Source: an uncultured Alphaproteobacteria bacterium (lineage in GTDB: Bacteria; Pseudomonadota; Alphaproteobacteria; Puniceispirillales; Marisalimonadaceae). Taken from it: DNA of 64,000 bases. A program made the position numbers and the translations under genes. The notes under the pieces are model-generated. The model made no database searches and was not told where the DNA came from. It saw nothing but the letters and a program-made list of their open reading frames with translations. Where the stretch lies: assembly GCA_937142855.1 (NCBI GenBank), contig CAKZQZ010000066.1, positions 1-64,000 on the forward strand, given 5' to 3'. Positions 1 through 64,000 of the stretch are shown one piece after another. Numbering within the stretch: the stretch's first letter is position 1; each line of letters begins with the position of its first letter.

Positions 1-584
1 GCTGGTCTATCTGCCAATTCCTTATACCATCTAGTGACATTTGGAAATTCATTTAAATCTATTTCTTGCCAATCAAATCTAGCAGTCCATGGCCATATTG
101 ATATATCAGCGATACTATATTCATTACCTGAGATATATTGATGTTGACCAAGACGCTTGTCCATTACGCCGTACAGCCTTCTGGCCTCTTTTGAGTACCT
201 TTCTTCCGCGTAAGCAGACTTTCCTTTGTTGTATTTAACAAAGTGATGGACTTGTCCAAACATCGGCCCTACACCACCCATTTGCCACATAAGCCATTCA
301 ATAGTCCTGTAATATTCATCTGAGTTAGACTTATTAATTAATTTTTCACTCTTCTCGGCTAAATACATAAGAATAGCACCTGACTCAAAGAGTGAATAAT
401 TATTATTATCTTTATCAACTATTGCTGGAATTCTGTTATTTGGAGAGACTTTTAAAAAATGGGGTTGGAATTGCTCATCCTTTGCAATATTTATTGAATG
501 AACGTTATAATCCATCCCTATTTCTTCGAGCATTATAGAGACTTTTCTTCCATTAGGTGTATGCCAAGTATATAAATCTATCAT
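1..584 (-). CDS. Glutathione S-transferase, YfcG/YghU type (3' end cut off)
   Basis: The ATG lies at 584 and the gene reads leftward off the window edge, so about 194 codons are visible and the C-terminus is missing. In E. coli, YfcG/YghU proteins are glutathione-dependent disulfide reductases more than classical transferases. The thioredoxin-like domain begins MIDLYTWHTPNGRKV, followed by the cis-proline glutathione site SPNNRIPAIVD and the LFESGAILMYLAEK loop. The helical domain carries SIADISIWPW. The resemblance to E. coli YfcG runs along the whole visible length. A quinone oxidoreductase lies just upstream on the same strand (16-base gap), so the two may be cotranscribed in a redox-defence context. 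Confidence 0.9.
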   Translation of the reverse strand, partial: MIDLYTWHTPNGRKVSIMLEEIGMDYNVHSINIAKDEQFQPHFLKVSPNNRIPAIVDKDNNNYSLFESGAILMYLAEKSEKLINKSNSDEYYRTIEWLMWQMGGVGPMFGQVHHFVKYNKGKSAYAEERYSKEARRLYGVMDKRLGQHQYISGNEYSIADISIWPWTARFDWQEIDLNEFPNVTRWYKELADRP

Positions 585-601
585 TTTTTTGTCCTTATTA
601 T

Positions 602-1585
602 TTAAAGAGTGATTACAATTCCGCCTTTAGTTTTTCTACCTTCTAGTAAATTGTGTGCATCTACAATTTTTTCTAATGGCATTCTATCATGAATAGCTAC
701 ATTCAATCTGCCATCAGCAATCCTACTGTAAAGCTGATAAGAAGCATCATTGTACTCGTCTCTATTAGCAATATAAGTAAATAAAGTTGGTCGTGTTACA
801 AACAATGATCCTTTAGCTGATAAAAGACCTAAATTAAAATCAACTATAGGTCCTGAAGCTTGACCAAAAAGAGCCCATAAACCACGAGGTTTAAGACAAT
901 CCATTGAGCCAGGAAAAACTGATTTTGCTACACTGTCATAAACAACATCACATTTTTGATTGTTAGTAATACTCATAACTTCAGCAACAAAGTCTTTGTC
1001 ATTATAGTCAATCACGTGATGATATCCCGCTTTTTTTGCAGCCTCAGCTTTTTCAGGGCCTCCCACAGTTCCAATCATAGTAGCACCAATCTCACTACCC
1101 CATTGTCCCATTAATTGACCTACGCCACCTGCAGCTGCGTGGACTAAAGCTGTCATTCCACTTTCCAACTTAAATGTTAGATGAAGCAAATAATGAGTTG
1201 TAAGACCCTTTAAAGTACTAGCGACAACATCATGATCATTTACTTTAACTTTTAACTCAACTGCATGAGCTGCATTTATCAGTGCATATTCAGCATAGGC
1301 TCCAACAGGTGTTACATAAGAAACCTTGTCTCCTTCTTTTAAAAAATCAACACCATCTCCTACGGCATAAACATGTCCAACGCCCTCTGATCCAGGAACT
1401 TTAATTTTTTCTTGATTAGGCCAAGGATATAAACCACTTCTGAAATATGTATCTAAGTAATTTAAACCAATTGCATCATTTTTAACTACTATTTGGCCAG
1501 GACCTGGTGTTGGTATATCAGCTTCTATAAGCTTCATATTTTCTGCTGCACCAAAATCAGTTAATTCTATCACTCTTTGTGTCAT
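602..1585 (-). CDS. NADPH:quinone oxidoreductase (zinc-free MDR family)
   Basis: A 327-residue medium-chain reductase of the QOR type, expected to reduce quinones or enals with NADPH in the cytoplasm. The GroES-like N-terminal half contains GSEGVGHVYAVGDGV. The Rossmann half carries the nucleotide-binding motif AAAGGVGQLMGQW at about residues 149-161, where QOR enzymes have AAGGVG. The structural and catalytic zinc cysteines of alcohol dehydrogenases are absent, as expected for QOR. Length is normal. It lies divergent from sodB and upstream of a disulfide-reducing glutathione transferase, so an oxidative-stress role is a reasonable inference. The exact substrate cannot be read from sequence. 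Confidence 0.9.
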   Translation of the reverse strand: MTQRVIELTDFGAAENMKLIEADIPTPGPGQIVVKNDAIGLNYLDTYFRSGLYPWPNQEKIKVPGSEGVGHVYAVGDGVDFLKEGDKVSYVTPVGAYAEYALINAAHAVELKVKVNDHDVVASTLKGLTTHYLLHLTFKLESGMTALVHAAAGGVGQLMGQWGSEIGATMIGTVGGPEKAEAAKKAGYHHVIDYNDKDFVAEVMSITNNQKCDVVYDSVAKSVFPGSMDCLKPRGLWALFGQASGPIVDFNLGLLSAKGSLFVTRPTLFTYIANRDEYNDASYQLYSRIADGRLNVAIHDRMPLEKIVDAHNLLEGRKTKGGIVITL

Positions 1586-1741
1586 TGTATCTCCCTAGAA
1601 TATATATGTGAAACCATTACATTTTATAATGACTTATATCAAATTAGAATTTATGATAACCAAAATCAATGTTTTATAATTAATTACTTGTAAAACTAGC
1701 ATTTATAATTATGTCTATAAAAAACAAATCAGGAGAATTTT

Positions 1742-2341
1742 ATGAGTTTAGTATTGTCAGAATTACCCTATGCTATAGATGCACTTGCAGATCATGGTAT
1801 GAGCAGAGAAACAATGGAATATCACCATGATATTCATCACAAAGCATATGTAGACAACGGAAACAATCTGTTAAAAGGAACAGAATGGGAAAATAAAAGC
1901 TTGGAAGAAATAATTGTTGGTACCTATGATTCAAATAGTGTTGCCCAAAATGGTATTTTTAATAACGTTTCACAACATTGGAACCATGAACAATTTTGGC
2001 AAATGATGGGACCATCAAAAGTAAGTATGCCTTCAGAACTAGAAAACGCAATTACGAGCTCATTTGGAAGTGTTGATAAGTTTAAAGAAGATTTTTGTAA
2101 TGCTGGCGCTACTCAATTTGGATCTGGTTGGTGTTGGTTAGTGAAAGATAAAGATGGTAGTTTAAAAATAACTAAAACTGAAAATGGTGTTAACCCAGTC
2201 TGTTTTGGTCAAACTGCTTTGTTAGGTTGCGATGTATGGGAACACTCATATTATATTGATTTTCGAAATAAAAGACCAGTCTACCTAAAAAACTTTGTAG
2301 ACAATTTAGTTAACTGGGAAAATGTAGCTTCACGTCTATAA
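1742..2341 (+). CDS. sodB: Iron superoxide dismutase
   Basis: This enzyme converts superoxide to oxygen and peroxide in the cytoplasm. Its 199 residues are normal for the Fe/Mn family. Metal ligands are visible: His28 in MEYHHDIHHKAYV, the His in QHWNHEQFW, and the Asp and His in DVWEHSYYIDF. The gateway Tyr36 and the paired His32/His33 are also kept. The QHWNHEQFW surroundings resemble alphaproteobacterial iron enzymes; metal choice is inferred. A strong Shine-Dalgarno (AGGAGA, 1731-1736) supports the ATG at 1742. It stands alone, divergent from the quinone reductase and ended by a hairpin terminator. Confidence 0.96.
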   Translation: MSLVLSELPYAIDALADHGMSRETMEYHHDIHHKAYVDNGNNLLKGTEWENKSLEEIIVGTYDSNSVAQNGIFNNVSQHWNHEQFWQMMGPSKVSMPSELENAITSSFGSVDKFKEDFCNAGATQFGSGWCWLVKDKDGSLKITKTENGVNPVCFGQTALLGCDVWEHSYYIDFRNKRPVYLKNFVDNLVNWENVASRL

Positions 2342-2358
2342 AATCATTTTAATAAGAT

Positions 2359-2390
2359 AAAGGCATTTTATAAAATGCCTTTATTCTTTT
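2359..2390. terminator. Bidirectional terminator between sodB and the dioxygenase gene
   Basis: A perfect 12-base inverted repeat, AAAGGCATTTTA then TAAAATGCCTTT (2359-2382), is followed on the plus strand by TATTCTTTTT. A-rich sequence on the other side serves the minus-strand gene, whose stop codon lies inside the right arm. Confidence 0.8.
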
Positions 2391-3214
2391 TCCATAACTA
2401 TATCAAAATTTAAAAGTAAACATTTTTCTTTGCTTTCATCATCAATACCATGCTCGAGTTTTCTTATTAAACTTTTCTTAACAGCAAAGACTGTATCACT
2501 TTCTAGATATTTATCTCCATCAATAAAAACATGTGTTACTAAATCTTTATAACCTTTAGATTTTACCATAAAATGAATATGTGCTGGCCTAAAGGGATGT
2601 CTATCTAAATTTTGCAAGAGATCTCCTACAGGGCCATCCACTGGGATAGGGTAGTATTGTGGTTTAACTGTTCTAAACATATAAGAGCCATCATCAAGTG
2701 TTTCCAAAGTTGCTCTTAAATCAACAATATCGTCTCCTTTTTGTACGTCGTACAAACCATCAGGACCTGATTGCCAAACTTCTATTGAAGCTCCTGAAAC
2801 AGGTTGATTATTAACATCGGTGATTTTACCTGAAACTATACAATTTTCACCTGAAACTGTTTTGGCAATATTATCCCCATTATTTATTTTAACTGATGGT
2901 GCATGAAATGGCCCCAAGACTGTAGTTTCCGTTTCTTCATTAGATTTTCTATTGTTTATAGCATCCAAAAGCATTGAAACACCCAATACATCAGACAAAA
3001 GAATAAATTCTTGTCTTCTATCATCGCATTTTTGACCCGTTTTAGTTAAAAACATTATAGCTTTCATCCACTCTTCTTCTGTCGGCTCTACCTCTTTAAC
3101 AACTTGATGTAGATGGGTAATGATAGAATTCATAATTTGTTTTAATCTTTTATCTTCTATCCTTGCAAAACTGTTTAAAACAGCTTCTGTAGCGTTATTC
3201 TCATTAAAATCCAT
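2381..3214 (-). CDS. Intradiol ring-cleavage dioxygenase (hydroxyquinol/catechol 1,2-dioxygenase)
   Basis: A 277-residue non-heme Fe(III) dioxygenase that opens a 1,2-dihydroxylated aromatic ring between the hydroxyls. The N-terminal helical dimerisation domain (residues 1 to about 100) contains EPTEEEWMKAIMFLTKTGQK, and TTVLGPFHAP leads into the beta-sandwich. Iron ligands are visible as Tyr in DGLYDVQ, Tyr in PQYYPIPVDGPVGDLL, and two His in RPAHIHFMV. The overall pattern resembles hydroxyquinol 1,2-dioxygenase more than catechol dioxygenase, but the substrate is inferred. No maleylacetate reductase or muconate cycloisomerase gene is nearby. The nucleosidase and apt genes lie immediately upstream on the same strand with a 9-base gap, an odd pairing. 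Confidence 0.92.
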   Translation of the reverse strand: MDFNENNATEAVLNSFARIEDKRLKQIMNSIITHLHQVVKEVEPTEEEWMKAIMFLTKTGQKCDDRRQEFILLSDVLGVSMLLDAINNRKSNEETETTVLGPFHAPSVKINNGDNIAKTVSGENCIVSGKITDVNNQPVSGASIEVWQSGPDGLYDVQKGDDIVDLRATLETLDDGSYMFRTVKPQYYPIPVDGPVGDLLQNLDRHPFRPAHIHFMVKSKGYKDLVTHVFIDGDKYLESDTVFAVKKSLIRKLEHGIDDESKEKCLLLNFDIVMEKE

Positions 3215-3223
3215 TTGTACCTC

Positions 3224-3787
3224 CTATTTTAAATTACTCTCTAAGGTCTTAATAAAATCCATTGCGCCATTTTGTATATTTTCTTCCCAATCGTTTGCAG
3301 CTTCATTATTTGCATTATCAGAAATGTACTTATAACAATAAAAGTTAATCCTATTTAGATGACAAAACTTTGCAATAGAATAAGCCTCCATATCAACCAC
3401 ATCAGTTTTCAAAGTTTGTTTAGAAATTACAAAGTTATCTCCAGTACCACAGGAAAAACCATCATAATTAAATTTAATTGTTTTGTTTTTTTCAAAAGGT
3501 GTTTCACCAACCTTAAAACCTAATGCTGTCACATCCATATCTCTTTGTTTAAATGAATTAACAGAAACTAAACCTTTTAAATTAGAGTTCAAAGCCCCAG
3601 CAGTACCATAATTTATAATGGTTGATGGTTTATATGTGTTGTAGGCCTTTGCTACTGTTAGAGCTGCATTAACCTTACCTACTCCTGAATAAACAATATT
3701 CCAGTTTGGCAAAAGTTTTTGAGGTAATTCTCTTTCTAAAGCAACTATAATAAGCGAATTTTTATGATTAATACCTTTAATCATCAT
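3224..3787 (-). CDS. 5'-methylthioadenosine/S-adenosylhomocysteine nucleosidase-like protein
   Basis: A PNP/UDP-phosphorylase-fold nucleosidase, expected to release adenine from methylthioadenosine or S-adenosylhomocysteine. NYGTAGAL forms the ribose/phosphate-side loop, VDMEAYSIAKFC contains the ribose-binding Met-Glu pair, and ISDNANNEA supplies the catalytic Asp. At 187 residues it is about 40 shorter than the usual 230, with the loss mainly in the central region; the active-site motifs remain. It overlaps the 3' end of apt by 11 bases, so the two are translated together, and the adenine released here would feed apt. Substrate choice is inferred. Confidence 0.82.
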   Translation of the reverse strand: MMIKGINHKNSLIIVALERELPQKLLPNWNIVYSGVGKVNAALTVAKAYNTYKPSTIINYGTAGALNSNLKGLVSVNSFKQRDMDVTALGFKVGETPFEKNKTIKFNYDGFSCGTGDNFVISKQTLKTDVVDMEAYSIAKFCHLNRINFYCYKYISDNANNEAANDWEENIQNGAMDFIKTLESNLK

Positions 3788-4292
3788 ACTTTAATAAAGA
3801 ATAAACAGGACAATTTAAATTATTTTTACCCATTAATGATACTAATTCTATTAAAACTAATGAGGCAACAACATTACCATTTGATATACAAACCAGCTCT
3901 TCTGCACACTTAAGAGTACCTCCGGTTGCAAGCAAATCATCAACTAAAATAATATTTTTATTTTTTAAATTTATCTTTTTTTGAATAGATAGTGAAGATG
4001 AACCATATTCTAAATCATAAGTTTTACTGATCACATCACCTGGTAATTTACCTTGTTTTCTTATCATAAATGACCCAATACCAATTGCATCAGCAATTAG
4101 AGTAGAAAACAAGAAACCTCTTGCATCCAAACCACCAATAAGATCAACCTTATGTGACTTAATATTATTTAAAAATTTATTCTTTGCATAATCTAAAGCA
4201 TTACTATTTTCTAGCAAAGGACTGATATCCTTGAAGTTTATACCTTTAATTGGAAAATCAGGAATTTCATCTATGTAATTAAATAAGTTCAC
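3777..4292 (-). CDS. apt: Adenine phosphoribosyltransferase
   Basis: Apt converts adenine and PRPP to AMP. The 171-residue protein shows the family start DFPIKGINFKDISPLL and the PRPP-binding motif IILVDDLLATGGTLKCAEEL at about residues 113-132. DLIGGLDARGFLF lies upstream, as in other Apt proteins. Its last codons overlap the start of the nucleosidase gene, giving a two-step adenine-salvage unit. The gene is divergent from an amidase with only 65 bases between them. Confidence 0.95.
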   Translation of the reverse strand: MNLFNYIDEIPDFPIKGINFKDISPLLENSNALDYAKNKFLNNIKSHKVDLIGGLDARGFLFSTLIADAIGIGSFMIRKQGKLPGDVISKTYDLEYGSSSLSIQKKINLKNKNIILVDDLLATGGTLKCAEELVCISNGNVVASLVLIELVSLMGKNNLNCPVYSLLKYDD

Positions 4293-4357
4293 TTTTAATC
4301 AAAACAATCTATAAAATTATCATAACTTTACTCTAATATAAATTTAATGGATACAAA

Positions 4358-5515
4358 ATGAATTTTTTAATGCCTCATTCTCCCAAACGGGAAATTTCTA
4401 TTAACAAAAACGGAGTGCTAAACAATTTAAGCTTTGTTTTAAAAGATATGTGCAAGATTAAAGGCTTAAAAACTTCATGCGGCAATCCTGATTTTTATGT
4501 TAAGTGCTCTATTGCAGAAGATCATGCCCCATTTTTAAATGAGCTTTTAAACAATGGAGCTGTTTTAAAAGGAATTACGATTTGTGATGAATTCTTTTAT
4601 TCATTAATTGGGGAAAACGGTCATTACGGCACACCCAACAATTTAAATGCTCCTGGTTGTGTGCCTGGTGGATCAAGCTCTGGTTCAGCAGCTGCCCTAA
4701 CCGAAAACCTTTACGATTTTTCAATAGGCTCTGATACAGGTGGTTCCGTTAGAATTCCAGCTTCATTTTGTGGGTTAATGGGAATAAGGCCTACACATGA
4801 CAGAATTAACACTAATGGTGTTTATCCTATGGCACCAAGCTTTGATACCGTAGGTTGGTTTGCAAAGAAGATTGAAGTGTTTCAGAAAATTGGTGATGTT
4901 CTATTAAATAATAATGAGACTTCTAAAGCTAATTTTAAAAAATACGTTATTGCAGAAGATCTTCTTGAAATAGCTGAAACTGAAGTTCAAAATGAATTTA
5001 AAAAATTTATAGATTTAAAGTTACCAGGAATTAGTAAAGTTCGTCTATCTACCCTCACCAAATCAGAAATTGCAGATAATTTCAGAATTCTTCAAGGTAA
5101 CGAAGTGAAAGAAAACGTTTTACCTTGGATAACAAAAAATAAACCAACCATATCACCTGAAATAAATGCAAGGATTGAGATGGCTTCAAAAATAACTAAT
5201 GACGAAGTAAAATTAGCTAAAACTTTTAGAAACAAGCTTGTTAAAGAGGTCGAAAATTCTTTACCTGAGGGAGTTATAGCTATATTCCCTACAGCTCCCT
5301 TTTCAGCACCAGTTTGTGGTCAAGACGATGCAAGCTTGGGATCTTATAGAAAAAAGTTAATGGAAATGACTTCAATAGCGGGAATGACTTACAGACCACA
5401 AATTTCTTTACCTTGCTTAAAAAATAAAAATAGACCTGTAGGCATTTCATTATTAGGTTGGAAATATAGTGACGAAATATTATTAAAAAAAATTACAGAC
5501 ATAATAGAAGGATAA
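4358..5515 (+). CDS. Amidase (amidase-signature family, AMI1-like)
   Basis: A 385-residue amidase-signature hydrolase that would cleave a small amide to acid and ammonia. The Ser-cisSer-Lys triad is complete: Lys in SFVLKDMCKIKG, cis-Ser in PGGSSSGSAAA, and nucleophile Ser in GSDTGGSVRIPAS. The compact length and early Lys resemble indole-3-acetamide/AMI1-type amidases. The true substrate is unknown. The stop is 3 bases from the start of a carboxymuconolactone-decarboxylase-like gene, so they form an operon. Confidence 0.88.
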   Translation: MNFLMPHSPKREISINKNGVLNNLSFVLKDMCKIKGLKTSCGNPDFYVKCSIAEDHAPFLNELLNNGAVLKGITICDEFFYSLIGENGHYGTPNNLNAPGCVPGGSSSGSAAALTENLYDFSIGSDTGGSVRIPASFCGLMGIRPTHDRINTNGVYPMAPSFDTVGWFAKKIEVFQKIGDVLLNNNETSKANFKKYVIAEDLLEIAETEVQNEFKKFIDLKLPGISKVRLSTLTKSEIADNFRILQGNEVKENVLPWITKNKPTISPEINARIEMASKITNDEVKLAKTFRNKLVKEVENSLPEGVIAIFPTAPFSAPVCGQDDASLGSYRKKLMEMTSIAGMTYRPQISLPCLKNKNRPVGISLLGWKYSDEILLKKITDIIEG

Positions 5516-5518
5516 AAA

Positions 5519-6097
5519 ATGACACGTATAAAAGATTGGAAAGTTGAAGAATTAACAAAAGAACAAAAAGAAATACATGACACTATTATTTCTGGACCTA
5601 GAGGACACGTTGTAGGACCTTTAAGAATTTGGCTTAACAATCCTGGCCTTGCTAAAAGCGCACAAACTGTTGGCGCTTATGCCAGATACGGAACCTGTCT
5701 TTCTAAAGGATTATCTGAATTAGCCATTATTGTTACTGGAAGAGTTTGGTCAGCTGCTTTTGAATGGGAGCATCATGCTCCACTAGCAATTGAAGGTGGA
5801 ATTGATCCTGAGCATGTAAAAGTTATAAGCTTAGGTCAAAAGCCAAATTTTCAAAATGCGGAAGAAGAAGCTGTCTTTGATTTTGCAGCAGAAGCTAATA
5901 TTTTAAAAAATGTAACTGATGCAACTTATCAAAAATTAGTCGATTTATTAGGAGAAAATGCTGCAATAGATTTAGTCGGCATATGTGGTTACTATAGTTT
6001 AATTTCTATGACATTAAATGTTTTCAAAGTACCAAATGACACTGATAAATGGCCATTACCAGAAGTAAGTGATTTTTCTAAAATGTTGAAAAATTAA
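5519..6097 (+). CDS. Carboxymuconolactone decarboxylase-family protein
   Basis: An all-helical protein of the CMD/AhpD-like superfamily, 192 residues. RVWSAAFEWEHHAPLA followed by EGGIDPEHVKVI is the typical helix pair. There is no CxxC, so it is not an AhpD-type peroxidase reductase. True 4-carboxymuconolactone decarboxylases act in the protocatechuate branch; no other gene of that branch is here, so the reaction is uncertain. It is translationally coupled to the amidase upstream. Its stop codon interlocks with that of mmsA (shared TTAA at 6094-6097). Confidence 0.8.
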   Translation: MTRIKDWKVEELTKEQKEIHDTIISGPRGHVVGPLRIWLNNPGLAKSAQTVGAYARYGTCLSKGLSELAIIVTGRVWSAAFEWEHHAPLAIEGGIDPEHVKVISLGQKPNFQNAEEEAVFDFAAEANILKNVTDATYQKLVDLLGENAAIDLVGICGYYSLISMTLNVFKVPNDTDKWPLPEVSDFSKMLKN

Positions 6098-7590
6098 TTA
6101 TTACTTGGAAATGTATATTGGGCACCTGAATGATGGCCTGAAGGCCATCTTCCGGTTACCGTTTTTAACCTAGTATAAAATCTTACCGCTTCCATTCCAT
6201 AAACACCATGACCGCCAAATGCAGACCTTTTCCAACCTCCGAATGAATGATAGGCAACAGGAACTGGAATAGGTACATTAACCCCTACCATTCCTATTTG
6301 ACATTCATTTGTAAATTTTCTTGCAACACCTCCGTTTGAAGTAAAAATCGCAGTTCCATTTCCATATTCGTGCTTATTAACAATATCAAGTGCATAATTA
6401 AAACTATCAGCTCTGACCATAGAAAGAACAGGGCCAAAAATTTCTTCTTTATAAATAGACATATCAGTTGTTACATTGTCAAAAAAAGAACCGCCTATAA
6501 AAAAACCATTTTCATAGCCTTGAAGCTTTAAATTTCTTCCATCTACAATTAAATCTGCCCCCTCTTCCAAGCCTTGATCTATATATTTTTTTACTTTAGC
6601 CAGGTGATCAGAGGTCACTAAAGGCCCCATTTCAGACTCAGGGTCAAGTCCAGGACCTATTTTTAAATTTTCAATTTTAGGCTTAACAATTTCTTTAATT
6701 CTATCACCTGTTCCTTGACCAACAGCTACCACAACAGAGATAGCCATACATCTTTCACCAGCAGACCCAAAAACAGAACCCATTATAGCATCACCAACCA
6801 TTTCCATGTCGGCATCTGGCATTACCACCATATGGTTTTTAGCTCCACCCATTGCTTGCACTTTTTTCCCATACTTAGCAGCTTCTTTATATACGTAATG
6901 AGCAATAGGAGTTGAACCTACAAAACTTACACCACTAATGTCTTTGTGTTGCAAAATTGCATCCACGGTTTCTTTTCCACCATTAACAAGATTTAAAACA
7001 CCAGGAGGTATCCCTGCCTCCAAAACTATTTCAGCCAGTAATTTAGTTGAGCTTGGATCTCTTTCAGAAGGTTTCAGAATGAAACAGTTTCCACAAGCAA
7101 TGGCAACAGGAAACATCCACATTGGAACCATCACAGGAAAATTAAAAGGTGTTATGCCTGCACATATTCCCATAGGCTGATAATCAGACCAACTATCAAT
7201 TGATCTTCCAACATTACTTGTGTAATTACCTGCCAAATGAGTTGGTATGCCACAAGCAAATTCAACAACTTCCAACCCTCTTCCAATTTCTCCTAAAGCA
7301 TCATCAAAGGTTTTCCCATGTTCTTGAGAAATAAGTTTAGCAAGCTCATTTTGTCTTAATTCGATGATTTCTTTTAATTTAAACATTTTTCTTGATCTTG
7401 CTAAAGGGGTCAAACTTGACCATTCAGGTAAAATGTTAAGTGAGGATTCAACAGCCTTGTTTACACAATCTAAAGTGCCCGATACAACTCTTGAAACTTC
7501 TTCTCCTGAAGCTGGATTAAAAATTGGAGTTGAAGTTAAATTCGGAAATTCAGCATTTTTTCCATTTATGAAGTGATCAACAAGTTTCAT
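6094..7590 (-). CDS. mmsA: Methylmalonate-semialdehyde dehydrogenase (CoA-acylating)
   Basis: An aldehyde dehydrogenase-fold enzyme of 498 residues that converts methylmalonate or malonate semialdehyde to propionyl-CoA or acetyl-CoA in valine, inositol and beta-alanine breakdown. The nucleophile is Cys281 in GSAGERCMAIS. The general-base Glu of ordinary ALDHs is replaced in GGAKNHMVVMPDAD (Asn252), a hallmark of the MmsA subfamily. TPFNFPVMVPMWMFP is also typical. It stands alone, without mmsB or an inositol operon nearby. The 3' end overlaps the convergent CMD-like gene by 4 bases. Confidence 0.94.
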   Translation of the reverse strand: MKLVDHFINGKNAEFPNLTSTPIFNPASGEEVSRVVSGTLDCVNKAVESSLNILPEWSSLTPLARSRKMFKLKEIIELRQNELAKLISQEHGKTFDDALGEIGRGLEVVEFACGIPTHLAGNYTSNVGRSIDSWSDYQPMGICAGITPFNFPVMVPMWMFPVAIACGNCFILKPSERDPSSTKLLAEIVLEAGIPPGVLNLVNGGKETVDAILQHKDISGVSFVGSTPIAHYVYKEAAKYGKKVQAMGGAKNHMVVMPDADMEMVGDAIMGSVFGSAGERCMAISVVVAVGQGTGDRIKEIVKPKIENLKIGPGLDPESEMGPLVTSDHLAKVKKYIDQGLEEGADLIVDGRNLKLQGYENGFFIGGSFFDNVTTDMSIYKEEIFGPVLSMVRADSFNYALDIVNKHEYGNGTAIFTSNGGVARKFTNECQIGMVGVNVPIPVPVAYHSFGGWKRSAFGGHGVYGMEAVRFYTRLKTVTGRWPSGHHSGAQYTFPSNN

Positions 7591-7681
7591 AATATCTCCA
7601 AATAAAGGATTTTAAACATAAAATTTATATAATATTATACTGCTCAAAACCAAGCCAAAAGTAAAACGAAAGTTTATGTAA

Positions 7682-8209
7682 ATGGACATTATAAAAAAAA
7701 CAAAAATTAGTTATCGGGTTACATATTTAGAAATGAATGAGGTGCCAAAGTTTGATTGGCCAAAAAACCTTAAACACAAACTTAGTATTTTTTTGGCTGA
7801 AGATTTTCCATCATGGTATTTCTTATTTTTTTACAAACAGGTTGGTGAAAAATATTTTTGGACAGATTGGCTTAATAAAAGCAATAAAGAAATTGATGAT
7901 TTTGTAGGTAATAAAAATGTTTTACTTTACACATTCATTAAAGACGGATTTCCAGCTGGTTTTTATATGCTAGATTACCGAACAAAAGATATTTGCGATA
8001 TTAGTTTCTTTGGTCTTGTTAAAGAAGCAATTGGAATGGGTCTTGGAAAATATTTATTAAAGACTGCAATATTAACAGCCTGGGATAGTAGGAAAATAAA
8101 AAAATTAACTATTAACACCTGCTCACTTGATCATAAAAACGCACTTTACCTTTACCAAAAATACGGGTTTAGTGCAGTTGATTTCAAAGATTGTGAAAAA
8201 TTTGTTTAA
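7682..8209 (+). CDS. GNAT-family N-acetyltransferase
   Basis: A 175-residue acetyl-CoA-dependent acetyltransferase. The pyrophosphate-binding loop is in KEAIGMGLGKYLLKTAI (the Q/RxxGxG/A region) and the closing motif is HKNALYLYQKYGFSAVD. The substrate cannot be predicted. The ribosome site is weak, and a second in-frame ATG at codon 18 is possible. It is followed with no gap by a convergent D-aminoacylase-like gene. Acetylation and deacylation of the same amino compounds is a tempting link but not shown. Confidence 0.85.
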   Translation: MDIIKKTKISYRVTYLEMNEVPKFDWPKNLKHKLSIFLAEDFPSWYFLFFYKQVGEKYFWTDWLNKSNKEIDDFVGNKNVLLYTFIKDGFPAGFYMLDYRTKDICDISFFGLVKEAIGMGLGKYLLKTAILTAWDSRKIKKLTINTCSLDHKNALYLYQKYGFSAVDFKDCEKFV

Positions 8210-9712
8210 TTAATTAAACTTTTTTCCTTTCAAAAACATACCTGGTCTCTTTTCGGTTGATGAGTCATTTTGCCAAACCATCTGACCGTTTATAAACACA
8301 TTCTCTATTCCATCTGCGTGTAATTTTGGGGACTGATATGAAGCTTTATCCATTACTGTTTCTGGATTAAAAATAACTAAATCTGCATAATTACCAATAT
8401 CTATGGTACCTCTTTTCTCAAGACCAAAAACAGATGCACTTTTTCCTGTCATTTTATAAACAGCCTCTTCAAGAGGAAATAATTTCATTTCTCTTGAATA
8501 TTTACCTAAAACTCTTGGAAATGTACCCCACAACCTTGGATGTGGATGCCTATCCCCAGGAATACCATCAGAACCAACCATGGAGCCTTCAAACTTTAAA
8601 ATTCTATTCAAGTCATCATCACCCATTTGAAAATAAATAGCTCCTGCGGGATATAATTTATCTATTGTATCATCAATACTTAAACCAAAATTATTAGCCA
8701 AATCATTTAAATCCTGCCCAGAAACATCAGGATAATTGTCTGACCAAGTAACCAAAACTTTGTCGGCTCTTTTTACAAAACTTTTAAGTAACATTGTAGA
8801 ACTAGCTGTGTAAGGGTAACAGTCTAAATCTAAAAAATTATTGTTCTTAGCTTCACTTATTAACTTTAACGTTTCTTTACTTTTGCCCCAATTATCTCTG
8901 CCAGCGCATTTGTGATGAGAAATTACCGTTCTAACTTTAGTTGAAGAACAAATTTCAATGGTTTCTTTAACTGATTTTATAACATCAATCGCCTCATTAC
9001 GCATATGTGTAGTAAAAACAGCATTCATTTTTGGTAATATTTTGACCAATTCTACAATTTCACTAGTGGGAGCAGCATTTGCAGCAGGATAAGCTAATCC
9101 AGTAGACATCCCAATAGAACCGTCTTCAACAGCTAACATAAGAGTGTCAATCATTTTATTTATTTCTTGAGAACTAGCAGGTCTATCAAATTCTCCTTTC
9201 ATAGCTTCTACTCTAAGCATTGAATGACCTGTTAAGAGAGCAACGTTGACTGTGCTAGGATTATTGTTAAATTCTTCTACATAATCTTTAACCCTTGGAA
9301 ACTTGAAGTTATCTGATTTTCCTAACAAAGCTATTGGAGCTGGTACATCACCTTTGTAACTAAAAGGAGCTAAACTAATTCCACAATTTCCAACAACGCA
9401 GGTCGTAACTCCTTGACTTATTTTGCATGTCATTGATGGGTCAGAAAAAACATTATGATCATCATGAGTATGAACATCTATGAAACCAGGTGAAATGATT
9501 TTTCCTTCCGCATTAATTGTGTTTTTTGCCATAAAATTTGATAGAAAATGTTTCTCTGATTTGTCTCTTACATCATCGTGGTTAGAAGGAAAAACACCTA
9601 TAATCTTTCCTTTATCAACAACAACATCAGATTTAAATTTAGGCGCACCCGTACCATCTATTACTTCAGCATTTTTTATGTGAATATCATATGTGTTCAT
9701 CGAAAAACTCAT
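8210..9712 (-). CDS. D-aminoacylase / N-acyl-D-amino-acid deacylase family
   Basis: An amidohydrolase-superfamily enzyme of 500 residues, predicted to remove acyl groups from N-acyl-D-amino acids or similar amides. Zinc-site elements appear in order: GFIDVHTHDDH, Cys in TTCVVGNCGISLAPF, His in TTHMRNEA, His in VISHHKCAG, and Asp in MVGSDGIPGD. The metal-independent beta-sandwich flanks are present (DGTGAPKFKSDVVVDKGKI and the C-terminal GNYADLVIFNP). The substrate may be a D-amino acid, a carbamoyl compound or a peptide fragment. A 14-base palindrome of LacI-operator form lies 25 bases upstream of the start. Confidence 0.9.
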   Translation of the reverse strand: MSFSMNTYDIHIKNAEVIDGTGAPKFKSDVVVDKGKIIGVFPSNHDDVRDKSEKHFLSNFMAKNTINAEGKIISPGFIDVHTHDDHNVFSDPSMTCKISQGVTTCVVGNCGISLAPFSYKGDVPAPIALLGKSDNFKFPRVKDYVEEFNNNPSTVNVALLTGHSMLRVEAMKGEFDRPASSQEINKMIDTLMLAVEDGSIGMSTGLAYPAANAAPTSEIVELVKILPKMNAVFTTHMRNEAIDVIKSVKETIEICSSTKVRTVISHHKCAGRDNWGKSKETLKLISEAKNNNFLDLDCYPYTASSTMLLKSFVKRADKVLVTWSDNYPDVSGQDLNDLANNFGLSIDDTIDKLYPAGAIYFQMGDDDLNRILKFEGSMVGSDGIPGDRHPHPRLWGTFPRVLGKYSREMKLFPLEEAVYKMTGKSASVFGLEKRGTIDIGNYADLVIFNPETVMDKASYQSPKLHADGIENVFINGQMVWQNDSSTEKRPGMFLKGKKFN

Positions 9713-9736
9713 TATCTATTAAAAGAACATTATTAC

Positions 9737-9750
9737 ATTAAACGTTTAAT
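9737..9750. promoter_or_regulatory. 14-base palindrome resembling a LacI-family operator
   Basis: ATTAAACGTTTAAT is a perfect palindrome centred on CG, the form seen for LacI/GalR-family repressors (core AAACGTTT). It lies in the divergent space between the D-aminoacylase gene (start 9712) and the PuuD-like membrane gene (start 9838). A second, looser inverted repeat (AAACTTA at 9756-9762, TAAGTTT at 9781-9787) lies beside it. No LacI-type regulator is encoded in this window. Confidence 0.4.
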
Positions 9751-9837
9751 TAAATAAACTTAGAATCTTTTAATATTACTTAAGTTTGTACAAATAAAAA
9801 TTATTGTAATAAGGTAATTAACAAAAAGGAGTATAAA

Positions 9838-10419
9838 ATGACTTCATTATTAACAAACTTAAGAAGCGCAGTAATTACTGGATTTGTATTTGCTTTAATA
9901 TTTATTTTCTTTTTAGCACAAGGATCATTTGATCAAACAGCTTTCAATATGTGGTTATTGAGATGGCTACATGTCATTTCAGGAATTATGTGGGTTGGAA
10001 TACTCTATTATTTTAATTTTATTCAAATTCCAAATATGGTTAATATTCCTGATGACCAAAAACCAGCTATAAGCAAAGTAATAGCCCCAGCAGCTTTATG
10101 GTGGTTTAGATGGGGGTCTGTGGCCACGGTAGTAACAGGATTAATTCTAGCACATCTTAACGGGTATCTTCACGATGCAATGACATTTTCTAATGGTTTT
10201 TGGCCTATTGGAATAGGAATGTGGCTTGCAATTATAATGTTTTTAAACGTTTGGATAGTGATATGGCCAAATCAAAAAAAGGCTTTAGGTATAGTTGAAG
10301 TGGATGCAGAAACCAAGGCTAAAGCAGCAAGAAAAGCAATGCTATTTTCTAGGAAAAATACAATTTTGTCTATTCCAATGTTAGTGGCAATGACTGTAGC
10401 GCAAAATAGTTTTTCATAA
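9838..10419 (+). CDS. Membrane protein with stand-alone urate hydroxylase (PuuD) N-terminal domain
   Basis: A 193-residue integral membrane protein with about five hydrophobic segments (near residues 15-36, 42-60, 88-104, 118-142 and 172-188). LLRWLHVISGIMWVGILYYF and the APAALWWFRWGS region match the membrane half of PuuD-type urate oxidases (Urate_ox_N). Those enzymes are roughly 400 residues with a C-terminal cytochrome c domain; here that domain and any CxxCH are absent. Function is therefore uncertain: a truncated oxidase needing a separate cytochrome, or a related membrane protein. RBS AAAGGAG supports the start. A hairpin terminator follows. Confidence 0.75.
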   Translation: MTSLLTNLRSAVITGFVFALIFIFFLAQGSFDQTAFNMWLLRWLHVISGIMWVGILYYFNFIQIPNMVNIPDDQKPAISKVIAPAALWWFRWGSVATVVTGLILAHLNGYLHDAMTFSNGFWPIGIGMWLAIIMFLNVWIVIWPNQKKALGIVEVDAETKAKAARKAMLFSRKNTILSIPMLVAMTVAQNSFS

Positions 10420-10427
10420 TTTCAAAA

Positions 10428-10460
10428 AAAGGGGTATTTATTAATTTAAATAACCCCTTA
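10428..10460. terminator. Terminator between the PuuD-like gene and tenA
   Basis: An inverted repeat AAGGGGTATTT ... AAATAACCCCTT (one bulged base) spans about 10429-10459 between two convergent genes, with A-rich sequence before it and TTATTTC after. It should act in both directions; the tenA stop codon lies in the right arm. Confidence 0.65.
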
Positions 10461-11129
10461 TTTCAATGCCATGTTCCAAAAATCAACTTCAAGGGATGTT
10501 GCCTTTTTAAATATTAGACTGGCTTTGTTCCATTTGTAAGTGTTGGTGTAATTTTCACCAAGCCTTAATTTAAATGATTTATCTATTAATTTACCAACAT
10601 TTAAACAGACGCTTTGATATTCAGAACTAGAATATGTTTCAATCCATTTTTTATACATAGATATTTTAGGATTAGAATTTTGTAAGTTTAAACCAATCTC
10701 ACCATACCCAAGTACGCATGGCGCTAAAGCAGACAAAAGATCTAAAAAGTCTCCAGAATAACCAAGCTCCAAAACATAGCGAGTGTAGGCTATATTTTCG
10801 TTCTTTTCTTCAGTATTTTCTAAATCAAGTTTAGAAATTCCATATTTTTCGCATAAACTTATATGGAGTCCCATCTCAAAATTAATTAATTCATTTACAG
10901 TACTGGCTGCAATTTTCATTTCTTCAAGATTGTCAGATTTAAGGATGGCTAAAGACCAAGCTTTAGAAAACTGAATAAGGAATAGGTAATCTTGTTTTAA
11001 ATAATTTAAAAAACAATTCTCATGCAAGCTGTCATTTGCTAATTTTTGAACAAATTCATGCTTAGTATAATCAAGCCAGATATTAACGTTTTTATCTTTT
11101 AAAATCTTAAAAACTTCACCATAGGACAT
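10458..11129 (-). CDS. tenA: TenA/thiaminase II family protein
   Basis: An all-helical TenA protein, 223 residues. The characterised enzymes hydrolyse aminopyrimidine breakdown products of thiamin to hydroxymethylpyrimidine for reuse. Visible features are FLNYLKQDYLFLIQFSKAW (substrate-pocket Asp and Tyr), the catalytic Cys in ALAPCVLGYGEIG, and SSEYQSVCLNVG with the late Glu. Length is normal. I see no TPP riboswitch in the 45 bases to the divergent amidase gene. The neighbouring amidase, deacetylase and ABC importer could supply and prepare a substrate, but that is inference. Confidence 0.88.
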   Translation of the reverse strand: MSYGEVFKILKDKNVNIWLDYTKHEFVQKLANDSLHENCFLNYLKQDYLFLIQFSKAWSLAILKSDNLEEMKIAASTVNELINFEMGLHISLCEKYGISKLDLENTEEKNENIAYTRYVLELGYSGDFLDLLSALAPCVLGYGEIGLNLQNSNPKISMYKKWIETYSSSEYQSVCLNVGKLIDKSFKLRLGENYTNTYKWNKASLIFKKATSLEVDFWNMALK

Positions 11130-11174
11130 AAAAAAAACCTTTTTAAAATAATTGCTTAACTATAGATTATACAA

Positions 11175-12428
11175 ATGAATACAAACACAAAATCAGTATC
11201 AAAAGTAAATGCTTTTTTCAACAAACTGAAAAAATATAATTCACACAATATAATTATACATTCAAATCAAGAAAATTCCTTAAGAGATGCAATTTTATCT
11301 GATGGGAGATCAAATAAAGTTTCAAAAATAGATGGTGAATTAATAACAGTTAAACCTAATATTAAAGTAGAAAATTTCCCCTATACCGGAGGTATTAAAC
11401 ATTTTGAAGGTTCAGTTTCCAAAAATGATGATCCTATTATCAAAAGGATAAAGGAAAATGGAGGAATAGTAATAGGTTCTACAAATATGGATGAAGCCGC
11501 ATTTGGAGGAGATACATCAACAAGCTTTTATGGAAGATGCATTAATCCAAATAATAAAGAATTATCAGTAGGCGGATCATCGGGTGGATCAGCAGCTGCT
11601 ATTGCATCTGGGTTAGTAAATTTTTCAATTGGAACAGACACAATGGGATCAATTAGGATCCCTGCCTCTTATTGTGGAATTGTTGGTTTTAAACCTTCTT
11701 CTTCAATGACTAACAATAAAGACCTCATTTTATTAAGCGATACATATGACACAATAGGTTTTCATTCTAACAATGTATTTAATATCAATAACTTATACAA
11801 AATAATTAATTCATCAATTCATAATTGTGATTACAAGCCCATAAATAACATAAAATGTTTAGTTCCCAATCAAATCTTCAATAATGATATTAACAAAGAC
11901 GTCATTGAGGGTTTTAAAGAAGCTTTGTTAAAGATTGGAAAAAATGGAATAAATATAGAATATAATGATATGCATTTTTGGGAACCTAATTTTCATAGAA
12001 AGTTATTGCTCAAAATTGTTGAAAATGAAGGTGCTAAAAATTTAAAAGAATTATTAGAAAATAAAGCCAGTTATATTACAGAACATTTAAGAAATAACTT
12101 ATTTTTTGGAAAATCTATTGATAAACAAGAAATTAAAAATATTAGATTAGAACTTGAAATATTAAAAAATCAAATCAAAACTATATATAAAGAATTTGAT
12201 TTAATTTTAATGCCCACTACCCCCCAAAACTCTTTTAATATAAAAGATAAACCACCAGAAAACCAAGCAAACTTAACGTCATTGGCTAATATTGCTGATT
12301 TGCCAGCTATATCATTACCATACAAAAACGGTGGAAAAACATTTCATTCACTTCAAATATTAGCAGCACAACATAATGATGAATTTTTACTAAAAACATC
12401 TTCTTTTTTTGAAAAAATCTTGCAATAA
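11175..12428 (+). CDS. Amidase (amidase-signature family)
   Basis: A 417-residue amidase-signature enzyme. The triad is in place: Lys in ITVKPNIKVENFPYTGG, cis-Ser in VGGSSGGSAAAIASG, and Ser in GTDTMGSIRIPAS. TNMDEAAFGGDTS resembles GatA and allophanate-hydrolase amidase domains, but it is too short for GatA and there is no gatB/gatC here. The substrate is unknown. It is divergent from tenA (45 bases) and followed after 24 bases by a deacetylase-fold hydrolase, so a role in opening an N-containing compound is likely. Confidence 0.86.
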   Translation: MNTNTKSVSKVNAFFNKLKKYNSHNIIIHSNQENSLRDAILSDGRSNKVSKIDGELITVKPNIKVENFPYTGGIKHFEGSVSKNDDPIIKRIKENGGIVIGSTNMDEAAFGGDTSTSFYGRCINPNNKELSVGGSSGGSAAAIASGLVNFSIGTDTMGSIRIPASYCGIVGFKPSSSMTNNKDLILLSDTYDTIGFHSNNVFNINNLYKIINSSIHNCDYKPINNIKCLVPNQIFNNDINKDVIEGFKEALLKIGKNGINIEYNDMHFWEPNFHRKLLLKIVENEGAKNLKELLENKASYITEHLRNNLFFGKSIDKQEIKNIRLELEILKNQIKTIYKEFDLILMPTTPQNSFNIKDKPPENQANLTSLANIADLPAISLPYKNGGKTFHSLQILAAQHNDEFLLKTSSFFEKILQ

Positions 12429-12452
12429 TAAATTTTTATAAAGGAATTGTTT

Positions 12453-13370
12453 ATGTGGCCAAACCCTAGAGTTCCCTATCGCCTGTCTTCAAGCCAAAAA
12501 AAACTTAATCCTCCTGAAGGAAAGCCTTTAATTGTGCATGTTGTAATGAATGTTGAGTATTGGCCTTTTGATAAAAATATGCCAAGAGGTATTTTGCCAC
12601 CACCTCATGGAAAAACACCTGAACCACCAGATTTGCCTAATTATTCATGGGTAGAATACGGGATGAGAGTTGGCCTTTCCAGGCTTTTCAAATTATTTGA
12701 AGAAAACAGCATACCTGTATCGGCTTTCATAAATGCTCAAGTTGCTGAAGTATATCCATCTGCATTTGAGAAAATATGTGATCTTAAATGGGAGTTAGTT
12801 GGGCATGGTTGGTTTCAAGAATCTTTAAGAGTTGCTAAGGACGAAAGACTTGTAATTGAAAAGAGCCTGAATTTACTTAGAAGTTTGTCTGGGCAACCTG
12901 TGCGAAGCTGGTTTGGTCCTGGTGGTGGGGAAACAGAAAGCACTCCAGAGCTATTAAAAGAAAATGGTATTGAGTTTTTACATGATTGGTTAATCGATGA
13001 ACTGCCTTGTTGGATGAGAACAAAATCAGGTCCTATTGTGGCAATGCCATATACGTTTGAGTTAAATGACGTGCCCATTTGGACTGTTCAAAACAACTCT
13101 TGTGATGAAATGCAGAAGAGGTTAAACGCAACTTTGAATGTATTTGATGAAGAGAAACTATCTAATACAAAAATTATAACTTTAGCTTTGCACCCTCATA
13201 TTGTTGGAGTTCCTCAAAATTTTTATTATTTAAAGAAAATGATCCAAGATTTGAAAAAAAGAGAAGATGTAATATTTATGACTTCAAGCCAGATTGGTGA
13301 TTGGTATATAAAAGAAGAAGGATCTAATGGAAAAGAATTAACTCCATATTTAGATAAACCTCCTGAGTAA
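12453..13370 (+). CDS. Polysaccharide deacetylase / PuuE-like allantoinase family hydrolase
   Basis: A NodB-fold metal hydrolase of about 305 residues. PNYSWVEYGMRVGLSRLFKL and the WELVGHGWFQESL segment match the PuuE (cofactor-independent allantoinase) branch better than chitin deacetylases; SWFGPGGGETESTPELL and the late ITLALHPHIVG complete the barrel. It has no signal peptide, so it is cytoplasmic and not a wall enzyme. The start is ATG at 12453, set by AAGGAA at 12441-12446, rather than the TTG two codons earlier. A ring amide or small N-acyl compound is the likely substrate. Confidence 0.8.
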   Translation: MWPNPRVPYRLSSSQKKLNPPEGKPLIVHVVMNVEYWPFDKNMPRGILPPPHGKTPEPPDLPNYSWVEYGMRVGLSRLFKLFEENSIPVSAFINAQVAEVYPSAFEKICDLKWELVGHGWFQESLRVAKDERLVIEKSLNLLRSLSGQPVRSWFGPGGGETESTPELLKENGIEFLHDWLIDELPCWMRTKSGPIVAMPYTFELNDVPIWTVQNNSCDEMQKRLNATLNVFDEEKLSNTKIITLALHPHIVGVPQNFYYLKKMIQDLKKREDVIFMTSSQIGDWYIKEEGSNGKELTPYLDKPPE

Positions 13371-13371
13371 A

Positions 13372-14460
13372 TTAACTCTCATGAATAAGAAAATCATCTA
13401 AACTCCATGTTAAATTTATTTGATCGTTCAAACTAACACCCTCAACCTCATTATTCGATCTAACTTGAATTTCTTGATTATTACTAAGTAAAACGAGATA
13501 CCTAATAAACTGACCTAAAAAGGTTATTTCTGTAACTTTTCCAGTTATACTATTCTTTGCTCCCTTTGATTTCGAAGATGAAACTTTACTAATCTGAATA
13601 GATTCTGATTTTATAGACAAACTAATTTCTTGATTTTTAGCTATAGTATAATTGTTATTTGCAACTTCAATTTCATCTTTTTCAATATTTACTAATATTT
13701 TTGATTTATTAAAATCAACAACCACACCATTTAAGATATTTTTTTCACCAATAAACTCAGCTGTGAACTTCTTTTTAGGATTACTATATATTTCTTTAGG
13801 TGAGCCCTGCTCAACCATTTCACCATCAGCAATAATTGCTATTCTATCAGCAACAGACATAGCCTCTTCTTGGTTATGAGTTACATGAACAAAGCTAATA
13901 CCAACTGTCTTCTGAAGACGCTTTAACTCAATACACATATCTTTTCTAAGTTGAGCATCTAAAGCTGACAAAGGTTCATCCAAAAGGAGTACATCATTCT
14001 CTAAAATAAGAGCTCTCGCCAATTGAACTCTTTGTTGCTGACCACCAGATAGTTCATGGGGTTTCCTGTCAGACAAACCAGAAAGGCCTACTAGATCCAT
14101 CATTTTAATAACCCTATCATGGATAATACTTTTTTCTACAGACCTTAGTTTTAAACCATAACCAATATTTTCATATACAGTCATATGTGGAAAAAGTGCA
14201 AACCCCTGAAACACCATTGAAGTTGGTCTTTTGTCTGGAGGCAGATTATCAACATTTTTACCTTTTATTTGAACAGTACCACTATCGGGCCTTATAAAGC
14301 CACCTATTGACCTTAAGAGTGTAGTTTTACCTCCACCACTAGGACCTAACAAAACAAAATATTCACCGTCAGCTATGTCTAAATCAACATTTTTTAAAGC
14401 ATATACATCACCATATGTTTTAACTAAATTCCTAACTTCGATTGAATTTTTATTAGGCAA
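13372..14460 (-). CDS. ABC importer ATPase (PotA/FbpC type)
   Basis: The energy-coupling subunit of a spermidine/putrescine- or iron-type importer, 362 residues. Walker A is GPSGGGKTTLL, the signature is ELSGGQQQRVQLARAL, Walker B is DVLLLDEPLSALD, and the switch His is in FVHVTHNQEEAM. A TOBE-type regulatory domain fills residues from about 240 to the end. It is the last gene of the minus-strand operon binding protein - permease - permease - ATPase. The gap to the permease is 16 bases. It converges, one base apart, with the deacetylase-like gene. Confidence 0.93.
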   Translation of the reverse strand: MPNKNSIEVRNLVKTYGDVYALKNVDLDIADGEYFVLLGPSGGGKTTLLRSIGGFIRPDSGTVQIKGKNVDNLPPDKRPTSMVFQGFALFPHMTVYENIGYGLKLRSVEKSIIHDRVIKMMDLVGLSGLSDRKPHELSGGQQQRVQLARALILENDVLLLDEPLSALDAQLRKDMCIELKRLQKTVGISFVHVTHNQEEAMSVADRIAIIADGEMVEQGSPKEIYSNPKKKFTAEFIGEKNILNGVVVDFNKSKILVNIEKDEIEVANNNYTIAKNQEISLSIKSESIQISKVSSSKSKGAKNSITGKVTEITFLGQFIRYLVLLSNNQEIQVRSNNEVEGVSLNDQINLTWSLDDFLIHES

Positions 14461-14476
14461 GATTTTTCTCCAAAAC

Positions 14477-15367
14477 TTATTTATTAGGTTCTTTAACTAT
14501 TCTTGTTACTTTTTCCATTTCTTCAGTTCGTAAAGCTGTAAATATCAATATTGACGAGACTATCAGAATGGCTACTAAACTAACTATTGAAGCCATTGCG
14601 TAAGATTCCTCAGACATTCCAGTATTTAACATTTGAGAAATCAAAACTGAAGTAAAGGTATCAAAACCACCCTTAAGAAGACTCGTTCTTGTATATTCGT
14701 TAAACGTTAGGATTACGACAAAGGCACACGCACTAAAGACACCTGCACGAATTTGAGGAAATTCAATTTCCCAAAAAGCTCTCCAAGCAGAAGCGCCTAA
14801 ATCTCTTGCAGCTTCAGTTTGTTCATTTCTATACCTAGCCATTGTAATCATAATAACCACAAACACATAAGGTAATGTGTAGACAATAAGTCCAATTACA
14901 GCAGTCATTATACCAAGATCAAACCACGATTCCAGTGCATAAATTCCAGTAAAATCAGCTATAAAAGTAAAAAATTTATTTAAGTTTTTAAAAAAAACTA
15001 ATAAAGCAGACGCAAGTATATCAGCCGGAACAAATAATGGAGAGAGCAGAACAAAAACTATCCAAACTTTTTGAGAGCTTTGTTTATATAATTTAGCTGA
15101 CAACAAACCAAATGGAATAACAATTGGTAAAGTTATTAATGCCAGAAGCATTGTCCAACCTAATGCACCAAGTAATTGCCTATCAGAAAAAACACTCTCG
15201 TACCATTGAAAGGTAAAAATGTAATATTTAGCTCCAAAACCCAATTCATTAAAAGATATGTAGACAGTGTAAAAAGTAGGAGCCATCAAAATAAAGACAG
15301 CAAAAGCAAGCCAACCCCATTTAAGAGCCAACTTCCACTGCGGTTGAAAATCATCTCTTAGTGACAT
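14477..15367 (-). CDS. ABC importer permease (PotC type)
   Basis: An inner-membrane permease of 296 residues with about six helices. The EAA loop that docks on the ATPase is visible as ARDLGASAWRAFWEIEFPQI near residue 190-209. The N-terminus is cytoplasmic and hydrophilic (MSLRDDFQPQWKLALKWGW), then helix 1. The start overlaps the stop of the upstream permease by one base, so translation is coupled. The substrate follows that of the binding protein and is unknown. Confidence 0.92.
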   Translation of the reverse strand: MSLRDDFQPQWKLALKWGWLAFAVFILMAPTFYTVYISFNELGFGAKYYIFTFQWYESVFSDRQLLGALGWTMLLALITLPIVIPFGLLSAKLYKQSSQKVWIVFVLLSPLFVPADILASALLVFFKNLNKFFTFIADFTGIYALESWFDLGIMTAVIGLIVYTLPYVFVVIMITMARYRNEQTEAARDLGASAWRAFWEIEFPQIRAGVFSACAFVVILTFNEYTRTSLLKGGFDTFTSVLISQMLNTGMSEESYAMASIVSLVAILIVSSILIFTALRTEEMEKVTRIVKEPNK

Positions 15368-16215
15368 TAGCTAATTGGCTCCAATAATTTTGTTAAATTG
15401 AATAGCCTATGCCCGATATACAAAAGACCCATCAAAGTAAACATCATTATTGCACTTACTGCCATAGCCAAAGGAAAATCAAGCGCTATAATAGCTTGTG
15501 TAGCAATCAGACCTGCATTTACTGAACCAGGTCCCCCTAAGATAGTTGGGATCAAAGCTATCCCAATACCATTAACAAATATAAAAACACTACCAGCAAA
15601 CAAACCAGGAGCAGCAAGAGGAAAAAAAATATCAAGGAACATTCTTTTTCTATTAACACCTAAATCAGAACAAACTTCAAAAATATAATTTGGAATTGCT
15701 TCAAGCGCTAAAAATGTAGAAAAAATCATAAATGGCAAAAAAGAAACTATCTCACCAATAACTACCCCTGTAGGAGTAAAAACAAAAATTGAAAATGGAC
15801 TATCAATTATGTTCATATCCATAAGAAAAGAGTTAACAACACCATTTCTAGATAAAATTGGTCTTAATGCAAAAATCCTTATAATTTCTGATACCATAAA
15901 AGGAAGAATAAAGAGTAACATCACCCTATGTTGAGCAACTTTTTTAACTCTTCGTCTAATAAAAATAGCAATTGGAAAGCCAATAAAAAAAGCAAAAATC
16001 ACAGAAATTGATGAATGCATCATTGATGACAAAAAATTTTCTAACCTTGATGAGAAAAAGAAGTTTTCATAGGAAAACAAGGTAAAGGCAGGCTCCATCC
16101 AAAACATTGTTCGCTCAAAAACGCTCCAAACAACTGTTAAAGCTAGAGGAATAACAAAAAAAACTATCATAAACATGATAGGTATTTTAAATAAAAAATT
16201 ACTTTTAGGATTCAT
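15367..16215 (-). CDS. ABC importer permease (PotB type)
   Basis: A second permease of the same importer, 282 residues, six helices predicted. The EAA loop is CSDLGVNRKRMFLDIFFPLA near residues 180-199. Members pair with a PotC-type partner, here encoded directly downstream with a one-base overlap. A hairpin with a T-tract lies between the binding-protein gene and this start, probably lowering permease expression relative to the binding protein. Confidence 0.92.
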   Translation of the reverse strand: MNPKSNFLFKIPIMFMIVFFVIPLALTVVWSVFERTMFWMEPAFTLFSYENFFFSSRLENFLSSMMHSSISVIFAFFIGFPIAIFIRRRVKKVAQHRVMLLFILPFMVSEIIRIFALRPILSRNGVVNSFLMDMNIIDSPFSIFVFTPTGVVIGEIVSFLPFMIFSTFLALEAIPNYIFEVCSDLGVNRKRMFLDIFFPLAAPGLFAGSVFIFVNGIGIALIPTILGGPGSVNAGLIATQAIIALDFPLAMAVSAIMMFTLMGLLYIGHRLFNLTKLLEPIS

Positions 16216-16223
16216 GAAATAAC

Positions 16224-16258
16224 CAAAAAATTACAACCCTGCAAAAGAGAGTTGTAAT
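16224..16258 (-). terminator. Intercistronic hairpin with T-tract after the binding-protein gene
   Basis: Read on the minus strand, ATTACAAC (16258-16251) pairs with GTTGTAAT (16237-16230) around a 13-base loop and is followed by six T. It lies after the binding-protein stop (16271) and before the permease start (16215), where a leaky terminator would let the binding protein be made in excess. Confidence 0.65.
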
Positions 16259-16270
16259 TGTTATATAGAT

Positions 16271-17437
16271 TTAAGCAGCTTGTACTTTTGCCCACCAGTC
16301 TTGATAAGCTCTAAGCTCTTTAGGATATAAATTCTGCCATGAATTTCCTTTTACAGCCATTCTGTCAGCTTTATTCTTAAGTCTTTCTGCAATATTGGCT
16401 TTTGTTTTAGCATCAAAATCACTTGGGTTTGCATCAACATATTCATTAACCCCAGTCATTTGAGGAGTAAAACCTAAATTAGCCAGAGTTCTAGCACCAA
16501 ACCAAGGAGACAGATATAAATCCATTAATTTATAAAAGTTTTCCTCTTGCCCTCTTTGCTTGCCACCCTTAGTTAACATCCATACATTGTTCCATGTTTG
16601 ATGACCTTCCTTCATAGTGCCATAGTGAATATCTGCACCCTTCTTAGCTGCTATTACTGCAATCGGCTCCCAACATGATGAAACAAGAACTTCTTCACTT
16701 GCTAACAAATCAACTCCATTTCCAAAACCATCCCAAAAAGTTCTAAACTGACCTTTCTTTTTCATATCTATAAGAAATTGGCACACACCTTTAACTTCAG
16801 ACTTACTCATATCAGAAGGGTTAACTATATCCTGTTTACCAGATTCCTTCAGATAAACAGCGGTTGTGGTTAAAGTAGGGCCAGAGTCATTTTGCATAGC
16901 AGCATACCCTTTAAATTGACTATCAAACAACGCATCCCAGGTGTCTATATCTCCACCTACCTTTGATTTATTATAAGCCATAGAATCAGCATTTGATATA
17001 TAAGGAACACCGACTATTTCACCCTTACGATTTCTAATAGTATTTGCTGCAACATTTCCTTCTTTATAAGCAGGAATTAAATTTTTCCAGTTTTTAATCC
17101 TTGAAACATCTAATGGTACAATAGCCTTGTTGTCTGACATGGCATCTTCTTGACCACCACCATTATCAGTAATGGCATCATATAATTTTTGACCATCTCC
17201 AACAAAAAACTTTTGAATAGCCTGATCAGCAGAGCCACTCTTTGCAGAATATACTAAAGGTACACCAGCTTGCTTACCCATTTCATCCCATGTTTTCGTT
17301 ACCTTAGCCACTCCAATAGTCCAAATTTTAAGTGGATCTGCAGCCATTGCTTCCATAATAAATGATTGACTCATTGATGCAGAAGCTGCAACTAAAGCAC
17401 TATTTTTAAGAAACTTACGTCTGGTAGTTTTTAACAT
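16271..17437 (-). CDS. Tat-exported ABC solute-binding protein (PotD/family 1 type)
   Basis: The periplasmic receptor of the importer, 388 residues. It begins with a twin-arginine signal, TTRRKFLKNSALVAAS, ending near MAADP, so it should leave the cell folded through TatABC, whose genes lie at 60-61.5 kb. The mature part has the two-lobe family 1 pattern (GVPYISNADSMAYNKSKV; TWDALFDSQFKGYAAM). The ligand may be a polyamine, another organic cation or a small amine. It is the first gene of the operon and is divergent from the MmgE/PrpD operon across 116 bases. Confidence 0.92.
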   Translation of the reverse strand: MLKTTRRKFLKNSALVAASASMSQSFIMEAMAADPLKIWTIGVAKVTKTWDEMGKQAGVPLVYSAKSGSADQAIQKFFVGDGQKLYDAITDNGGGQEDAMSDNKAIVPLDVSRIKNWKNLIPAYKEGNVAANTIRNRKGEIVGVPYISNADSMAYNKSKVGGDIDTWDALFDSQFKGYAAMQNDSGPTLTTTAVYLKESGKQDIVNPSDMSKSEVKGVCQFLIDMKKKGQFRTFWDGFGNGVDLLASEEVLVSSCWEPIAVIAAKKGADIHYGTMKEGHQTWNNVWMLTKGGKQRGQEENFYKLMDLYLSPWFGARTLANLGFTPQMTGVNEYVDANPSDFDAKTKANIAERLKNKADRMAVKGNSWQNLYPKELRAYQDWWAKVQAA

Positions 17438-17553
17438 TGTGACACCTTTCCTATAATTAATAATAAAGCCAAATGCATTATTTAATGAATGTAAATAAAA
17501 ATAGTTATATAATTTTATGATTAAATCAAGGCGTTAATGAGAAGATTTTTAAA

Positions 17554-18945
17554 ATGATAGATTTATTCATTGAACAAATAATGAAAGAGCCCGACAAAGA
17601 TACAATCTTAAAAACAAAATTAGAGATTATTGACTGGATTGGTTATGCACTTGCAGGAACAAAAACAAAGCAAGCAACACCTTTCTGTAAATTACAACAG
17701 TCTCTTCCTGAAGGTCATTCACTTAATTTATTTGGTAAAAGAAAATTAAATGTATTTGATAGCGCCTTCATTAATGCTTCTGTTGGGAATATTTTAGAGC
17801 TTGATGACGTCCATAGAACTTCAATTATTCATCCAGGTGATACAGTTATTCCAGCTGCAATAGCAACATCTTCCTTGGTAGATATAGACATACTTAATTT
17901 TTTAAAAGCAATAGTAATAGGATATGAAACGTCTATAAGAATGGGAATATGTATGGGAGAAAATCACTATAAAATTTTTTACTCAAGTGCTACATGTGGA
18001 GTTTTTGGAGCAGCTGCAGCCTCTAGCTATATTTTAAATTTTAAAAATAATTCAGAATCTATATATCATAAAATCAATACTTCAATTCAGCTATCTACAA
18101 TGGCTTCATCTGGCGTATGGCAATGCAGAAAAGGAAATGGAGAAGCAAAACAATACGCCCTTGCAAACGCATCTAAGTCAGGGGTTACATCTGCATTCCT
18201 TGCTCAAAATGGTGCCCAAACACCTCTAGATATGATTGAAGGTGAATTAGGTTTTTTAAAAGGGTATAAAGATCATATTGATTACAAAGAATTAATAAAA
18301 GTTAATAACAAACTCCTTATCAATGATGTTTCAAACAAACCATGGCCTGCCTGTAGGCACAGCCATCCAGTAATAGGTGTCTCATTAGATCTTAAAAAAG
18401 AATTATTAAAAAACAATATACAAATAAGTCAAATATCTGAAATAGTTATAGAGACCTATAAAACTGCTATTGATTTTTGTGATAAAATTAAACCCAAAAA
18501 TGATATTGAAGGGAAATTTTCTTTACAACATTGTTGTGCGATATCACTTAATTATGGAGACATTTTGGAAGATTATTTCAAAGAAAATATTCTAAATGAC
18601 ATAGAAATTTCAGAAATTAGAGAGAAAGTAATAATAAAAAATAATTCAGAAATGACTGATAATTTTCCAAATAATTACTCAGCATCTTTATTGATCAAAC
18701 TTAAAGATGGATCTATTCTTAAGAAAACAAACCTTAACGCAAAAGGTGATCCTGAAAACCCAATGACAGAAAAAGAAATATGTGACAAAACTTTTAATTT
18801 AATAAATAGTAACTTTAATGGTTTAGAAAATATAGACTTATTAATTAAAAATATTATCAGCAATGAAGGAGACAGCTTGGAAAAGAAGCTTAATTGGTTT
18901 GATGATTTACAAAAGTTAATAAATAAAGGGACTAAAAAATGTTAA
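17554..18945 (+). CDS. MmgE/PrpD family protein
   Basis: A 463-residue MmgE/PrpD-fold enzyme. Characterised members include 2-methylcitrate dehydratase, cis-aconitate decarboxylase and iminodisuccinate epimerase. Family marks are NASVGNILELDDVHRTSIIHPGD near the N-terminus (active-site Asp/His region) and KPWPACRHSHPVIG in the middle. No prpB or prpC is nearby, so methylcitrate metabolism is unlikely. It overlaps the cupin gene by 7 bases and begins a three-gene operon. It may act on the compound imported by the divergent ABC system, but this is inference. Confidence 0.88.
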   Translation: MIDLFIEQIMKEPDKDTILKTKLEIIDWIGYALAGTKTKQATPFCKLQQSLPEGHSLNLFGKRKLNVFDSAFINASVGNILELDDVHRTSIIHPGDTVIPAAIATSSLVDIDILNFLKAIVIGYETSIRMGICMGENHYKIFYSSATCGVFGAAAASSYILNFKNNSESIYHKINTSIQLSTMASSGVWQCRKGNGEAKQYALANASKSGVTSAFLAQNGAQTPLDMIEGELGFLKGYKDHIDYKELIKVNNKLLINDVSNKPWPACRHSHPVIGVSLDLKKELLKNNIQISQISEIVIETYKTAIDFCDKIKPKNDIEGKFSLQHCCAISLNYGDILEDYFKENILNDIEISEIREKVIIKNNSEMTDNFPNNYSASLLIKLKDGSILKKTNLNAKGDPENPMTEKEICDKTFNLINSNFNGLENIDLLIKNIISNEGDSLEKKLNWFDDLQKLINKGTKKC

Positions 18946-19313
18946 AAAATGCTATTGATTTTTCTCAATTAAACCTTGAAGAAGGTTGGGAGCTAGCACC
19001 AGGAGCTGGGCCAGGCATTGAAATGAAAATGCTATCAGGCAAATTAGATGAGGTTAATAAAATAGGTGTTAGGACACGTTTAATTAGATTTAAACCTGGT
19101 TCATTTAATACTGAAGTATTTGTTCATGATTACTGGGAAGAAGTATACATGATATCAGGATCTATTACCTTAGGTAACGACAAGCCAGGGAATCCTAAAA
19201 TCACGACCCAAAGTCCTGCCTACGCGTGCAGACCTCCTGGAACAAACCATGGACCATTCAGATCTGACGAAGGATGCATGTTTTTGGAGATTCAATACTA
19301 TTACAATAATTAA
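18939..19313 (+). CDS. Cupin-domain protein
   Basis: A small single-cupin protein of 124 residues. The two cupin motifs are reduced: FVHDYWEEVYMISGSITLG (metal His and Glu) and RPPGTNHGPFRSDEGCMFLE (second His). Such proteins can be isomerases, dioxygenases or sensors, so the reaction is open. Its start overlaps the end of the MmgE/PrpD gene, and its stop is 5 bases from the TIM-barrel gene. It probably acts in the same pathway. Confidence 0.83.
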   Translation: MLKNAIDFSQLNLEEGWELAPGAGPGIEMKMLSGKLDEVNKIGVRTRLIRFKPGSFNTEVFVHDYWEEVYMISGSITLGNDKPGNPKITTQSPAYACRPPGTNHGPFRSDEGCMFLEIQYYYNN

Positions 19314-19318
19314 AATAC

Positions 19319-20176
19319 ATGAAAATTGATTATAAAGACCTTCTAGACAAAAAATTATCGATCAATAGTTATATGTGGCCAAATGAGATAAAACCATATG
19401 AATTTATTGAAACTATTGTTAAATCAGGTATTAAAAATGTTGGTTTACATACTGATTTTATTGAAAGTTATGGCGTAAATAAGTTAAGACAAGATCTAAA
19501 TTTAAATAAAATAAACGTGACTAGCGTTAACTCAGTAGGTTACTTTACTGATCCATTTTACTCAAATCAAAATGAAAAAATATTAAACTACGGAAAAATT
19601 TTAAATCCAGATTTAATTTGTGTTATTACCGGGGGTATTCTTGGCGGACCCAATCCAATAAGTCAGGAATTCAAACAAATAAACAATTACCTAGATATAA
19701 AAACTATCAGAGAAGAGACTTTAGTTAAATTTAAAACTCTAATGTCTCAAGCAGAAAAGTTCAAATTGCATTTAGGTCTAGAGCCTATAGGGAGTTGGGA
19801 AATACTCAAAAAAGGCCATTTCAATTCAATTGCGAGTTGCCAAAAATTAATAAAGAATAGTAATCATAAACTTATTATTGACCTTTATCACAGTTTTGAA
19901 GATTTAGATTTGGAAAGATTTTTAAAAAAATCACCTCACCTTGGTTTACTTCAATTTTCAAATATTCGTTTTGATAAAAACTTTAGACCAGTAGGAAGGA
20001 AAACAATAAATGATGAAAATAATATGGAAAATATTGATATTGCAAAATACTTAAAAATATTATTCAACAGGAAAGATAATTTAAAAATTGAGCTTGAAAT
20101 TTTCCAGACAGATTTTACGGAAAACCCACAAAACATTATTTTGAATATAAAAAAAGAATTATTAAATATTTTGTAG
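19319..20176 (+). CDS. Xylose-isomerase-like TIM-barrel protein
   Basis: A 285-residue protein of the AP-endonuclease 2/xylose isomerase-like superfamily, which includes epimerases, isomerases and dehydratases of sugars and hydroxy acids. Metal-site residues are likely the Glu in KLHLGLEPIG, the Asp/His in LIIDLYHSFEDLDL and the late Glu in LKIELEIFQTDF. It is the third gene of the operon with MmgE/PrpD and cupin. It converges with a lactonase gene after 5 bases. The substrate is unknown. Confidence 0.82.
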   Translation: MKIDYKDLLDKKLSINSYMWPNEIKPYEFIETIVKSGIKNVGLHTDFIESYGVNKLRQDLNLNKINVTSVNSVGYFTDPFYSNQNEKILNYGKILNPDLICVITGGILGGPNPISQEFKQINNYLDIKTIREETLVKFKTLMSQAEKFKLHLGLEPIGSWEILKKGHFNSIASCQKLIKNSNHKLIIDLYHSFEDLDLERFLKKSPHLGLLQFSNIRFDKNFRPVGRKTINDENNMENIDIAKYLKILFNRKDNLKIELEIFQTDFTENPQNIILNIKKELLNIL

Positions 20177-20181
20177 ATCAT

Positions 20182-21126
20182 TCATTTGTTTAAAAAATTT
20201 AAAGGTAAACCCTTTCTGTCCCAATCAACCTCTAACAGGTTCCCTTCATAAGATGCAGTAACATAAGCCTTTTTTAAATTATTTGAACCAAAACATATAT
20301 TAGTAATGTAAGGATCTTCAAATTTAATAAATTCTAACAGCTCCCCAGCAGGACTTATAACCGAAATACCCCCATTTATAAGAGTTGCAACACAAACGTT
20401 ACCGTTATTTTCCAAAGCTAGCGAGTCAAATCTCTTAATCCCCCCTTCTTTGTTTAATAAACGACCACCATTAATAGATTCAGGAAATGATAATTTCTTA
20501 ACTTCTCCCTCTCCTATTATTTCATAGCTGTAGAGTTTTCCACCCTCAGTCTCAGCAACATATAAAATATTTTCATCAGGTGATAAACCTATTCCATTTG
20601 GTGTCATAAATGGGTGGATTACTTCTTTTATCATTGATCCATCTGCTTTAGCCCAGTAAATGCCACCTCTATCCATAGTCCTATTTCTAGCTTTACCTAA
20701 GTCAGTAAACCAAAAATTACCCTCTTTATCAAAAACAATATCATTAGGGCCTTTTAAAGAAATCCCATCACATTCACTGTAAAGTGTATAAAATTCACCA
20801 GTTGCTATATTTACCTTCTGAATTTTTCCTCCTATATACGAAGAACTCTCAAGAATAGGCCTCATTCCTTTTTTATTAGATGAAATCTCCCACTCAAATC
20901 CACCATTATTACAGACATAGCAAAACCCATCTGGGCCTATAGCAGCACCATTTGGCCCTCCACCTAGATTAGCTACCACATTTATCTCTCCAGATGGCAA
21001 AACTCTACTAAGAGTACCCCTTGCTATTTCGACTAATATTATTGAGCCATCATCCATCCAGATAGGACCTTCAGGAAATTTTAAACCTTTAGCAATTACT
21101 TTGTAATCTTTTGTGAGTATGTTCAT
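20182..21126 (-). CDS. SMP-30/gluconolactonase family lactonase
   Basis: A six-bladed beta-propeller hydrolase, 314 residues, that opens sugar or other lactones with a divalent metal. Metal ligands are the Glu in LKFPEGPIWMDDGSI, the Asn in KGPNDIVFDKEGNFWFTD and the Asn/Asp in TPNGIGLSPDENILYVAE. There is no signal peptide, so it is cytoplasmic. It lies 14 bases downstream of an MFS carrier in the same orientation, suggesting uptake then lactone hydrolysis. Confidence 0.88.
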   Translation of the reverse strand: MNILTKDYKVIAKGLKFPEGPIWMDDGSIILVEIARGTLSRVLPSGEINVVANLGGGPNGAAIGPDGFCYVCNNGGFEWEISSNKKGMRPILESSSYIGGKIQKVNIATGEFYTLYSECDGISLKGPNDIVFDKEGNFWFTDLGKARNRTMDRGGIYWAKADGSMIKEVIHPFMTPNGIGLSPDENILYVAETEGGKLYSYEIIGEGEVKKLSFPESINGGRLLNKEGGIKRFDSLALENNGNVCVATLINGGISVISPAGELLEFIKFEDPYITNICFGSNNLKKAYVTASYEGNLLEVDWDRKGLPLNFLNK

Positions 21127-21140
21127 TAAAATCCCCTAAC

Positions 21141-22376
21141 TCATATTTTTGAATGTCTTATTTGAGGTATTGTCCAAAATAATACAGCACCGCAAAATGT
21201 AAATATGCTACATAAAAAGAAACCAAAATTATAACCACCAGTCAAATCAAAAAGAAACCCTGCTAAAAAGGCCCCAGTAGCAGCCCCTATTCCCTGACCT
21301 AAGTTTGTTGCACCATATATAGAGGCCAAGCCTTTACCTGCAAAAATTTCAGCCATTAATGTTGTAATAATGGGACCACGCGCACCTGCAGATAGTCCAA
21401 AACCAATTATAAATAATATTAAAAAGATAATAGAAGAGTAAAATTGCATTAAAGCTAAACTAAAAATTGCCATAAAGCTCAAAGCATAACTAGCAGTGGC
21501 AACAAGATGTCTTGGGTATCGATCAGCAGCTAATCCTGTCAAAACCATACCTATAAAGTTTAAAATTCCTGCAATTCCAAATGAAAAAGCAGCTTCAACT
21601 TCAGAAAACCCAACAAAAACTAAATAAGCAACAACATGAAGAGAAATGCCAAAAATACCTATTGCTGTAAAACAAAATATAAAGAAAAAACCCCAAAATG
21701 TTTTTGTAAAAATTGCTTCTTTTAAAGAAATTCCACCAATAGCTTTTCCGTTATTAGTTTTTCTTGGATTATCTTTTGATCCACTTGATATTTTTTTCCA
21801 TGGAAGGAATGTGGCGATAACTAATAAAACCATGAAAACATATGAAATATATCTGTATGAAGCTTGCCATCCAAATTGATCAATAGAAATTTGGGATAAT
21901 GGAGCCATTATAAGAATACCTAAGCCCTGACCAGCATAGGCTATAGATAAGGCCGTACCTAAATTTTTATCGAACCACCTGGACACTAAACTCTGAGCGG
22001 GTATCACACCAACCATTGAAGCACCTAAACCGCCTAAAATACCTAAAAAGGCATAAAATTGCCAAATAGATGACAAACTATCTAACAATCCATAAGCTAT
22101 AGATAAAAGGCCTAAACCAACCATATAATTAAACCTAGGGCCATATTTATCAAAGGATAAACCAGATAATAATGACCCTATACCTAAAAAGACCATATAA
22201 ATTGAATAAATTGAAGATACAGAAGCTCTATCCCAGGAAAAATGAGAACTTAGCGGTAATAAAAAAACAGCAAAAGTTTCACCTGAACCTCGACTAATTG
22301 AAGTCAGGGTTAAGCAATAGAAGAGAATAAATAAAGAAAATAATGATGCTATAAAATAAAAAAATAAATTTCTCAT
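21141..22376 (-). CDS. MFS transporter (monocarboxylate/oxalate-formate antiporter-like)
   Basis: A 411-residue major facilitator with about 12 membrane helices. SFDKYGPRFNYMVGLGLL is the loop 2-3 signature, and GLAADRYPRHLVATASYAL is its repeat between helices 8 and 9. ASMVGVIPAQSLVSRWFDKN is close to the MCT/oxalate-formate antiporter branch, so an organic acid substrate is likely. It precedes the lactonase gene in one operon. Confidence 0.88.
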   Translation of the reverse strand: MRNLFFYFIASLFSLFILFYCLTLTSISRGSGETFAVFLLPLSSHFSWDRASVSSIYSIYMVFLGIGSLLSGLSFDKYGPRFNYMVGLGLLSIAYGLLDSLSSIWQFYAFLGILGGLGASMVGVIPAQSLVSRWFDKNLGTALSIAYAGQGLGILIMAPLSQISIDQFGWQASYRYISYVFMVLLVIATFLPWKKISSGSKDNPRKTNNGKAIGGISLKEAIFTKTFWGFFFIFCFTAIGIFGISLHVVAYLVFVGFSEVEAAFSFGIAGILNFIGMVLTGLAADRYPRHLVATASYALSFMAIFSLALMQFYSSIIFLILFIIGFGLSAGARGPIITTLMAEIFAGKGLASIYGATNLGQGIGAATGAFLAGFLFDLTGGYNFGFFLCSIFTFCGAVLFWTIPQIRHSKI

Positions 22377-22460
22377 TTCAAATATTTGACCTATTTAATT
22401 TGTTTTCCAGTATCTAAAAAATTGTTACAACTAAACTTTAATTTAAAAAAAAATATATAA

Positions 22461-22928
22461 ATGTATCAAAAGACCAATTCAGAAATCGAAAATAAAATAC
22501 AAAATATCTTAGAAGGTGAATATGAGATATCAGTTCTTGGCACTAATGGAAAGGACAACTTCCCTTTCCTCTCTAAAACTATTCCCATGTATAAAAATAA
22601 ACGATTATATATTTTAATAAGCGACCTTAGCGAGCATACAAAAAATATTGTTGAAAATCATAAAGTTAGCATTTATTTTTCACTTAGAGAGTTAAACAAA
22701 ACCAAATCTAACAATCCAAGGTTAACTATTAACGGAATAATACAAAAGCTTACCTTAAAAAAAGAAAGTCAAGAATTTAGTGATCTTTTAAAATCATATC
22801 AAAAAATTGAAAGTGGAAGCAAAATGTGGGGAATGTTTAATGATTTCAACTTCTACAGTATAGAACCACTAAGAGCCATATATATTGAAGGCTTTGGCAA
22901 GGCTTATCAAAAAAATTACAGAAAATAA
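22461..22928 (+). CDS. Pyridoxamine-phosphate-oxidase-fold (HugZ-like) flavin/heme protein
   Basis: A split-barrel protein of 155 residues resembling the N-terminal domain of HugZ/HutZ. Visible are ISVLGTNGKDNFPFLSKTIP, then LSEHTKNIVENHKVSIYF, which are typical strand and helix elements of this fold. The C-terminal DUF2470 half of full HugZ proteins is absent. It may bind flavin or heme. It stands alone, divergent from the MFS gene and convergent with a TRAP permease. Confidence 0.75.
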   Translation: MYQKTNSEIENKIQNILEGEYEISVLGTNGKDNFPFLSKTIPMYKNKRLYILISDLSEHTKNIVENHKVSIYFSLRELNKTKSNNPRLTINGIIQKLTLKKESQEFSDLLKSYQKIESGSKMWGMFNDFNFYSIEPLRAIYIEGFGKAYQKNYRK

Positions 22929-22936
22929 AATTATCT

Positions 22937-24688
22937 TTATACAAACATTAAAACCATGCCTAAACCAAAGGCTAAAAGCCTAAAAAAGATTAAACTTTTA
23001 GTAATCAATGCATAGGATAACATTACTAAACTTATAGCAACCTTTACAAATGCTATAATTGCATACAAAGATTCAGTATCTAGCTTAATTATTTCATCGT
23101 TTGCTATCATTGCTAATGGAATGAAGTAAAGTCCAATACCTAAACTCATTGAGGTAATGGAAACTTTAAGCCAGTTTTCAGAAACCATTCCTGAAGCTAT
23201 AAAAACAGTTCCACAAACAGGTGGAGTTATTGTTGATAATAAAGCAAACCAAAACACAAATAAATGAACTTGAAGAAGCTCTAAACCCATATCTACCAGT
23301 GCTGGCCCTGCAACAGACACACAGATCACATAAGCAGCAGTAGTAGGGACTTCCATTCCTAATAATAAACAAGCAAGTCCAGTTAAGATAAGAGCTGGCC
23401 AAATACTATTTCCTGAAAGGGATATAATTAATGACGTTAGTTTTACGCCTAAACCAGTCAATGATAACACGCCAATTATAATCGATGCACAAATTATAAT
23501 TGATCCTATTAATGAAATCTGTTTTCCAGAGGAAATACAAGCTTCATAAAAACGATTTATACCTAATTTAAAATTAAAAAAATCTCCAATATTAAAGAAT
23601 AGTAGTAAAAAAGCTGACAAAATAGAAATTGAAGCAGCATATTGAGGAGTAAAACCAAGATACATAAGAAGTAGTAATATAAAAAATGGGATTAAAAAAA
23701 AGAGAGAGGTAATAAATACTATTCTTATATTTGGTAAATTATGACTTTCTATAGGTTTTAAATTATATATTCTACAGTAAAAATTTATCCCAACCCAAAC
23801 TGTAAAAAAGAATAATAAAGCTGGCAACAAAGCCGCAATAATTATTTTATCATAAGGCACACCTGTCAATTCAACCATTACAAATGCACCTGCGCCCATC
23901 AAAGGTGGCATAATTTGTCCTCCCGAAGATGCTACCGCCTCTACTGCGGCAGCCAACCTTTTAGGATAATTTAACTTAATCATTGCTGGTAAAGTTACCA
24001 TTCCAGTAGATGCAACATTAGCAGATGCTGAACCTGAAATTGATCCAAATAATGCTGAAGAAATTACAGAAACCTTAGCAGCTCCTCCTCTCAGTTTTCC
24101 TGCAAACGCAGTTGCAATATTCATAAAACCTGAGCCCGCTTCTCCAGAATTCAAAAAAGAACCAAATATAACAAAAATGGATACAATCGAGACCGAAACT
24201 CCTGTTAAAGGTCCCCATAGACCGCCTTCAGCAATAGTAAGTGTTCCAAAAAAACTATTGATGGGTAAGCCAGGATGCCCAAACTCACCCGGCACATAAT
24301 TTCCAAAAACTCCATATAAAATTGCTAAAAAGCTTACAGTAGGTAATGGCCAACCCACTGACCTTCTTGCAGCTTCTAATACTATGAAGATTAATATTAA
24401 AGAAATTACAAGTTGAAATTTATTTTCTATAAAACCGTATTGATCCATTAACTCATTTGAAAAAATAGCAATGTATAAACACGAGAATATTCCAACTAAA
24501 ACTATCGTAATATTTATGATGAGGTGTAGATTTGTATTTTGATTATATAAGAAAATCCAGGGTAAAATCAAAGCTAGATGTAAAGGTCTCGAAATTAGAT
24601 TGGGAACTAATCCAGAAAATATAAGAAAAATGTGGAATGCAATGGATATAAAGCCAAAAACAATCCACATTTTATAGTAAGATTTCAT
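22937..24688 (-). CDS. TRAP transporter fused permease (TAXI type, DctQM fusion)
   Basis: A large membrane protein, 583 residues, about 15 helices, combining the small and large TRAP permease parts. GSISGSASANVASTGMVTLP and SSGGQIMPPLMGAGAFVM are the conserved substrate/sodium-site segments, repeated later as GMEVPTTAAYVICV and TITPPVCGTVFIASG. It drives sodium-coupled uptake of an organic acid delivered by the binding protein encoded 3 bases upstream. It is somewhat shorter than many fused permeases. Confidence 0.92.
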   Translation of the reverse strand: MKSYYKMWIVFGFISIAFHIFLIFSGLVPNLISRPLHLALILPWIFLYNQNTNLHLIINITIVLVGIFSCLYIAIFSNELMDQYGFIENKFQLVISLILIFIVLEAARRSVGWPLPTVSFLAILYGVFGNYVPGEFGHPGLPINSFFGTLTIAEGGLWGPLTGVSVSIVSIFVIFGSFLNSGEAGSGFMNIATAFAGKLRGGAAKVSVISSALFGSISGSASANVASTGMVTLPAMIKLNYPKRLAAAVEAVASSGGQIMPPLMGAGAFVMVELTGVPYDKIIIAALLPALLFFFTVWVGINFYCRIYNLKPIESHNLPNIRIVFITSLFFLIPFFILLLLMYLGFTPQYAASISILSAFLLLFFNIGDFFNFKLGINRFYEACISSGKQISLIGSIIICASIIIGVLSLTGLGVKLTSLIISLSGNSIWPALILTGLACLLLGMEVPTTAAYVICVSVAGPALVDMGLELLQVHLFVFWFALLSTITPPVCGTVFIASGMVSENWLKVSITSMSLGIGLYFIPLAMIANDEIIKLDTESLYAIIAFVKVAISLVMLSYALITKSLIFFRLLAFGLGMVLMFV

Positions 24689-24691
24689 AAA

Positions 24692-25645
24692 TTATTTATG
24701 ATGATCAGCTAATTTAACACCTATCTCTTCATAATATTTTATAGCACCAGAGTGAATTTTTGTTGACACATTAGATAACATATCGGTAGTCACACCATTC
24801 CACCATTTTGCAGCTTCACCCAACTTACCTTTATTGCCCCAGAAAGCTTTAGTTAAATTATAAGCAACCTCTTCACTCATGTTTGTTGTTCCATAAGCAA
24901 CAACTGGCAAAGATGTGGTTGAAATATCACTATTTTGACCAGCATATGTACCAGCAGGTATTATTAACTTAGTCCTTTTAGATGATTTTATTTGCTCTTC
25001 ACTCAAGGAAATAACATTTACACCTGTAGATGCAGCCGCTTCAATTACGTTTGGAGCTGGATATGACCCAGCTGTAACAAAACCATCAATTTGGCCATTT
25101 TTTAATGCAGGAACAGCATTAGAAAGTTCTACTTGGGCCAATTTAACTTTTCCTTCTAAACCAAATAATTTAATATACTTAGCTCCTTCCTTAGCACCAA
25201 AAGAGCCCTTTCCTAACAGAATAGTCTTACCTGACATATCAGAAAAAGCATTCACACCAGATTTCTTTGACATTACAAAGTGCATTGTTAATGAAGGGAT
25301 AGGAAATAAAGCCCTTATATTCTTATAGTTTGGGTTACCTTTTCCTTTAAACATGGCTTTTTCTTCTATAGCCAATTTTACTAAAACTGGAGGAGTAGTA
25401 AATACATAGTTGCCTGTTCTTGCTGCAACCTCTCTAACGTTTTGGACAGAGCCTTGACTTTCTTCGATTGTAAGTATCATGCCTCCATTTGTAGATTTTT
25501 TGATTGTATCAGCAATCTGAACACCCATCTGATAGTAAGAAGAAGTTGACTTAGCTGACTTGTAAGTAATTCTAGTTTCTGCAAAAGATTGACTTATACC
25601 AAACAGAGATAAAAGTGATATAGTCAATATATTTTTGATTTTCAT
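24692..25645 (-). CDS. TAXI-family TRAP solute-binding protein
   Basis: A periplasmic receptor of 317 residues with a Sec signal (MKIKNILTISLLSLFGISQS, cleaved near SFA). The TAXI pattern is seen in ITYKSAKSTSSYYQMGVQIA, GKTILLGKGSFGAKEGAKY and the late HSGAIKYYEEIGVKL. Known TAXI ligands include glutamate and other acids; this ligand is unknown. RBS AGGAGG lies 8 bases before the start. An inverted repeat (25686-25705) sits in the promoter region. Confidence 0.92.
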   Translation of the reverse strand: MKIKNILTISLLSLFGISQSFAETRITYKSAKSTSSYYQMGVQIADTIKKSTNGGMILTIEESQGSVQNVREVAARTGNYVFTTPPVLVKLAIEEKAMFKGKGNPNYKNIRALFPIPSLTMHFVMSKKSGVNAFSDMSGKTILLGKGSFGAKEGAKYIKLFGLEGKVKLAQVELSNAVPALKNGQIDGFVTAGSYPAPNVIEAAASTGVNVISLSEEQIKSSKRTKLIIPAGTYAGQNSDISTTSLPVVAYGTTNMSEEVAYNLTKAFWGNKGKLGEAAKWWNGVTTDMLSNVSTKIHSGAIKYYEEIGVKLADHHK

Positions 25646-25685
25646 CCAAAGCCTCCTAAAGATTGAATTTATAAAATTATTATAA

Positions 25686-25705
25686 TAAGTTTATTACAAA
25701 ACTTA
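25686..25705. promoter_or_regulatory. Inverted repeat before the TRAP operon
   Basis: TAAGTTT-N6-AAACTTA is a perfect 7-base inverted repeat centred 50 bases upstream of the TRAP binding-protein start and 33 bases before a small plus-strand ORF. It has the size of a dimeric repressor site, but AT-rich palindromes arise by chance, so this is tentative. Confidence 0.3.
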
Positions 25706-25728
25706 CATCTAGATTAAAGATTAATAAC

Positions 25729-25944
25729 TTGGACAATTTTTTTAAAAATTTCAACTCATCATTAATAATGATTGAAGAAAAAATTAACTTTTTATTTACT
25801 TTGGTCGAAATTATTTTGGGGTTAATAGCCCTATTGCTAATAATCTGGGTTTATGGTTTTGTTAGACGAAATCTAGGATTAGATAGACAAACAAAAGAAT
25901 TAAAAAAGATAAGAGAAATAATTGAAGAAAAATTTAAAAATTAA
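25729..25944 (+). CDS. Small single-helix membrane protein, unknown function
   Basis: A 71-codon ORF starting at TTG; an internal ATG at 25768 would give 58 residues. It has one clear hydrophobic segment (FTLVEIILGLIALLLIIWVY) followed by a basic, charged tail (RQTKELKKIREIIEEKFKN) likely to be a cytoplasmic helix. No family is recognised. It fills exactly the space between the TRAP operon and the next small gene, ending one base before it, which fits the packing of real genes here. No strong ribosome site is seen. Confidence 0.5.
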   Translation: MDNFFKNFNSSLIMIEEKINFLFTLVEIILGLIALLLIIWVYGFVRRNLGLDRQTKELKKIREIIEEKFKN

Positions 25945-26163
25945 TTAAAAAGGAAATCTAGAATTAGAACTATTTTGCCTGTAAATTTTAAATTGTTTAT
26001 CTTTAGCAATTGGCAAGCAAGTAAATTGAGGCGCTGACAAGCCAACCTCTCTCATTTCACTAGCGGCGTTTTGAGACTCAGAAAAACATTTGGCTGCTGT
26101 TTTGTAACGCAAGCCACTATCAATAACATCTCCACCCAAAACCCAAATTAATAAAAATTCCAT
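25945..26163 (-). CDS. Small protein of unknown function
   Basis: A 72-codon ORF. The first 12 residues (MEFLLIWVLGGD) are hydrophobic but too short for a standard membrane helix or signal. The rest is polar with two Cys (AAKCFSE and FTCLPI), which could form a disulfide if exported. No family is recognised. It lies downstream of hsp20 on the same strand, beyond a strong terminator, so it needs its own promoter or read-through. It abuts the convergent small membrane gene. Confidence 0.5.
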   Translation of the reverse strand: MEFLLIWVLGGDVIDSGLRYKTAAKCFSESQNAASEMREVGLSAPQFTCLPIAKDKQFKIYRQNSSNSRFPF

Positions 26164-26172
26164 AATAATTCC

Positions 26173-26205
26173 AATAAAATGGTTAGGACAATTAATGTCC
26201 TAACC
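26173..26205 (-). terminator. Terminator after hsp20
   Basis: A perfect 10-base inverted repeat, GGTTAGGACA-N5-TGTCCTAACC (26181-26205), lies 9 bases past the hsp20 stop and is followed on the minus strand by ATTTTATT. It is the strongest hairpin in the window and a good intrinsic terminator. Confidence 0.75.
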
Positions 26206-26214
26206 CAAATAAAA

Positions 26215-26637
26215 CTAAGCTGATTTAAGAGTAATCTGTCTAGGCTTTCTTTCTTCTGGAATCTCCCTTAACAAAGAAATTGTAAGCAACCCATTAGAGA
26301 GCTTAGCATCCTTGACATCAACATACTGTTCTAATCTAAATTTTTGTTCAAATGATCTCTTAGCTATACCTTTATAAAGATATTGGAGTTTGTCATTTTG
26401 AACTTCAGTTCCACCATTTCCTTTGATAGTTAAAACTCCATCATGAACATCAATAGAAATATCATCCTTATTAAAGCCAGATAAAGCTAAGGTTATCTCA
26501 TATTCATCTTCAGAAATTCTGAGTATGTCATGAGCTGGAAATGAGTTTTGTTTTTGGGTTGAAATCGTCTCTAGTTCATTAAATAAATTGTCAAAACCTA
26601 CAAAAGAACGTAAAGCTAAAGTTGGTAATATAGTCAT
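26215..26637 (-). CDS. Small heat-shock protein (Hsp20/IbpA family)
   Basis: An ATP-independent holdase chaperone of 140 residues. The alpha-crystallin domain spans about residues 35-128, with ALSGFNKDDISIDVHDGVLTI and the LSNGLLTISL strand (A-x-x-x-N-G-x-L element). The tail holds EERKPRQITLKSA, where IbpA has its IxI-like anchor. RBS AAAGGAGA supports the ATG. Its 5' leader carries two hairpins with an identical core, described separately, which probably control expression by heat or by a regulator. Confidence 0.93.
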   Translation of the reverse strand: MTILPTLALRSFVGFDNLFNELETISTQKQNSFPAHDILRISEDEYEITLALSGFNKDDISIDVHDGVLTIKGNGGTEVQNDKLQYLYKGIAKRSFEQKFRLEQYVDVKDAKLSNGLLTISLLREIPEERKPRQITLKSA

Positions 26638-26666
26638 TTTAATCTCCTTTTAAAGCGAGTTTATTA

Positions 26667-26688
26667 AACATCCCATTATGGCGATGTT
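26667..26688 (-). promoter_or_regulatory. Leader hairpin/operator B before hsp20
   Basis: On the minus strand the sequence reads AACATC, GCCATAATGG, GATGTT, a 22-base inverted repeat with the core CCATAATGG. The outer arms differ from those of element A, but both pairs of arms are fully complementary, as if the base pairing, not the bases, were kept. It lies 30 bases upstream of the hsp20 start, so it could fold in the mRNA near the ribosome site or bind a protein as DNA. Confidence 0.6.
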
Positions 26689-26700
26689 ATTTTGTTAAAT

Positions 26701-26720
26701 GTAACCCATTATGGCGTTAC
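26701..26720 (-). promoter_or_regulatory. Leader hairpin/operator A before hsp20
   Basis: On the minus strand the sequence reads GTAACGCCATAATGGGTTAC, arms GTAAC/GTTAC around the same core GCCATAATGG as element B. The two cores are centred 33 bases apart (26710 and 26677), close to three helical turns. The element also lies 67 bases before the divergent monooxygenase gene, which it could affect if it is a DNA operator. Confidence 0.6.
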
Positions 26721-26727
26721 AATTTGT

Positions 26728-26755
26728 ATTTGGTATTGATTTAAAAAAAATCAAG
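26728..26755 (-). promoter_or_regulatory. Candidate heat-shock type promoter for hsp20
   Basis: Minus-strand CTTGAT (26755-26750), a 16-base spacer and CCAAAT (26733-26728). The CTTG-type -35 box agrees with alphaproteobacterial RpoH promoters; the -10 box agrees only in part. Transcription from here would include both leader hairpins. Confidence 0.35.
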
Positions 26756-26787
26756 AACTAATATAAAAAAAAATCGAGGAGACAATT

Positions 26788-28383
26788 TTGAGTAATAACA
26801 GGGTTTTAGACACAGTTATAGTTGGAGCAGGTTTTGCTGGAATGTATTCTCTTCATAAACAATTATCTGATGGCTTTAATGCAGAAATATTTGAAAAAGC
26901 AGATGATGTAGGTGGTACTTGGTATTGGAATAAATACCCGGGTGCAAGATGTGACATTGAAAGTATGGATTATTCGTATTCTTTTTCAGAAGAATTACAA
27001 CAAGAATGGAATTGGAAAGAAAAATATGGAACTCAACCTGAATTATTAAAGTATGCTCGTTTTGTTTCTAAGAAATTTAACTTAAGAGAAAAAATTAACT
27101 TTAAAACAACAATTATTAAAGCAAGCTTTATTAACAAAAAATGGAAAATTGAAACTGATAATAATATAATAATTGAATGTAAATATCTAGTTTTAGCTAC
27201 TGGTAATCTATCCACACCAAATACTCCAAAAATTAAAGGGATATCTAATTTCAAAGGAAAAATTTATCATACTGGTGCTTGGCCAAAAGAAATGCCTGTT
27301 TTCAAGGATAGAAAAGTTGGTATTATTGGAACAGGTTCATCTGGGGTACAGTCAATTCCAATAATTTCAGAAACTGCTGAGAAATTATTTGTCTTTCAAA
27401 GAACTGCAAACTTTAGTTTACCAGCAAGACATCACAAACTACCAGAAGACAAAAGGGAAAATTACAAAAAAGATTACAAAAAATATCGTGATCTAGCTAA
27501 AAATTCATCTTTTGGTATTGCAAAATACCAACCCCCTACAAAATCTGCATTTGATGTAAGTGATGATGAAAGAAATGATATTTATGAAAGAGCTTGGCGT
27601 GAAGGTGGTCAAGCAATGTTATTTGCATTCACTGATTTATTAACAAACGAAGAAGCTAACAAAACTGCTGCTGATTTTGTAAGAAATAAAATTAAGAAAA
27701 TAGTAAGGGACAAAGAAACAGCAGAAAAATTGTGTCCCAATGATCATCCTATTGGGACAAAAAGATTATGTTTAGATAGTAATTATTTCGAAACTTATAA
27801 TAAAGAAAATGTATCTCTTATAGACATTTCAAATCATCCAATTCAAGAAATAACTGACAATGGCTTAATTACTAATAATATTGAATATTCATTTGACGAC
27901 CTTGTTTTTGCTACAGGCTTTGATGCCATGACAGGTGCTGTTAATGCAATAGAAATCTTAAATGAAAAAAATATTAGTCTAAAGTCTATTTGGTCCAATG
28001 GTCCAAAGACATATTTAGGAATTATGGTATCTGAGTTTCCAAATTTATTTATGATTACGGGTCCGCAGAGCCCAGGTGTAAAAAGCCAAATGATTTTATC
28101 CATCGAGCAACATGTAGATTTTATTCATAACCTAATAATACATAAAAGAAATAATAAATATTATCAGGTTAATGCTAATAAAAATAAACAAGAAGAATGG
28201 GTCAATCATAATAACGAAGTAGCTAATGCTACTTTATATCCTTTGGCACACTCTTGGTATAACGGTGACAATATTGCTGGAAAGACTAGAAACTTTATGC
28301 CTTATGTTGGAGGTGTTGCAAATTACAAAAATATTTGTGATGAAAAAATAAAAAATAATTATGAAGGCTTTGAATTTTTATAA
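26788..28383 (+). CDS. Flavin-containing Baeyer-Villiger-type monooxygenase
   Basis: A 531-residue FAD/NADPH monooxygenase that would insert oxygen into a ketone. The FAD site is VGAGFAGMYSLHKQL, the NADPH site is GIIGTGSSGVQSIP, and the Baeyer-Villiger fingerprint FKGKIYHTGAWP lies between them. GGTWYWNKYPGARCDIES is typical of cyclohexanone-monooxygenase relatives. The start is TTG at 26788, set by CGAGGAGA (26775-26782). The next genes, an enolase-superfamily enzyme and a thioesterase, follow in the same direction with short gaps, suggesting one catabolic unit. Confidence 0.9.
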   Translation: MSNNRVLDTVIVGAGFAGMYSLHKQLSDGFNAEIFEKADDVGGTWYWNKYPGARCDIESMDYSYSFSEELQQEWNWKEKYGTQPELLKYARFVSKKFNLREKINFKTTIIKASFINKKWKIETDNNIIIECKYLVLATGNLSTPNTPKIKGISNFKGKIYHTGAWPKEMPVFKDRKVGIIGTGSSGVQSIPIISETAEKLFVFQRTANFSLPARHHKLPEDKRENYKKDYKKYRDLAKNSSFGIAKYQPPTKSAFDVSDDERNDIYERAWREGGQAMLFAFTDLLTNEEANKTAADFVRNKIKKIVRDKETAEKLCPNDHPIGTKRLCLDSNYFETYNKENVSLIDISNHPIQEITDNGLITNNIEYSFDDLVFATGFDAMTGAVNAIEILNEKNISLKSIWSNGPKTYLGIMVSEFPNLFMITGPQSPGVKSQMILSIEQHVDFIHNLIIHKRNNKYYQVNANKNKQEEWVNHNNEVANATLYPLAHSWYNGDNIAGKTRNFMPYVGGVANYKNICDEKIKNNYEGFEFL

Positions 28384-28405
28384 CTTAATTTGATTGGATA
28401 TTTAA

Positions 28406-29494
28406 ATGGAAATTTCAAGAATTGAAATAAATACGTATAAAGTTCCCTTATCTGAACCAGTGGAGGCCTTTGCAGCTGGTGTGATGAAGGCTTTTGATTT
28501 AGTTGTTTGTAAAATTTTTAATGATAATAATGATAGAGGTATAGGATATATAACTGTTCATGAAAATCAGGGATTGGCTATAGCTTCTATAATAAAGAAC
28601 AGCTTTGTTCCTCTTTTAATTAAAAAAGATCCACGCTTAATAGAATTACATTGGAAAAATATGTGGAAAGCAACACATTATGCTGGAAGAGGAGCACCAG
28701 TAAGTTTTGCAATTGCAGCAGTTGATGTTGCTTTATGGGACCTAAAAGGTAACCTACTTAAAGAACCTCTCTGGAGGATATTAGGTGGTCATGATAAAAA
28801 TGTTTTAGCTTATGCTGGTAATATTGATCTAAATTTTACAATTGATAAATTATTAGATGGAGCCTCAAAATCACTTAATGATGGTTTTAGATCTATTAAA
28901 ATGAGACTTGGCAAAGAGTTTTTATCAGAGGACCTAAAAAGACTAGATGCTATGAAAAATCACTTACCTGATAATGTTAGGTTAATGGCTGATGCTAATG
29001 AAGCGTGGAGAATAGATCAAGCTGTTCATGCATTCAAAGAAATTGAAAAATTTAATTTAGTTTGGCTAGAAGAACCAATCAAGCCTGATGATTTTAATGG
29101 TTATGCTTTTTTAAGGTCTTTAGGCAAAATCCCTATAGCTGCTGGTGAAAATCTTCACACTCTAGCAGAAGTTAATAGCCTTATTAACGTCAATGGTGTT
29201 GATTTTCTAGAGCCTGACCTTACCACTTGTGGTGGAATTACACCCTTTATGAAAATTGCAAAATTAGCTGAAATTAATAACTTACCCATTTGTTCACATG
29301 GGGTTCATGAACTACACGTTCATTTATTAGCTTCATGCCCTAATGCATCTTATCTAGAGTTTCACGCTTGGAGAATTGATGAATTTATTGAAAATCCACT
29401 AAAAGTTGATAACGGTTATACAATCGCTCCTGAATTGCCTGGTCATGGAATTAACTTTGATTTTGACAAATTAAATCAGTTTTTAATAGATTAA
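28406..29494 (+). CDS. Mandelate racemase/muconate lactonizing enzyme family protein
   Basis: An enolase-superfamily enzyme of 362 residues that abstracts a proton next to a carboxylate. The acid-base Lys is in SIKMRLGKEF, metal ligands are Asp in LMADANEAWR, Glu in WLEEPIKP and Glu in AAGENLH, and the second base is the His in SHGVHELHVHLLA. The His/Asp arrangement points to the mandelate racemase subgroup, which includes many sugar-acid dehydratases. It is the second gene after the monooxygenase (22-base gap). The substrate is unknown. Confidence 0.88.
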   Translation: MEISRIEINTYKVPLSEPVEAFAAGVMKAFDLVVCKIFNDNNDRGIGYITVHENQGLAIASIIKNSFVPLLIKKDPRLIELHWKNMWKATHYAGRGAPVSFAIAAVDVALWDLKGNLLKEPLWRILGGHDKNVLAYAGNIDLNFTIDKLLDGASKSLNDGFRSIKMRLGKEFLSEDLKRLDAMKNHLPDNVRLMADANEAWRIDQAVHAFKEIEKFNLVWLEEPIKPDDFNGYAFLRSLGKIPIAAGENLHTLAEVNSLINVNGVDFLEPDLTTCGGITPFMKIAKLAEINNLPICSHGVHELHVHLLASCPNASYLEFHAWRIDEFIENPLKVDNGYTIAPELPGHGINFDFDKLNQFLID

Positions 29495-29532
29495 TATCTG
29501 AACCTTATCATTAAATTTAAGAAAGTATTAAT

Positions 29533-29976
29533 GTGAACGATCAAGAAAAAATTAGAGATATTGGTTCTTCAATGCTTGCAGAAGCCGCAAAAACAGCAAA
29601 ACAAGAGTTTGGATCATTCTATTTATCAAGATTTTTAGGTTTCAAAATCACATATAAAAATGATAACTGTTTTGTGAATTTCAGATCTAAATTACCTATG
29701 TTTAACCCACAAGGAACCCTTCATGGAGGTATAATTGCTACTGCTATGGATGTATCAATGGGACACTTACTTCATTACACAACTGGATCTGGGGCAACAT
29801 TGGAAATGAATGTCAAATATCTCTTACCGATAAAAGAAGAAGATGTGGTTTGTAAAGGAAGTTATCTTAAACAAGGAAAAACTATAGAGTTCCTTCAATC
29901 TCATATGTATAGATCAGATGGAAAATTAGCAGCTTACGCCAGTGCAACTTGGATACCTTTAAATAAAAACAGCTAA
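29533..29976 (+). CDS. PaaI-family hotdog thioesterase
   Basis: An acyl-CoA thioesterase of the PaaI/YbgC hotdog type, 147 residues. TLHGGIIATAMDVSMG is the catalytic helix signature, with the Asp at the position used by PaaI. The start is GTG at 29533; a preceding ATG at 29531 is in another frame. It likely ends the monooxygenase operon and would free CoA from a pathway product. Its stop interlocks with that of the sirtuin gene (CTAA, 29973-29976). Confidence 0.85.
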   Translation: MNDQEKIRDIGSSMLAEAAKTAKQEFGSFYLSRFLGFKITYKNDNCFVNFRSKLPMFNPQGTLHGGIIATAMDVSMGHLLHYTTGSGATLEMNVKYLLPIKEEDVVCKGSYLKQGKTIEFLQSHMYRSDGKLAAYASATWIPLNKNS

Positions 29977-30734
29977 GATTTTAAATTTCTCATATTACAA
30001 TACTCTACAGCCGTCATGTTAAAGTACTCTATATTTTCGTAGTCCAATTTTATAGGCTCAGGGTCAACAATATCAACATCTAAGCCTCGACTAATTGCAA
30101 TCCTAAGTGCAATTGATGTAATGTTTACGCTAAACGAGGTGCCCATAAAAATTATTTTGCTAGCATTTTTCATCCAATTTTCAGCTTCTGTAATACGATA
30201 TAAGTCAGTATACATTTCATCAAATAATAAAACATAAGGCTTTAAGGATTTTCCTCGTTTTGGGACTGGAATATTATTTATTAACTGGATATTAAATTTT
30301 TTTAATAATTTATTTTTGAGAATAATATTGTCTAAGCTATCTTCAATATTAATTTCATTCCATTCTGCGTCAAATGGAACTTGATATTTCATTTCATCAT
30401 CGTAATAAACTACTTTATCAAGTCTACCATGAATAGATATATAGTCTTTGTTTCCAGCTTTACCATCTAGACCATCAATGTTTTGAGTTATTAACATTTT
30501 ATCAGACAACCAATAATGTGCTGGATTAGGTTTTACTGATCTGTATGAAGCAAATCTTTTAAAATACCATAACAGGAAATCGCCAGGATTATTTTCATAC
30601 ATTGACCTTGTCGCCATCTCCTGTGGAGTATAGTTTTTACTTCCAATAGTCCAAAACCCATCATTCCCTCTAAATGTAGGAATTCCACTACTTGCACTTA
30701 CTCCAGCACCGGTAATATATAATTCATTACTCAA
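29973..30734 (-). CDS. Sir2-family NAD-dependent deacylase lacking zinc cysteines
   Basis: A sirtuin of about 253 residues. NAD-binding and catalytic motifs are intact: ITGAGVSASSGIPTFRGNDG, TQNIDGLDGKAG, catalytic His in YISIHGRLDK, PYVLLFDEMY and FMGTSFSVN. The four Cys that normally bind a structural zinc just after HGR are absent; the only Cys is near the C-terminus. The start is placed at TTG 30734 after AGAGAG, because the 16 codons upstream read as a low-complexity hydrophobic stretch. It may deacylate proteins or act on NAD in another way. Confidence 0.85.
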   Translation of the reverse strand: MSNELYITGAGVSASSGIPTFRGNDGFWTIGSKNYTPQEMATRSMYENNPGDFLLWYFKRFASYRSVKPNPAHYWLSDKMLITQNIDGLDGKAGNKDYISIHGRLDKVVYYDDEMKYQVPFDAEWNEINIEDSLDNIILKNKLLKKFNIQLINNIPVPKRGKSLKPYVLLFDEMYTDLYRITEAENWMKNASKIIFMGTSFSVNITSIALRIAISRGLDVDIVDPEPIKLDYENIEYFNMTAVEYCNMRNLKS

Positions 30735-31058
30735 TATCAACTCTCTAAAAAAGAAAAAAATAATTAATGTTACGCTAATCAAAAAAAATCATTACATCAA
30801 CATTATAAATAAAGGAAAAAATTAACTAGGGTTCTATAAATAAAATTAATGAAATAAAAAGAATGTTTTAATAAACATGTAAGAGAAAGAATTTTATAAA
30901 TTCTACAAATAATCAAATTAAGATAAAAATTATTATATAATTTTAGTCGCTTAACTCTTTGTGTTGAAATTAAAAAATTAAAAGTTATTTTAATTAAAAA
31001 TTACAAATTATAATAACTAATTGTAAAAGAGTGTTTGTTTAATAGAAGGGATAAAATT
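30735..31058. other. 324-base intergenic region
   Basis: The longest gene-free stretch, strongly AT-rich, between the divergent sirtuin and ABC-exporter genes. It holds a 16-base inverted repeat ATGTTT-TAAT-AAACAT at 30863-30878 and a TATAAT at 31009-31014, 45 bases before the exporter start, without a good -35 box. I see no ORF, RNA gene or remnant of a gene. Confidence 0.6.
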
Positions 31059-31979
31059 TTGTCGGTAATAATTTCTGTCGAAAATTTAGTTAAAGTTTAC
31101 GGCAATGAATTTCCAGCAGTAAAAAATTTAAACCTTAATATTAACAAAGGTGAAATCATTGCTCTTTTGGGACCTAACGGGGCAGGTAAAACCACTCTTA
31201 TCTCAACCATATGCGGACTAGCTTCAATCACTTCAGGGACAATAAAAGTTAATAATTTAGATGTTATAAAAGACTATAGAAAAACAAGAGAAATTATTGG
31301 CTTGGTACCCCAAGAATTAGCCTTAGAACCTTTTGAAAAAGTTATGAATGCTGTTAGGTTTTCAAGAAGGTTGTTTGGCAAAAAAGATGATAATGTCTAT
31401 TTAGATAAGCTTCTAACCAAATTACAACTTTTTGAAAAGAAAAATAATATTATTAAATCACTCTCTGGTGGTATGAAACGTAGAGTAATGATAGCTAAAG
31501 CCTTGAGCCATAATCCACAAATATTGTTTTTGGATGAGCCTACTGCGGGCGTAGATGTAGAACTCAGAAAGGATATGTGGAATATTATTAAAGAGCTTAA
31601 AGCCGAAGGTGTGACAATCATTTTGACAACTCACTACATTGAAGAAGCCGAAATGATTGCGGATAGGATAGGTATTATAAACAAAGGTGAATTATTACTA
31701 GTAGAAGAAAAAAATAAACTAATTAAGCGAATGAGCGTTAAAACACTAAAAATCAAACTTAAAAAAACACTCACACAGATACCTAAAAAACTAAATAAAT
31801 ATAACTTGAAATTAATAGATGAAGGTAACTCTTTCCATTATTTTTATAATACAAGCAAAGAAAAGACTGGTATCACCTCCCTTCTTTATGACATGAATGA
31901 AATTGGTATAAATTTGTTTGATATACAAACTGAAGAAACATCATTAGAAGAAATTTTTGTTAAAATTATTAAGGATTAA
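31059..31979 (+). CDS. ABC-2 type exporter ATPase
   Basis: An ATPase of about 306 residues (YadG/NodI-like). Walker A is LLGPNGAGKTTLI, the signature is SLSGGMKRRVMIAKAL, Walker B is ILFLDEPTAGVDVE, and the switch His is in ILTTHYIEEAE. The start is TTG at 31059 because AGAAGGG at 31043-31049 is well spaced; the TTG at 31035 has no such site. The partner permease starts 3 bases after the stop. The cargo (drug, lipid or polysaccharide) is unknown. Confidence 0.92.
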   Translation: MSVIISVENLVKVYGNEFPAVKNLNLNINKGEIIALLGPNGAGKTTLISTICGLASITSGTIKVNNLDVIKDYRKTREIIGLVPQELALEPFEKVMNAVRFSRRLFGKKDDNVYLDKLLTKLQLFEKKNNIIKSLSGGMKRRVMIAKALSHNPQILFLDEPTAGVDVELRKDMWNIIKELKAEGVTIILTTHYIEEAEMIADRIGIINKGELLLVEEKNKLIKRMSVKTLKIKLKKTLTQIPKKLNKYNLKLIDEGNSFHYFYNTSKEKTGITSLLYDMNEIGINLFDIQTEETSLEEIFVKIIKD

Positions 31980-31982
31980 TAT

Positions 31983-32744
31983 ATGAACCTTAGAGGAATA
32001 AGAGCTATCTATATTTATGAAATGAATAGATCTTTTAGAACTTTAATCCAAAGTCTTGTTTCACCTGTGCTATCTACCATACTTTATTTTATTGTTTTTG
32101 GAGCTGCCATTGGCTCTAGAATGGAAAATATTAGTAATGTCTCATATGGAGAGTTCATTGTACCAGGGCTAATAATGCTAACTGTACAAATGCAAAGTGT
32201 AAACAATGCATCTTTTGGAATTTATTTTCCTAAATTCATTGGAACCACTTACGAACTTCTATCTGCTCCATTATCTTTTGTAGAAATAGTAATTGGTTAT
32301 GTAGGAGCCGCAACAACGAAGGCATTTTCTATTGGGTTAATTATATTAGCCACCTCTTATTTATTTGTTAATATAGAAATAATGCATCCTTTTTTTATGA
32401 TTTTCTTCTTATTATTAACTTGTATAACATTTAGTTTGCTTGGGTTTATTATTGGTATAGTTTCAGATAATTTTGAACAACTAAATATAGTTCCAATGCT
32501 GATTATTACTCCTCTTGTTTTTTTAGGTGGTAGTTTTTATACTATCGATATGTTGCCAGTATTTTGGCAAAACTTTGCATTATTGAACCCAATTGTATAT
32601 CTTATTTCTGGTTTTAGATGGGCTTTTTTTGGTATTGGAGACGTACCCATAATAACAAGTGTAATTTTTATATTATTATTTACCTCTTCTTGTGTTGGGG
32701 TAATTTGGTATATTTTCAAAACTGGTTATAGAATTAAAAATTAA
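31983..32744 (+). CDS. ABC-2 type exporter permease
   Basis: A membrane protein of 253 residues with six helices, of the YadH/NodJ type. The family signature lies in the last third: TPLVFLGGSFYTIDMLP then FALLNPIVYLISGFRWAFFG. It is translationally coupled to its ATPase. No outer-membrane or periplasmic partner is encoded nearby. Confidence 0.9.
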   Translation: MNLRGIRAIYIYEMNRSFRTLIQSLVSPVLSTILYFIVFGAAIGSRMENISNVSYGEFIVPGLIMLTVQMQSVNNASFGIYFPKFIGTTYELLSAPLSFVEIVIGYVGAATTKAFSIGLIILATSYLFVNIEIMHPFFMIFFLLLTCITFSLLGFIIGIVSDNFEQLNIVPMLIITPLVFLGGSFYTIDMLPVFWQNFALLNPIVYLISGFRWAFFGIGDVPIITSVIFILLFTSSCVGVIWYIFKTGYRIKN

Positions 32745-32789
32745 GTGTTTTGGACTATCAAATTTTAAAATAAGTAGGAGAATTTTGTA

Positions 32790-33434
32790 ATGAAATTATA
32801 TAATTTTACACCTGCAGCTAATGCCCTCCGCGTAGAAATGTTCTTAAACGAAAAAAGCATTAACCTTGAAACAATACAAGTCAATGTGCGAGAGGATGAA
32901 TTATTCAAAGAACCTTATAAATCGATGAATCCTTTTAATTGTGTACCTTTTTTAGAATTAGAAGATGGTACAATTATTACTGAGACAATTTCGATCTGTC
33001 GTTATATAGAAGAAAAATATCCAGATCCTGTTTTATTTGGAAGTAATGCTAAGGAAAGAGCTTTAATAGATATGTGGAACAGAAGAATCGAACTTGATGG
33101 ATTTTTACCCCTTTTGCATTCAGTTAGGAACAAAACTTCCTTTTTTAAAGGTAAGGTCATTCCTGGAACAAGAAATGAAATCTGCCAATCACCTGAAATA
33201 GTTACTCGAGGTATTGAAATGTTTAAGGTTTTGTTAGACAGAATTGATCCTCATTTGTCTAAAAATAAATTTATATCAGGTGATAGTTTATCTATAGCAG
33301 ACATAACTGGCCATTTTATGTTTAATTTATCAAAAATACTTAAAATAGATCTTGTTGAAAAATATGAAAATGCTTCAAGATGGAAATTAGAACTTGAAAA
33401 TAGACCATCAAATCCAATAAATAATCTAATTTAA
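32790..33434 (+). CDS. Glutathione S-transferase
   Basis: A 214-residue soluble transferase. The N-terminal thioredoxin-like domain has KLYNFTPAANALRVEMFL, the cis-Pro site MNPFNCVPFLELEDG and TETISICRYIEEKYP; the C-terminal helices include DSLSIADITGHFMF. It differs from the YfcG-type protein at the left edge. GTAGGAGA supports the ATG. It is followed 30 bases later by an SDR gene, possibly in the same transcript. Confidence 0.9.
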   Translation: MKLYNFTPAANALRVEMFLNEKSINLETIQVNVREDELFKEPYKSMNPFNCVPFLELEDGTIITETISICRYIEEKYPDPVLFGSNAKERALIDMWNRRIELDGFLPLLHSVRNKTSFFKGKVIPGTRNEICQSPEIVTRGIEMFKVLLDRIDPHLSKNKFISGDSLSIADITGHFMFNLSKILKIDLVEKYENASRWKLELENRPSNPINNLI

Positions 33435-33464
33435 CTGATAAGATTAGTAGAGATTAATTATACC

Positions 33465-34226
33465 TTGAATAAACAAGAAAAAAAATTAGCTATAGTTACA
33501 GGAGCTGCCAGAGGAATTGGATTAGCTACAGCTTTTTTATTCAATGAGAATGGGTATAAGGTCGCAGTCGTAGATAATGATAAGAAAGAAATTGATAATT
33601 TATCTTTAGAAAATAATGACATAAAAAAATTTTGCTATGATATTTCCAATAATGATCATTTAGAAGAAATGTATAAGAATATATTAAATTGGCATAGTCG
33701 AATAGATGTATTGGTAAATAATGCAGGTGTAGCCGATTTTGGTAATATTGAAGAGACCAACTTCAAAAGGTGGAATGAAGTTATGAAAACTAATTTAAAT
33801 GGTGTTTTTTTGTGTTCACAAAAAGCTATCGCACATTTAAAAAAAACAAAAGGAAACATAATTAATATTGCGTCTATTTCTGGTTTGCGTGCCTCAACAC
33901 TGAGAGTAGCCTATGGCACATCTAAAGCTGCTGTAATTCAATTAACCAAGCAACAAGCCGCTGAATTAGGTGAATATGGTATAAGAGTTAATTGTATCGC
34001 ACCAGGTCCAGTGAAAACAAAACTAGCAATGGCAGTACACACTGAAGATATAATAGAAGCATACCATGATGCAATTCCACTCAACAGGTACGGTACAGAA
34101 CAAGAAATCGCTAATGGTATTTATTTTTTAGCTTCCGAAAAGGCATCTTATATAACAGGTCAAATATTGGCTGTTGATGGAGGATTTGAAGCAACAGGAG
34201 TTGGGCTTCCATCTCTGAGAAAATAA
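33465..34226 (+). CDS. SDR-family oxidoreductase
   Basis: A classical short-chain dehydrogenase, 253 residues. The NAD(P) motif is VTGAARGIGLA, NNAG is present in VLVNNAGVADFG, catalytic Ser is in NIASISGLRAS and the YxxxK is in VAYGTSKAAVI. The acidic residue after strand 2 (VAVVDNDKKE) favours NAD over NADP. The start is TTG at 33465 with a weak ribosome site. The substrate is unknown. The subtilisin gene follows after 6 bases. Confidence 0.9.
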   Translation: MNKQEKKLAIVTGAARGIGLATAFLFNENGYKVAVVDNDKKEIDNLSLENNDIKKFCYDISNNDHLEEMYKNILNWHSRIDVLVNNAGVADFGNIEETNFKRWNEVMKTNLNGVFLCSQKAIAHLKKTKGNIINIASISGLRASTLRVAYGTSKAAVIQLTKQQAAELGEYGIRVNCIAPGPVKTKLAMAVHTEDIIEAYHDAIPLNRYGTEQEIANGIYFLASEKASYITGQILAVDGGFEATGVGLPSLRK

Positions 34227-34232
34227 TGAATA

Positions 34233-35486
34233 ATGAAAAAAATTAATTCTCTAGTAACTAGCATAATTCTAATATTATCCCTATCAAGCAAATCTCATAG
34301 CTTTACTAACAATGATGAATTTATAAATTTTAAAAAAAGTAATGAGATTTTTTGCAAAAAATTAAATTCACCTATTTTAGGTAATATAGAAAAAAATTGG
34401 AAATTAGAGAAAAAAAACAAATATTTGCAATTATTTATAAATCAAATGGATGGCCAAATATTACAAATAAGATCTTTGATTAGATCAAATCAAATCACAA
34501 AAAATATATTTACCTATTTTAAAAAACCAAAAATTCCGTTTGCAGAAATTAGATCTGATAAAAATTGTAATATACAAAGTATAAGGAAGATTATTTATAA
34601 TAATAAACTAATACCTCAAGAGATACACTCTATAAACACTTCAAAATACAAGATAAAAAGTATCAAATATTTAAACCCAAAATTACCTATGTTTGATACT
34701 GATAGTAACAAAAATATAATAGCTTTGATTGATACCGGTATTAATTATAATTTAAAAATATTACAACCAAATATTGCTATTAAAGATAAGAAAATTATAG
34801 GTTTTGATTTTTGGGATAATGATGACAAACCTTTTGATAGTGACCCAAGACAAAGTCCCTTTTATCCAAGACATCATGGTACTACAGTATTTAGTATTTT
34901 AGCTAAAGATGCACCGAATTCTTTTATTGCTCCATATAGGTTTCCAGCTTTAAATATGTGCAAATTTAAAGAATTAGTTGAGCACATAGCTAAAAATTCA
35001 ATTAGACTAGTTAATTTATCAATGGGATCCTCTAAATTAGAGGATTGGAAGTGTTTTGAAAAAATAGCAAAAGAAAAGATGAATATTATTTTTGTAGTCT
35101 CTGCAGGCAATAATGGATTTAATATTGATCAAAACCCTATTTATCCAGCTTCACTAGATTTAAAAAATATCCTAACAGTTACTTCTTCAGACCAAAGTGG
35201 ACGTTTAGGACGTGGTTCAAATTATGGAAAAAAATCAGTTGATTTCTTAGTTCCTGCTGAACGCTTAGAAGTAATTGATCATAGAGGTGTTAAAACTTTT
35301 ACTGGAGGTACAAGTTATGCTGCGCCAAGATTATCAGCATTAATTTCAAGGTATATTGCCAATAACCCCAATTGCACAAATGACGAAATATATGATTTTC
35401 TTAAAAAAAGGGCTATTCAAAAAGGTAAAAAACTAACTAAATTTGGTTGGATACCAGATCCCGAAGATAATTATTTAATTAATTAG
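34233..35486 (+). CDS. Secreted subtilisin-like serine protease (S8)
   Basis: A protease of 417 residues with a Sec signal (MKKINSLVTSIILILSLSSK, cleavage near SHS). The triad is Asp167 in ALIDTGINYN, His215 in PRHHGTTVFS and Ser361 in TGGTSYAAPRLS; the oxyanion Asn is in VVSAGNNGFN. About 140 residues lie between signal and catalytic domain and may be a propeptide. Several Cys suggest disulfides in the periplasm. The last 8 bases overlap the convergent trypsin-like gene. The target is unknown. Confidence 0.88.
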   Translation: MKKINSLVTSIILILSLSSKSHSFTNNDEFINFKKSNEIFCKKLNSPILGNIEKNWKLEKKNKYLQLFINQMDGQILQIRSLIRSNQITKNIFTYFKKPKIPFAEIRSDKNCNIQSIRKIIYNNKLIPQEIHSINTSKYKIKSIKYLNPKLPMFDTDSNKNIIALIDTGINYNLKILQPNIAIKDKKIIGFDFWDNDDKPFDSDPRQSPFYPRHHGTTVFSILAKDAPNSFIAPYRFPALNMCKFKELVEHIAKNSIRLVNLSMGSSKLEDWKCFEKIAKEKMNIIFVVSAGNNGFNIDQNPIYPASLDLKNILTVTSSDQSGRLGRGSNYGKKSVDFLVPAERLEVIDHRGVKTFTGGTSYAAPRLSALISRYIANNPNCTNDEIYDFLKKRAIQKGKKLTKFGWIPDPEDNYLIN

Positions 35487-36597
35487 CTTTAAAAGCATTA
35501 TTAATAAATTTTTGCGCTAGAGGTAAAGCTTCTTTATTATACATTTTCATTAGCTTTAATACTTTATTAGACATTTCCTTATCCTTTAAAATTCCAGCAA
35601 CTTGAACACCTAATCTTAATACTTGAGGATTTTGAGGGGTTAGGTCCATAAGTTTTAAAATCACTGGCCTCTCTTTTTCTAAATCTCTAGTAATGTGATA
35701 AGTAATAGCTAGAGAGAGAAGAGAGTTAGGGCTATTTGGGTCAAGTTGAACACTTCTTTCTAGAAATTTTTTTGCTCTTTTTAGATCCCCTAACCTTCCA
35801 AAGGTTTGTCCTGCTTGATCAATTAATTGTTTATTATTAGATTTCCAACAATTATTATCAATATTATTTGCAATGTTAATATCTAATTTTTTTTGAACAT
35901 TAAAAGCTGCCTCAAGATTATCGGCACATAGTTTTATATAATTACCTATTTTCAAAAAATCATCTTTGTACTTTGAATCAGTATTTTCAATAATCTTGTT
36001 TATTAAAGAAACTGGAATAACCTCATTAATATTACCATCACCAGAGGCAAGGATACCAATTAATTGACCATTTTCATCTACTACAGAACCACCACTATTT
36101 CCTGGTAGACTTTTAGCGTTAGTATGTATACGGGCTTGAGGAAATTTTTCAAAATCTGAAAATGAAATGATTTGTCCAGCTCTATAAATACGATTGGCAT
36201 TTCTACCCTGATCATAAGCAATTACTCTTATTTTTCCTGTAATTTGTTTTGATTTAGGTAATTTATTAAGCTTTTGAGGTGTTTGTTCTAATGATAACAG
36301 AGCTAAATCTGTAGGAAAATTATGAGGTAAAGGAAAAGCTTTTCTGATTTCACCATTATTAAACTTAATTATAAACTGCAGATGATCTTCAACTACATGC
36401 CTGTTAGTTACTATAAAGTTGTCATCAATTATGGTACCACTAGCTATCATCATGGGAGTTTTAATACCAACAACTTTATCTAATGTATTACAAATATTTT
36501 GCTTAAAATTACATTTTTGTGTTTTAGAGAAAGCTCCACTGGTTATAATTAAATTAGCAATTACAATATAATAAATGATAAAAATAAAGTTACGCAT
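35479..36597 (-). CDS. Secreted trypsin-like serine protease with C-terminal TPR repeats
   Basis: A 372-residue protein with an N-terminal signal (about residues 1-24). The S1 triad is His67 in IVTNRHVVED, Asp97 in FPTDLALLSL and Ser168 in LPGNSGGSVVDENG, of the HtrA/Do type but without a PDZ domain. From about residue 255 on there are two or three TPR units (RLGDLKRAKKFLERSVQLDP; NSLLSLAITYHITRDLEKE). TPRs in place of PDZ suggest a different way of recognising partners. It overlaps the subtilisin gene at the 3' end and the MaoC gene at the 5' end. Confidence 0.88.
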   Translation of the reverse strand: MRNFIFIIYYIVIANLIITSGAFSKTQKCNFKQNICNTLDKVVGIKTPMMIASGTIIDDNFIVTNRHVVEDHLQFIIKFNNGEIRKAFPLPHNFPTDLALLSLEQTPQKLNKLPKSKQITGKIRVIAYDQGRNANRIYRAGQIISFSDFEKFPQARIHTNAKSLPGNSGGSVVDENGQLIGILASGDGNINEVIPVSLINKIIENTDSKYKDDFLKIGNYIKLCADNLEAAFNVQKKLDINIANNIDNNCWKSNNKQLIDQAGQTFGRLGDLKRAKKFLERSVQLDPNSPNSLLSLAITYHITRDLEKERPVILKLMDLTPQNPQVLRLGVQVAGILKDKEMSNKVLKLMKMYNKEALPLAQKFINNAFKAN

Positions 36598-37069
36598 TAA
36601 TATTATTTTTCTTTTTAATTAAATATTTATGATAACCTTCAAAAACTAGTATGTTATCTTGATTATTAACTAGCGCCTTCATTTCTAAAATTCCAGTAAT
36701 GTTTTGAGAAGTAAGCCTTGAAACTATTAATTCAGGATACAGTGTATCTTCCCTATATACAGGCTTTAACATTTTTCCAGACACCTCAATTAACCCTATA
36801 AGGCTATCCCTAACTTCTGATGGAAAAGTACCAGCACCTGCAGCTGTCTGAATAAATACCTGTAATCCGTGAGCCAACATCTCTGGATGACCTCTTTTTT
36901 TACAATACTCAAGATCATAGTGGATTGGATCATTATCACCTGAAGCCGCTTGAAACATCGAAAATATACCACTCGTTTGAGTTCTAGAAGGTATTAAATA
37001 TTTATCGCCAATAGAAAAATCTTCAAAATATTTACTCTTATTTATGGTTTGACTTCTAATCATATTCAA
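36590..37069 (-). CDS. MaoC-like (R)-hydratase family protein
   Basis: A hotdog-fold protein of 159 residues. The hydratase-2 motif is recognisable in AASGDNDPIHYDLEYCKKRG (catalytic Asp and His), followed by MLAHGLQVFIQTAAG. It probably hydrates an enoyl-CoA. The start of the protease gene lies within its last codons (8-base overlap), although their functions seem unrelated. It is divergent from an SDR gene 79 bases away, and the two could act on the same acyl-CoA. Confidence 0.86.
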   Translation of the reverse strand: MNMIRSQTINKSKYFEDFSIGDKYLIPSRTQTSGIFSMFQAASGDNDPIHYDLEYCKKRGHPEMLAHGLQVFIQTAAGAGTFPSEVRDSLIGLIEVSGKMLKPVYREDTLYPELIVSRLTSQNITGILEMKALVNNQDNILVFEGYHKYLIKKKNNINA

Positions 37070-37148
37070 TAAGATATGCTTCTATAATTTAAATAGCAAG
37101 AAATCACATAAAGCTTTATTTATAATTAAATTTATGATCGAATTATGT

Positions 37149-37973
37149 ATGGATCGGTTAAAAAATAAAGTTGCCCTTATTACAGGTGGCTCAAGAGGTT
37201 TAGGAGCATCAATAGCTAAACATTTTTTTAATGAAGGTGCTAAAATCATACTATGTGATATTGACATTAAAAAAGCTAACGAAATAGCTAATGAATTAAA
37301 TGGCAAAGCTTACTTTATGGATGTGTCTGACTCAAAAAATGTTGAAGATATTTTTTCAAATATTAAATCTGAGTTTAATCAACTGGATATACTAGTTAAT
37401 AATGCGGGGATTAATGGCTTTGAAAACAGGCAAGATTTACTTGATGATAGGATGAAAGTAAACAACCTCCAAAATAAGGAGTTTTCTGAAACTGGTAAAA
37501 TTAACAGTCACTTTGATGTGACAGTAAGTATGACTGATGATGACTGGCATAAAATGATTGCTGTTCATTTAAACGGGACATTTTTCTGCACACGAGAAGC
37601 GTTAAAAATAATGAACAACCAAGAAAGTGGCTCAATAATTAACATGGGTTCTGTATTAGGCACTACGGGTGGCCCCTCTTCTCCACATTATTCAGCTGCA
37701 AAAGCAGGTATATTAGGATTTACAAGAGCTACTGCAAGAGAACTTGCTTCAAGAAATATCCGTGTAAATGCCATTGCACCAGGTTATATTGATACTGACA
37801 TGACAAGTAGCCTTGGAGATGTAAAAAAAATTGTTAAGTCTGCAACGCCAATGAAAAGATTTGGAGTAGTAGAAGACATTGCTTGGGCTGCCGTTTATTT
37901 AGCTTCTCAAGAGTCTAAATTTGTAACAGGACAAACGATATCTCCTAACGGCGGTTTTGTAATGAGTCAATAG
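37149..37973 (+). CDS. SDR-family oxidoreductase with an internal insertion
   Basis: A short-chain dehydrogenase of about 274 residues. It has LITGGSRGLGASIAKHF, LVNNAGINGFENR, Ser in NMGSVLGTTGG and PHYSAAKAGILGF. Between NNAG and the next helix there is an insert of about 30 polar residues (LLDDRMKVNNLQNKEFSETG and on), not present in the other SDR here. MDRLKNKVALITGG at 37149 is the natural family start; an ATG five codons upstream (37134) is possible. The substrate is unknown. Confidence 0.87.
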   Translation: MDRLKNKVALITGGSRGLGASIAKHFFNEGAKIILCDIDIKKANEIANELNGKAYFMDVSDSKNVEDIFSNIKSEFNQLDILVNNAGINGFENRQDLLDDRMKVNNLQNKEFSETGKINSHFDVTVSMTDDDWHKMIAVHLNGTFFCTREALKIMNNQESGSIINMGSVLGTTGGPSSPHYSAAKAGILGFTRATARELASRNIRVNAIAPGYIDTDMTSSLGDVKKIVKSATPMKRFGVVEDIAWAAVYLASQESKFVTGQTISPNGGFVMSQ

Positions 37974-37975
37974 GC

Positions 37976-38338
37976 CTAATAAATTAGAGTTTTATCAGTT
38001 GACAAAACAAGATCTAGTAGAGTTTTAGGTAAGACTTTCTTAATTTTTTTTCCTTCCAAGTCTAGGTTAGTTATTCCTCTATTTTCACATGACATAGAAG
38101 AAACGTATATTGGAACTCGTTTTTTTTTAAGGATGTCCATATGTTCTTTTAGTTTGCCCGTTCCTAACCCAACCAGATTTTCAATTATAGTGTCTCTAAC
38201 CAATTGAACACCGTCACCAGACAAAAAAATTTCTACTTTATGCCCTTCTTCAGCGGCAGTCCGTGCAAGAAGAAAACCTAACATAGATTTCGAAATATTG
38301 TTTGGTCCTGAAGTTATATGAAATAAAATACTATACAA
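37976..38338 (-). CDS. DsrE-family small sulfur-relay-like protein
   Basis: About 120 residues of DsrE/F-like fold. SILFHITSGPNNISKSMLGF is the usual first strand and helix, and KVEIFLSGDGVQLVRD the second. A single Cys in SSMSCENRGI lies at the position of the active Cys in many members. The start is probably TTG at 38338 with AGGTGG five bases before it; a GTG at 38347 overlaps that site. Function is unknown. It lies downstream of the coxSLM operon and may share its transcript. Confidence 0.75.
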   Translation of the reverse strand: MYSILFHITSGPNNISKSMLGFLLARTAAEEGHKVEIFLSGDGVQLVRDTIIENLVGLGTGKLKEHMDILKKKRVPIYVSSMSCENRGITNLDLEGKKIKKVLPKTLLDLVLSTDKTLIY

Positions 38339-38407
38339 AAAAACCACCTATATTAATTATAGATGGTTTAATAAATATCATTTTGAAATTAGATTAAATT
38401 AATAAAT

Positions 38408-39202
38408 CTAAATCATTTCATTCAAAGCTCTTTTTGCCATTTCTTTGATCAAATTTGCTCGGTATGAACCGCTAGCATGAATAGCATTATTCAAACCATC
38501 AGGAGATATTTCAACGTTATCAATTGACCCTACATTAAAACTTGAATTCAAAGCGTTTTCAATTTCACTACATCTAAAAACACCATTCTCACCAGCTCCA
38601 GTTACAGCAACAGCTACTCCATTGGCTTTTTTTGCTATAAAAACACCTACCATAGCATATCTAGATGCTGGATTAGGGAACTTAATATAAGAAGCTTTTT
38701 CTGGAATAGGAAATTTTACTTCAGTAATTATTTCATTTTCATTTAAAGCTGTCTCAAACATTCCAACAAAAAAATCTTCTGCAGTTATAGCCCTCTCATT
38801 AGTAATAATAGTTGCATCTAATGCGAGAACTGCAGATGGATAACAAGCTGCGGGATCATTGTTTGCTAAAGAGCCTCCAATTGTACCACAGTTTCTAACC
38901 ATATGATCTCCAATGCCCCCCGCAAGTTTAGCTAAAGCAGGTAAAGAACTTAATACTTCACTTGATGAAGCAACATCGCAATGACGTGTCATAGAGCCAA
39001 TTACAATCTCTGAACTTGATACGGATACATTACTCAAATTGGCCCCCTTAAGATCAACCAACATGTCAGCAGAAGACAATCTGGCCTTCAATGTTGGTAT
39101 CAAAGTCATTCCGCCTGCTAAATATTTAGCTTCTGAAGATTTCTTAATCTCAGCAACTGCATCATTTACACTTGATGGCATTGAATATTCTAATTCATAC
39201 AT
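38408..39202 (-). CDS. coxM: Molybdenum hydroxylase FAD subunit (CoxM type)
   Basis: The medium subunit, 264 residues, that passes electrons from the iron-sulfur clusters to FAD. The FAD motifs are AKYLAGGMTLIPTLKAR and VRNCGTIGGSLANNDPAAC. The C-terminal CO_deh_flav domain starts near residue 165. It is the third gene of the coxS-coxL-coxM operon; the gap to coxL is 11 bases. Because the large subunit is form II, the physiological substrate is likely an aldehyde or N-heterocycle, not CO. Confidence 0.92.
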   Translation of the reverse strand: MYELEYSMPSSVNDAVAEIKKSSEAKYLAGGMTLIPTLKARLSSADMLVDLKGANLSNVSVSSSEIVIGSMTRHCDVASSSEVLSSLPALAKLAGGIGDHMVRNCGTIGGSLANNDPAACYPSAVLALDATIITNERAITAEDFFVGMFETALNENEIITEVKFPIPEKASYIKFPNPASRYAMVGVFIAKKANGVAVAVTGAGENGVFRCSEIENALNSSFNVGSIDNVEISPDGLNNAIHASGSYRANLIKEMAKRALNEMI

Positions 39203-39213
39203 AATTATCTCCC

Positions 39214-41583
39214 TTAACTTTTGTCTTTTGCATTATTAATAGCATTCCAAACTTTTTCAGAAGTAGCTGGCATTGATATGTCGTTAACTCCAAGCTCTGA
39301 TAAAGCATCAACAACAGCATTAATAACGGCAGGTGGAGAGCCTATCGCTCCAACTTCTCCACAACCCTTAACGCCAAGAGAATTATGAGTACAGAGGGTA
39401 ACTTCATTACCTACTTTGAAATCAACAAAATTATCTGCTCGTGGCATTGTATAGTCCATGTAAGAACCCGAAAGAAGTTGACCATTGTTATCATAAGCTG
39501 CATTTTCTAAAAGAGCCTGACCTATACCTTGAGCCAAACCTCCATGAATTTGACCTTCAACAATCATAGGGTTAATAACCATGCCTACATCATCAACAGC
39601 TGTCATCCCTTCAACTTTAACTTCACCAGTATTTGGATTTATCTCTACTTCACAGATGTGACAACCTCCTGGGTAAGTAAAATTTAGAGGATCATAGAAT
39701 GCTTTTTCATCTAAACCTGGCTCTAATTCTTCATGAGGGTAGTTATGAGGAACATAAGCCGCTAATGATATATCTGCTAAAGACATAGATTTGTCAGTTC
39801 CAGCAATTTCAAAATTTCCATTGTTTAATTCAATATCATCCGCAGAAGCTTCCATTATATGGGCTGCAATCTTTTTAGCTTTAGCTATCACTTTATCCAT
39901 AGCTTTTACAATTGCTTCACCACCAACTGCCAAAGATCGAGATCCATAGGTGCCCATTCCAAATGGTATATTGTTGGTGTCTCCATGACTTATTTCAACT
40001 AAATCAGTAGATATGCCTAGTTTTTCACTAACTAGTTGAGCAAATGTAGTTTCATGTCCTTGACCATGACTGTGTGAACCAGTAAATACTGTTACCGAAC
40101 CAGTTGGGTGGACCCTAACTTCAGCACACTCAAACAACCCTGCTCTAGCACCAAGAGAACCTACTACTGCTGAAGGGGCAATTCCACAAGCTTCAAGGTA
40201 AGTTGAAAATCCTATACCTCTTAACATTCCCCTTTTAGCAGACTCAGCTTTTCTAGAGGCAAAACCATCATAGTCAGCTTTTTTGAGTGCAGCATCAAGT
40301 GTTGCATTATAATTTCCACTATCATACTGCAAAGCAACTGGAGTTTGATAAGGGAAGGCATCAACAGGAATAAAGTTTTTACGCCTAATCTCAACTTGAC
40401 TTATTCCCATCTCTCTTGCAGCTTTATCTACAATTCTTTCAATTAGGTAAGTTGCTTCTGGCCTGCCGGCACCTCTATACGCGTCAACAGGAACAGTATT
40501 TGTAAAAATTGATTTCACATTGCAATGTATAGCGGGTGTAGTATATGTTCCTGCCAAAAGTGTTGCATATAAATATGTAGGAACACTTGAAGCAAAAGTT
40601 GATAAGTAAGCACCCATATTAGCTAAAGTATCAACCTTTAAAGCTAAGAACTTTCCATCTTTATCTAAAGCTAACTTAACTGAAGTTACATGATCTCTCC
40701 CATGTGCATCAGAAATAAATGCCTCTGATCTATCCGCAGTCCACTTTACCGGCCTTCTAATTTTATTTGAAGCCCAAGTAACAATTGCCTCTTCTGCATA
40801 ATGAAAAATTTTAGACCCAAATCCACCACCAACATCAGGTGCGATAACTCTCAATTTATGCTCTGGTAAACCAAGAACAAAAGCACCCATTAACAATCTT
40901 ATTACGTGAGGGTTTTGGCTTGTAGTGTAAAGGGTGTATTGACCTGTAGCATGCTCATAATCGCCAATTGCTGATCTGGTCTCAATAGCATTAGGAATTA
41001 ATCTATTATTTCTTATATCAAGAGAAGTTATGTGAGCGGCTTCAGATATTGCTTTATCTACAGCTTCACTGTCACCTATTTCCCAATCATAACAAACATT
41101 ACTTTCAATTTCGTCATGAACTAAACCTTTTGAATTATCTAAAGCTTTTTGCATATCTATAATTACGGGAATATCGTCATAATTGACATCTATCAATTCA
41201 GCAGCATTTTTTGCATCTTCAAGTGTTTCTGCTATAATAACGGCTATAATTTCTCCAACATACCTCACCTTATCTTTAGCTATTGGAGGATGAGCTGGCT
41301 CTCTCATCGGTGTTCCATCTTTTGAATCCACTTGCCATCCACATGGTATACTACCAACTTCCATATCTGTACCCACAAATATTTTAACAACACCTTTTGC
41401 CTTTGATGCGTTAGATGTATCTAATGAAAATTTCGCGTGTGCCGAACTAGATCTTAACATGTAAGTGTGTGTTTGGTTAGGTCTATTTATATCGTCAGTG
41501 TAGTTACCTTCACCTACCAAAAATCTATAGTCTTCTTTTCTTTTAACTGACGCACCTATTCCTGTTGAACCTCCGTCTGGCAT
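39214..41583 (-). CDS. coxL: Molybdenum hydroxylase large subunit, CoxL form II
   Basis: The catalytic subunit of 789 residues, binding molybdopterin cytosine dinucleotide. The active-site loop reads [14 protein letters not shown] near residue 368, the form II signature (AYRGAGR); true CO dehydrogenases of form I have AYRCSFR. Other marks are DVGGGFGSK and the late Glu region [14 protein letters not shown] that acts as base. Length is usual. It carries no signal and works in the cytoplasm with CoxS and CoxM. The substrate is unknown; purine-like or aromatic compounds are candidates. Confidence 0.93.
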
Positions 41584-41587
41584 AATC

Positions 41588-42052
41588 TTATCCCCCCATC
41601 TCTGTTGCAGCTTGTTTAATCGATTTAACTATATTGTGATAACCTGTACATCTACAGATGTTACCTTCTAATCCTTTACGAATTTCCTCTTCAGAAATAT
41701 TTGGATTATTTTCAACTAATTTTATTGAACTCATAACCATCCCTGGTGTGCAGTATCCGCATTGTAAACCATGGTTTTCATGAAATGCCTGTTGCATTGG
41801 ATGTAACTCGTCACCATTAGCAATTCCTTCAATTGTAGTGATTTCCGCTCCATCTGCTTGTGCAGCCAATATAGCGCAAGATTTAACAGCATCTCCATTT
41901 AAATGAATTGCACAGGCACCACATTGAGAAGTGTCACAACCTACATGCGTTCCAGTGAGATTAAGATTTTCTCTAATGAATGTAGATAGTAAAGTGTTAG
42001 CTTTAATATTAGCTTTAACTTCTTTTCCATTAATAGTTATTGATATTTCCAT
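41588..42052 (-). CDS. coxS: Molybdenum hydroxylase [2Fe-2S] subunit (CoxS type)
   Basis: The small subunit, about 154 residues, with two [2Fe-2S] clusters. Plant-ferredoxin Cys are in [20 protein letters not shown] and KSCAI; the second, all-helical cluster site has [14 protein letters not shown] and [11 protein letters not shown]. The start is ATG at 42052 ([11 protein letters not shown]) after GGGGGAGG at 42064-42057; an ATG 12 codons upstream would run through an inverted repeat and is rejected. It is the first gene of the operon. Confidence 0.93.
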
Positions 42053-42065
42053 AAAGCCTCCCCCT

Positions 42066-42089
42066 ATTGGTAAATAATTTGTTACCAAT
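42066..42089. promoter_or_regulatory. Inverted repeat just upstream of coxS
   Basis: ATTGGTAA-N8-TTACCAAT is a perfect 8-base inverted repeat starting 14 bases before the coxS start, next to the ribosome site. The half-site TTGGTA recalls GntR/FadR-family operators, though those usually have shorter spacing. In RNA it would form an 8-base-pair hairpin beside the Shine-Dalgarno. No regulator gene is adjacent. Confidence 0.45.
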
Positions 42090-42211
42090 GACTTTTAAAA
42101 TTAAAATTATTCATATTATTTAAATCATGATAAAATAATGCATAAAAAATAAGCAAATTACTAATACTTTTTAATTAACAAGATAATTAAAAAAAAATGT
42201 GAGTAATTAAC

Positions 42212-43111
42212 ATGTTAAAAATTAAGCAAGTCAATAATATTGACACAATAACAAGCAATCTCTCAAAGATTGGGTATATTTCTAATATTGGGTTAAGCAC
42301 TTCTATATACTTAATGCTCAAATTATCAAAACCACTCCTTCTTGAAGGTGAAGCTGGTGTTGGGAAAACAGATTTAGCTAAATCTCTCTCCAAAATTTTT
42401 AACAAACCTCTTATTCGTTTACAATGTTATGAAGGTTTAGATATGTCTTCTGCAGCATATGAATGGAATTTTGCTGCGCAAATGATATCTATTCAAAAAG
42501 GTGAAACAGAAAACATCTATTCAAAAAAATTCCTTCAAGAAAGACCATTGCTAAAATCTATTTCACAAGAAAAACAAGAAGAATTTCCAATTTTACTAAT
42601 AGATGAAATTGACAGAGCCGATCCACCCTTTGAAGCCTTTCTACTAGAATTACTTTCTGATTGGCAAATAACTATTCCAGAAATCGGGACCATTAAAGCA
42701 AAGGAACCTCCAATTGTTATAATCACTTCAAATAGAACAAGGGAAGTTCATGACGCTCTTAAAAGAAGATGTTTATATCATTTTGTTGATTACCCTGATG
42801 TTGATCAAGAGCTAAAAATTCTTTTATCTAGAGTTCCTAAAATTAATGAAGAATTATCAAAATCTATAATCTATTTCGTAAAAGAAATACGAAAAATTGA
42901 GCTTTTCAAACAACCAGGCATAGCAGAAACTATCGATTGGGCTCAGGCCATTGTTGAACTTAATTACATAACAATAAATCCTGAGGTTTTAGAATCTACA
43001 ATAGGAACGTTATTAAAAAATCAAGATGATATAAAAAAATTGAAAGATAGTGAAGCATCAAAAATATTATCGACAATTCAAGCTGAAATATCACTGATTA
43101 ATAGAAAGTAA
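42212..43111 (+). CDS. coxD: MoxR-type AAA+ ATPase (CoxD)
   Basis: A chaperone ATPase of 299 residues. Walker A is LLEGEAGVGKTDLAKSL, Walker B is FPILLIDEIDRADPPFEAFL, and sensor 1 is IVIITSNRTREVHDALKRR. In Oligotropha-type cox loci CoxD helps insert sulfur and copper into the molybdenum site of CoxL. It is divergent from coxSLM and followed by coxE, which supports that role, although MoxR ATPases serve other enzymes too. Confidence 0.9.
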   Translation: MLKIKQVNNIDTITSNLSKIGYISNIGLSTSIYLMLKLSKPLLLEGEAGVGKTDLAKSLSKIFNKPLIRLQCYEGLDMSSAAYEWNFAAQMISIQKGETENIYSKKFLQERPLLKSISQEKQEEFPILLIDEIDRADPPFEAFLLELLSDWQITIPEIGTIKAKEPPIVIITSNRTREVHDALKRRCLYHFVDYPDVDQELKILLSRVPKINEELSKSIIYFVKEIRKIELFKQPGIAETIDWAQAIVELNYITINPEVLESTIGTLLKNQDDIKKLKDSEASKILSTIQAEISLINRK

Positions 43112-43139
43112 GATAATTTTGAATTCTTAAATCAAAATC

Positions 43140-44291
43140 ATGGATGATGAAAATAAATTATTAGAAAATATTTTACAATTTATAAGGTTGTTAAGAAAAT
43201 CAGGCATTAAAATTGGAAACCAATCATCAATTGATGCTTTAGATTCAATAAAAATTCTTAATATAGGTAACCGAAATGAATTTTATTGGGCATTACATTC
43301 AAATCTAATTAATAGAAATGAAGATACAGAAGTATTTGATCAATGTTTTTATTTATTCTGGCAAAATCCTAAAATTCTACAACAGATGTTTAATTTATTG
43401 CTTCCACAAATTGGAACTCAAAAGGCTCCAAAAGCTGATAAAAAGCAATTGAAAAGAATTAGTGACAACATACAAAAACAAAATAAAGACATAGAAAAAG
43501 AAAAGAAAGATGAAATTCTATTTGATGCCCAAATGTCTTGGTCAAATAAATCTGCATTAAATTTAAAAGATTTTGAAATGATGTCTTTAGACGAAATACA
43601 GCAAGCTGAAAAAGAGATTAAAAAATATTTAAATATAACTAAAACACAAATCTCCAGGAGATGGAAAAGAAATGATTATAGTTCTAAAATTTCTTCTAAA
43701 TACACTATTAAAAAAAGTGTAAAAAACTATGGCATAATCAACCTAGCATTTAAAGAGCAAGTTAAAAAAGTAAGGCCACTTGTAATATTAATTGATATAT
43801 CAGGGTCAATGGAAAGTTATAGCAGGATAATGTTATTTTTAAGTCATATTTTAATTCAACACCATAAAGATGTAGAAGTTTTTACATTTGGAACAAAACT
43901 AACAAGAATTACTCAATTTTTAAAAAACAAAGATGTTGATTTTTCGTTAGATAAAGTTGGAAAAGTTGTAAATGATTGGGCTGCTGGGACAAAGATTACA
44001 AGCTCAATCAAAGATTTTAATTTTAATTGGTCTAGAAGGATGTTTACACAAAATCAAAGATTATTATTAATATCAGATGGATTAGAAAGGGATGATAACC
44101 AAAATCTTGATTTTGAATTTAATAGACTATCTCTTTTCACTAATAATATTATATGGCTAAACCCTCTTTTAAGATATGAAAAATTTGAGCCCAAAGTAAA
44201 AAGTATAAAAACTATTTTAAAATATGTTGATAAATTTATACCAATTCATAATATCAACTCCATTAAAAATTTATTAGTCAATATAATGTAA
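43140..44291 (+). CDS. coxE: VWA-domain protein CoxE
   Basis: A 383-residue partner of CoxD. The C-terminal von Willebrand A domain has the MIDAS residues in VILIDISGSMESYSR (DxSxS) and a Thr in AAGTKITSSI, so it can bind a metal ion. The N-terminal part is helical and charged. MoxR and VWA pairs act together in cofactor insertion. The 28-base gap and shared direction indicate an operon with coxD. The ending is convergent with tRNA-Lys. Confidence 0.9.
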   Translation: MDDENKLLENILQFIRLLRKSGIKIGNQSSIDALDSIKILNIGNRNEFYWALHSNLINRNEDTEVFDQCFYLFWQNPKILQQMFNLLLPQIGTQKAPKADKKQLKRISDNIQKQNKDIEKEKKDEILFDAQMSWSNKSALNLKDFEMMSLDEIQQAEKEIKKYLNITKTQISRRWKRNDYSSKISSKYTIKKSVKNYGIINLAFKEQVKKVRPLVILIDISGSMESYSRIMLFLSHILIQHHKDVEVFTFGTKLTRITQFLKNKDVDFSLDKVGKVVNDWAAGTKITSSIKDFNFNWSRRMFTQNQRLLLISDGLERDDNQNLDFEFNRLSLFTNNIIWLNPLLRYEKFEPKVKSIKTILKYVDKFIPIHNINSIKNLLVNIM

Positions 44292-44373
44292 TAAATAATT
44301 TACAATTATCTTAATTTCAATGAGTTGTTAGCTAAGTCATTGTATTTACTACCACAATCCATTAGAGGAAAAG

Positions 44374-44449
44374 TGGTGAGCGCGACAGGATTCGAACCTG
44401 TGACCCATTGATTAAAAGTCAATTGCTCTACCAACTGAGCTACGCGCCC
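44374..44449 (-). tRNA. tRNA-Lys (anticodon TTT)
   Basis: A complete 76-base cloverleaf including the encoded CCA. The acceptor stem GGGCGCG pairs with CGCGCTC (one G-T), the D-arm is GCTCAGTTGGTAGAGC, the anticodon arm is ATTGA-CTTTTAA-TCAAT with TTT, and the T-arm is ACAGG-TTCGAAT-CCTGT. It lies between convergent coxE and coaD upstream on the same strand. Confidence 0.97.
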
Positions 44450-44507
44450 TAAGACAAAAATGAAACTATTTGATAATGCTTCTATAATCAAGTTTTAAGT
44501 TAATAAA

Positions 44508-45014
44508 TTAAATATTTTTTTTATTTTCTATAGCTACAGCAACGTTTGAAGGAACAAAAGATGAAATATCACCACCTAATAGGGCTATTTCTTTAACAAA
44601 TCTAGATGCTACAAACTGATTACTTTCGGATGCTGTTAAAAATACTGTTTCAATATCACTTGCAAGTCTTGCATTCATACCTGCCATTTGAAATTCATAA
44701 TCAAAATCAGAAACAGCTCTTAGACCTCTAATAATCATTGTAACTGAATTAGTTCTTGCAAAGTCAATAAGTAAATTATCAAAGCTTTTGACTATAATTT
44801 CACCTAATGTTCTATTTGAACTTTTACTATTATTCTTTATAGCATCTTCTATCAGTGCCTTTCTTTCTGAGACTGTAAAAAATGGATTTTTACCTATATT
44901 CTCAGCAACACCAATTATTAAAGTATCACATAAAGAACTTGCTCTATACATGATATCAATATGACCATTAGTAACGGGATCAAACGTTCCAGGATATAAA
45001 GCTATTCTCTTCAA
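44508..45014 (-). CDS. coaD: Phosphopantetheine adenylyltransferase
   Basis: CoaD joins ATP and 4'-phosphopantetheine to dephospho-CoA, the fourth step of CoA synthesis. The 168 residues carry the nucleotidyltransferase motif YPGTFDPVTNGHIDI, IIRGLRAVSDFDYEFQMA and the late EIALLGGDISSFVP. Order gyrA-coaD is common in Alphaproteobacteria, and here they are 19 bases apart, so they are likely cotranscribed. Confidence 0.96.
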   Translation of the reverse strand: MKRIALYPGTFDPVTNGHIDIMYRASSLCDTLIIGVAENIGKNPFFTVSERKALIEDAIKNNSKSSNRTLGEIIVKSFDNLLIDFARTNSVTMIIRGLRAVSDFDYEFQMAGMNARLASDIETVFLTASESNQFVASRFVKEIALLGGDISSFVPSNVAVAIENKKNI

Positions 45015-45033
45015 AAATGTCTCTGTTTAGTTA

Positions 45034-47640
45034 TTAATTTTCAACATTATTATCAATTTCTTCTTCATCATTTTCATCATCATCATTTTCGTTTAATAAT
45101 GCGACTGAAACAACTTTTTCACCCTCATCAACGTCAAAGAGTGTTACTCCTTGGGTCTTTCTACTCGCAACCCTAATTGAATCCCCTTCACCTCCATGCA
45201 CGCGTATTCTAATTAATTTACCAGAATTAGTAACTAACATTATCTGATCATCTTCAGAAGCTACATAAGAAGCAACTACAGGACCATTTCTAGCTGAGCA
45301 TTCAATATTTGCCACTCCTTGACCGCCTCTATTTGTCATCCTATAATCTTCTACGGGTGTTCTTTTACCAAAACCATTTTCTGTAACTGATAAAACAAAT
45401 CTTTTCTCAATATCTGGAATGAGAGACATTGAAACCACAGTATCTTTTGGCTTTAATCTAATTCCTCTAACTCCAGAAGAGCCTCTACCAACAAAAACTC
45501 TCACATCATTAACATCAAACCTAATTGCTTTACCTAGCCTAGTAGCTAAAAGAATATTGTCTTTATCACCACAAGGTAATACAGAGACAAGTTCATCAGT
45601 TTCATTAAGTTTCATAGCAATTTTACCATTTTGCCTAATATTGGTGAAATCACTTAATTGATTTCTTCTAATATTTCCATTTTTAGTTGCAAAAATGATC
45701 TGTAAATCAGCCCAAGTGGCTTCATCTTCTGGCATTGGCATAATCGTATGAATTTTTTCATCTTGATTTATAGGGAGCAGATTTATCATAGGTTTCCCAA
45801 GAGCCTGTGGTGCAGATTCCGGTAACTTGTAACATTTTAACTGGTAAACCATACCTGATGAAGTGAAAAATAATATTGGTGTGTGGGTATTAGTAACAAA
45901 AAGCGAGGTAACAGTATCCTCATCTCTCATTTTCATTCCCGCTCTACCTTTACCACCCCTTCTTTGAGCTCTATAGGTAGATAAAGAAACCCTTTTAATA
46001 TAACCTCTGTGACTGACAGTAACCACCATATCCTCTTTTTGAATAAGGTCTTCATCATCATGATCTACAGCACTATCATTGATTTCAGTCCGTCTTGGAT
46101 CATCTATTCTTTTTAAAACTTCATCGAGTTCAGTTTGTATTAAATCTGTTAGTTTAGATTTATCAGATAATATTATTAAATATTCATTTATCTGCTCTGA
46201 TAATTCTTGAGTTTCTTTTTCTAATTTATTTCTTTCCATACCTGTTAGCCTCTGAAGCCTTAACTCCAAAATTGCCTTTGCCTGGGTAATGGATAAATTA
46301 TAATGATTATCAATAATCTGATGATTAGGATCATCAATTAGCTTAATAAAGCCTTCTACTTCTTTAGCAGGCCATGGTTTTGCACATAATTTTGTTCTAG
46401 CACTCTCTGGATCAGGAGAAGATTTAATTAACTCAATTACCTCATCAATACTAGTGATGGCGACCATTAAACCAGCTAAAATATGAGCACGATTACGAGC
46501 TTTATTTAAAAGAAATTTTGTTCTTCTAGTAACCACCTCAAATCTAAAACTTATGAAGGCTTGTAAAATCTCTATCAAACCCATCTGTTTAGGTTGACCT
46601 TTATCTAAAGCAAGCATGTTTACAGGAAAACTAGTTTGAAGCCTAGTATGACGCCATAACTGATTTAATATAACGTCACCTTGTACATCCCTTTTAATCT
46701 CAATGACTATTCTCATTCCATTTCTGTCAGACTCATCTCGTAAATCTGAAATGCCTTCAATAGTTTTATCTCGAATTAGTTCACCAATTTTTTCTAAAAC
46801 AAGCGCTTTGTTAACTTGGAAAGGAATTTCAGTGATTACAATCATTTCTCTTTCTGAATTTTTTCCAAACTGAATAATTTCTGCCTTTGAACGCATTATT
46901 ATACTGCCTCGGCCTGTTTTAAAGGCCTCCCTAATACCACCTCTTCCCATAATCAAGGCAGCCGTAGGAAAATCTGGACCAGGAATAATTTCCATTAATT
47001 CTTCTAAAGTTAACTCAGGGTTATCTATGAGAGCTTTACATGCCTTTACAACTTCTCCAGGATTATGTGGGGGAATATTAGTCGCCATACCAACCGCTAT
47101 ACCACCTGCACCATTCACAAGCATATTAGGGAATTCTGCGGGTAAAACTGATGGCTCTAATTGGGATTCGTCATAATTAGGAATATAATCTATCGTGTCC
47201 TTATCTATATCCCTTAACAAACTTTCCGATGACTTTGCTAACCTCGATTCAGTATATCTCATCGCAGCAGGAGGGTCACCATCAACAGAACCAAAGTTTC
47301 CTTGACCATCAACCAACATCAGTCTCATTGAAAAATCTTGAGCCATTCTAACCATTGAGTCATAAATAGCAGTATCACCGTGAGGATGATAATTACCCAT
47401 TACATCACCAACTACTCTAGCTGACTTTCTGTATGGCTTTGACCAGTCATACCCTCCCTCTATCATAGCATAGAGAATTCTTCTATGGACAGGCTTAAGA
47501 CCATCTCTTACATCTGGCAACGCACGTGAGACAATAACACTCATGGCGTAATCCAAATAGGATTTTTTCATTTCATCTGTAATGGAAATTAAAGAATGAC
47601 CCGAAGGTTTATCATTTTCTTCTGACAAAAAAGACTCCAA
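45034..47640 (-). CDS. gyrA: DNA gyrase subunit A
   Basis: The breakage-and-rejoining subunit of gyrase, 868 residues. The N-terminus has [20 protein letters not shown]; the quinolone-binding helix reads [18 protein letters not shown] with Thr90 where E. coli has Ser83 and Asp94 at the Asp87 position. The catalytic Tyr follows in [12 protein letters not shown]. The GyrA box [11 protein letters not shown] opens the C-terminal DNA-wrapping domain, and an acidic tail ends the protein. A promoter-like sequence lies 35-63 bases upstream. Confidence 0.98.
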
Positions 47641-47674
47641 ACTTACCTTTTATAAATAATAACCAACACAAAAT

Positions 47675-47703
47675 ATTGTATATGTTTTTCTTATAGATAA
47701 CAA
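47675..47703 (-). promoter_or_regulatory. Candidate sigma-70 type promoter for gyrA
   Basis: Minus-strand TTGTTA (47703-47698), a 17-base spacer and TACAAT (47680-47675), 35 bases before the gyrA ATG. Both boxes fit the consensus well for this AT-rich background. Confidence 0.45.
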
Positions 47704-47730
47704 TATATATAGTAATTTATTCAAATAATT

Positions 47731-48192
47731 TTAGAATGGTATCTCATCGTCTAAGTCTGAAGCAATATTAGTTTCCCCTATTTGATCTGGTTGGTCTACT
47801 TGAGTGTTATTATATTGATTTTCCACCTGATTATCTGGTCTTGAGCCTAAAAGAGTTAATTCTCCTCTGTACCTTTGAAGAACAACCTCGGTTGTATATT
47901 TTTCTTGACCAGATTGTTGGTCAGTCCATTTCCTTGTTTGAAGTTGGCCTTCTAAATAAACAGTACTACCCTTTTTAAGATATTGTTCAGCAATTCTTCC
48001 TAAGGCATCATTAAAAATAACCACTCTATGCCATTCTGTACGCTCTCTTTGTTCACCAGAATTTTTATCTTTCCATCTATCTGATGTGGCTACGCTAAGC
48101 TGAACTATTTTGTCTCCATTTTGCATGGCTCTTATTTCTGGATCACGGCCTAAATTACCTACTAATGTGACTTTGTTAACGCTTCCACTCAT
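47731..48192 (-). CDS. ssb: Single-stranded DNA-binding protein
   Basis: A 153-residue SSB. The OB-fold begins VNKVTLVGNLGRDPEIR, with WHRVVIFNDALGRIAEQYL and GSTVYLEGQLQTRKW typical of the core. A Gln/Asn-rich linker leads to the acidic tip DLDDEIPF, which recruits repair and replication proteins. It precedes gyrA on the same strand and is divergent from uvrA, an arrangement widespread in proteobacteria. A TATAAT box lies at 48238-48233, about 40 bases before the start. Confidence 0.97.
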   Translation of the reverse strand: MSGSVNKVTLVGNLGRDPEIRAMQNGDKIVQLSVATSDRWKDKNSGEQRERTEWHRVVIFNDALGRIAEQYLKKGSTVYLEGQLQTRKWTDQQSGQEKYTTEVVLQRYRGELTLLGSRPDNQVENQYNNTQVDQPDQIGETNIASDLDDEIPF

Positions 48193-48339
48193 TTAAAACT
48201 CCCTTAATTTACAAAACATATAATAAAACAGCATTATACTAAAAAAAACAATAAATTAATCTTTTTGATTGACATTTAAGGGATCAAAGTTAACTAAATG
48301 GAAAGTTAAATTTTTGTTTTATAAGGATATACTAAAGTT

Positions 48340-51207
48340 ATGCCTCAAGCGCTTGAACCAAATCAGTTTCTTAAAGTTCGTGGAGCCAATGAACACAATT
48401 TAAAAAACGTTGATATTGATATTCCTAAAAATAAATTAATTGTTATGACTGGCGTTTCAGGTTCAGGTAAAAGTTCACTTGCTTTTGATACTATTTATGC
48501 AGAAGGACAAAGAAGGTATGTTGAATCACTTTCTGCATACGCAAGACAGTTTCTTCAGATGATGCAAAAACCTGACGTAGAATCAATTGAAGGTCTTTCT
48601 CCTGCTATTTCTATTGAACAAAAATCAACAAATAAAAATCCACGATCTACAGTAGGAACAGTTACTGAAATTTATGATTATATGAGATTACTATGGGCTA
48701 GAGTTGGAATTCCATATTCCCCAGCTACTGGCCTTCCTATAGAAAGTCAAACTGTAAGCCAGATGGTTGATAAAGTCTTTGATAAAAAAGATAATACTAA
48801 GATTTATCTTCTTGCCCCAATCGTTAGAGGCAGAAAAGGAGAGTATAGAAAAGAGTTTATAGATTTAAGAAAAAAAGGTTTTCAAAGACTACGAATAAAT
48901 AATGAATTTTATGATATTGAAGATTTACCCACCCTCGATAGATACAAAAAACATGACATAGAAGTTGTTGTAGACAGACTAGTTATAAAAAAATCAAATG
49001 AGCAGGAAGATAAAGATTTACTTCAAAGATTAGCTGACTCAATTGAAATTGCATTACAATTATCAGAGGGCTTGCTTTATATTTTAGAGTCTGACACTAA
49101 CAAGAAAGAAGTTTACTCTTCCAATTTTTCTTGTCCAGAAAGCGGCTTTACAATTGATGAAATTGAGCCTCGAATTTTTTCATTCAATAACCCGGCGGGT
49201 GCATGCGACAAATGTGATGGCTTAGGTAATGCTGTAGCTTTTGATATTAAATTAATAGTTCCTGATGAAAATATGACTTTTAGGGATGGAGCCATCGCAC
49301 CTTGGGCCGTTAACACAAGCAAATTATATATTCAAACTCTTCAGTCATTAGGTAAACATTATAAATTTGATATTGATGATAAATTTTCAGATATTTCGGA
49401 GGAAGTTAAGAATAAGCTTTTATATGGATCAGGCGATGAAAAAATTGAAATAGTTTATAATGATGGAACAAGAGTATTTAGGACTAATAAAGCATTTGAA
49501 GGTATAATACCTAATTTAACAAGAAGATTAAAAGAAACAGAAAGTAAATGGGTTAAAGAGGAGCTTGGAAGATTTCAATCAGATAAAGACTGCGAAAAGT
49601 GTAATGGTAAAAGGCTAAAACTTGAGACTTTGGCAGTTAAAATAAATAAAAAAGATATAGCAGATGTATCAAGATTAACTATTGAAGAAGCAAGAGATTG
49701 GTTTTTAAGCTTAAATAATATACTTAATAAACAAGAATTAGAAATTTCAAAACAAGTACTCAAAGAAATAAATGATAGACTTGGTTTTTTAACTAGTGTT
49801 GGCCTTTCATATTTATCTATTTCAAGAAATAGCGGCACATTATCTGGTGGAGAAAGCCAAAGAATAAGGCTTGCCAGTCAAATTGGTTCAGGATTATCAG
49901 GGGTTCTATATGTACTAGATGAGCCAAGTATAGGTTTACATCAACGTGACAATGAAAGATTGTTACACACACTTCAAAAATTAAGAGATCTTGGAAATAC
50001 TGTAATAGTTGTAGAGCATGATGAAGAAGCAATTTTAATAGCTGATCATGTGATAGATATTGGGCCAACAGCAGGTATTAACGGAGGCAAGATTATTGCT
50101 CAAGGAACTCCACAAGAAGTTAAAGATAATAAAAAAAGTATAACTGGAAATTATTTATCAGGAATTAAATCTATACCAATTCCCAAAAAACGTCGTAAAA
50201 TAAATCCTAACAAGCATATAATTCTAAGAGGTGCTTCAGGAAACAATTTACAAAATATTGATGTTGAGTTTCCTCTTGGTATTTTAACTTGTGTTACTGG
50301 TGTTTCAGGTGGAGGAAAATCTACCTTGGTGATTCAAACACTTCAAAAAAGTCTTTCCAAAATATTGAACGGTAATAGTTCAATGCCTGCCCCTTACAAG
50401 TCAATAAATGGTATATCACAAATTGATAAAATAATTGATATAGACCAGTCACCAATTGGAAGAACACCCAGGTCTAATCCTGCTACATATACTGGTGCTT
50501 TTAATCATATCAGAGATTGGTTTGCAGGATTACCAGAGGCAAAGGCTCGAGGTTATTTGCCTGGGCGCTTTTCTTTTAATGTTAAAGGTGGAAGATGTGA
50601 AGCATGCCAAGGTGATGGGGTTATAAAAATAGAAATGCATTTTTTACCCGATGTTTATGTTCAGTGTGACCAATGTAAGGGAAAAAGATATAACAGAGAA
50701 ACCTTAGAGGTAAAATGGAAAGATTTTTCAATTTCGGACGTGCTAGATATGACTGTATCAGAGGGAGCTGAACTTTTCAAAGCAGTTCCATTAATTAATG
50801 AAAAGTTAGAAACACTTGAAAGAGTTGGTTTAGGATATATTAAAATTGGACAAAGATCGACAACCCTTTCTGGAGGAGAAGCTCAAAGAATTAAATTAGC
50901 AAAAGAATTGTCTAGAAAAGGTACTGGTAGAACAATTTATATTTTGGATGAACCAACTACTGGATTACATTTTCATGATATTAAAAAGCTACTTGAGGTA
51001 ATGCAAGAGCTTGTAGATAATGGTAATACGATGATTGTCATTGAACATAACCTAGATGTAATTAAAACAGCCGATCATATAATTGATCTAGGACCTGAAG
51101 GTGGTGACAAAGGTGGATATGTAGTAGCTGAGGGAACACCAGAAGTCGTTTCAAAAGTTAAAGAAAGTCATACCGGTATATTCTTAAATAAACTTCTTAA
51201 TAATTAA
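48340..51207 (+). CDS. uvrA: Excinuclease ABC subunit A
   Basis: The damage-recognition ATPase of nucleotide-excision repair, 955 residues. Two ABC modules are visible: Walker [15 protein letters not shown] and [14 protein letters not shown], signatures [15 protein letters not shown] and [15 protein letters not shown]. Zinc modules are formed by Cys pairs in ACDKCDG and CEKCNG, and in RCEACQG and QCDQCKG. A consensus TTGACA is at 48269-48274, and AAAGTTA recurs three times before the start; no GTTC-N7-GTTC LexA box of the alphaproteobacterial kind is seen. trmFO follows after 4 bases. Confidence 0.98.
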
Positions 51208-51211
51208 TCCG

Positions 51212-52561
51212 ATGAGTTCATTAAAGAAAATCAATGTTATTGGTGGTGGTTTAGCTGGTTCTGAGGCTGCTTACCAAATTTCAAAATTTGGAATAGATGT
51301 TGAACTCTATGAAATGAGACCCAAAATTAAAACAGAGGTCCATAAAACAGAGTTTTTAGCAGAACTAGTATGCTCAAACTCATTTCGATCAGATGATAAA
51401 GAATATAATGCCGTAGGTTTACTTCATGAAGAACTAAGAATGGCTGATTCCTTGATTATGAAAATGGCTGATTTAAACAAAGTACCAGCTGGTTCAGCTT
51501 TAGCTGTTGATAGAGATGATTTTTCAAAGGAAGTAGACAAAAAAATTAAAAGTATTGAAAAAATTAAAATTATAAACGAAGAAGTGTCCGATCTTGATGA
51601 ATTCAAAAATGAAATAGTTATTGTTGCCACAGGCCCATTAACTTCAACGAAGCTAAGCCAGAACATAAAACAAAAAACCTTTGAAAACTCACTGGCCTTT
51701 TATGATGCCATTGCTCCCATTGTCTATAGAGATAGTATTAATATGGAAATAGCTTGGAAACAGTCTAGATACGACAAAGGTGACGGTGATGATTATATAA
51801 ATTGTCCTTTATCAAAAGATCAATATTATAAATTTATAAATTTAATAAAAACTTCACCTAAAATGGAATTTAAAAATTTTGAAGACACTCCATTTTTTGA
51901 CGGGTGCATGCCTATAGAAGAAATTATTAGAAGAGGCGATGAAACATTGAGATATGGCCCAATGAAACCAGTTGGCTTAACAAACCCTCACTCTTCTGCA
52001 GAACCATACGCCATTGTTCAATTAAGACAAGATAATAAAACTGGAACATTATATAACATAGTAGGCTTTCAAACTAAAATGAAGCACGGGGCTCAAAAAG
52101 ATGTCTTTAAAACCATACCTGGATTGGAAAATGCTGAGTTTGCCAGATTAGGCGGTCTTCATAGAAATACTTTTATAAAATCTCCATCTTTATTAGATAG
52201 TCATTTACGTTTAAAATCATCTCCAAATATAATATTTGCAGGTCAAATAACAGGAGTTGAAGGTTACGTGGAATCAGCAGCCATTGGATTACTATCAGGC
52301 CTTATTGCGGCATCAGACTATCAAAACAAAGTATTTCATTTGCCACCTGAAAATACAGCTCATGGAGCTCTACTAAAGCACATAACAACTAATGCTAACA
52401 AAAACACTTTTCAACCAATGAATATAAACTTTGGTCTTATGCCAGACATTAATTCGCCCATTAATAAAAAAAAATATTTAAAAGGAAGAGATAAAAAGAA
52501 AATACAATCTGGGATTGCATTAGAGATGTTTAATAAATGGCTTCCGACAACCTTAAATTAG
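51212..52561 (+). CDS. trmFO: Folate-dependent tRNA (uracil-54) methyltransferase TrmFO
   Basis: A flavoprotein, 449 residues, that makes ribothymidine at position 54 of tRNA using methylenetetrahydrofolate and FADH2. The FAD motif is NVIGGGLAGSEAAYQ, and two Cys important in catalysis sit in ELVCSNSFRSD and FDGCMPIEEIIRRG. EGYVESAAIGLLSGL is the C-terminal GidA-like signature. Its stop interlocks with that of secF (52558-52561). It is cotranscribed with uvrA. Confidence 0.96.
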   Translation: MSSLKKINVIGGGLAGSEAAYQISKFGIDVELYEMRPKIKTEVHKTEFLAELVCSNSFRSDDKEYNAVGLLHEELRMADSLIMKMADLNKVPAGSALAVDRDDFSKEVDKKIKSIEKIKIINEEVSDLDEFKNEIVIVATGPLTSTKLSQNIKQKTFENSLAFYDAIAPIVYRDSINMEIAWKQSRYDKGDGDDYINCPLSKDQYYKFINLIKTSPKMEFKNFEDTPFFDGCMPIEEIIRRGDETLRYGPMKPVGLTNPHSSAEPYAIVQLRQDNKTGTLYNIVGFQTKMKHGAQKDVFKTIPGLENAEFARLGGLHRNTFIKSPSLLDSHLRLKSSPNIIFAGQITGVEGYVESAAIGLLSGLIAASDYQNKVFHLPPENTAHGALLKHITTNANKNTFQPMNINFGLMPDINSPINKKKYLKGRDKKKIQSGIALEMFNKWLPTTLN

Positions 52562-53505
52562 TTATCTCTTTCATATTCAGGAACATTAGACTGATCTTCA
52601 ACTTTTTCCCCTTTGTTGATATCAAAAAATGTTAAAATTGATACCGCCACAAATATTGAAGAAAAGGTACCTATTAATACCCCCCAGATCATAGCTAAAG
52701 CAAAGTCAGATAATACAGCACCGCCAAAAAAGAAAATTATAAATAATGCTATTAACGTTGTAACAGAGGTAATCACAGTCCTTGAAAGTGTTTCATTTAT
52801 TGATTTATTATAGATATAATAATGATCTTTTGACTTATAACGTCTTAAATTCTCTCTCACTCTATCAAAAATAACAACTGTATCGTTTATAGAGTACCCT
52901 GCAGTTGTTAAAATCGCTGCAATTGTAGCTAAATTAAATTCCAATTGTAAAAAAGAAAAAAGACCAATTGTGCTTATTACATCATGTATTAGAGCTATAA
53001 TGGCGGCTATCGAAAATTGCCATTCAAATCTAAACCATATGTAAACCATTATGGCTAATAAAGATAAAGAGACTGCATATATTCCAGCTATTTTTAATTC
53101 ATCACCAACCGTCGGGCCAACAAACTCAGATCTTCGAATGGAATAATCATTATCAATAAGTAATTTTACTTTTTCAATCATAGCAATTTGTTGCTTTTGA
53201 TCACCTTCTTGCTTTTGAATTCTTATTAAATAGTCCCCTTCTTTACCAAATTTTTGGATAGAAATTTCACCAGCTTTTAAGGTTAAAACCTTGTTTCTTA
53301 ATTCATTAATATTACTTTTTTCATAATTTTTAGCTCTAACCTCAAGCAAAATTCCACCTTTAAAATCAATGCCATAATTGAGATTGTTTAAAAAGAGACT
53401 TAGAAAAGTTCCTGATATAACCAATATAGAGAATAAAAATGCAAACTTCTTAATAGATAGAAAATCTATGTTAGTGTTTGATGGAATTAATCGTAATAAT
53501 TTCAT
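52558..53505 (-). CDS. secF: Protein-export membrane protein SecF
   Basis: An inner-membrane subunit of SecDF-YajC, 315 residues, six helices. The hallmark NYGIDFKGGILLEVRA lies in the first periplasmic domain; AGYSINDTVVIFDRVRENLR is the conserved SecF motif between helices 4 and 5. It uses the proton gradient to pull proteins out of the Sec channel. It follows secD by 2 bases. Confidence 0.97.
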   Translation of the reverse strand: MKLLRLIPSNTNIDFLSIKKFAFLFSILVISGTFLSLFLNNLNYGIDFKGGILLEVRAKNYEKSNINELRNKVLTLKAGEISIQKFGKEGDYLIRIQKQEGDQKQQIAMIEKVKLLIDNDYSIRRSEFVGPTVGDELKIAGIYAVSLSLLAIMVYIWFRFEWQFSIAAIIALIHDVISTIGLFSFLQLEFNLATIAAILTTAGYSINDTVVIFDRVRENLRRYKSKDHYYIYNKSINETLSRTVITSVTTLIALFIIFFFGGAVLSDFALAMIWGVLIGTFSSIFVAVSILTFFDINKGEKVEDQSNVPEYERDN

Positions 53506-53507
53506 AA

Positions 53508-55076
53508 TTAATCCTGAAAAATATAATTTTTTATATCTCTTTTTTTAGAATAAGCTAATACGAGATATTTTGTTATTACAATAGCAGTAAACATTGACGT
53601 TATAATACCAATCATTAGAGTTACAGAAAAACCTTTAATAGGGCCACTACCAAAAGAAAACAAAGCTAAAGCTGCAAATAAAGTCGTTAAATTAGCATCT
53701 ACTATAGTCGAGATGGCTCTTTGAAAACCAGATTCAATAGCATCAAAAATTTCACGTCCAGCTTTATATTCTTCTTTAATTCTTTCAAAAATCAGTACGT
53801 TTGCATCAACTGCCATGCCCATAGTTAAAACTATGCCTGCTATACCTGGAAGAGTTAAAGTAGCTTGTAAAAGACTTAATAATGCTAAAATGAATATGAT
53901 ATTACAAAATAGAGCAATATTTGCAAAAATACCAAAAATACCATACGTCATTAACATAAATATCATAACGGCTATTAAACCTGCCACACTTGCTATTTTA
54001 CCAGAAGAAATTGAATCACTCCCAAGGCCAGGACCTACAGACCGTTCTTCTAAAATAATCATTGGTGCTGGAAGCGCTCCTGATCTTAAGACCAAAGCTA
54101 AATCATTAGTTTCTTGTACACTGAAGGAACCAGTAATCTGACCAGATGAAAAAATCTGGGACTGTATAACAGGTGCACTTACGACTTTATTATCTAGAAT
54201 AATAGCAAAAGGTTTTCCAATATTTTGTCCTGTTACCCTTCCAAATTTCTTTCCTCCTAAAGGTGATAATTGGAAAGAAACTGAAGGGCTGTTATTTCTA
54301 TCGAAAGTTGGGCTTGCATCTTTTAACATCTCTCCAGATACCATTACCCGTTTATTTACCATATAAAGTCTACTTGGATTTTTATCTTCTTCCAATATCA
54401 CATATCCAGGTGGAGCATTAGATCCCCTTTCAATATCATCAGAACTTATAGAAGGATGGACTAACTGAAAATTTAGTTTTGCTGTTTTACCTAAAAGTTT
54501 TTTTATCCGGCTAGGATCATCAAGGCCAGGTAATTGTACAATTATCCTATCAGCACCTTGTTGTTGAATGCTAGGTTCATTTGTACCTGTTTCGTCTATT
54601 CTTCTTCTGACAATTTCGATAGCCTGGGTCATCGTTGCTTTAGTAATTTCTTGTTTATTAAGGTCAGAAAAATTGACAAAAAATTTATTATTTTTGTTAT
54701 CTATGATTAAGTTTTTATTTAAGCCTATAATAACAGACTTTACCTTCTCATTAGGTGTATCACCTCTCTTTTCAAAAGAAACAATTCCTTTTTTTGCAAT
54801 TAATTTTTTATACCCAATTTTAGATTTTCTTAGAGAGTACCTAATGTCAGACAATAAACCTTGAAGTTTTTCTTCAAAAACAACTTCCATATCTGCTTTT
54901 AATAAAAGATAAGAACCACCTTTTAAATCCAAGCCAAGATTTATTTTTTTACCGGGTAAAAAACTATATGAAACATTATTATTTGATATTGAAATAAAAT
55001 TAGGCATAGCATATACCACACCAAGTAATACACTCATAAGAATTAAGAAGCTTTTAATCTTAGAAGAATTTTTCAT
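53508..55076 (-). CDS. secD: Protein-export membrane protein SecD
   Basis: A partner of SecF, 522 residues. INLGLDLKGGSYLLLKADM is the D1 motif; VRRRIDETGTNEPSIQQQG and IIVQLPGLDDPSRIKKLLG form the large periplasmic P1 domain. MGMAVDANVLIFERIKEE is the helix 4-5 motif with the proton-relay Asp. Order yajC-secD-secF on one transcript is standard in Alphaproteobacteria. Confidence 0.97.
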   Translation of the reverse strand: MKNSSKIKSFLILMSVLLGVVYAMPNFISISNNNVSYSFLPGKKINLGLDLKGGSYLLLKADMEVVFEEKLQGLLSDIRYSLRKSKIGYKKLIAKKGIVSFEKRGDTPNEKVKSVIIGLNKNLIIDNKNNKFFVNFSDLNKQEITKATMTQAIEIVRRRIDETGTNEPSIQQQGADRIIVQLPGLDDPSRIKKLLGKTAKLNFQLVHPSISSDDIERGSNAPPGYVILEEDKNPSRLYMVNKRVMVSGEMLKDASPTFDRNNSPSVSFQLSPLGGKKFGRVTGQNIGKPFAIILDNKVVSAPVIQSQIFSSGQITGSFSVQETNDLALVLRSGALPAPMIILEERSVGPGLGSDSISSGKIASVAGLIAVMIFMLMTYGIFGIFANIALFCNIIFILALLSLLQATLTLPGIAGIVLTMGMAVDANVLIFERIKEEYKAGREIFDAIESGFQRAISTIVDANLTTLFAALALFSFGSGPIKGFSVTLMIGIITSMFTAIVITKYLVLAYSKKRDIKNYIFQD

Positions 55077-55117
55077 GTTTGAAAACGATCTGAAAAAATA
55101 AATTATAAATTAAGAGA

Positions 55118-55483
55118 TTATTTTTTTGGCTTAGCTTTTCCTTTTGATTTAATATCAGTATTCTTTACTTTTTCTTCACCTCTTACTTCAGATATCATTT
55201 GCCTTGCTAACTCGACTGTTACACCTGATGCTATTTCAACACTAACGGTTTCTGAACCATCTACAGCTTTTGTAACAACACCTAAAATTCCACCAGCTGT
55301 TAAAACTTTATTTCCTCTTTTTAAACTTTCAACCATAAGTTTATGTTGTTTAACCCTTTTTTGTTGAGGCCTGATAAGCAAAAAGTAAAATATTATAAAA
55401 ATTAAAACAAAAGGAAGAAGTCCTTGAAGTGAAAAACCGCCAGCTCCCCCAGCTGCAGATTGAGCGAATGCACTTGAAATCAT
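55118..55483 (-). CDS. yajC: Preprotein translocase subunit YajC
   Basis: A small single-pass membrane protein, 121 residues. One helix (LQGLLPFVLIFIIFYFLLI) is followed by RPQQKRVKQHKLMVESLKRG and GGILGVVTKA, the usual YajC core. The C-terminal tail is Lys-rich. It binds SecDF. It is the first gene of the yajC-secD-secF operon and is divergent from the DUF815 ATPase. Confidence 0.95.
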   Translation of the reverse strand: MISSAFAQSAAGGAGGFSLQGLLPFVLIFIIFYFLLIRPQQKRVKQHKLMVESLKRGNKVLTAGGILGVVTKAVDGSETVSVEIASGVTVELARQMISEVRGEEKVKNTDIKSKGKAKPKK

Positions 55484-55601
55484 AAATACTCCTGAAAATA
55501 TAATTAATCAATTAGGTGTTATATAAAAAAAAACTAATAAAGACCATAGATAATATTTAAAATTTATATATATTACAATTTTACATTTTTGGGCATTAAA
55601 T

Positions 55602-56465
55602 ATGAGCGATAAAAGTACTGATTTGTTTTTAGAAAGAATAGCAACTGCACTAGAGAGAATTGCTCCACCTGAAAAAAAAATAAATAATTTAAACCAAGGT
55701 GAAGGTTTTGTTTTTGATTCTAAAACTGGTTTACTAAGACCTGTCGAAGAAATTAATCGTATACCTTTATCTTTGCTTCAAGGAATAAAACACCAAAAAG
55801 AAATATTATTAAAAAATACTTTAAATTTTGCAGAAAATTTACCAGCTAATAATGCTTTATTGTGGGGTGCAAGAGGTACTGGAAAATCATCACTTGTAAA
55901 GGCTGTGCATGCTGAAGTTTTGACTAAAACCAAAGCATCACATCTTAAGTTAGTTGAAATTCATAGAGAGGACATATCAGAGCTCCCTGATTTGTTAACA
56001 TTATTATCTCAAAATAAAAATTATAAATTTATTCTTCTTTGTGATGATCTATCATTTGATGCAGGAGAAAACACATACAAAAGCCTAAAAGCAGCTTTGG
56101 ACGGTGGTATTGAAGGTAAACCAGAAAATGTTTTGTTTTATGCGACCTCTAACAGAAGGCATTTAATGCCCAGAGATATGATGGAGAATGAACGTTCCAC
56201 AGCTATTAATCCATCAGAGTCGGTAGAAGAAAAAGTTTCACTATCTGACAGATTTGGAATATGGGTGGGATTCCACAATATGTCTCAAGAAATTTTCCTA
56301 GAAATTGTATATGCATATTGTGATGAATTTAAAATACCAACAGATAAAGTTACTCTAAAATCAGAAGCTTTAGAGTGGTCAATAACAAGAGGAGCAAGGT
56401 CTGGAAGAGTTGCATGGCAGTTTGTACAAGACTTAGCAGGAAGAAATAAAATTAAGATTAATTAA
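55602..56465 (+). CDS. DUF815 AAA-type ATPase
   Basis: A 287-residue ATPase of the DUF815 family. Walker A is WGARGTGKSSLVKAVH, Walker B is KFILLCDDLSFD, and VLFYATSNRRHLMPRD is sensor 1. No precise role is known for this family. In Alphaproteobacteria it is usually found, as here, beside yajC-secDF and the LysM/M23 gene. Its stop interlocks with that of the convergent M23 gene (56462-56465). Confidence 0.88.
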   Translation: MSDKSTDLFLERIATALERIAPPEKKINNLNQGEGFVFDSKTGLLRPVEEINRIPLSLLQGIKHQKEILLKNTLNFAENLPANNALLWGARGTGKSSLVKAVHAEVLTKTKASHLKLVEIHREDISELPDLLTLLSQNKNYKFILLCDDLSFDAGENTYKSLKAALDGGIEGKPENVLFYATSNRRHLMPRDMMENERSTAINPSESVEEKVSLSDRFGIWVGFHNMSQEIFLEIVYAYCDEFKIPTDKVTLKSEALEWSITRGARSGRVAWQFVQDLAGRNKIKIN

Positions 56466-57370
56466 TTTAAGTATCTTATAGGGTTTACCGGATTTCTGTT
56501 ATGTCTAAGCTGAAAGTGAAAATATTCAATATTTTTTGAACTGTAAGCAATTATTTGACCTTTTTTTATAACAGCCCCTTGCTTTACATTAAATCTCCCT
56601 ACATTAGAATATGCGCTTAACCAACCATTTTTATGTTTTATTAAAATAAGATTTCCAAATTTCTTTATTTCAGAACCAGTAAATGCAACGGTGCCTTCAT
56701 AAACTGAATATATTGGCGAGTTAGTTGGTATTTTTATATCAATTCCATCATAATGTTGACCTTTTCCAAAGACACCGAAATCTTTAATGATTTGTCCCTT
56801 AGAAGGCCAAATAAACTTGGGAGAATTTAATAACTTAGTATTACTTGACTTATAATTTTTAATTACTTTAGGTTCTTTATTATAAACTTTTCTATCAATT
56901 ATTAAGTCGACAACAGAATAATCCTTTTTTTCAGGGATTAAAATTTTATTACCAACTTTTAATTTGTATGGTTTGGATAGTTTATTTAAATTTATGATGT
57001 CTAATTTATTAACTGCAAATTTCAAAGAGATTATATCTAAATTATCACCAGATCGAACTACATAGAAATTTTTATTTCGCAAAAACAGAATTTGATTTGG
57101 TTTTAGATTATAAGGTTTTTTCAGATTGTTATCTTCAATTATTTCCTTTGGTACTACCTTATATTTATTTGCAATAGAATAAATTGTTTCATCTTTTTTG
57201 ACAAAAATCATTCCATTTAAAGGTATTTTAGAATTACTTTTGGTATTTGATTTATCAAATACGGTCACCTTTTTTTCTATAGCAAAATCTTGCTTTACGT
57301 TTTCAACTAAATTTGAAGTTTGGCAACCCAAAAGAAAAATTAAAAAAACTAAAACGGATATATGTTTCAA
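56462..57370 (-). CDS. LysM/M23-domain lipoprotein, catalytically degenerate (NlpD-like)
   Basis: The start is TTG at 57370 after AAAAGG, giving a lipoprotein signal MKHISVLVFLIFLLGCQ with the lipobox Cys at residue 16. Two LysM domains follow (FVKKDETIYSIANKYKVV; YVVRSGDNLDIISLKFAV), then an M23 domain. Zinc ligands are altered: HYDGIDIK has Tyr where HxGxD has the first His, and YFHFQLR lacks the first His of HxH. So it probably activates an amidase, like NlpD, instead of cutting peptidoglycan. It comes after pcm, matching surE-pcm-nlpD order elsewhere. Confidence 0.88.
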   Translation of the reverse strand: MKHISVLVFLIFLLGCQTSNLVENVKQDFAIEKKVTVFDKSNTKSNSKIPLNGMIFVKKDETIYSIANKYKVVPKEIIEDNNLKKPYNLKPNQILFLRNKNFYVVRSGDNLDIISLKFAVNKLDIINLNKLSKPYKLKVGNKILIPEKKDYSVVDLIIDRKVYNKEPKVIKNYKSSNTKLLNSPKFIWPSKGQIIKDFGVFGKGQHYDGIDIKIPTNSPIYSVYEGTVAFTGSEIKKFGNLILIKHKNGWLSAYSNVGRFNVKQGAVIKKGQIIAYSSKNIEYFHFQLRHNRNPVNPIRYLN

Positions 57371-57417
57371 AAAAATACCTTTTAAAATTTTAAAAATAAC
57401 TAAAATAATACATAAAT

Positions 57418-58062
57418 TCAATCATATTCACTTATTAAAGGAACAAAGCTTACTTCTCCTAGGTCTTCCCAAACATCTTTATCTCGAGTATCTTTTATAA
57501 TAATTTTTTTTAGCCTTTGTTGGTTTGTTGATGTCACTACTGGTGCAATACATATCCCATTATATCTCACTTGATTTAATAATCTATCATCTATTTTTTT
57601 AATAGCACATGTTATAATTAAATGGTCAAATGGAGCTAATTTAGGCCAACCTAAAAAACCATCACCATGCTCACAAACTATATTTGTAAGTTTAAGCTTT
57701 TTAAAACATGAAAGAGCGTTTACCAAAAGAGGCTTAATTCTTTCTATGGAATAAACTCTTCTAGACAAAAGAGATAAAACTGAGGTTTGATAACCAGAAC
57801 CAGTTCCAATTTCTAAAATTATTTCATTTCCTTTTAATGCCATTGCTTCCGTCATTAAAGCCACAATATATGGTTGACTAATCGTTTGCTCAAAACCAAT
57901 AGGTAACGGGTTGTTTTGATAAGCGTAGGAGTGAAAGTTAGATGGCAAAAATAATTCTCTTGGTACTTTTTCAATAGCATTAAGAACGTCTTTAGAAGCA
58001 ATCCCCATTGATCTTAAATTCATAATTAAATTAGCTTTTTGGATTGAATTTTCATATAACAT
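57418..58062 (-). CDS. pcm: Protein-L-isoaspartate O-methyltransferase
   Basis: A 214-residue SAM-dependent methyltransferase that starts repair of isoaspartyl residues in aged proteins. PLPIGFEQTISQPYIVALMT is the isoaspartate-binding segment, and LEIGTGSGYQTSVLSLL the SAM motif I. It follows surE (10-base gap) and precedes the NlpD-like lipoprotein gene, an order conserved from Gamma- to Alphaproteobacteria. Confidence 0.95.
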   Translation of the reverse strand: MLYENSIQKANLIMNLRSMGIASKDVLNAIEKVPRELFLPSNFHSYAYQNNPLPIGFEQTISQPYIVALMTEAMALKGNEIILEIGTGSGYQTSVLSLLSRRVYSIERIKPLLVNALSCFKKLKLTNIVCEHGDGFLGWPKLAPFDHLIITCAIKKIDDRLLNQVRYNGICIAPVVTSTNQQRLKKIIIKDTRDKDVWEDLGEVSFVPLISEYD

Positions 58063-58072
58063 AATCTTGCTT

Positions 58073-58822
58073 CTAATTATTATTTAAAAAATTTTCGTTG
58101 GTTAAATTTAATAATAATGGACTAATTGAAATTTTATTTTGTTTTATTGTTTCTAGATCAGAACTTAATGTTGACTGGCTATGGTTTAGCATACGTCCAA
58201 TAGTAAAAGATTTTTCTTCCATGTTTATTATTAATTCATCAGCTTTTTTTTGTGAAGCTAGATGAGTGAAATGAAAGTTCTTGGTGTCAGTCTTACTTAA
58301 AAATTCATAAGGAAAGTTTACATTATAAAATTTTGGTATACTGCTATCTAAATTTATTAGGTGGTTAATGATTTGTAAACCATTTGTCCTAGATGTTTCA
58401 TAAGATTGAGAGAAATTATCACCACCACACTGACTAAAGGCAAAAGAATTTATACCTCTAACTGCGCCCTCCCAAGCCGCAGCAACTGTACCTGAGTAGG
58501 AAACCTCATCTCCAATATTACTACCTGCATTAATACCACTTAGAATTAAGTCTGGCTTTTTTTCTTTAAATAGATAATTGATGGCAAAAATGACGCAGTC
58601 TGTTGGAGTTCCATCTATAACCCAAACTAAGTCAGATAATTGTTCAAAGTTTATTTCTTTTCTAATTGTTATAGATTTTGATTTAGCTGATTGGTTATAC
58701 TTAGGAGAAATAACAAAAACTTTTTCTGCTAATTCTTCAGCTATTTCTTTAAGTATTTGTAAACCCACTGCATTATGACCATCGTCATTTGTAATTAAGA
58801 CATTTTGTAATTTTTTTTTCAT
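58073..58822 (-). CDS. surE: 5'/3'-nucleotidase SurE
   Basis: A metal-dependent phosphatase of 249 residues acting on nucleoside monophosphates. The metal site is in VLITNDDGHNAVGLQIL (two Asp), with Ser in KYNQSAKS and Asn in LILSGINAGSNIGDEVSYSG. Length is normal. It lies 5 bases after serS and before pcm. Confidence 0.95.
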   Translation of the reverse strand: MKKKLQNVLITNDDGHNAVGLQILKEIAEELAEKVFVISPKYNQSAKSKSITIRKEINFEQLSDLVWVIDGTPTDCVIFAINYLFKEKKPDLILSGINAGSNIGDEVSYSGTVAAAWEGAVRGINSFAFSQCGGDNFSQSYETSRTNGLQIINHLINLDSSIPKFYNVNFPYEFLSKTDTKNFHFTHLASQKKADELIINMEEKSFTIGRMLNHSQSTLSSDLETIKQNKISISPLLLNLTNENFLNNN

Positions 58823-58827
58823 TGGGT

Positions 58828-60117
58828 TTAATGAGGCATTTCGATTTTTTTTAAACCTCTCATGTAAGGTAATAATGCATCAGGTATTACTATTGATCCA
58901 TCTTTTTGCTGATAATTTTCTAGAATTGCAATCATAGTTCTGCCTACTGCTAAACCAGAACCATTAAGAGTATGTAAAAAATCAATTTCATTACTAACTT
59001 TATCTTTAAACTTAGCATTCATCCTACGAGCTTGAAAATCTCCACAATTGGAACATGATGATATTTCTCTATATAAACCTTGGCCTGAGTTTTGTCCCGG
59101 AAGCCATACCTCTAAATCATATGTTTTTTTTGCAGAAAAACCAACATCACCCGAACATAACATCATAACTCTGTAAGGTAATTTTAGTTTTTGAAGAATT
59201 TTTTCAGCACAAGAAACTAAATATTCTAATTCTTCATTAGATTTAGTAGGATGAGTAACAAACACCATCTCAACTTTTGAAAACTGATGTTGCCTTATCA
59301 TACCTCTAGTATCACTGCCCGCAGCTCCTGCTTCAGACCTAAAACAAGGAGTATTAGCAACAAACCTTAAAGGCAAATTATTTTTGTCAATTATTTCATT
59401 GCTTACAATGTTAGTAAGAGGAACCTCAGCTGTTGGTATCAACCACCTATTATCGGTCGTATGAAAAAGATCATCAGAGAACTTTGGCAATTGCCCAGTT
59501 CCAAATAAAGCATGTTCTTTAACAAGAAATGGAGGAGAAATTTCTTCAAATTCATCATCATTTAAGTGAGTTTCTATCATGAATGTTGACAAAGCTCTTT
59601 CAAGTAACGCTAATTGTCCTCTTAATAAAACAAATCTAGACCCCGATATTTTTACTCCTCTTTTAAAATCCATTTGGTTGAGCTTTTCTCCAATTTCAAC
59701 ATGGTCTAAAGGATTAAAAGAAAATTGTGGTTTCTCTCCCCAAGCTTTTATAAATTGGTTTTCTTCTTCTGATTTGCCTTCTGGAACATCGTCTTCAAGA
59801 CTATTTGGTAATTCTATCAAAAGATTATTCAATTTTAGATTTAGGTCTTTTACCTTTTCATCCATTATTGTTAAATCTGATTTATAGTCAGAAATATTTT
59901 TTTTTAGAGAAGAAATATCAGCACCTTGGGAAATTAAAATACCTATATCTTTAGATGCTTTGTTTCTTTTTTCTTGTAAAACCTGCATTTTTGTCTGGTA
60001 AGATCTAATATCATTGTCAATATCAAGTATTTCAGATGAGTTTAATGATATTCCTCTTCTTTTCATCAGTTTTTCAAATTGTTTAGGGTTATTTCTAATA
60101 TACTTAATATTATGCAT
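58828..60117 (-). CDS. serS: Seryl-tRNA synthetase
   Basis: A class II synthetase, 429 residues. An N-terminal antiparallel coiled-coil arm (about residues 30-105) binds the long variable arm of tRNA-Ser. Motif 2 is in LRFVANTPCFRSEAGAAGSD and motif 3 in LNGSGLAVGRTMIAILENYQ; motif 1 is around EEISPPFLVK. It sits between tatC and surE on the minus strand, 16 bases after tatC, as in many Alphaproteobacteria. Confidence 0.97.
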   Translation of the reverse strand: MHNIKYIRNNPKQFEKLMKRRGISLNSSEILDIDNDIRSYQTKMQVLQEKRNKASKDIGILISQGADISSLKKNISDYKSDLTIMDEKVKDLNLKLNNLLIELPNSLEDDVPEGKSEEENQFIKAWGEKPQFSFNPLDHVEIGEKLNQMDFKRGVKISGSRFVLLRGQLALLERALSTFMIETHLNDDEFEEISPPFLVKEHALFGTGQLPKFSDDLFHTTDNRWLIPTAEVPLTNIVSNEIIDKNNLPLRFVANTPCFRSEAGAAGSDTRGMIRQHQFSKVEMVFVTHPTKSNEELEYLVSCAEKILQKLKLPYRVMMLCSGDVGFSAKKTYDLEVWLPGQNSGQGLYREISSCSNCGDFQARRMNAKFKDKVSNEIDFLHTLNGSGLAVGRTMIAILENYQQKDGSIVIPDALLPYMRGLKKIEMPH

Positions 60118-60133
60118 TTATTGCCTCTTCTTA

Positions 60134-60910
60134 TTATTCTTTACTAAGAAATCGAGAAAAAATTATGGAAATCTCATATAAAGCTATTATAGGCAAAGCA
60201 AGTAAAATCTGAGAAATCACATCTGGAGGGGTTAAAATTGCCGCAATTACAAATGCTGTTAAAATGGCGTATTTTCTTTTACTTGCTAAATCTTCTGGTG
60301 TTATGATTCCTGTTTTTACGAGTAGAAGCAAAATAACCGGTAACTCAAAGCATAATCCAAAAGCGAAGATAAGTTTCATTATAAGAGATAAATATTCAGA
60401 TATTCTAGGTTCTAATTCAATAGGAAGAGAACCATCGACGCTATTGACCTGAAACGAAAGAAAAAAATCCCAAGCCAATGGAATAACAATATAATATACC
60501 ATAGCTGCACCAGCTAAAAAAAGTACTGGTGTAGCTAATAAAAATGGGAGAAAAGCTTTCTTTTCATTTTGATATAAGCCAGGGGCAACAAAACGCCAAA
60601 TTTGAATTAAAAAAATTGGAAGAGAAACGCAAATAGATATAAAAAAAGCTACTTTTACTTGGGTAAAAAAACCTTCATGCAAAGCAGTAAAAATCATCCT
60701 ACCACCATTTTCTAAAATTTCTGCTGCCAAAGGCGCTTGCAAAAAATTGTATACTATATCAGCTAGATTTTGATTATCATTTGTAAATTTAATAAAACAT
60801 AAAAAAAATAAAAAAAGAAAAGCACAAAAAGATACTAAAAGCCTGTTTCTTAGCTCTATTAAATGATCAAGAAGAGTCATATCATGCTCTGACTTTTTAA
60901 CTTTTGCCAT
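60134..60910 (-). CDS. tatC: Sec-independent translocase subunit TatC
   Basis: The twin-arginine receptor, 258 residues, six helices. The N-terminal LLDHLIELRNRLLVSF and ILENGGRMIFTALHEGFFTQVKV (Glu of the first periplasmic loop) are conserved; FLIQIWRFVAPGLYQNEKK is the cytoplasmic loop that binds the RR motif. Order tatA-tatB-tatC is complete. One client, the ABC binding protein at 16-17 kb, is in this window. Confidence 0.97.
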   Translation of the reverse strand: MAKVKKSEHDMTLLDHLIELRNRLLVSFCAFLFLFFLCFIKFTNDNQNLADIVYNFLQAPLAAEILENGGRMIFTALHEGFFTQVKVAFFISICVSLPIFLIQIWRFVAPGLYQNEKKAFLPFLLATPVLFLAGAAMVYYIVIPLAWDFFLSFQVNSVDGSLPIELEPRISEYLSLIMKLIFAFGLCFELPVILLLLVKTGIITPEDLASKRKYAILTAFVIAAILTPPDVISQILLALPIIALYEISIIFSRFLSKE

Positions 60911-60926
60911 AGTAAGGCCTCAAATA

Positions 60927-61283
60927 TTATGTTTTTTTTGTTTTCAAAGGTGATTTCTTTTTTGTATTATTTGAATTCTTTATTTCATTAATATCTTTTT
61001 TTAAAGAATTAATGTTTAAATCGTCCTCAAAACTTTTTAATTCATCAATTTCAGAATTCATAATAGATTTGTCATCTAGCTTTTGTACCTGATTTCTTAA
61101 ATCTGAAATCTCAGCTTCATTAGCCAAGTCATCAATTCCAGAATGAAATTGAGTAGCCATTGATTTAATTTTTCGTACAAAAGATGAAATAGATCTTAAT
61201 ACTTTTGGTAAATCTTTTGGGCCAACGACTATTAAAAGAACAAAAGATATTAATAAAAATTCTGGAAAACCAATATCGAGCAT
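60927..61283 (-). CDS. tatB: Sec-independent translocase subunit TatB
   Basis: A single-helix protein of 118 residues: MLDIGFPEFLLISFVLLIV then GPKDLPKVLRSISSFVRKIK, the TatB helix-hinge-amphipathic pattern with Glu8 kept. The tail is charged and Asn/Lys-rich. It lies between tatA and tatC with gaps of 17 and 16 bases. Confidence 0.94.
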   Translation of the reverse strand: MLDIGFPEFLLISFVLLIVVGPKDLPKVLRSISSFVRKIKSMATQFHSGIDDLANEAEISDLRNQVQKLDDKSIMNSEIDELKSFEDDLNINSLKKDINEIKNSNNTKKKSPLKTKKT

Positions 61284-61300
61284 TTACTACTTTCTAGAAT

Positions 61301-61552
61301 TTATGACTTCTTTTTAATAGTTTGCTTTTTTTTAGTTTGCTTTTTTGCAGCTTTCTTTTTTGGAGTGACTTTTTGTTCAGAAATAGCCTCAACTTCTTCT
61401 TCATTGTCTTTGTTAGATTTAACTTGATCTTTAAAGTTTTTAAGACCTTTTCCAAAATCGCCCATTATACTTGATAATTTGCCTTTACCGCCAAAAAGAA
61501 TAAGCACAACTATGAGGACTATAACCCAATGCCAAATACTAAATGCACCCAT
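61301..61552 (-). CDS. tatA: Sec-independent translocase subunit TatA
   Basis: The pore-forming subunit, 83 residues. A short helix ([19 protein letters not shown]) is followed by the amphipathic helix with [16 protein letters not shown] and a very Lys-rich tail. FG at the hinge is invariant in TatA. RBS GGGAGA lies 9 bases before the ATG. A 91-base space separates it from the ABC ATPase gene upstream, so it may have its own promoter. Confidence 0.95.
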
Positions 61553-61643
61553 AACACATATCTCCCGAAAATTTATCTATAATATATAACCTAAACTATC
61601 AAATATGTAATAATAAATATTAAATCTTTTAAATTATTTAATT

Positions 61644-62720
61644 TTAATCTTTAAAAATGAAAATTTGTGAAGGGTCTGAACAAACTTTAACCTTTTCATT
61701 AATATTAAAAAAATTTAACCCAGGTATTCTTGCATGTACATGAAAGTCAGTATTCCCAACTTTAATTGATAAATGAACTAAAGTGGAACCAGCTAAAAGT
61801 CTAGCTTCCATAACACATCCAATATATGGAGATATAATATATTTATTTTTGTTAGTATTTTTTGATATATTTTTCTTATCTGAATAAAGCATAATAGCTT
61901 CATTTCTTATAACTATTTTAACTTTACTTTTATTAAATTTTTTTGGACAAGAAAAAGTTCCCAAAACTGTATTTACAAGTCCTTCTTCAACTATTCCTCC
62001 AAATACATTAATTTCTCCAAAAAATTCTGCTATAAAAGCTGACTTTGGTCGCAAATAAAGATCTATTGGACTCCCAAATTGTTCAATAAAACCATTATTT
62101 AGAACCCCGATTTTATCAGACATAAACATTGCCTCTTCGGGGTCATGCGTTACTAGTAATGCAGAAATGTTGTTTTCTCTAAGAATATGTAACATCTGAT
62201 CTCTAATTTTTTCTTTCAATCTTGAATCTAAATTTGAATAAGGTTCGTCTAACAATATTATTTGAGGATCAGAAGCCATAGCTCTTATTAATGCAACTTG
62301 TTGTTGCTGACCACCAGATAACTCATGGGGATATTTATCAGAAAAATTTGATAAATTTACTTCATCCATTAATTGTTGAATTTTTTTTGTTTGTAATTGT
62401 TCTTCTTTTTTATCCATCCCAAAAAAAATATTTTGCGAAATGGTTAAATGAGGAAATAAAGCACAATCTTGGAATACATATCCAATACCTCTTTTATCAG
62501 GACTTAAATGAGTGTCTCTGGATGAAATAGTTTGATTATTAAGTTTAATCTCACCTTTTTGGATTTTTTCAATTCCACTTGCTAGTTTTAGTAAGGTAGT
62601 TTTACCACAACCAGATGGGCCAAGGAGAGACACAACCTCCCCTACTTGTAATCTCATAGAAAAATCATTTAAAATTATTCTATTATTATATTCAAAATGG
62701 ATATTTAAGAAATCTAACAA
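61644..62720 (-). CDS. Orphan ABC importer ATPase (FbpC/PotA type)
   Basis: A 358-residue ATPase. Walker A is LGPSGCGKTTLLKLASG, the signature is ELSGGQQQQVALIRAMA (four Gln), Walker B is IILLDEPYSNLDSR and the switch His is in LLVTHDPEEAM. A C-terminal TOBE-type domain of about 120 residues resembles iron(III) importers. No permease or binding-protein gene adjoins it; those parts must be elsewhere, or it serves another importer. It interrupts the usual scpB-tatA junction. Confidence 0.9.
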   Translation of the reverse strand: MLDFLNIHFEYNNRIILNDFSMRLQVGEVVSLLGPSGCGKTTLLKLASGIEKIQKGEIKLNNQTISSRDTHLSPDKRGIGYVFQDCALFPHLTISQNIFFGMDKKEEQLQTKKIQQLMDEVNLSNFSDKYPHELSGGQQQQVALIRAMASDPQIILLDEPYSNLDSRLKEKIRDQMLHILRENNISALLVTHDPEEAMFMSDKIGVLNNGFIEQFGSPIDLYLRPKSAFIAEFFGEINVFGGIVEEGLVNTVLGTFSCPKKFNKSKVKIVIRNEAIMLYSDKKNISKNTNKNKYIISPYIGCVMEARLLAGSTLVHLSIKVGNTDFHVHARIPGLNFFNINEKVKVCSDPSQIFIFKD

Positions 62721-62741
62721 GTTAGTACCATAAAAGAAAAT

Positions 62742-63335
62742 TTATTCATCGTTCACCGGTTCATCATTGAAAATTATTTTATTCTTATCTAACAAACCAG
62801 AATTTTTTAAATCATCAATTCCTGGCAATTCGTTGATTTCCCTAAGACCAAAATAGTCTAAAAACAAATTAGAAGTTTTCCACGTTAGAGGATTACCAGG
62901 TGTTGATCTCCTTGGTCCAGGTTGTACCCAACCTAATTCTAATAATACATCTAATGTTCCTCTACTAAGAGAAACACCTCTAATATTTTCAATTTCCGAC
63001 CTTGTTACTGGTTGATGGTATGCAATTATTGACAGGGTTTCTGTTGCTGCTCTAGATAAAGGCTTGGAAACCACCTTCTCAATATTCAAATACTCAGAAA
63101 TTTCAGAAGAAGTTCTAAACGCATAAGTGTTATTTATTTTACAAAAATTTACTCCCCTAGAGGAATATTCTTTTTCTAAAATTTTTAAAATTTGATCTAG
63201 AACATTCACGTCATTGACACGTTCTTTAAGCTCACTATAAGAAACTGGTTCAGATGAGGCAAAAATAAAAGCTTCAATAATTTTTTGTTTAAAATTAAAC
63301 TCGAGTTCATTTATGTTTTTTTGATCAGTATTCAT
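62742..63335 (-). CDS. scpB: Segregation and condensation protein B
   Basis: A kleisin-associated subunit of the SMC complex, 197 residues. Two winged-helix domains are expected; FIFASSEPVSYSELKERV and SIIAYHQPVTRSEIENIRGV are the family landmarks, ending in GLREINELPGIDDL. It works with ScpA and SMC in chromosome segregation. The gap to scpA is 23 bases. Confidence 0.95.
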   Translation of the reverse strand: MNTDQKNINELEFNFKQKIIEAFIFASSEPVSYSELKERVNDVNVLDQILKILEKEYSSRGVNFCKINNTYAFRTSSEISEYLNIEKVVSKPLSRAATETLSIIAYHQPVTRSEIENIRGVSLSRGTLDVLLELGWVQPGPRRSTPGNPLTWKTSNLFLDYFGLREINELPGIDDLKNSGLLDKNKIIFNDEPVNDE

Positions 63336-63358
63336 TTAATATCCAGGTTAATAAATTT

Positions 63359-64000
63359 TTAATTATTTATATTTTTTGAAGATAAAAGAATTTCATCTTT
63401 AAAACTGTCTTGCCTAATATTTACATCTCCTTCTTTTGCTAATTCAAGAGAAGCCACAAAATGAGAAGCTAAAGCTGATTTATTTTCAAGTTCATTTTTA
63501 ATATTTTTAGGAATAAAATCTAATAAATTTTTCCAATCATTAGTATCTTTAAGGATCTGTTTTAATCTAATTAGAGCATTTTCAACGGAAAAAAGTTTTG
63601 TATTTGCAATTGTAATAGTTTCCCCTTCATTTTTAGTGACAATACTTCCATAAGTTTTAATTAAATCATACAAAGTTAAATTATATTGAAATTTATTACT
63701 GACATTAAAAACTTCAGGATTTCCGTTCTTAAAAAAATGAGTGCCTAATTGATGTCTATTAAAAAGAAGTTTCGATACATGTTGAACACCTTCCAACCTC
63801 TTCATTTGAAATTCTAAAAGTTCAGATAAATTTTCTATATTTTCTAAATTTTCATCGTTTTCAATTGGTAGCAGTAACTTAGATTTCAAAAAAGCAAGCC
63901 AAGCACCCATAACCAAATACTCTGCAGCTATATCTATGTCTTTATTAATTATATTATCTAAAAACTCTAAATACTGCTCTGCTAACTTTAAAATGGACAA
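63359..64000 (-). CDS. scpA: Segregation and condensation protein A (5' end cut off)
   Basis: Partial: the N-terminus lies beyond the right edge, and 213 C-terminal codons are present. LAEQYLEFLDNIINKDID and AAEYLVMGAWLAFLKSKLLL are the typical central segment of the ScpA kleisin. The C-terminal winged helix shows as FVASLELAKEGDVNIRQDSF. It bridges the two SMC heads and binds ScpB, encoded next. Confidence 0.95.
   Translation of the reverse strand: MSILKLAEQYLEFLDNIINKDIDIAAEYLVMGAWLAFLKSKLLLPIENDENLENIENLSELLEFQMKRLEGVQHVSKLLFNRHQLGTHFFKNGNPEVFNVSNKFQYNLTLYDLIKTYGSIVTKNEGETITIANTKLFSVENALIRLKQILKDTNDWKNLLDFIPKNIKNELENKSALASHFVASLELAKEGDVNIRQDSFKDEILLSSKNINN

Follow-up and report, generated by a model that had tools for sequence, protein, structure and literature searches.

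RNA thermometers of the ROSE type are recognized by a U(U/C)GCU sequence in the 3' hairpin that pairs imperfectly with the Shine–Dalgarno (SD) sequence (PMC3669281; PMC4166951), and a bulged G has been described as a further feature (PMC11342760). According to Krajewski et al. 2013 (PMC3669281), ROSE elements consist of two to four hairpins and single-hairpin versions have not been found; the same authors describe the role of the upstream hairpins as "not fully understood". In the Pseudomonas ROSE element, the upstream hairpin I was shown to stay closed on warming and was suggested to act as a 5'-end stabilizer (PMC3669281). A second layer of control is known from Escherichia coli, where IbpA acts as a translational repressor that binds its own 5' UTR, an activity that requires Arg93 together with an aromatic residue at position 34 (PMC10474464).

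The hsp20 Locus and Its Leader

The window, as we call the whole stretch of 64,000 nucleotides under analysis, carries on its minus strand an hsp20 gene (26637–26215) that encodes a small heat shock protein (sHsp) of the IbpA type with 140 amino acids and lies behind a short leader. The product matched the Pfam HSP20 profile at 3e-17, and IbpA ranked best among the NCBIfam models with 118 bits, below the equivalog cut-off of 212. Its nearest named relatives were found in SCGC AAA536-G10 and in SAR116 single-cell genomes, which places the sequence in the SAR116 clade. A gene for an FAD monooxygenase (Pfam FMO-like) diverges from hsp20 on the plus strand (26788–28383) and lies outside the element described here; this gene is syntenic with hsp20 across the sampled genus (g1) and a sister genus (g3). 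The same genome also holds a second hsp20-like gene (L070, G000:C89:4158-4658), 35% identical to the first and devoid of a ROSE element.

The preliminary description of the leader had reported two hairpins with different but perfectly complementary arms around an identical core, and both the sequence and its folding agree with this. Hairpin I (26700–26721, minus strand) reads UGUAAC-G-CC-AUAAU-GG-GUUACA and hairpin II (26667–26688, minus strand) reads AACAUC-G-CC-AUAAU-GG-GAUGUU. The shared GCCATAATGG does not form a loop in either of them, as the G is a single-base bulge and the CC is paired with the GG. The bulged Gs, at 26715 and 26682, are 33 nt apart, in line with the distance between cores given earlier, and are conserved in 22/22 and 21/22 aligned leaders, respectively. 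Two perfect 5-bp hairpins sharing an identical 10-nt core never arose in 5000 dinucleotide shuffles of the leader, whose overall folding yielded z = -2.59 (2 of 200 shuffles were equally stable). A third exact copy of GCCATAATGG in the window, at 53046, is located within coding sequence and lacks arms of this kind. We also considered and rejected a repeat dispersed over the genome: there are 19 genomic copies of the core CCATAATGG, as many as of its reversed control, and elsewhere it has no arms.

A third hairpin over the SD sequence (26644–26659, minus strand; CUC-G-CUUUAAAAGGAG), which the preliminary description had overlooked, is decisive for the assignment to ROSE. In this putative thermosensor, the anti-SD UCGCU (26658–26654) with its bulged G at 26656, invariant in 22/22 leaders, lies opposite the SD sequence AGGAG (26648–26644). 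Hairpin III is the weakest of the three, with a computed stability at 37 °C of -2.2 kcal/mol versus -7.2 kcal/mol for hairpins I and II. The predicted pairing of the SD sequence dropped only gradually, from 0.91 at 5 °C to 0.75 at 50 °C, as computed with nearest-neighbor models, which treat ROSE bulges poorly.

Upstream of the hairpins, the minus strand presents a -35-like box of the heat-shock (sigma-32) type, CTTGAT (26750–26755; mostly CTTGAA in relatives), followed 16 nt further on by a -10-like box, CCAAAT (26728–26733). A TTGA box, mostly as CTTGA, begins at a nearly constant 34–36 nt upstream of hairpin I in 30/30 leaders, and several of them conserve a CCATAT-like box after it (CCCATAT in L030). 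Boxes of this type would put the transcript start, which is a prediction from promoter geometry, at the base of hairpin I. A scan for sigma-70 promoters returned no match at the expected place, which fits a promoter of the heat-shock type.

Taken together, the sequence, its conservation and covariation, the promoter geometry, and a layout homologous to that of known elements make it very probable that the leader (26721–26638, minus strand) is a ROSE-like RNA thermometer controlling hsp20; the transcript start, the melting, and the control of translation are the parts of this reading that we infer.

Conservation and Covariation Indicate Selected RNA Pairing

Comparison among relatives gave stronger evidence than the shuffles of the leader. 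The family orthologue set comprised 26 genomes with an hsp20 identity of 71% or more, and in all 26 orthologous leaders the three hairpins are kept at the start codon. Across 22 aligned leaders, standard pairs accounted for 99.0% of the pair cells, compared with 36–48% when the partners were slid against each other. Changes on both sides were found in seven pairs, four in hairpin I and three in hairpin II, a number that none of 500 shuffles reproduced, so that the earlier proposal of pairing under selection is borne out. Among the leaders of the genus, hairpin III is almost invariant, and covariation there therefore says little. When 25 matches were aligned by the model, nearly all of them from outside the training set and more distant, double changes appeared in 19 of 22 pairs with 98.6% of the cells paired, in an alignment that is fitted to the structure and thus biased towards it.

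The kind of variation tolerated is informative as to which molecule is being paired. The 22 leaders contained 25 G.U cells and not a single A.C cell, and therefore it is the RNA of the hsp20 strand that is selected to pair; such an asymmetry is unexpected for a DNA palindrome or for an RNA transcribed from the other strand. This bears directly on the earlier suggestion that the two cores might be sites for a dimeric repressor on DNA, forming an operator shared with the divergent monooxygenase gene. The cores are indeed near-palindromic, their spacing in the window is 33 bp, and the divergent gene is conserved in the genus and in one sister genus. Nevertheless, the arms vary between sites and species while retaining their pairing, and the bulged Gs of hairpins I and II are anywhere between 29 and 42 nt apart, depending on the leader, with no fixed helical spacing. 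Furthermore, in the outer relatives (L023–L030) the monooxygenase gene is not beside hsp20 and the hairpin element is still there; the element thus follows hsp20 and not the monooxygenase, and the boxes of the promoter precede hairpin I as well as hairpin II. We consequently regard the operator as extremely unlikely.

The search of related hsp20 leaders with a covariance model, a check that had been proposed at the outset, was performed with a model trained on SAR116 leaders only. It gave matches in 51 of the 136 genomes of the order, and all 36 matches that allowed a check run up to the start codon of hsp20. The genome of the window itself has one convincing match, the window copy, followed by the next at 21.5 bits. 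On the computed evidence, the predicted start does not fall downstream of both hairpins, and their core and pairing are conserved in relatives, which were the two points on which the preliminary description had staked its proposal.

Comparison with Known ROSE Families

The closest described system is the E. coli ibpA element (RF01832, ROSE_2). It also precedes an IbpA-type sHsp gene and shows three consecutive hairpins with one bulged G per hairpin in the computed fold; the middle hairpin bears a CCAUNNUGG core and the last one pairs CUCGCU with AGGAG. It differs by an extra outer stem, GUAGCC/GGCUAC, on the E. coli side, and the SAR116 leader is AT-rich, reaching 23 bits in Rfam against a ROSE_2 cut-off of 65. 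The E. coli ibpA leader was scored by Rfam as ROSE_2 with 100.4 bits. In the opposite direction, the SAR116-only model applied to 5 kb of E. coli MG1655 produced a sole match, namely the ibpA leader, at 23.2 bits and with the three hairpins aligned; this independent match ties the element most clearly to ROSE.

The ROSE_3 family (RF02523) shares a bulged-G hairpin, GAUGCCG..CGGGUC, followed by ACUCGCU..AGGAG and AUGAC. Relatives of the window leader scored 25–30 bits with this model, the best at 30 bits falling short of the cut-off of 43, and the model has one upstream hairpin versus two in the SAR116 element. More generally, weak ROSE_2 and ROSE_3 matches were detected at the element in the window and in several relatives, all below the gathering score. 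At that score, ROSE_3 yielded nothing above the cut-off among genomes of the order, nor did ROSE and ROSE_3 across the class. The alphaproteobacterial ROSE family (RF00435), whose founding member is Bradyrhizobium ROSE1, gave sub-threshold matches of 37–42 bits (cut-off 45) in other alphaproteobacterial genomes; most of these matches have the same YGCC..GGG bulged-G hairpin at their beginning and GUUGCU..GGAGGAU at their end. This family differs from the window element in its middle hairpins, and the window was not matched in the sub-threshold search.

Other systems that control heat-shock genes beside the promoter, CIRCE/HrcA and HAIR/HspR, are DNA operators of a different sequence, whereas the pairing evidence in SAR116 concerns RNA. 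The CIRCE operator has the consensus TTAGCACTC-N9-GAGTGCTAA, which was absent from 26638–26790, consistent with the mismatch to CIRCE noted earlier.

Three features that characterize the class are present in the window leader: UCGCU opposite AGGAG in the 3' hairpin, an invariant bulged G in the SD stem, and three covarying hairpins in the untranslated leader of an sHsp gene. Two further ones, a transcript start upstream of the hairpins from a sigma-32 promoter and temperature-dependent opening with translation, are predicted here from the position of the boxes and from calculated stabilities. Judged by these sequence features, we assign the window element to the ROSE class as a new member and not to a new kind of element. 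The earlier view of a new heat-responsive RNA element hence retains its heat-responsive RNA part, as a prediction, and loses its novelty to the ROSE signature and the ibpA-like three-hairpin layout. The contrast formerly drawn with the "usual single ROSE hairpin" arose from a misconception, given the two to four hairpins of ROSE elements (PMC3669281). Among the papers searched, none named both SAR116 and RNA thermometers.

Related leaders were also observed beyond this set. Over the class outside the order, three matches of the SAR116 covariance model (R1) fell below 0.01, of which two lie at sHsp genes and the third at rpoH. A ROSE-like leader in another alphaproteobacterial family (L165:1501-1584, plus strand, genome G338; 35.1 bits with R1) precedes a sigma-32 (rpoH) gene in place of an sHsp gene, in one genome only; it has UCUUGCUUAAUAAGGAGA over the SD sequence, and the preceding AAGAACUGCUGUAGCAAGGGUUCUU can form the same bulged-G hairpin. 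Among other candidates, the L171 match is terminator-like and was discarded as due to chance, and L172 (E 0.098) precedes an open reading frame. In another SAR116 family, three hsp20 leaders (L062, L066, and L088) finish with a hairpin of the ROSE type over the SD sequence, GCAUUGCUU..AAGGAGGAUGC; their upstream structure is quite different, and both R1 and Rfam missed them.

Proposed Mechanism and Roles of the Upstream Hairpins

We propose that a heat-shock sigma factor would start the transcript at hairpin I or within a few bases of it. In the cool state, the UCGCU of hairpin III with its bulged G would mask the AGGAG SD sequence and block ribosome entry; on warming, this weakest hairpin would melt, by analogy with ROSE elements whose function has been measured, and hsp20 would be translated. 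Hairpins I and II would remain closed as a folding and stability platform for hairpin III, and may also offer a binding site for Hsp20.

Such a binding site could be the main function of hairpins I and II alongside the thermometer, with Hsp20 (IbpA) oligomers repressing their own synthesis until aggregates titrate them. The equivalent of Arg93 is present in the window Hsp20 and is R in 30/30 SAR116 orthologues, position 34 is F or Y, and a constant core with a bulged G between free arms is typical of hairpins read by proteins. However, the Arg97 position is Q in the window protein and in most orthologues, the same core might be kept for folding reasons, and the binding, putative in SAR116, has been demonstrated by experiment for gammaproteobacteria only. 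We consider this main role rather unlikely. Somewhat less doubtful, and still rather unlikely, is that hairpin I merely stabilizes the 5' end of the mRNA and takes no part in sensing, comparable to the suggestion made for Pseudomonas. Its place at the predicted 5' end in 30/30 leaders accords with this role, which leaves the invariant bulged G and the second copy of the hairpin unexplained.

In three leaders from sister SAR116 genera (L051, L053, and L056), hairpin II contains the U(U/C)GCU motif as UUGCU opposite AGGAG with no start codon after it, apparently a decoy copy of the SD hairpin, and in L052 hairpin II has UCGCU opposite AGGAG. The bulged G common to all three hairpins, in combination with UUGCU/AGGAG in some hairpins II, suggests the reuse of one module. 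An improbable extension of this idea is that all three hairpins are copies of a bulged-G module (Y-G-C-Y ... R-G-G), the upstream hairpins of ROSE elements being duplicated thermosensor or protein-binding modules for graded or cooperative control, which might operate through the loading of several Hsp20 oligomers or through a standby 30S subunit.

As a ROSE-like thermometer, the element would mean that the small-genome marine SAR116 clade keeps a ROSE thermometer before its IbpA-type chaperone, one that the Rfam models miss. The more than 50 strongly covarying leaders could mend the Rfam ROSE models, and the set as a whole provides natural variation for testing the role of the upstream ROSE hairpins.
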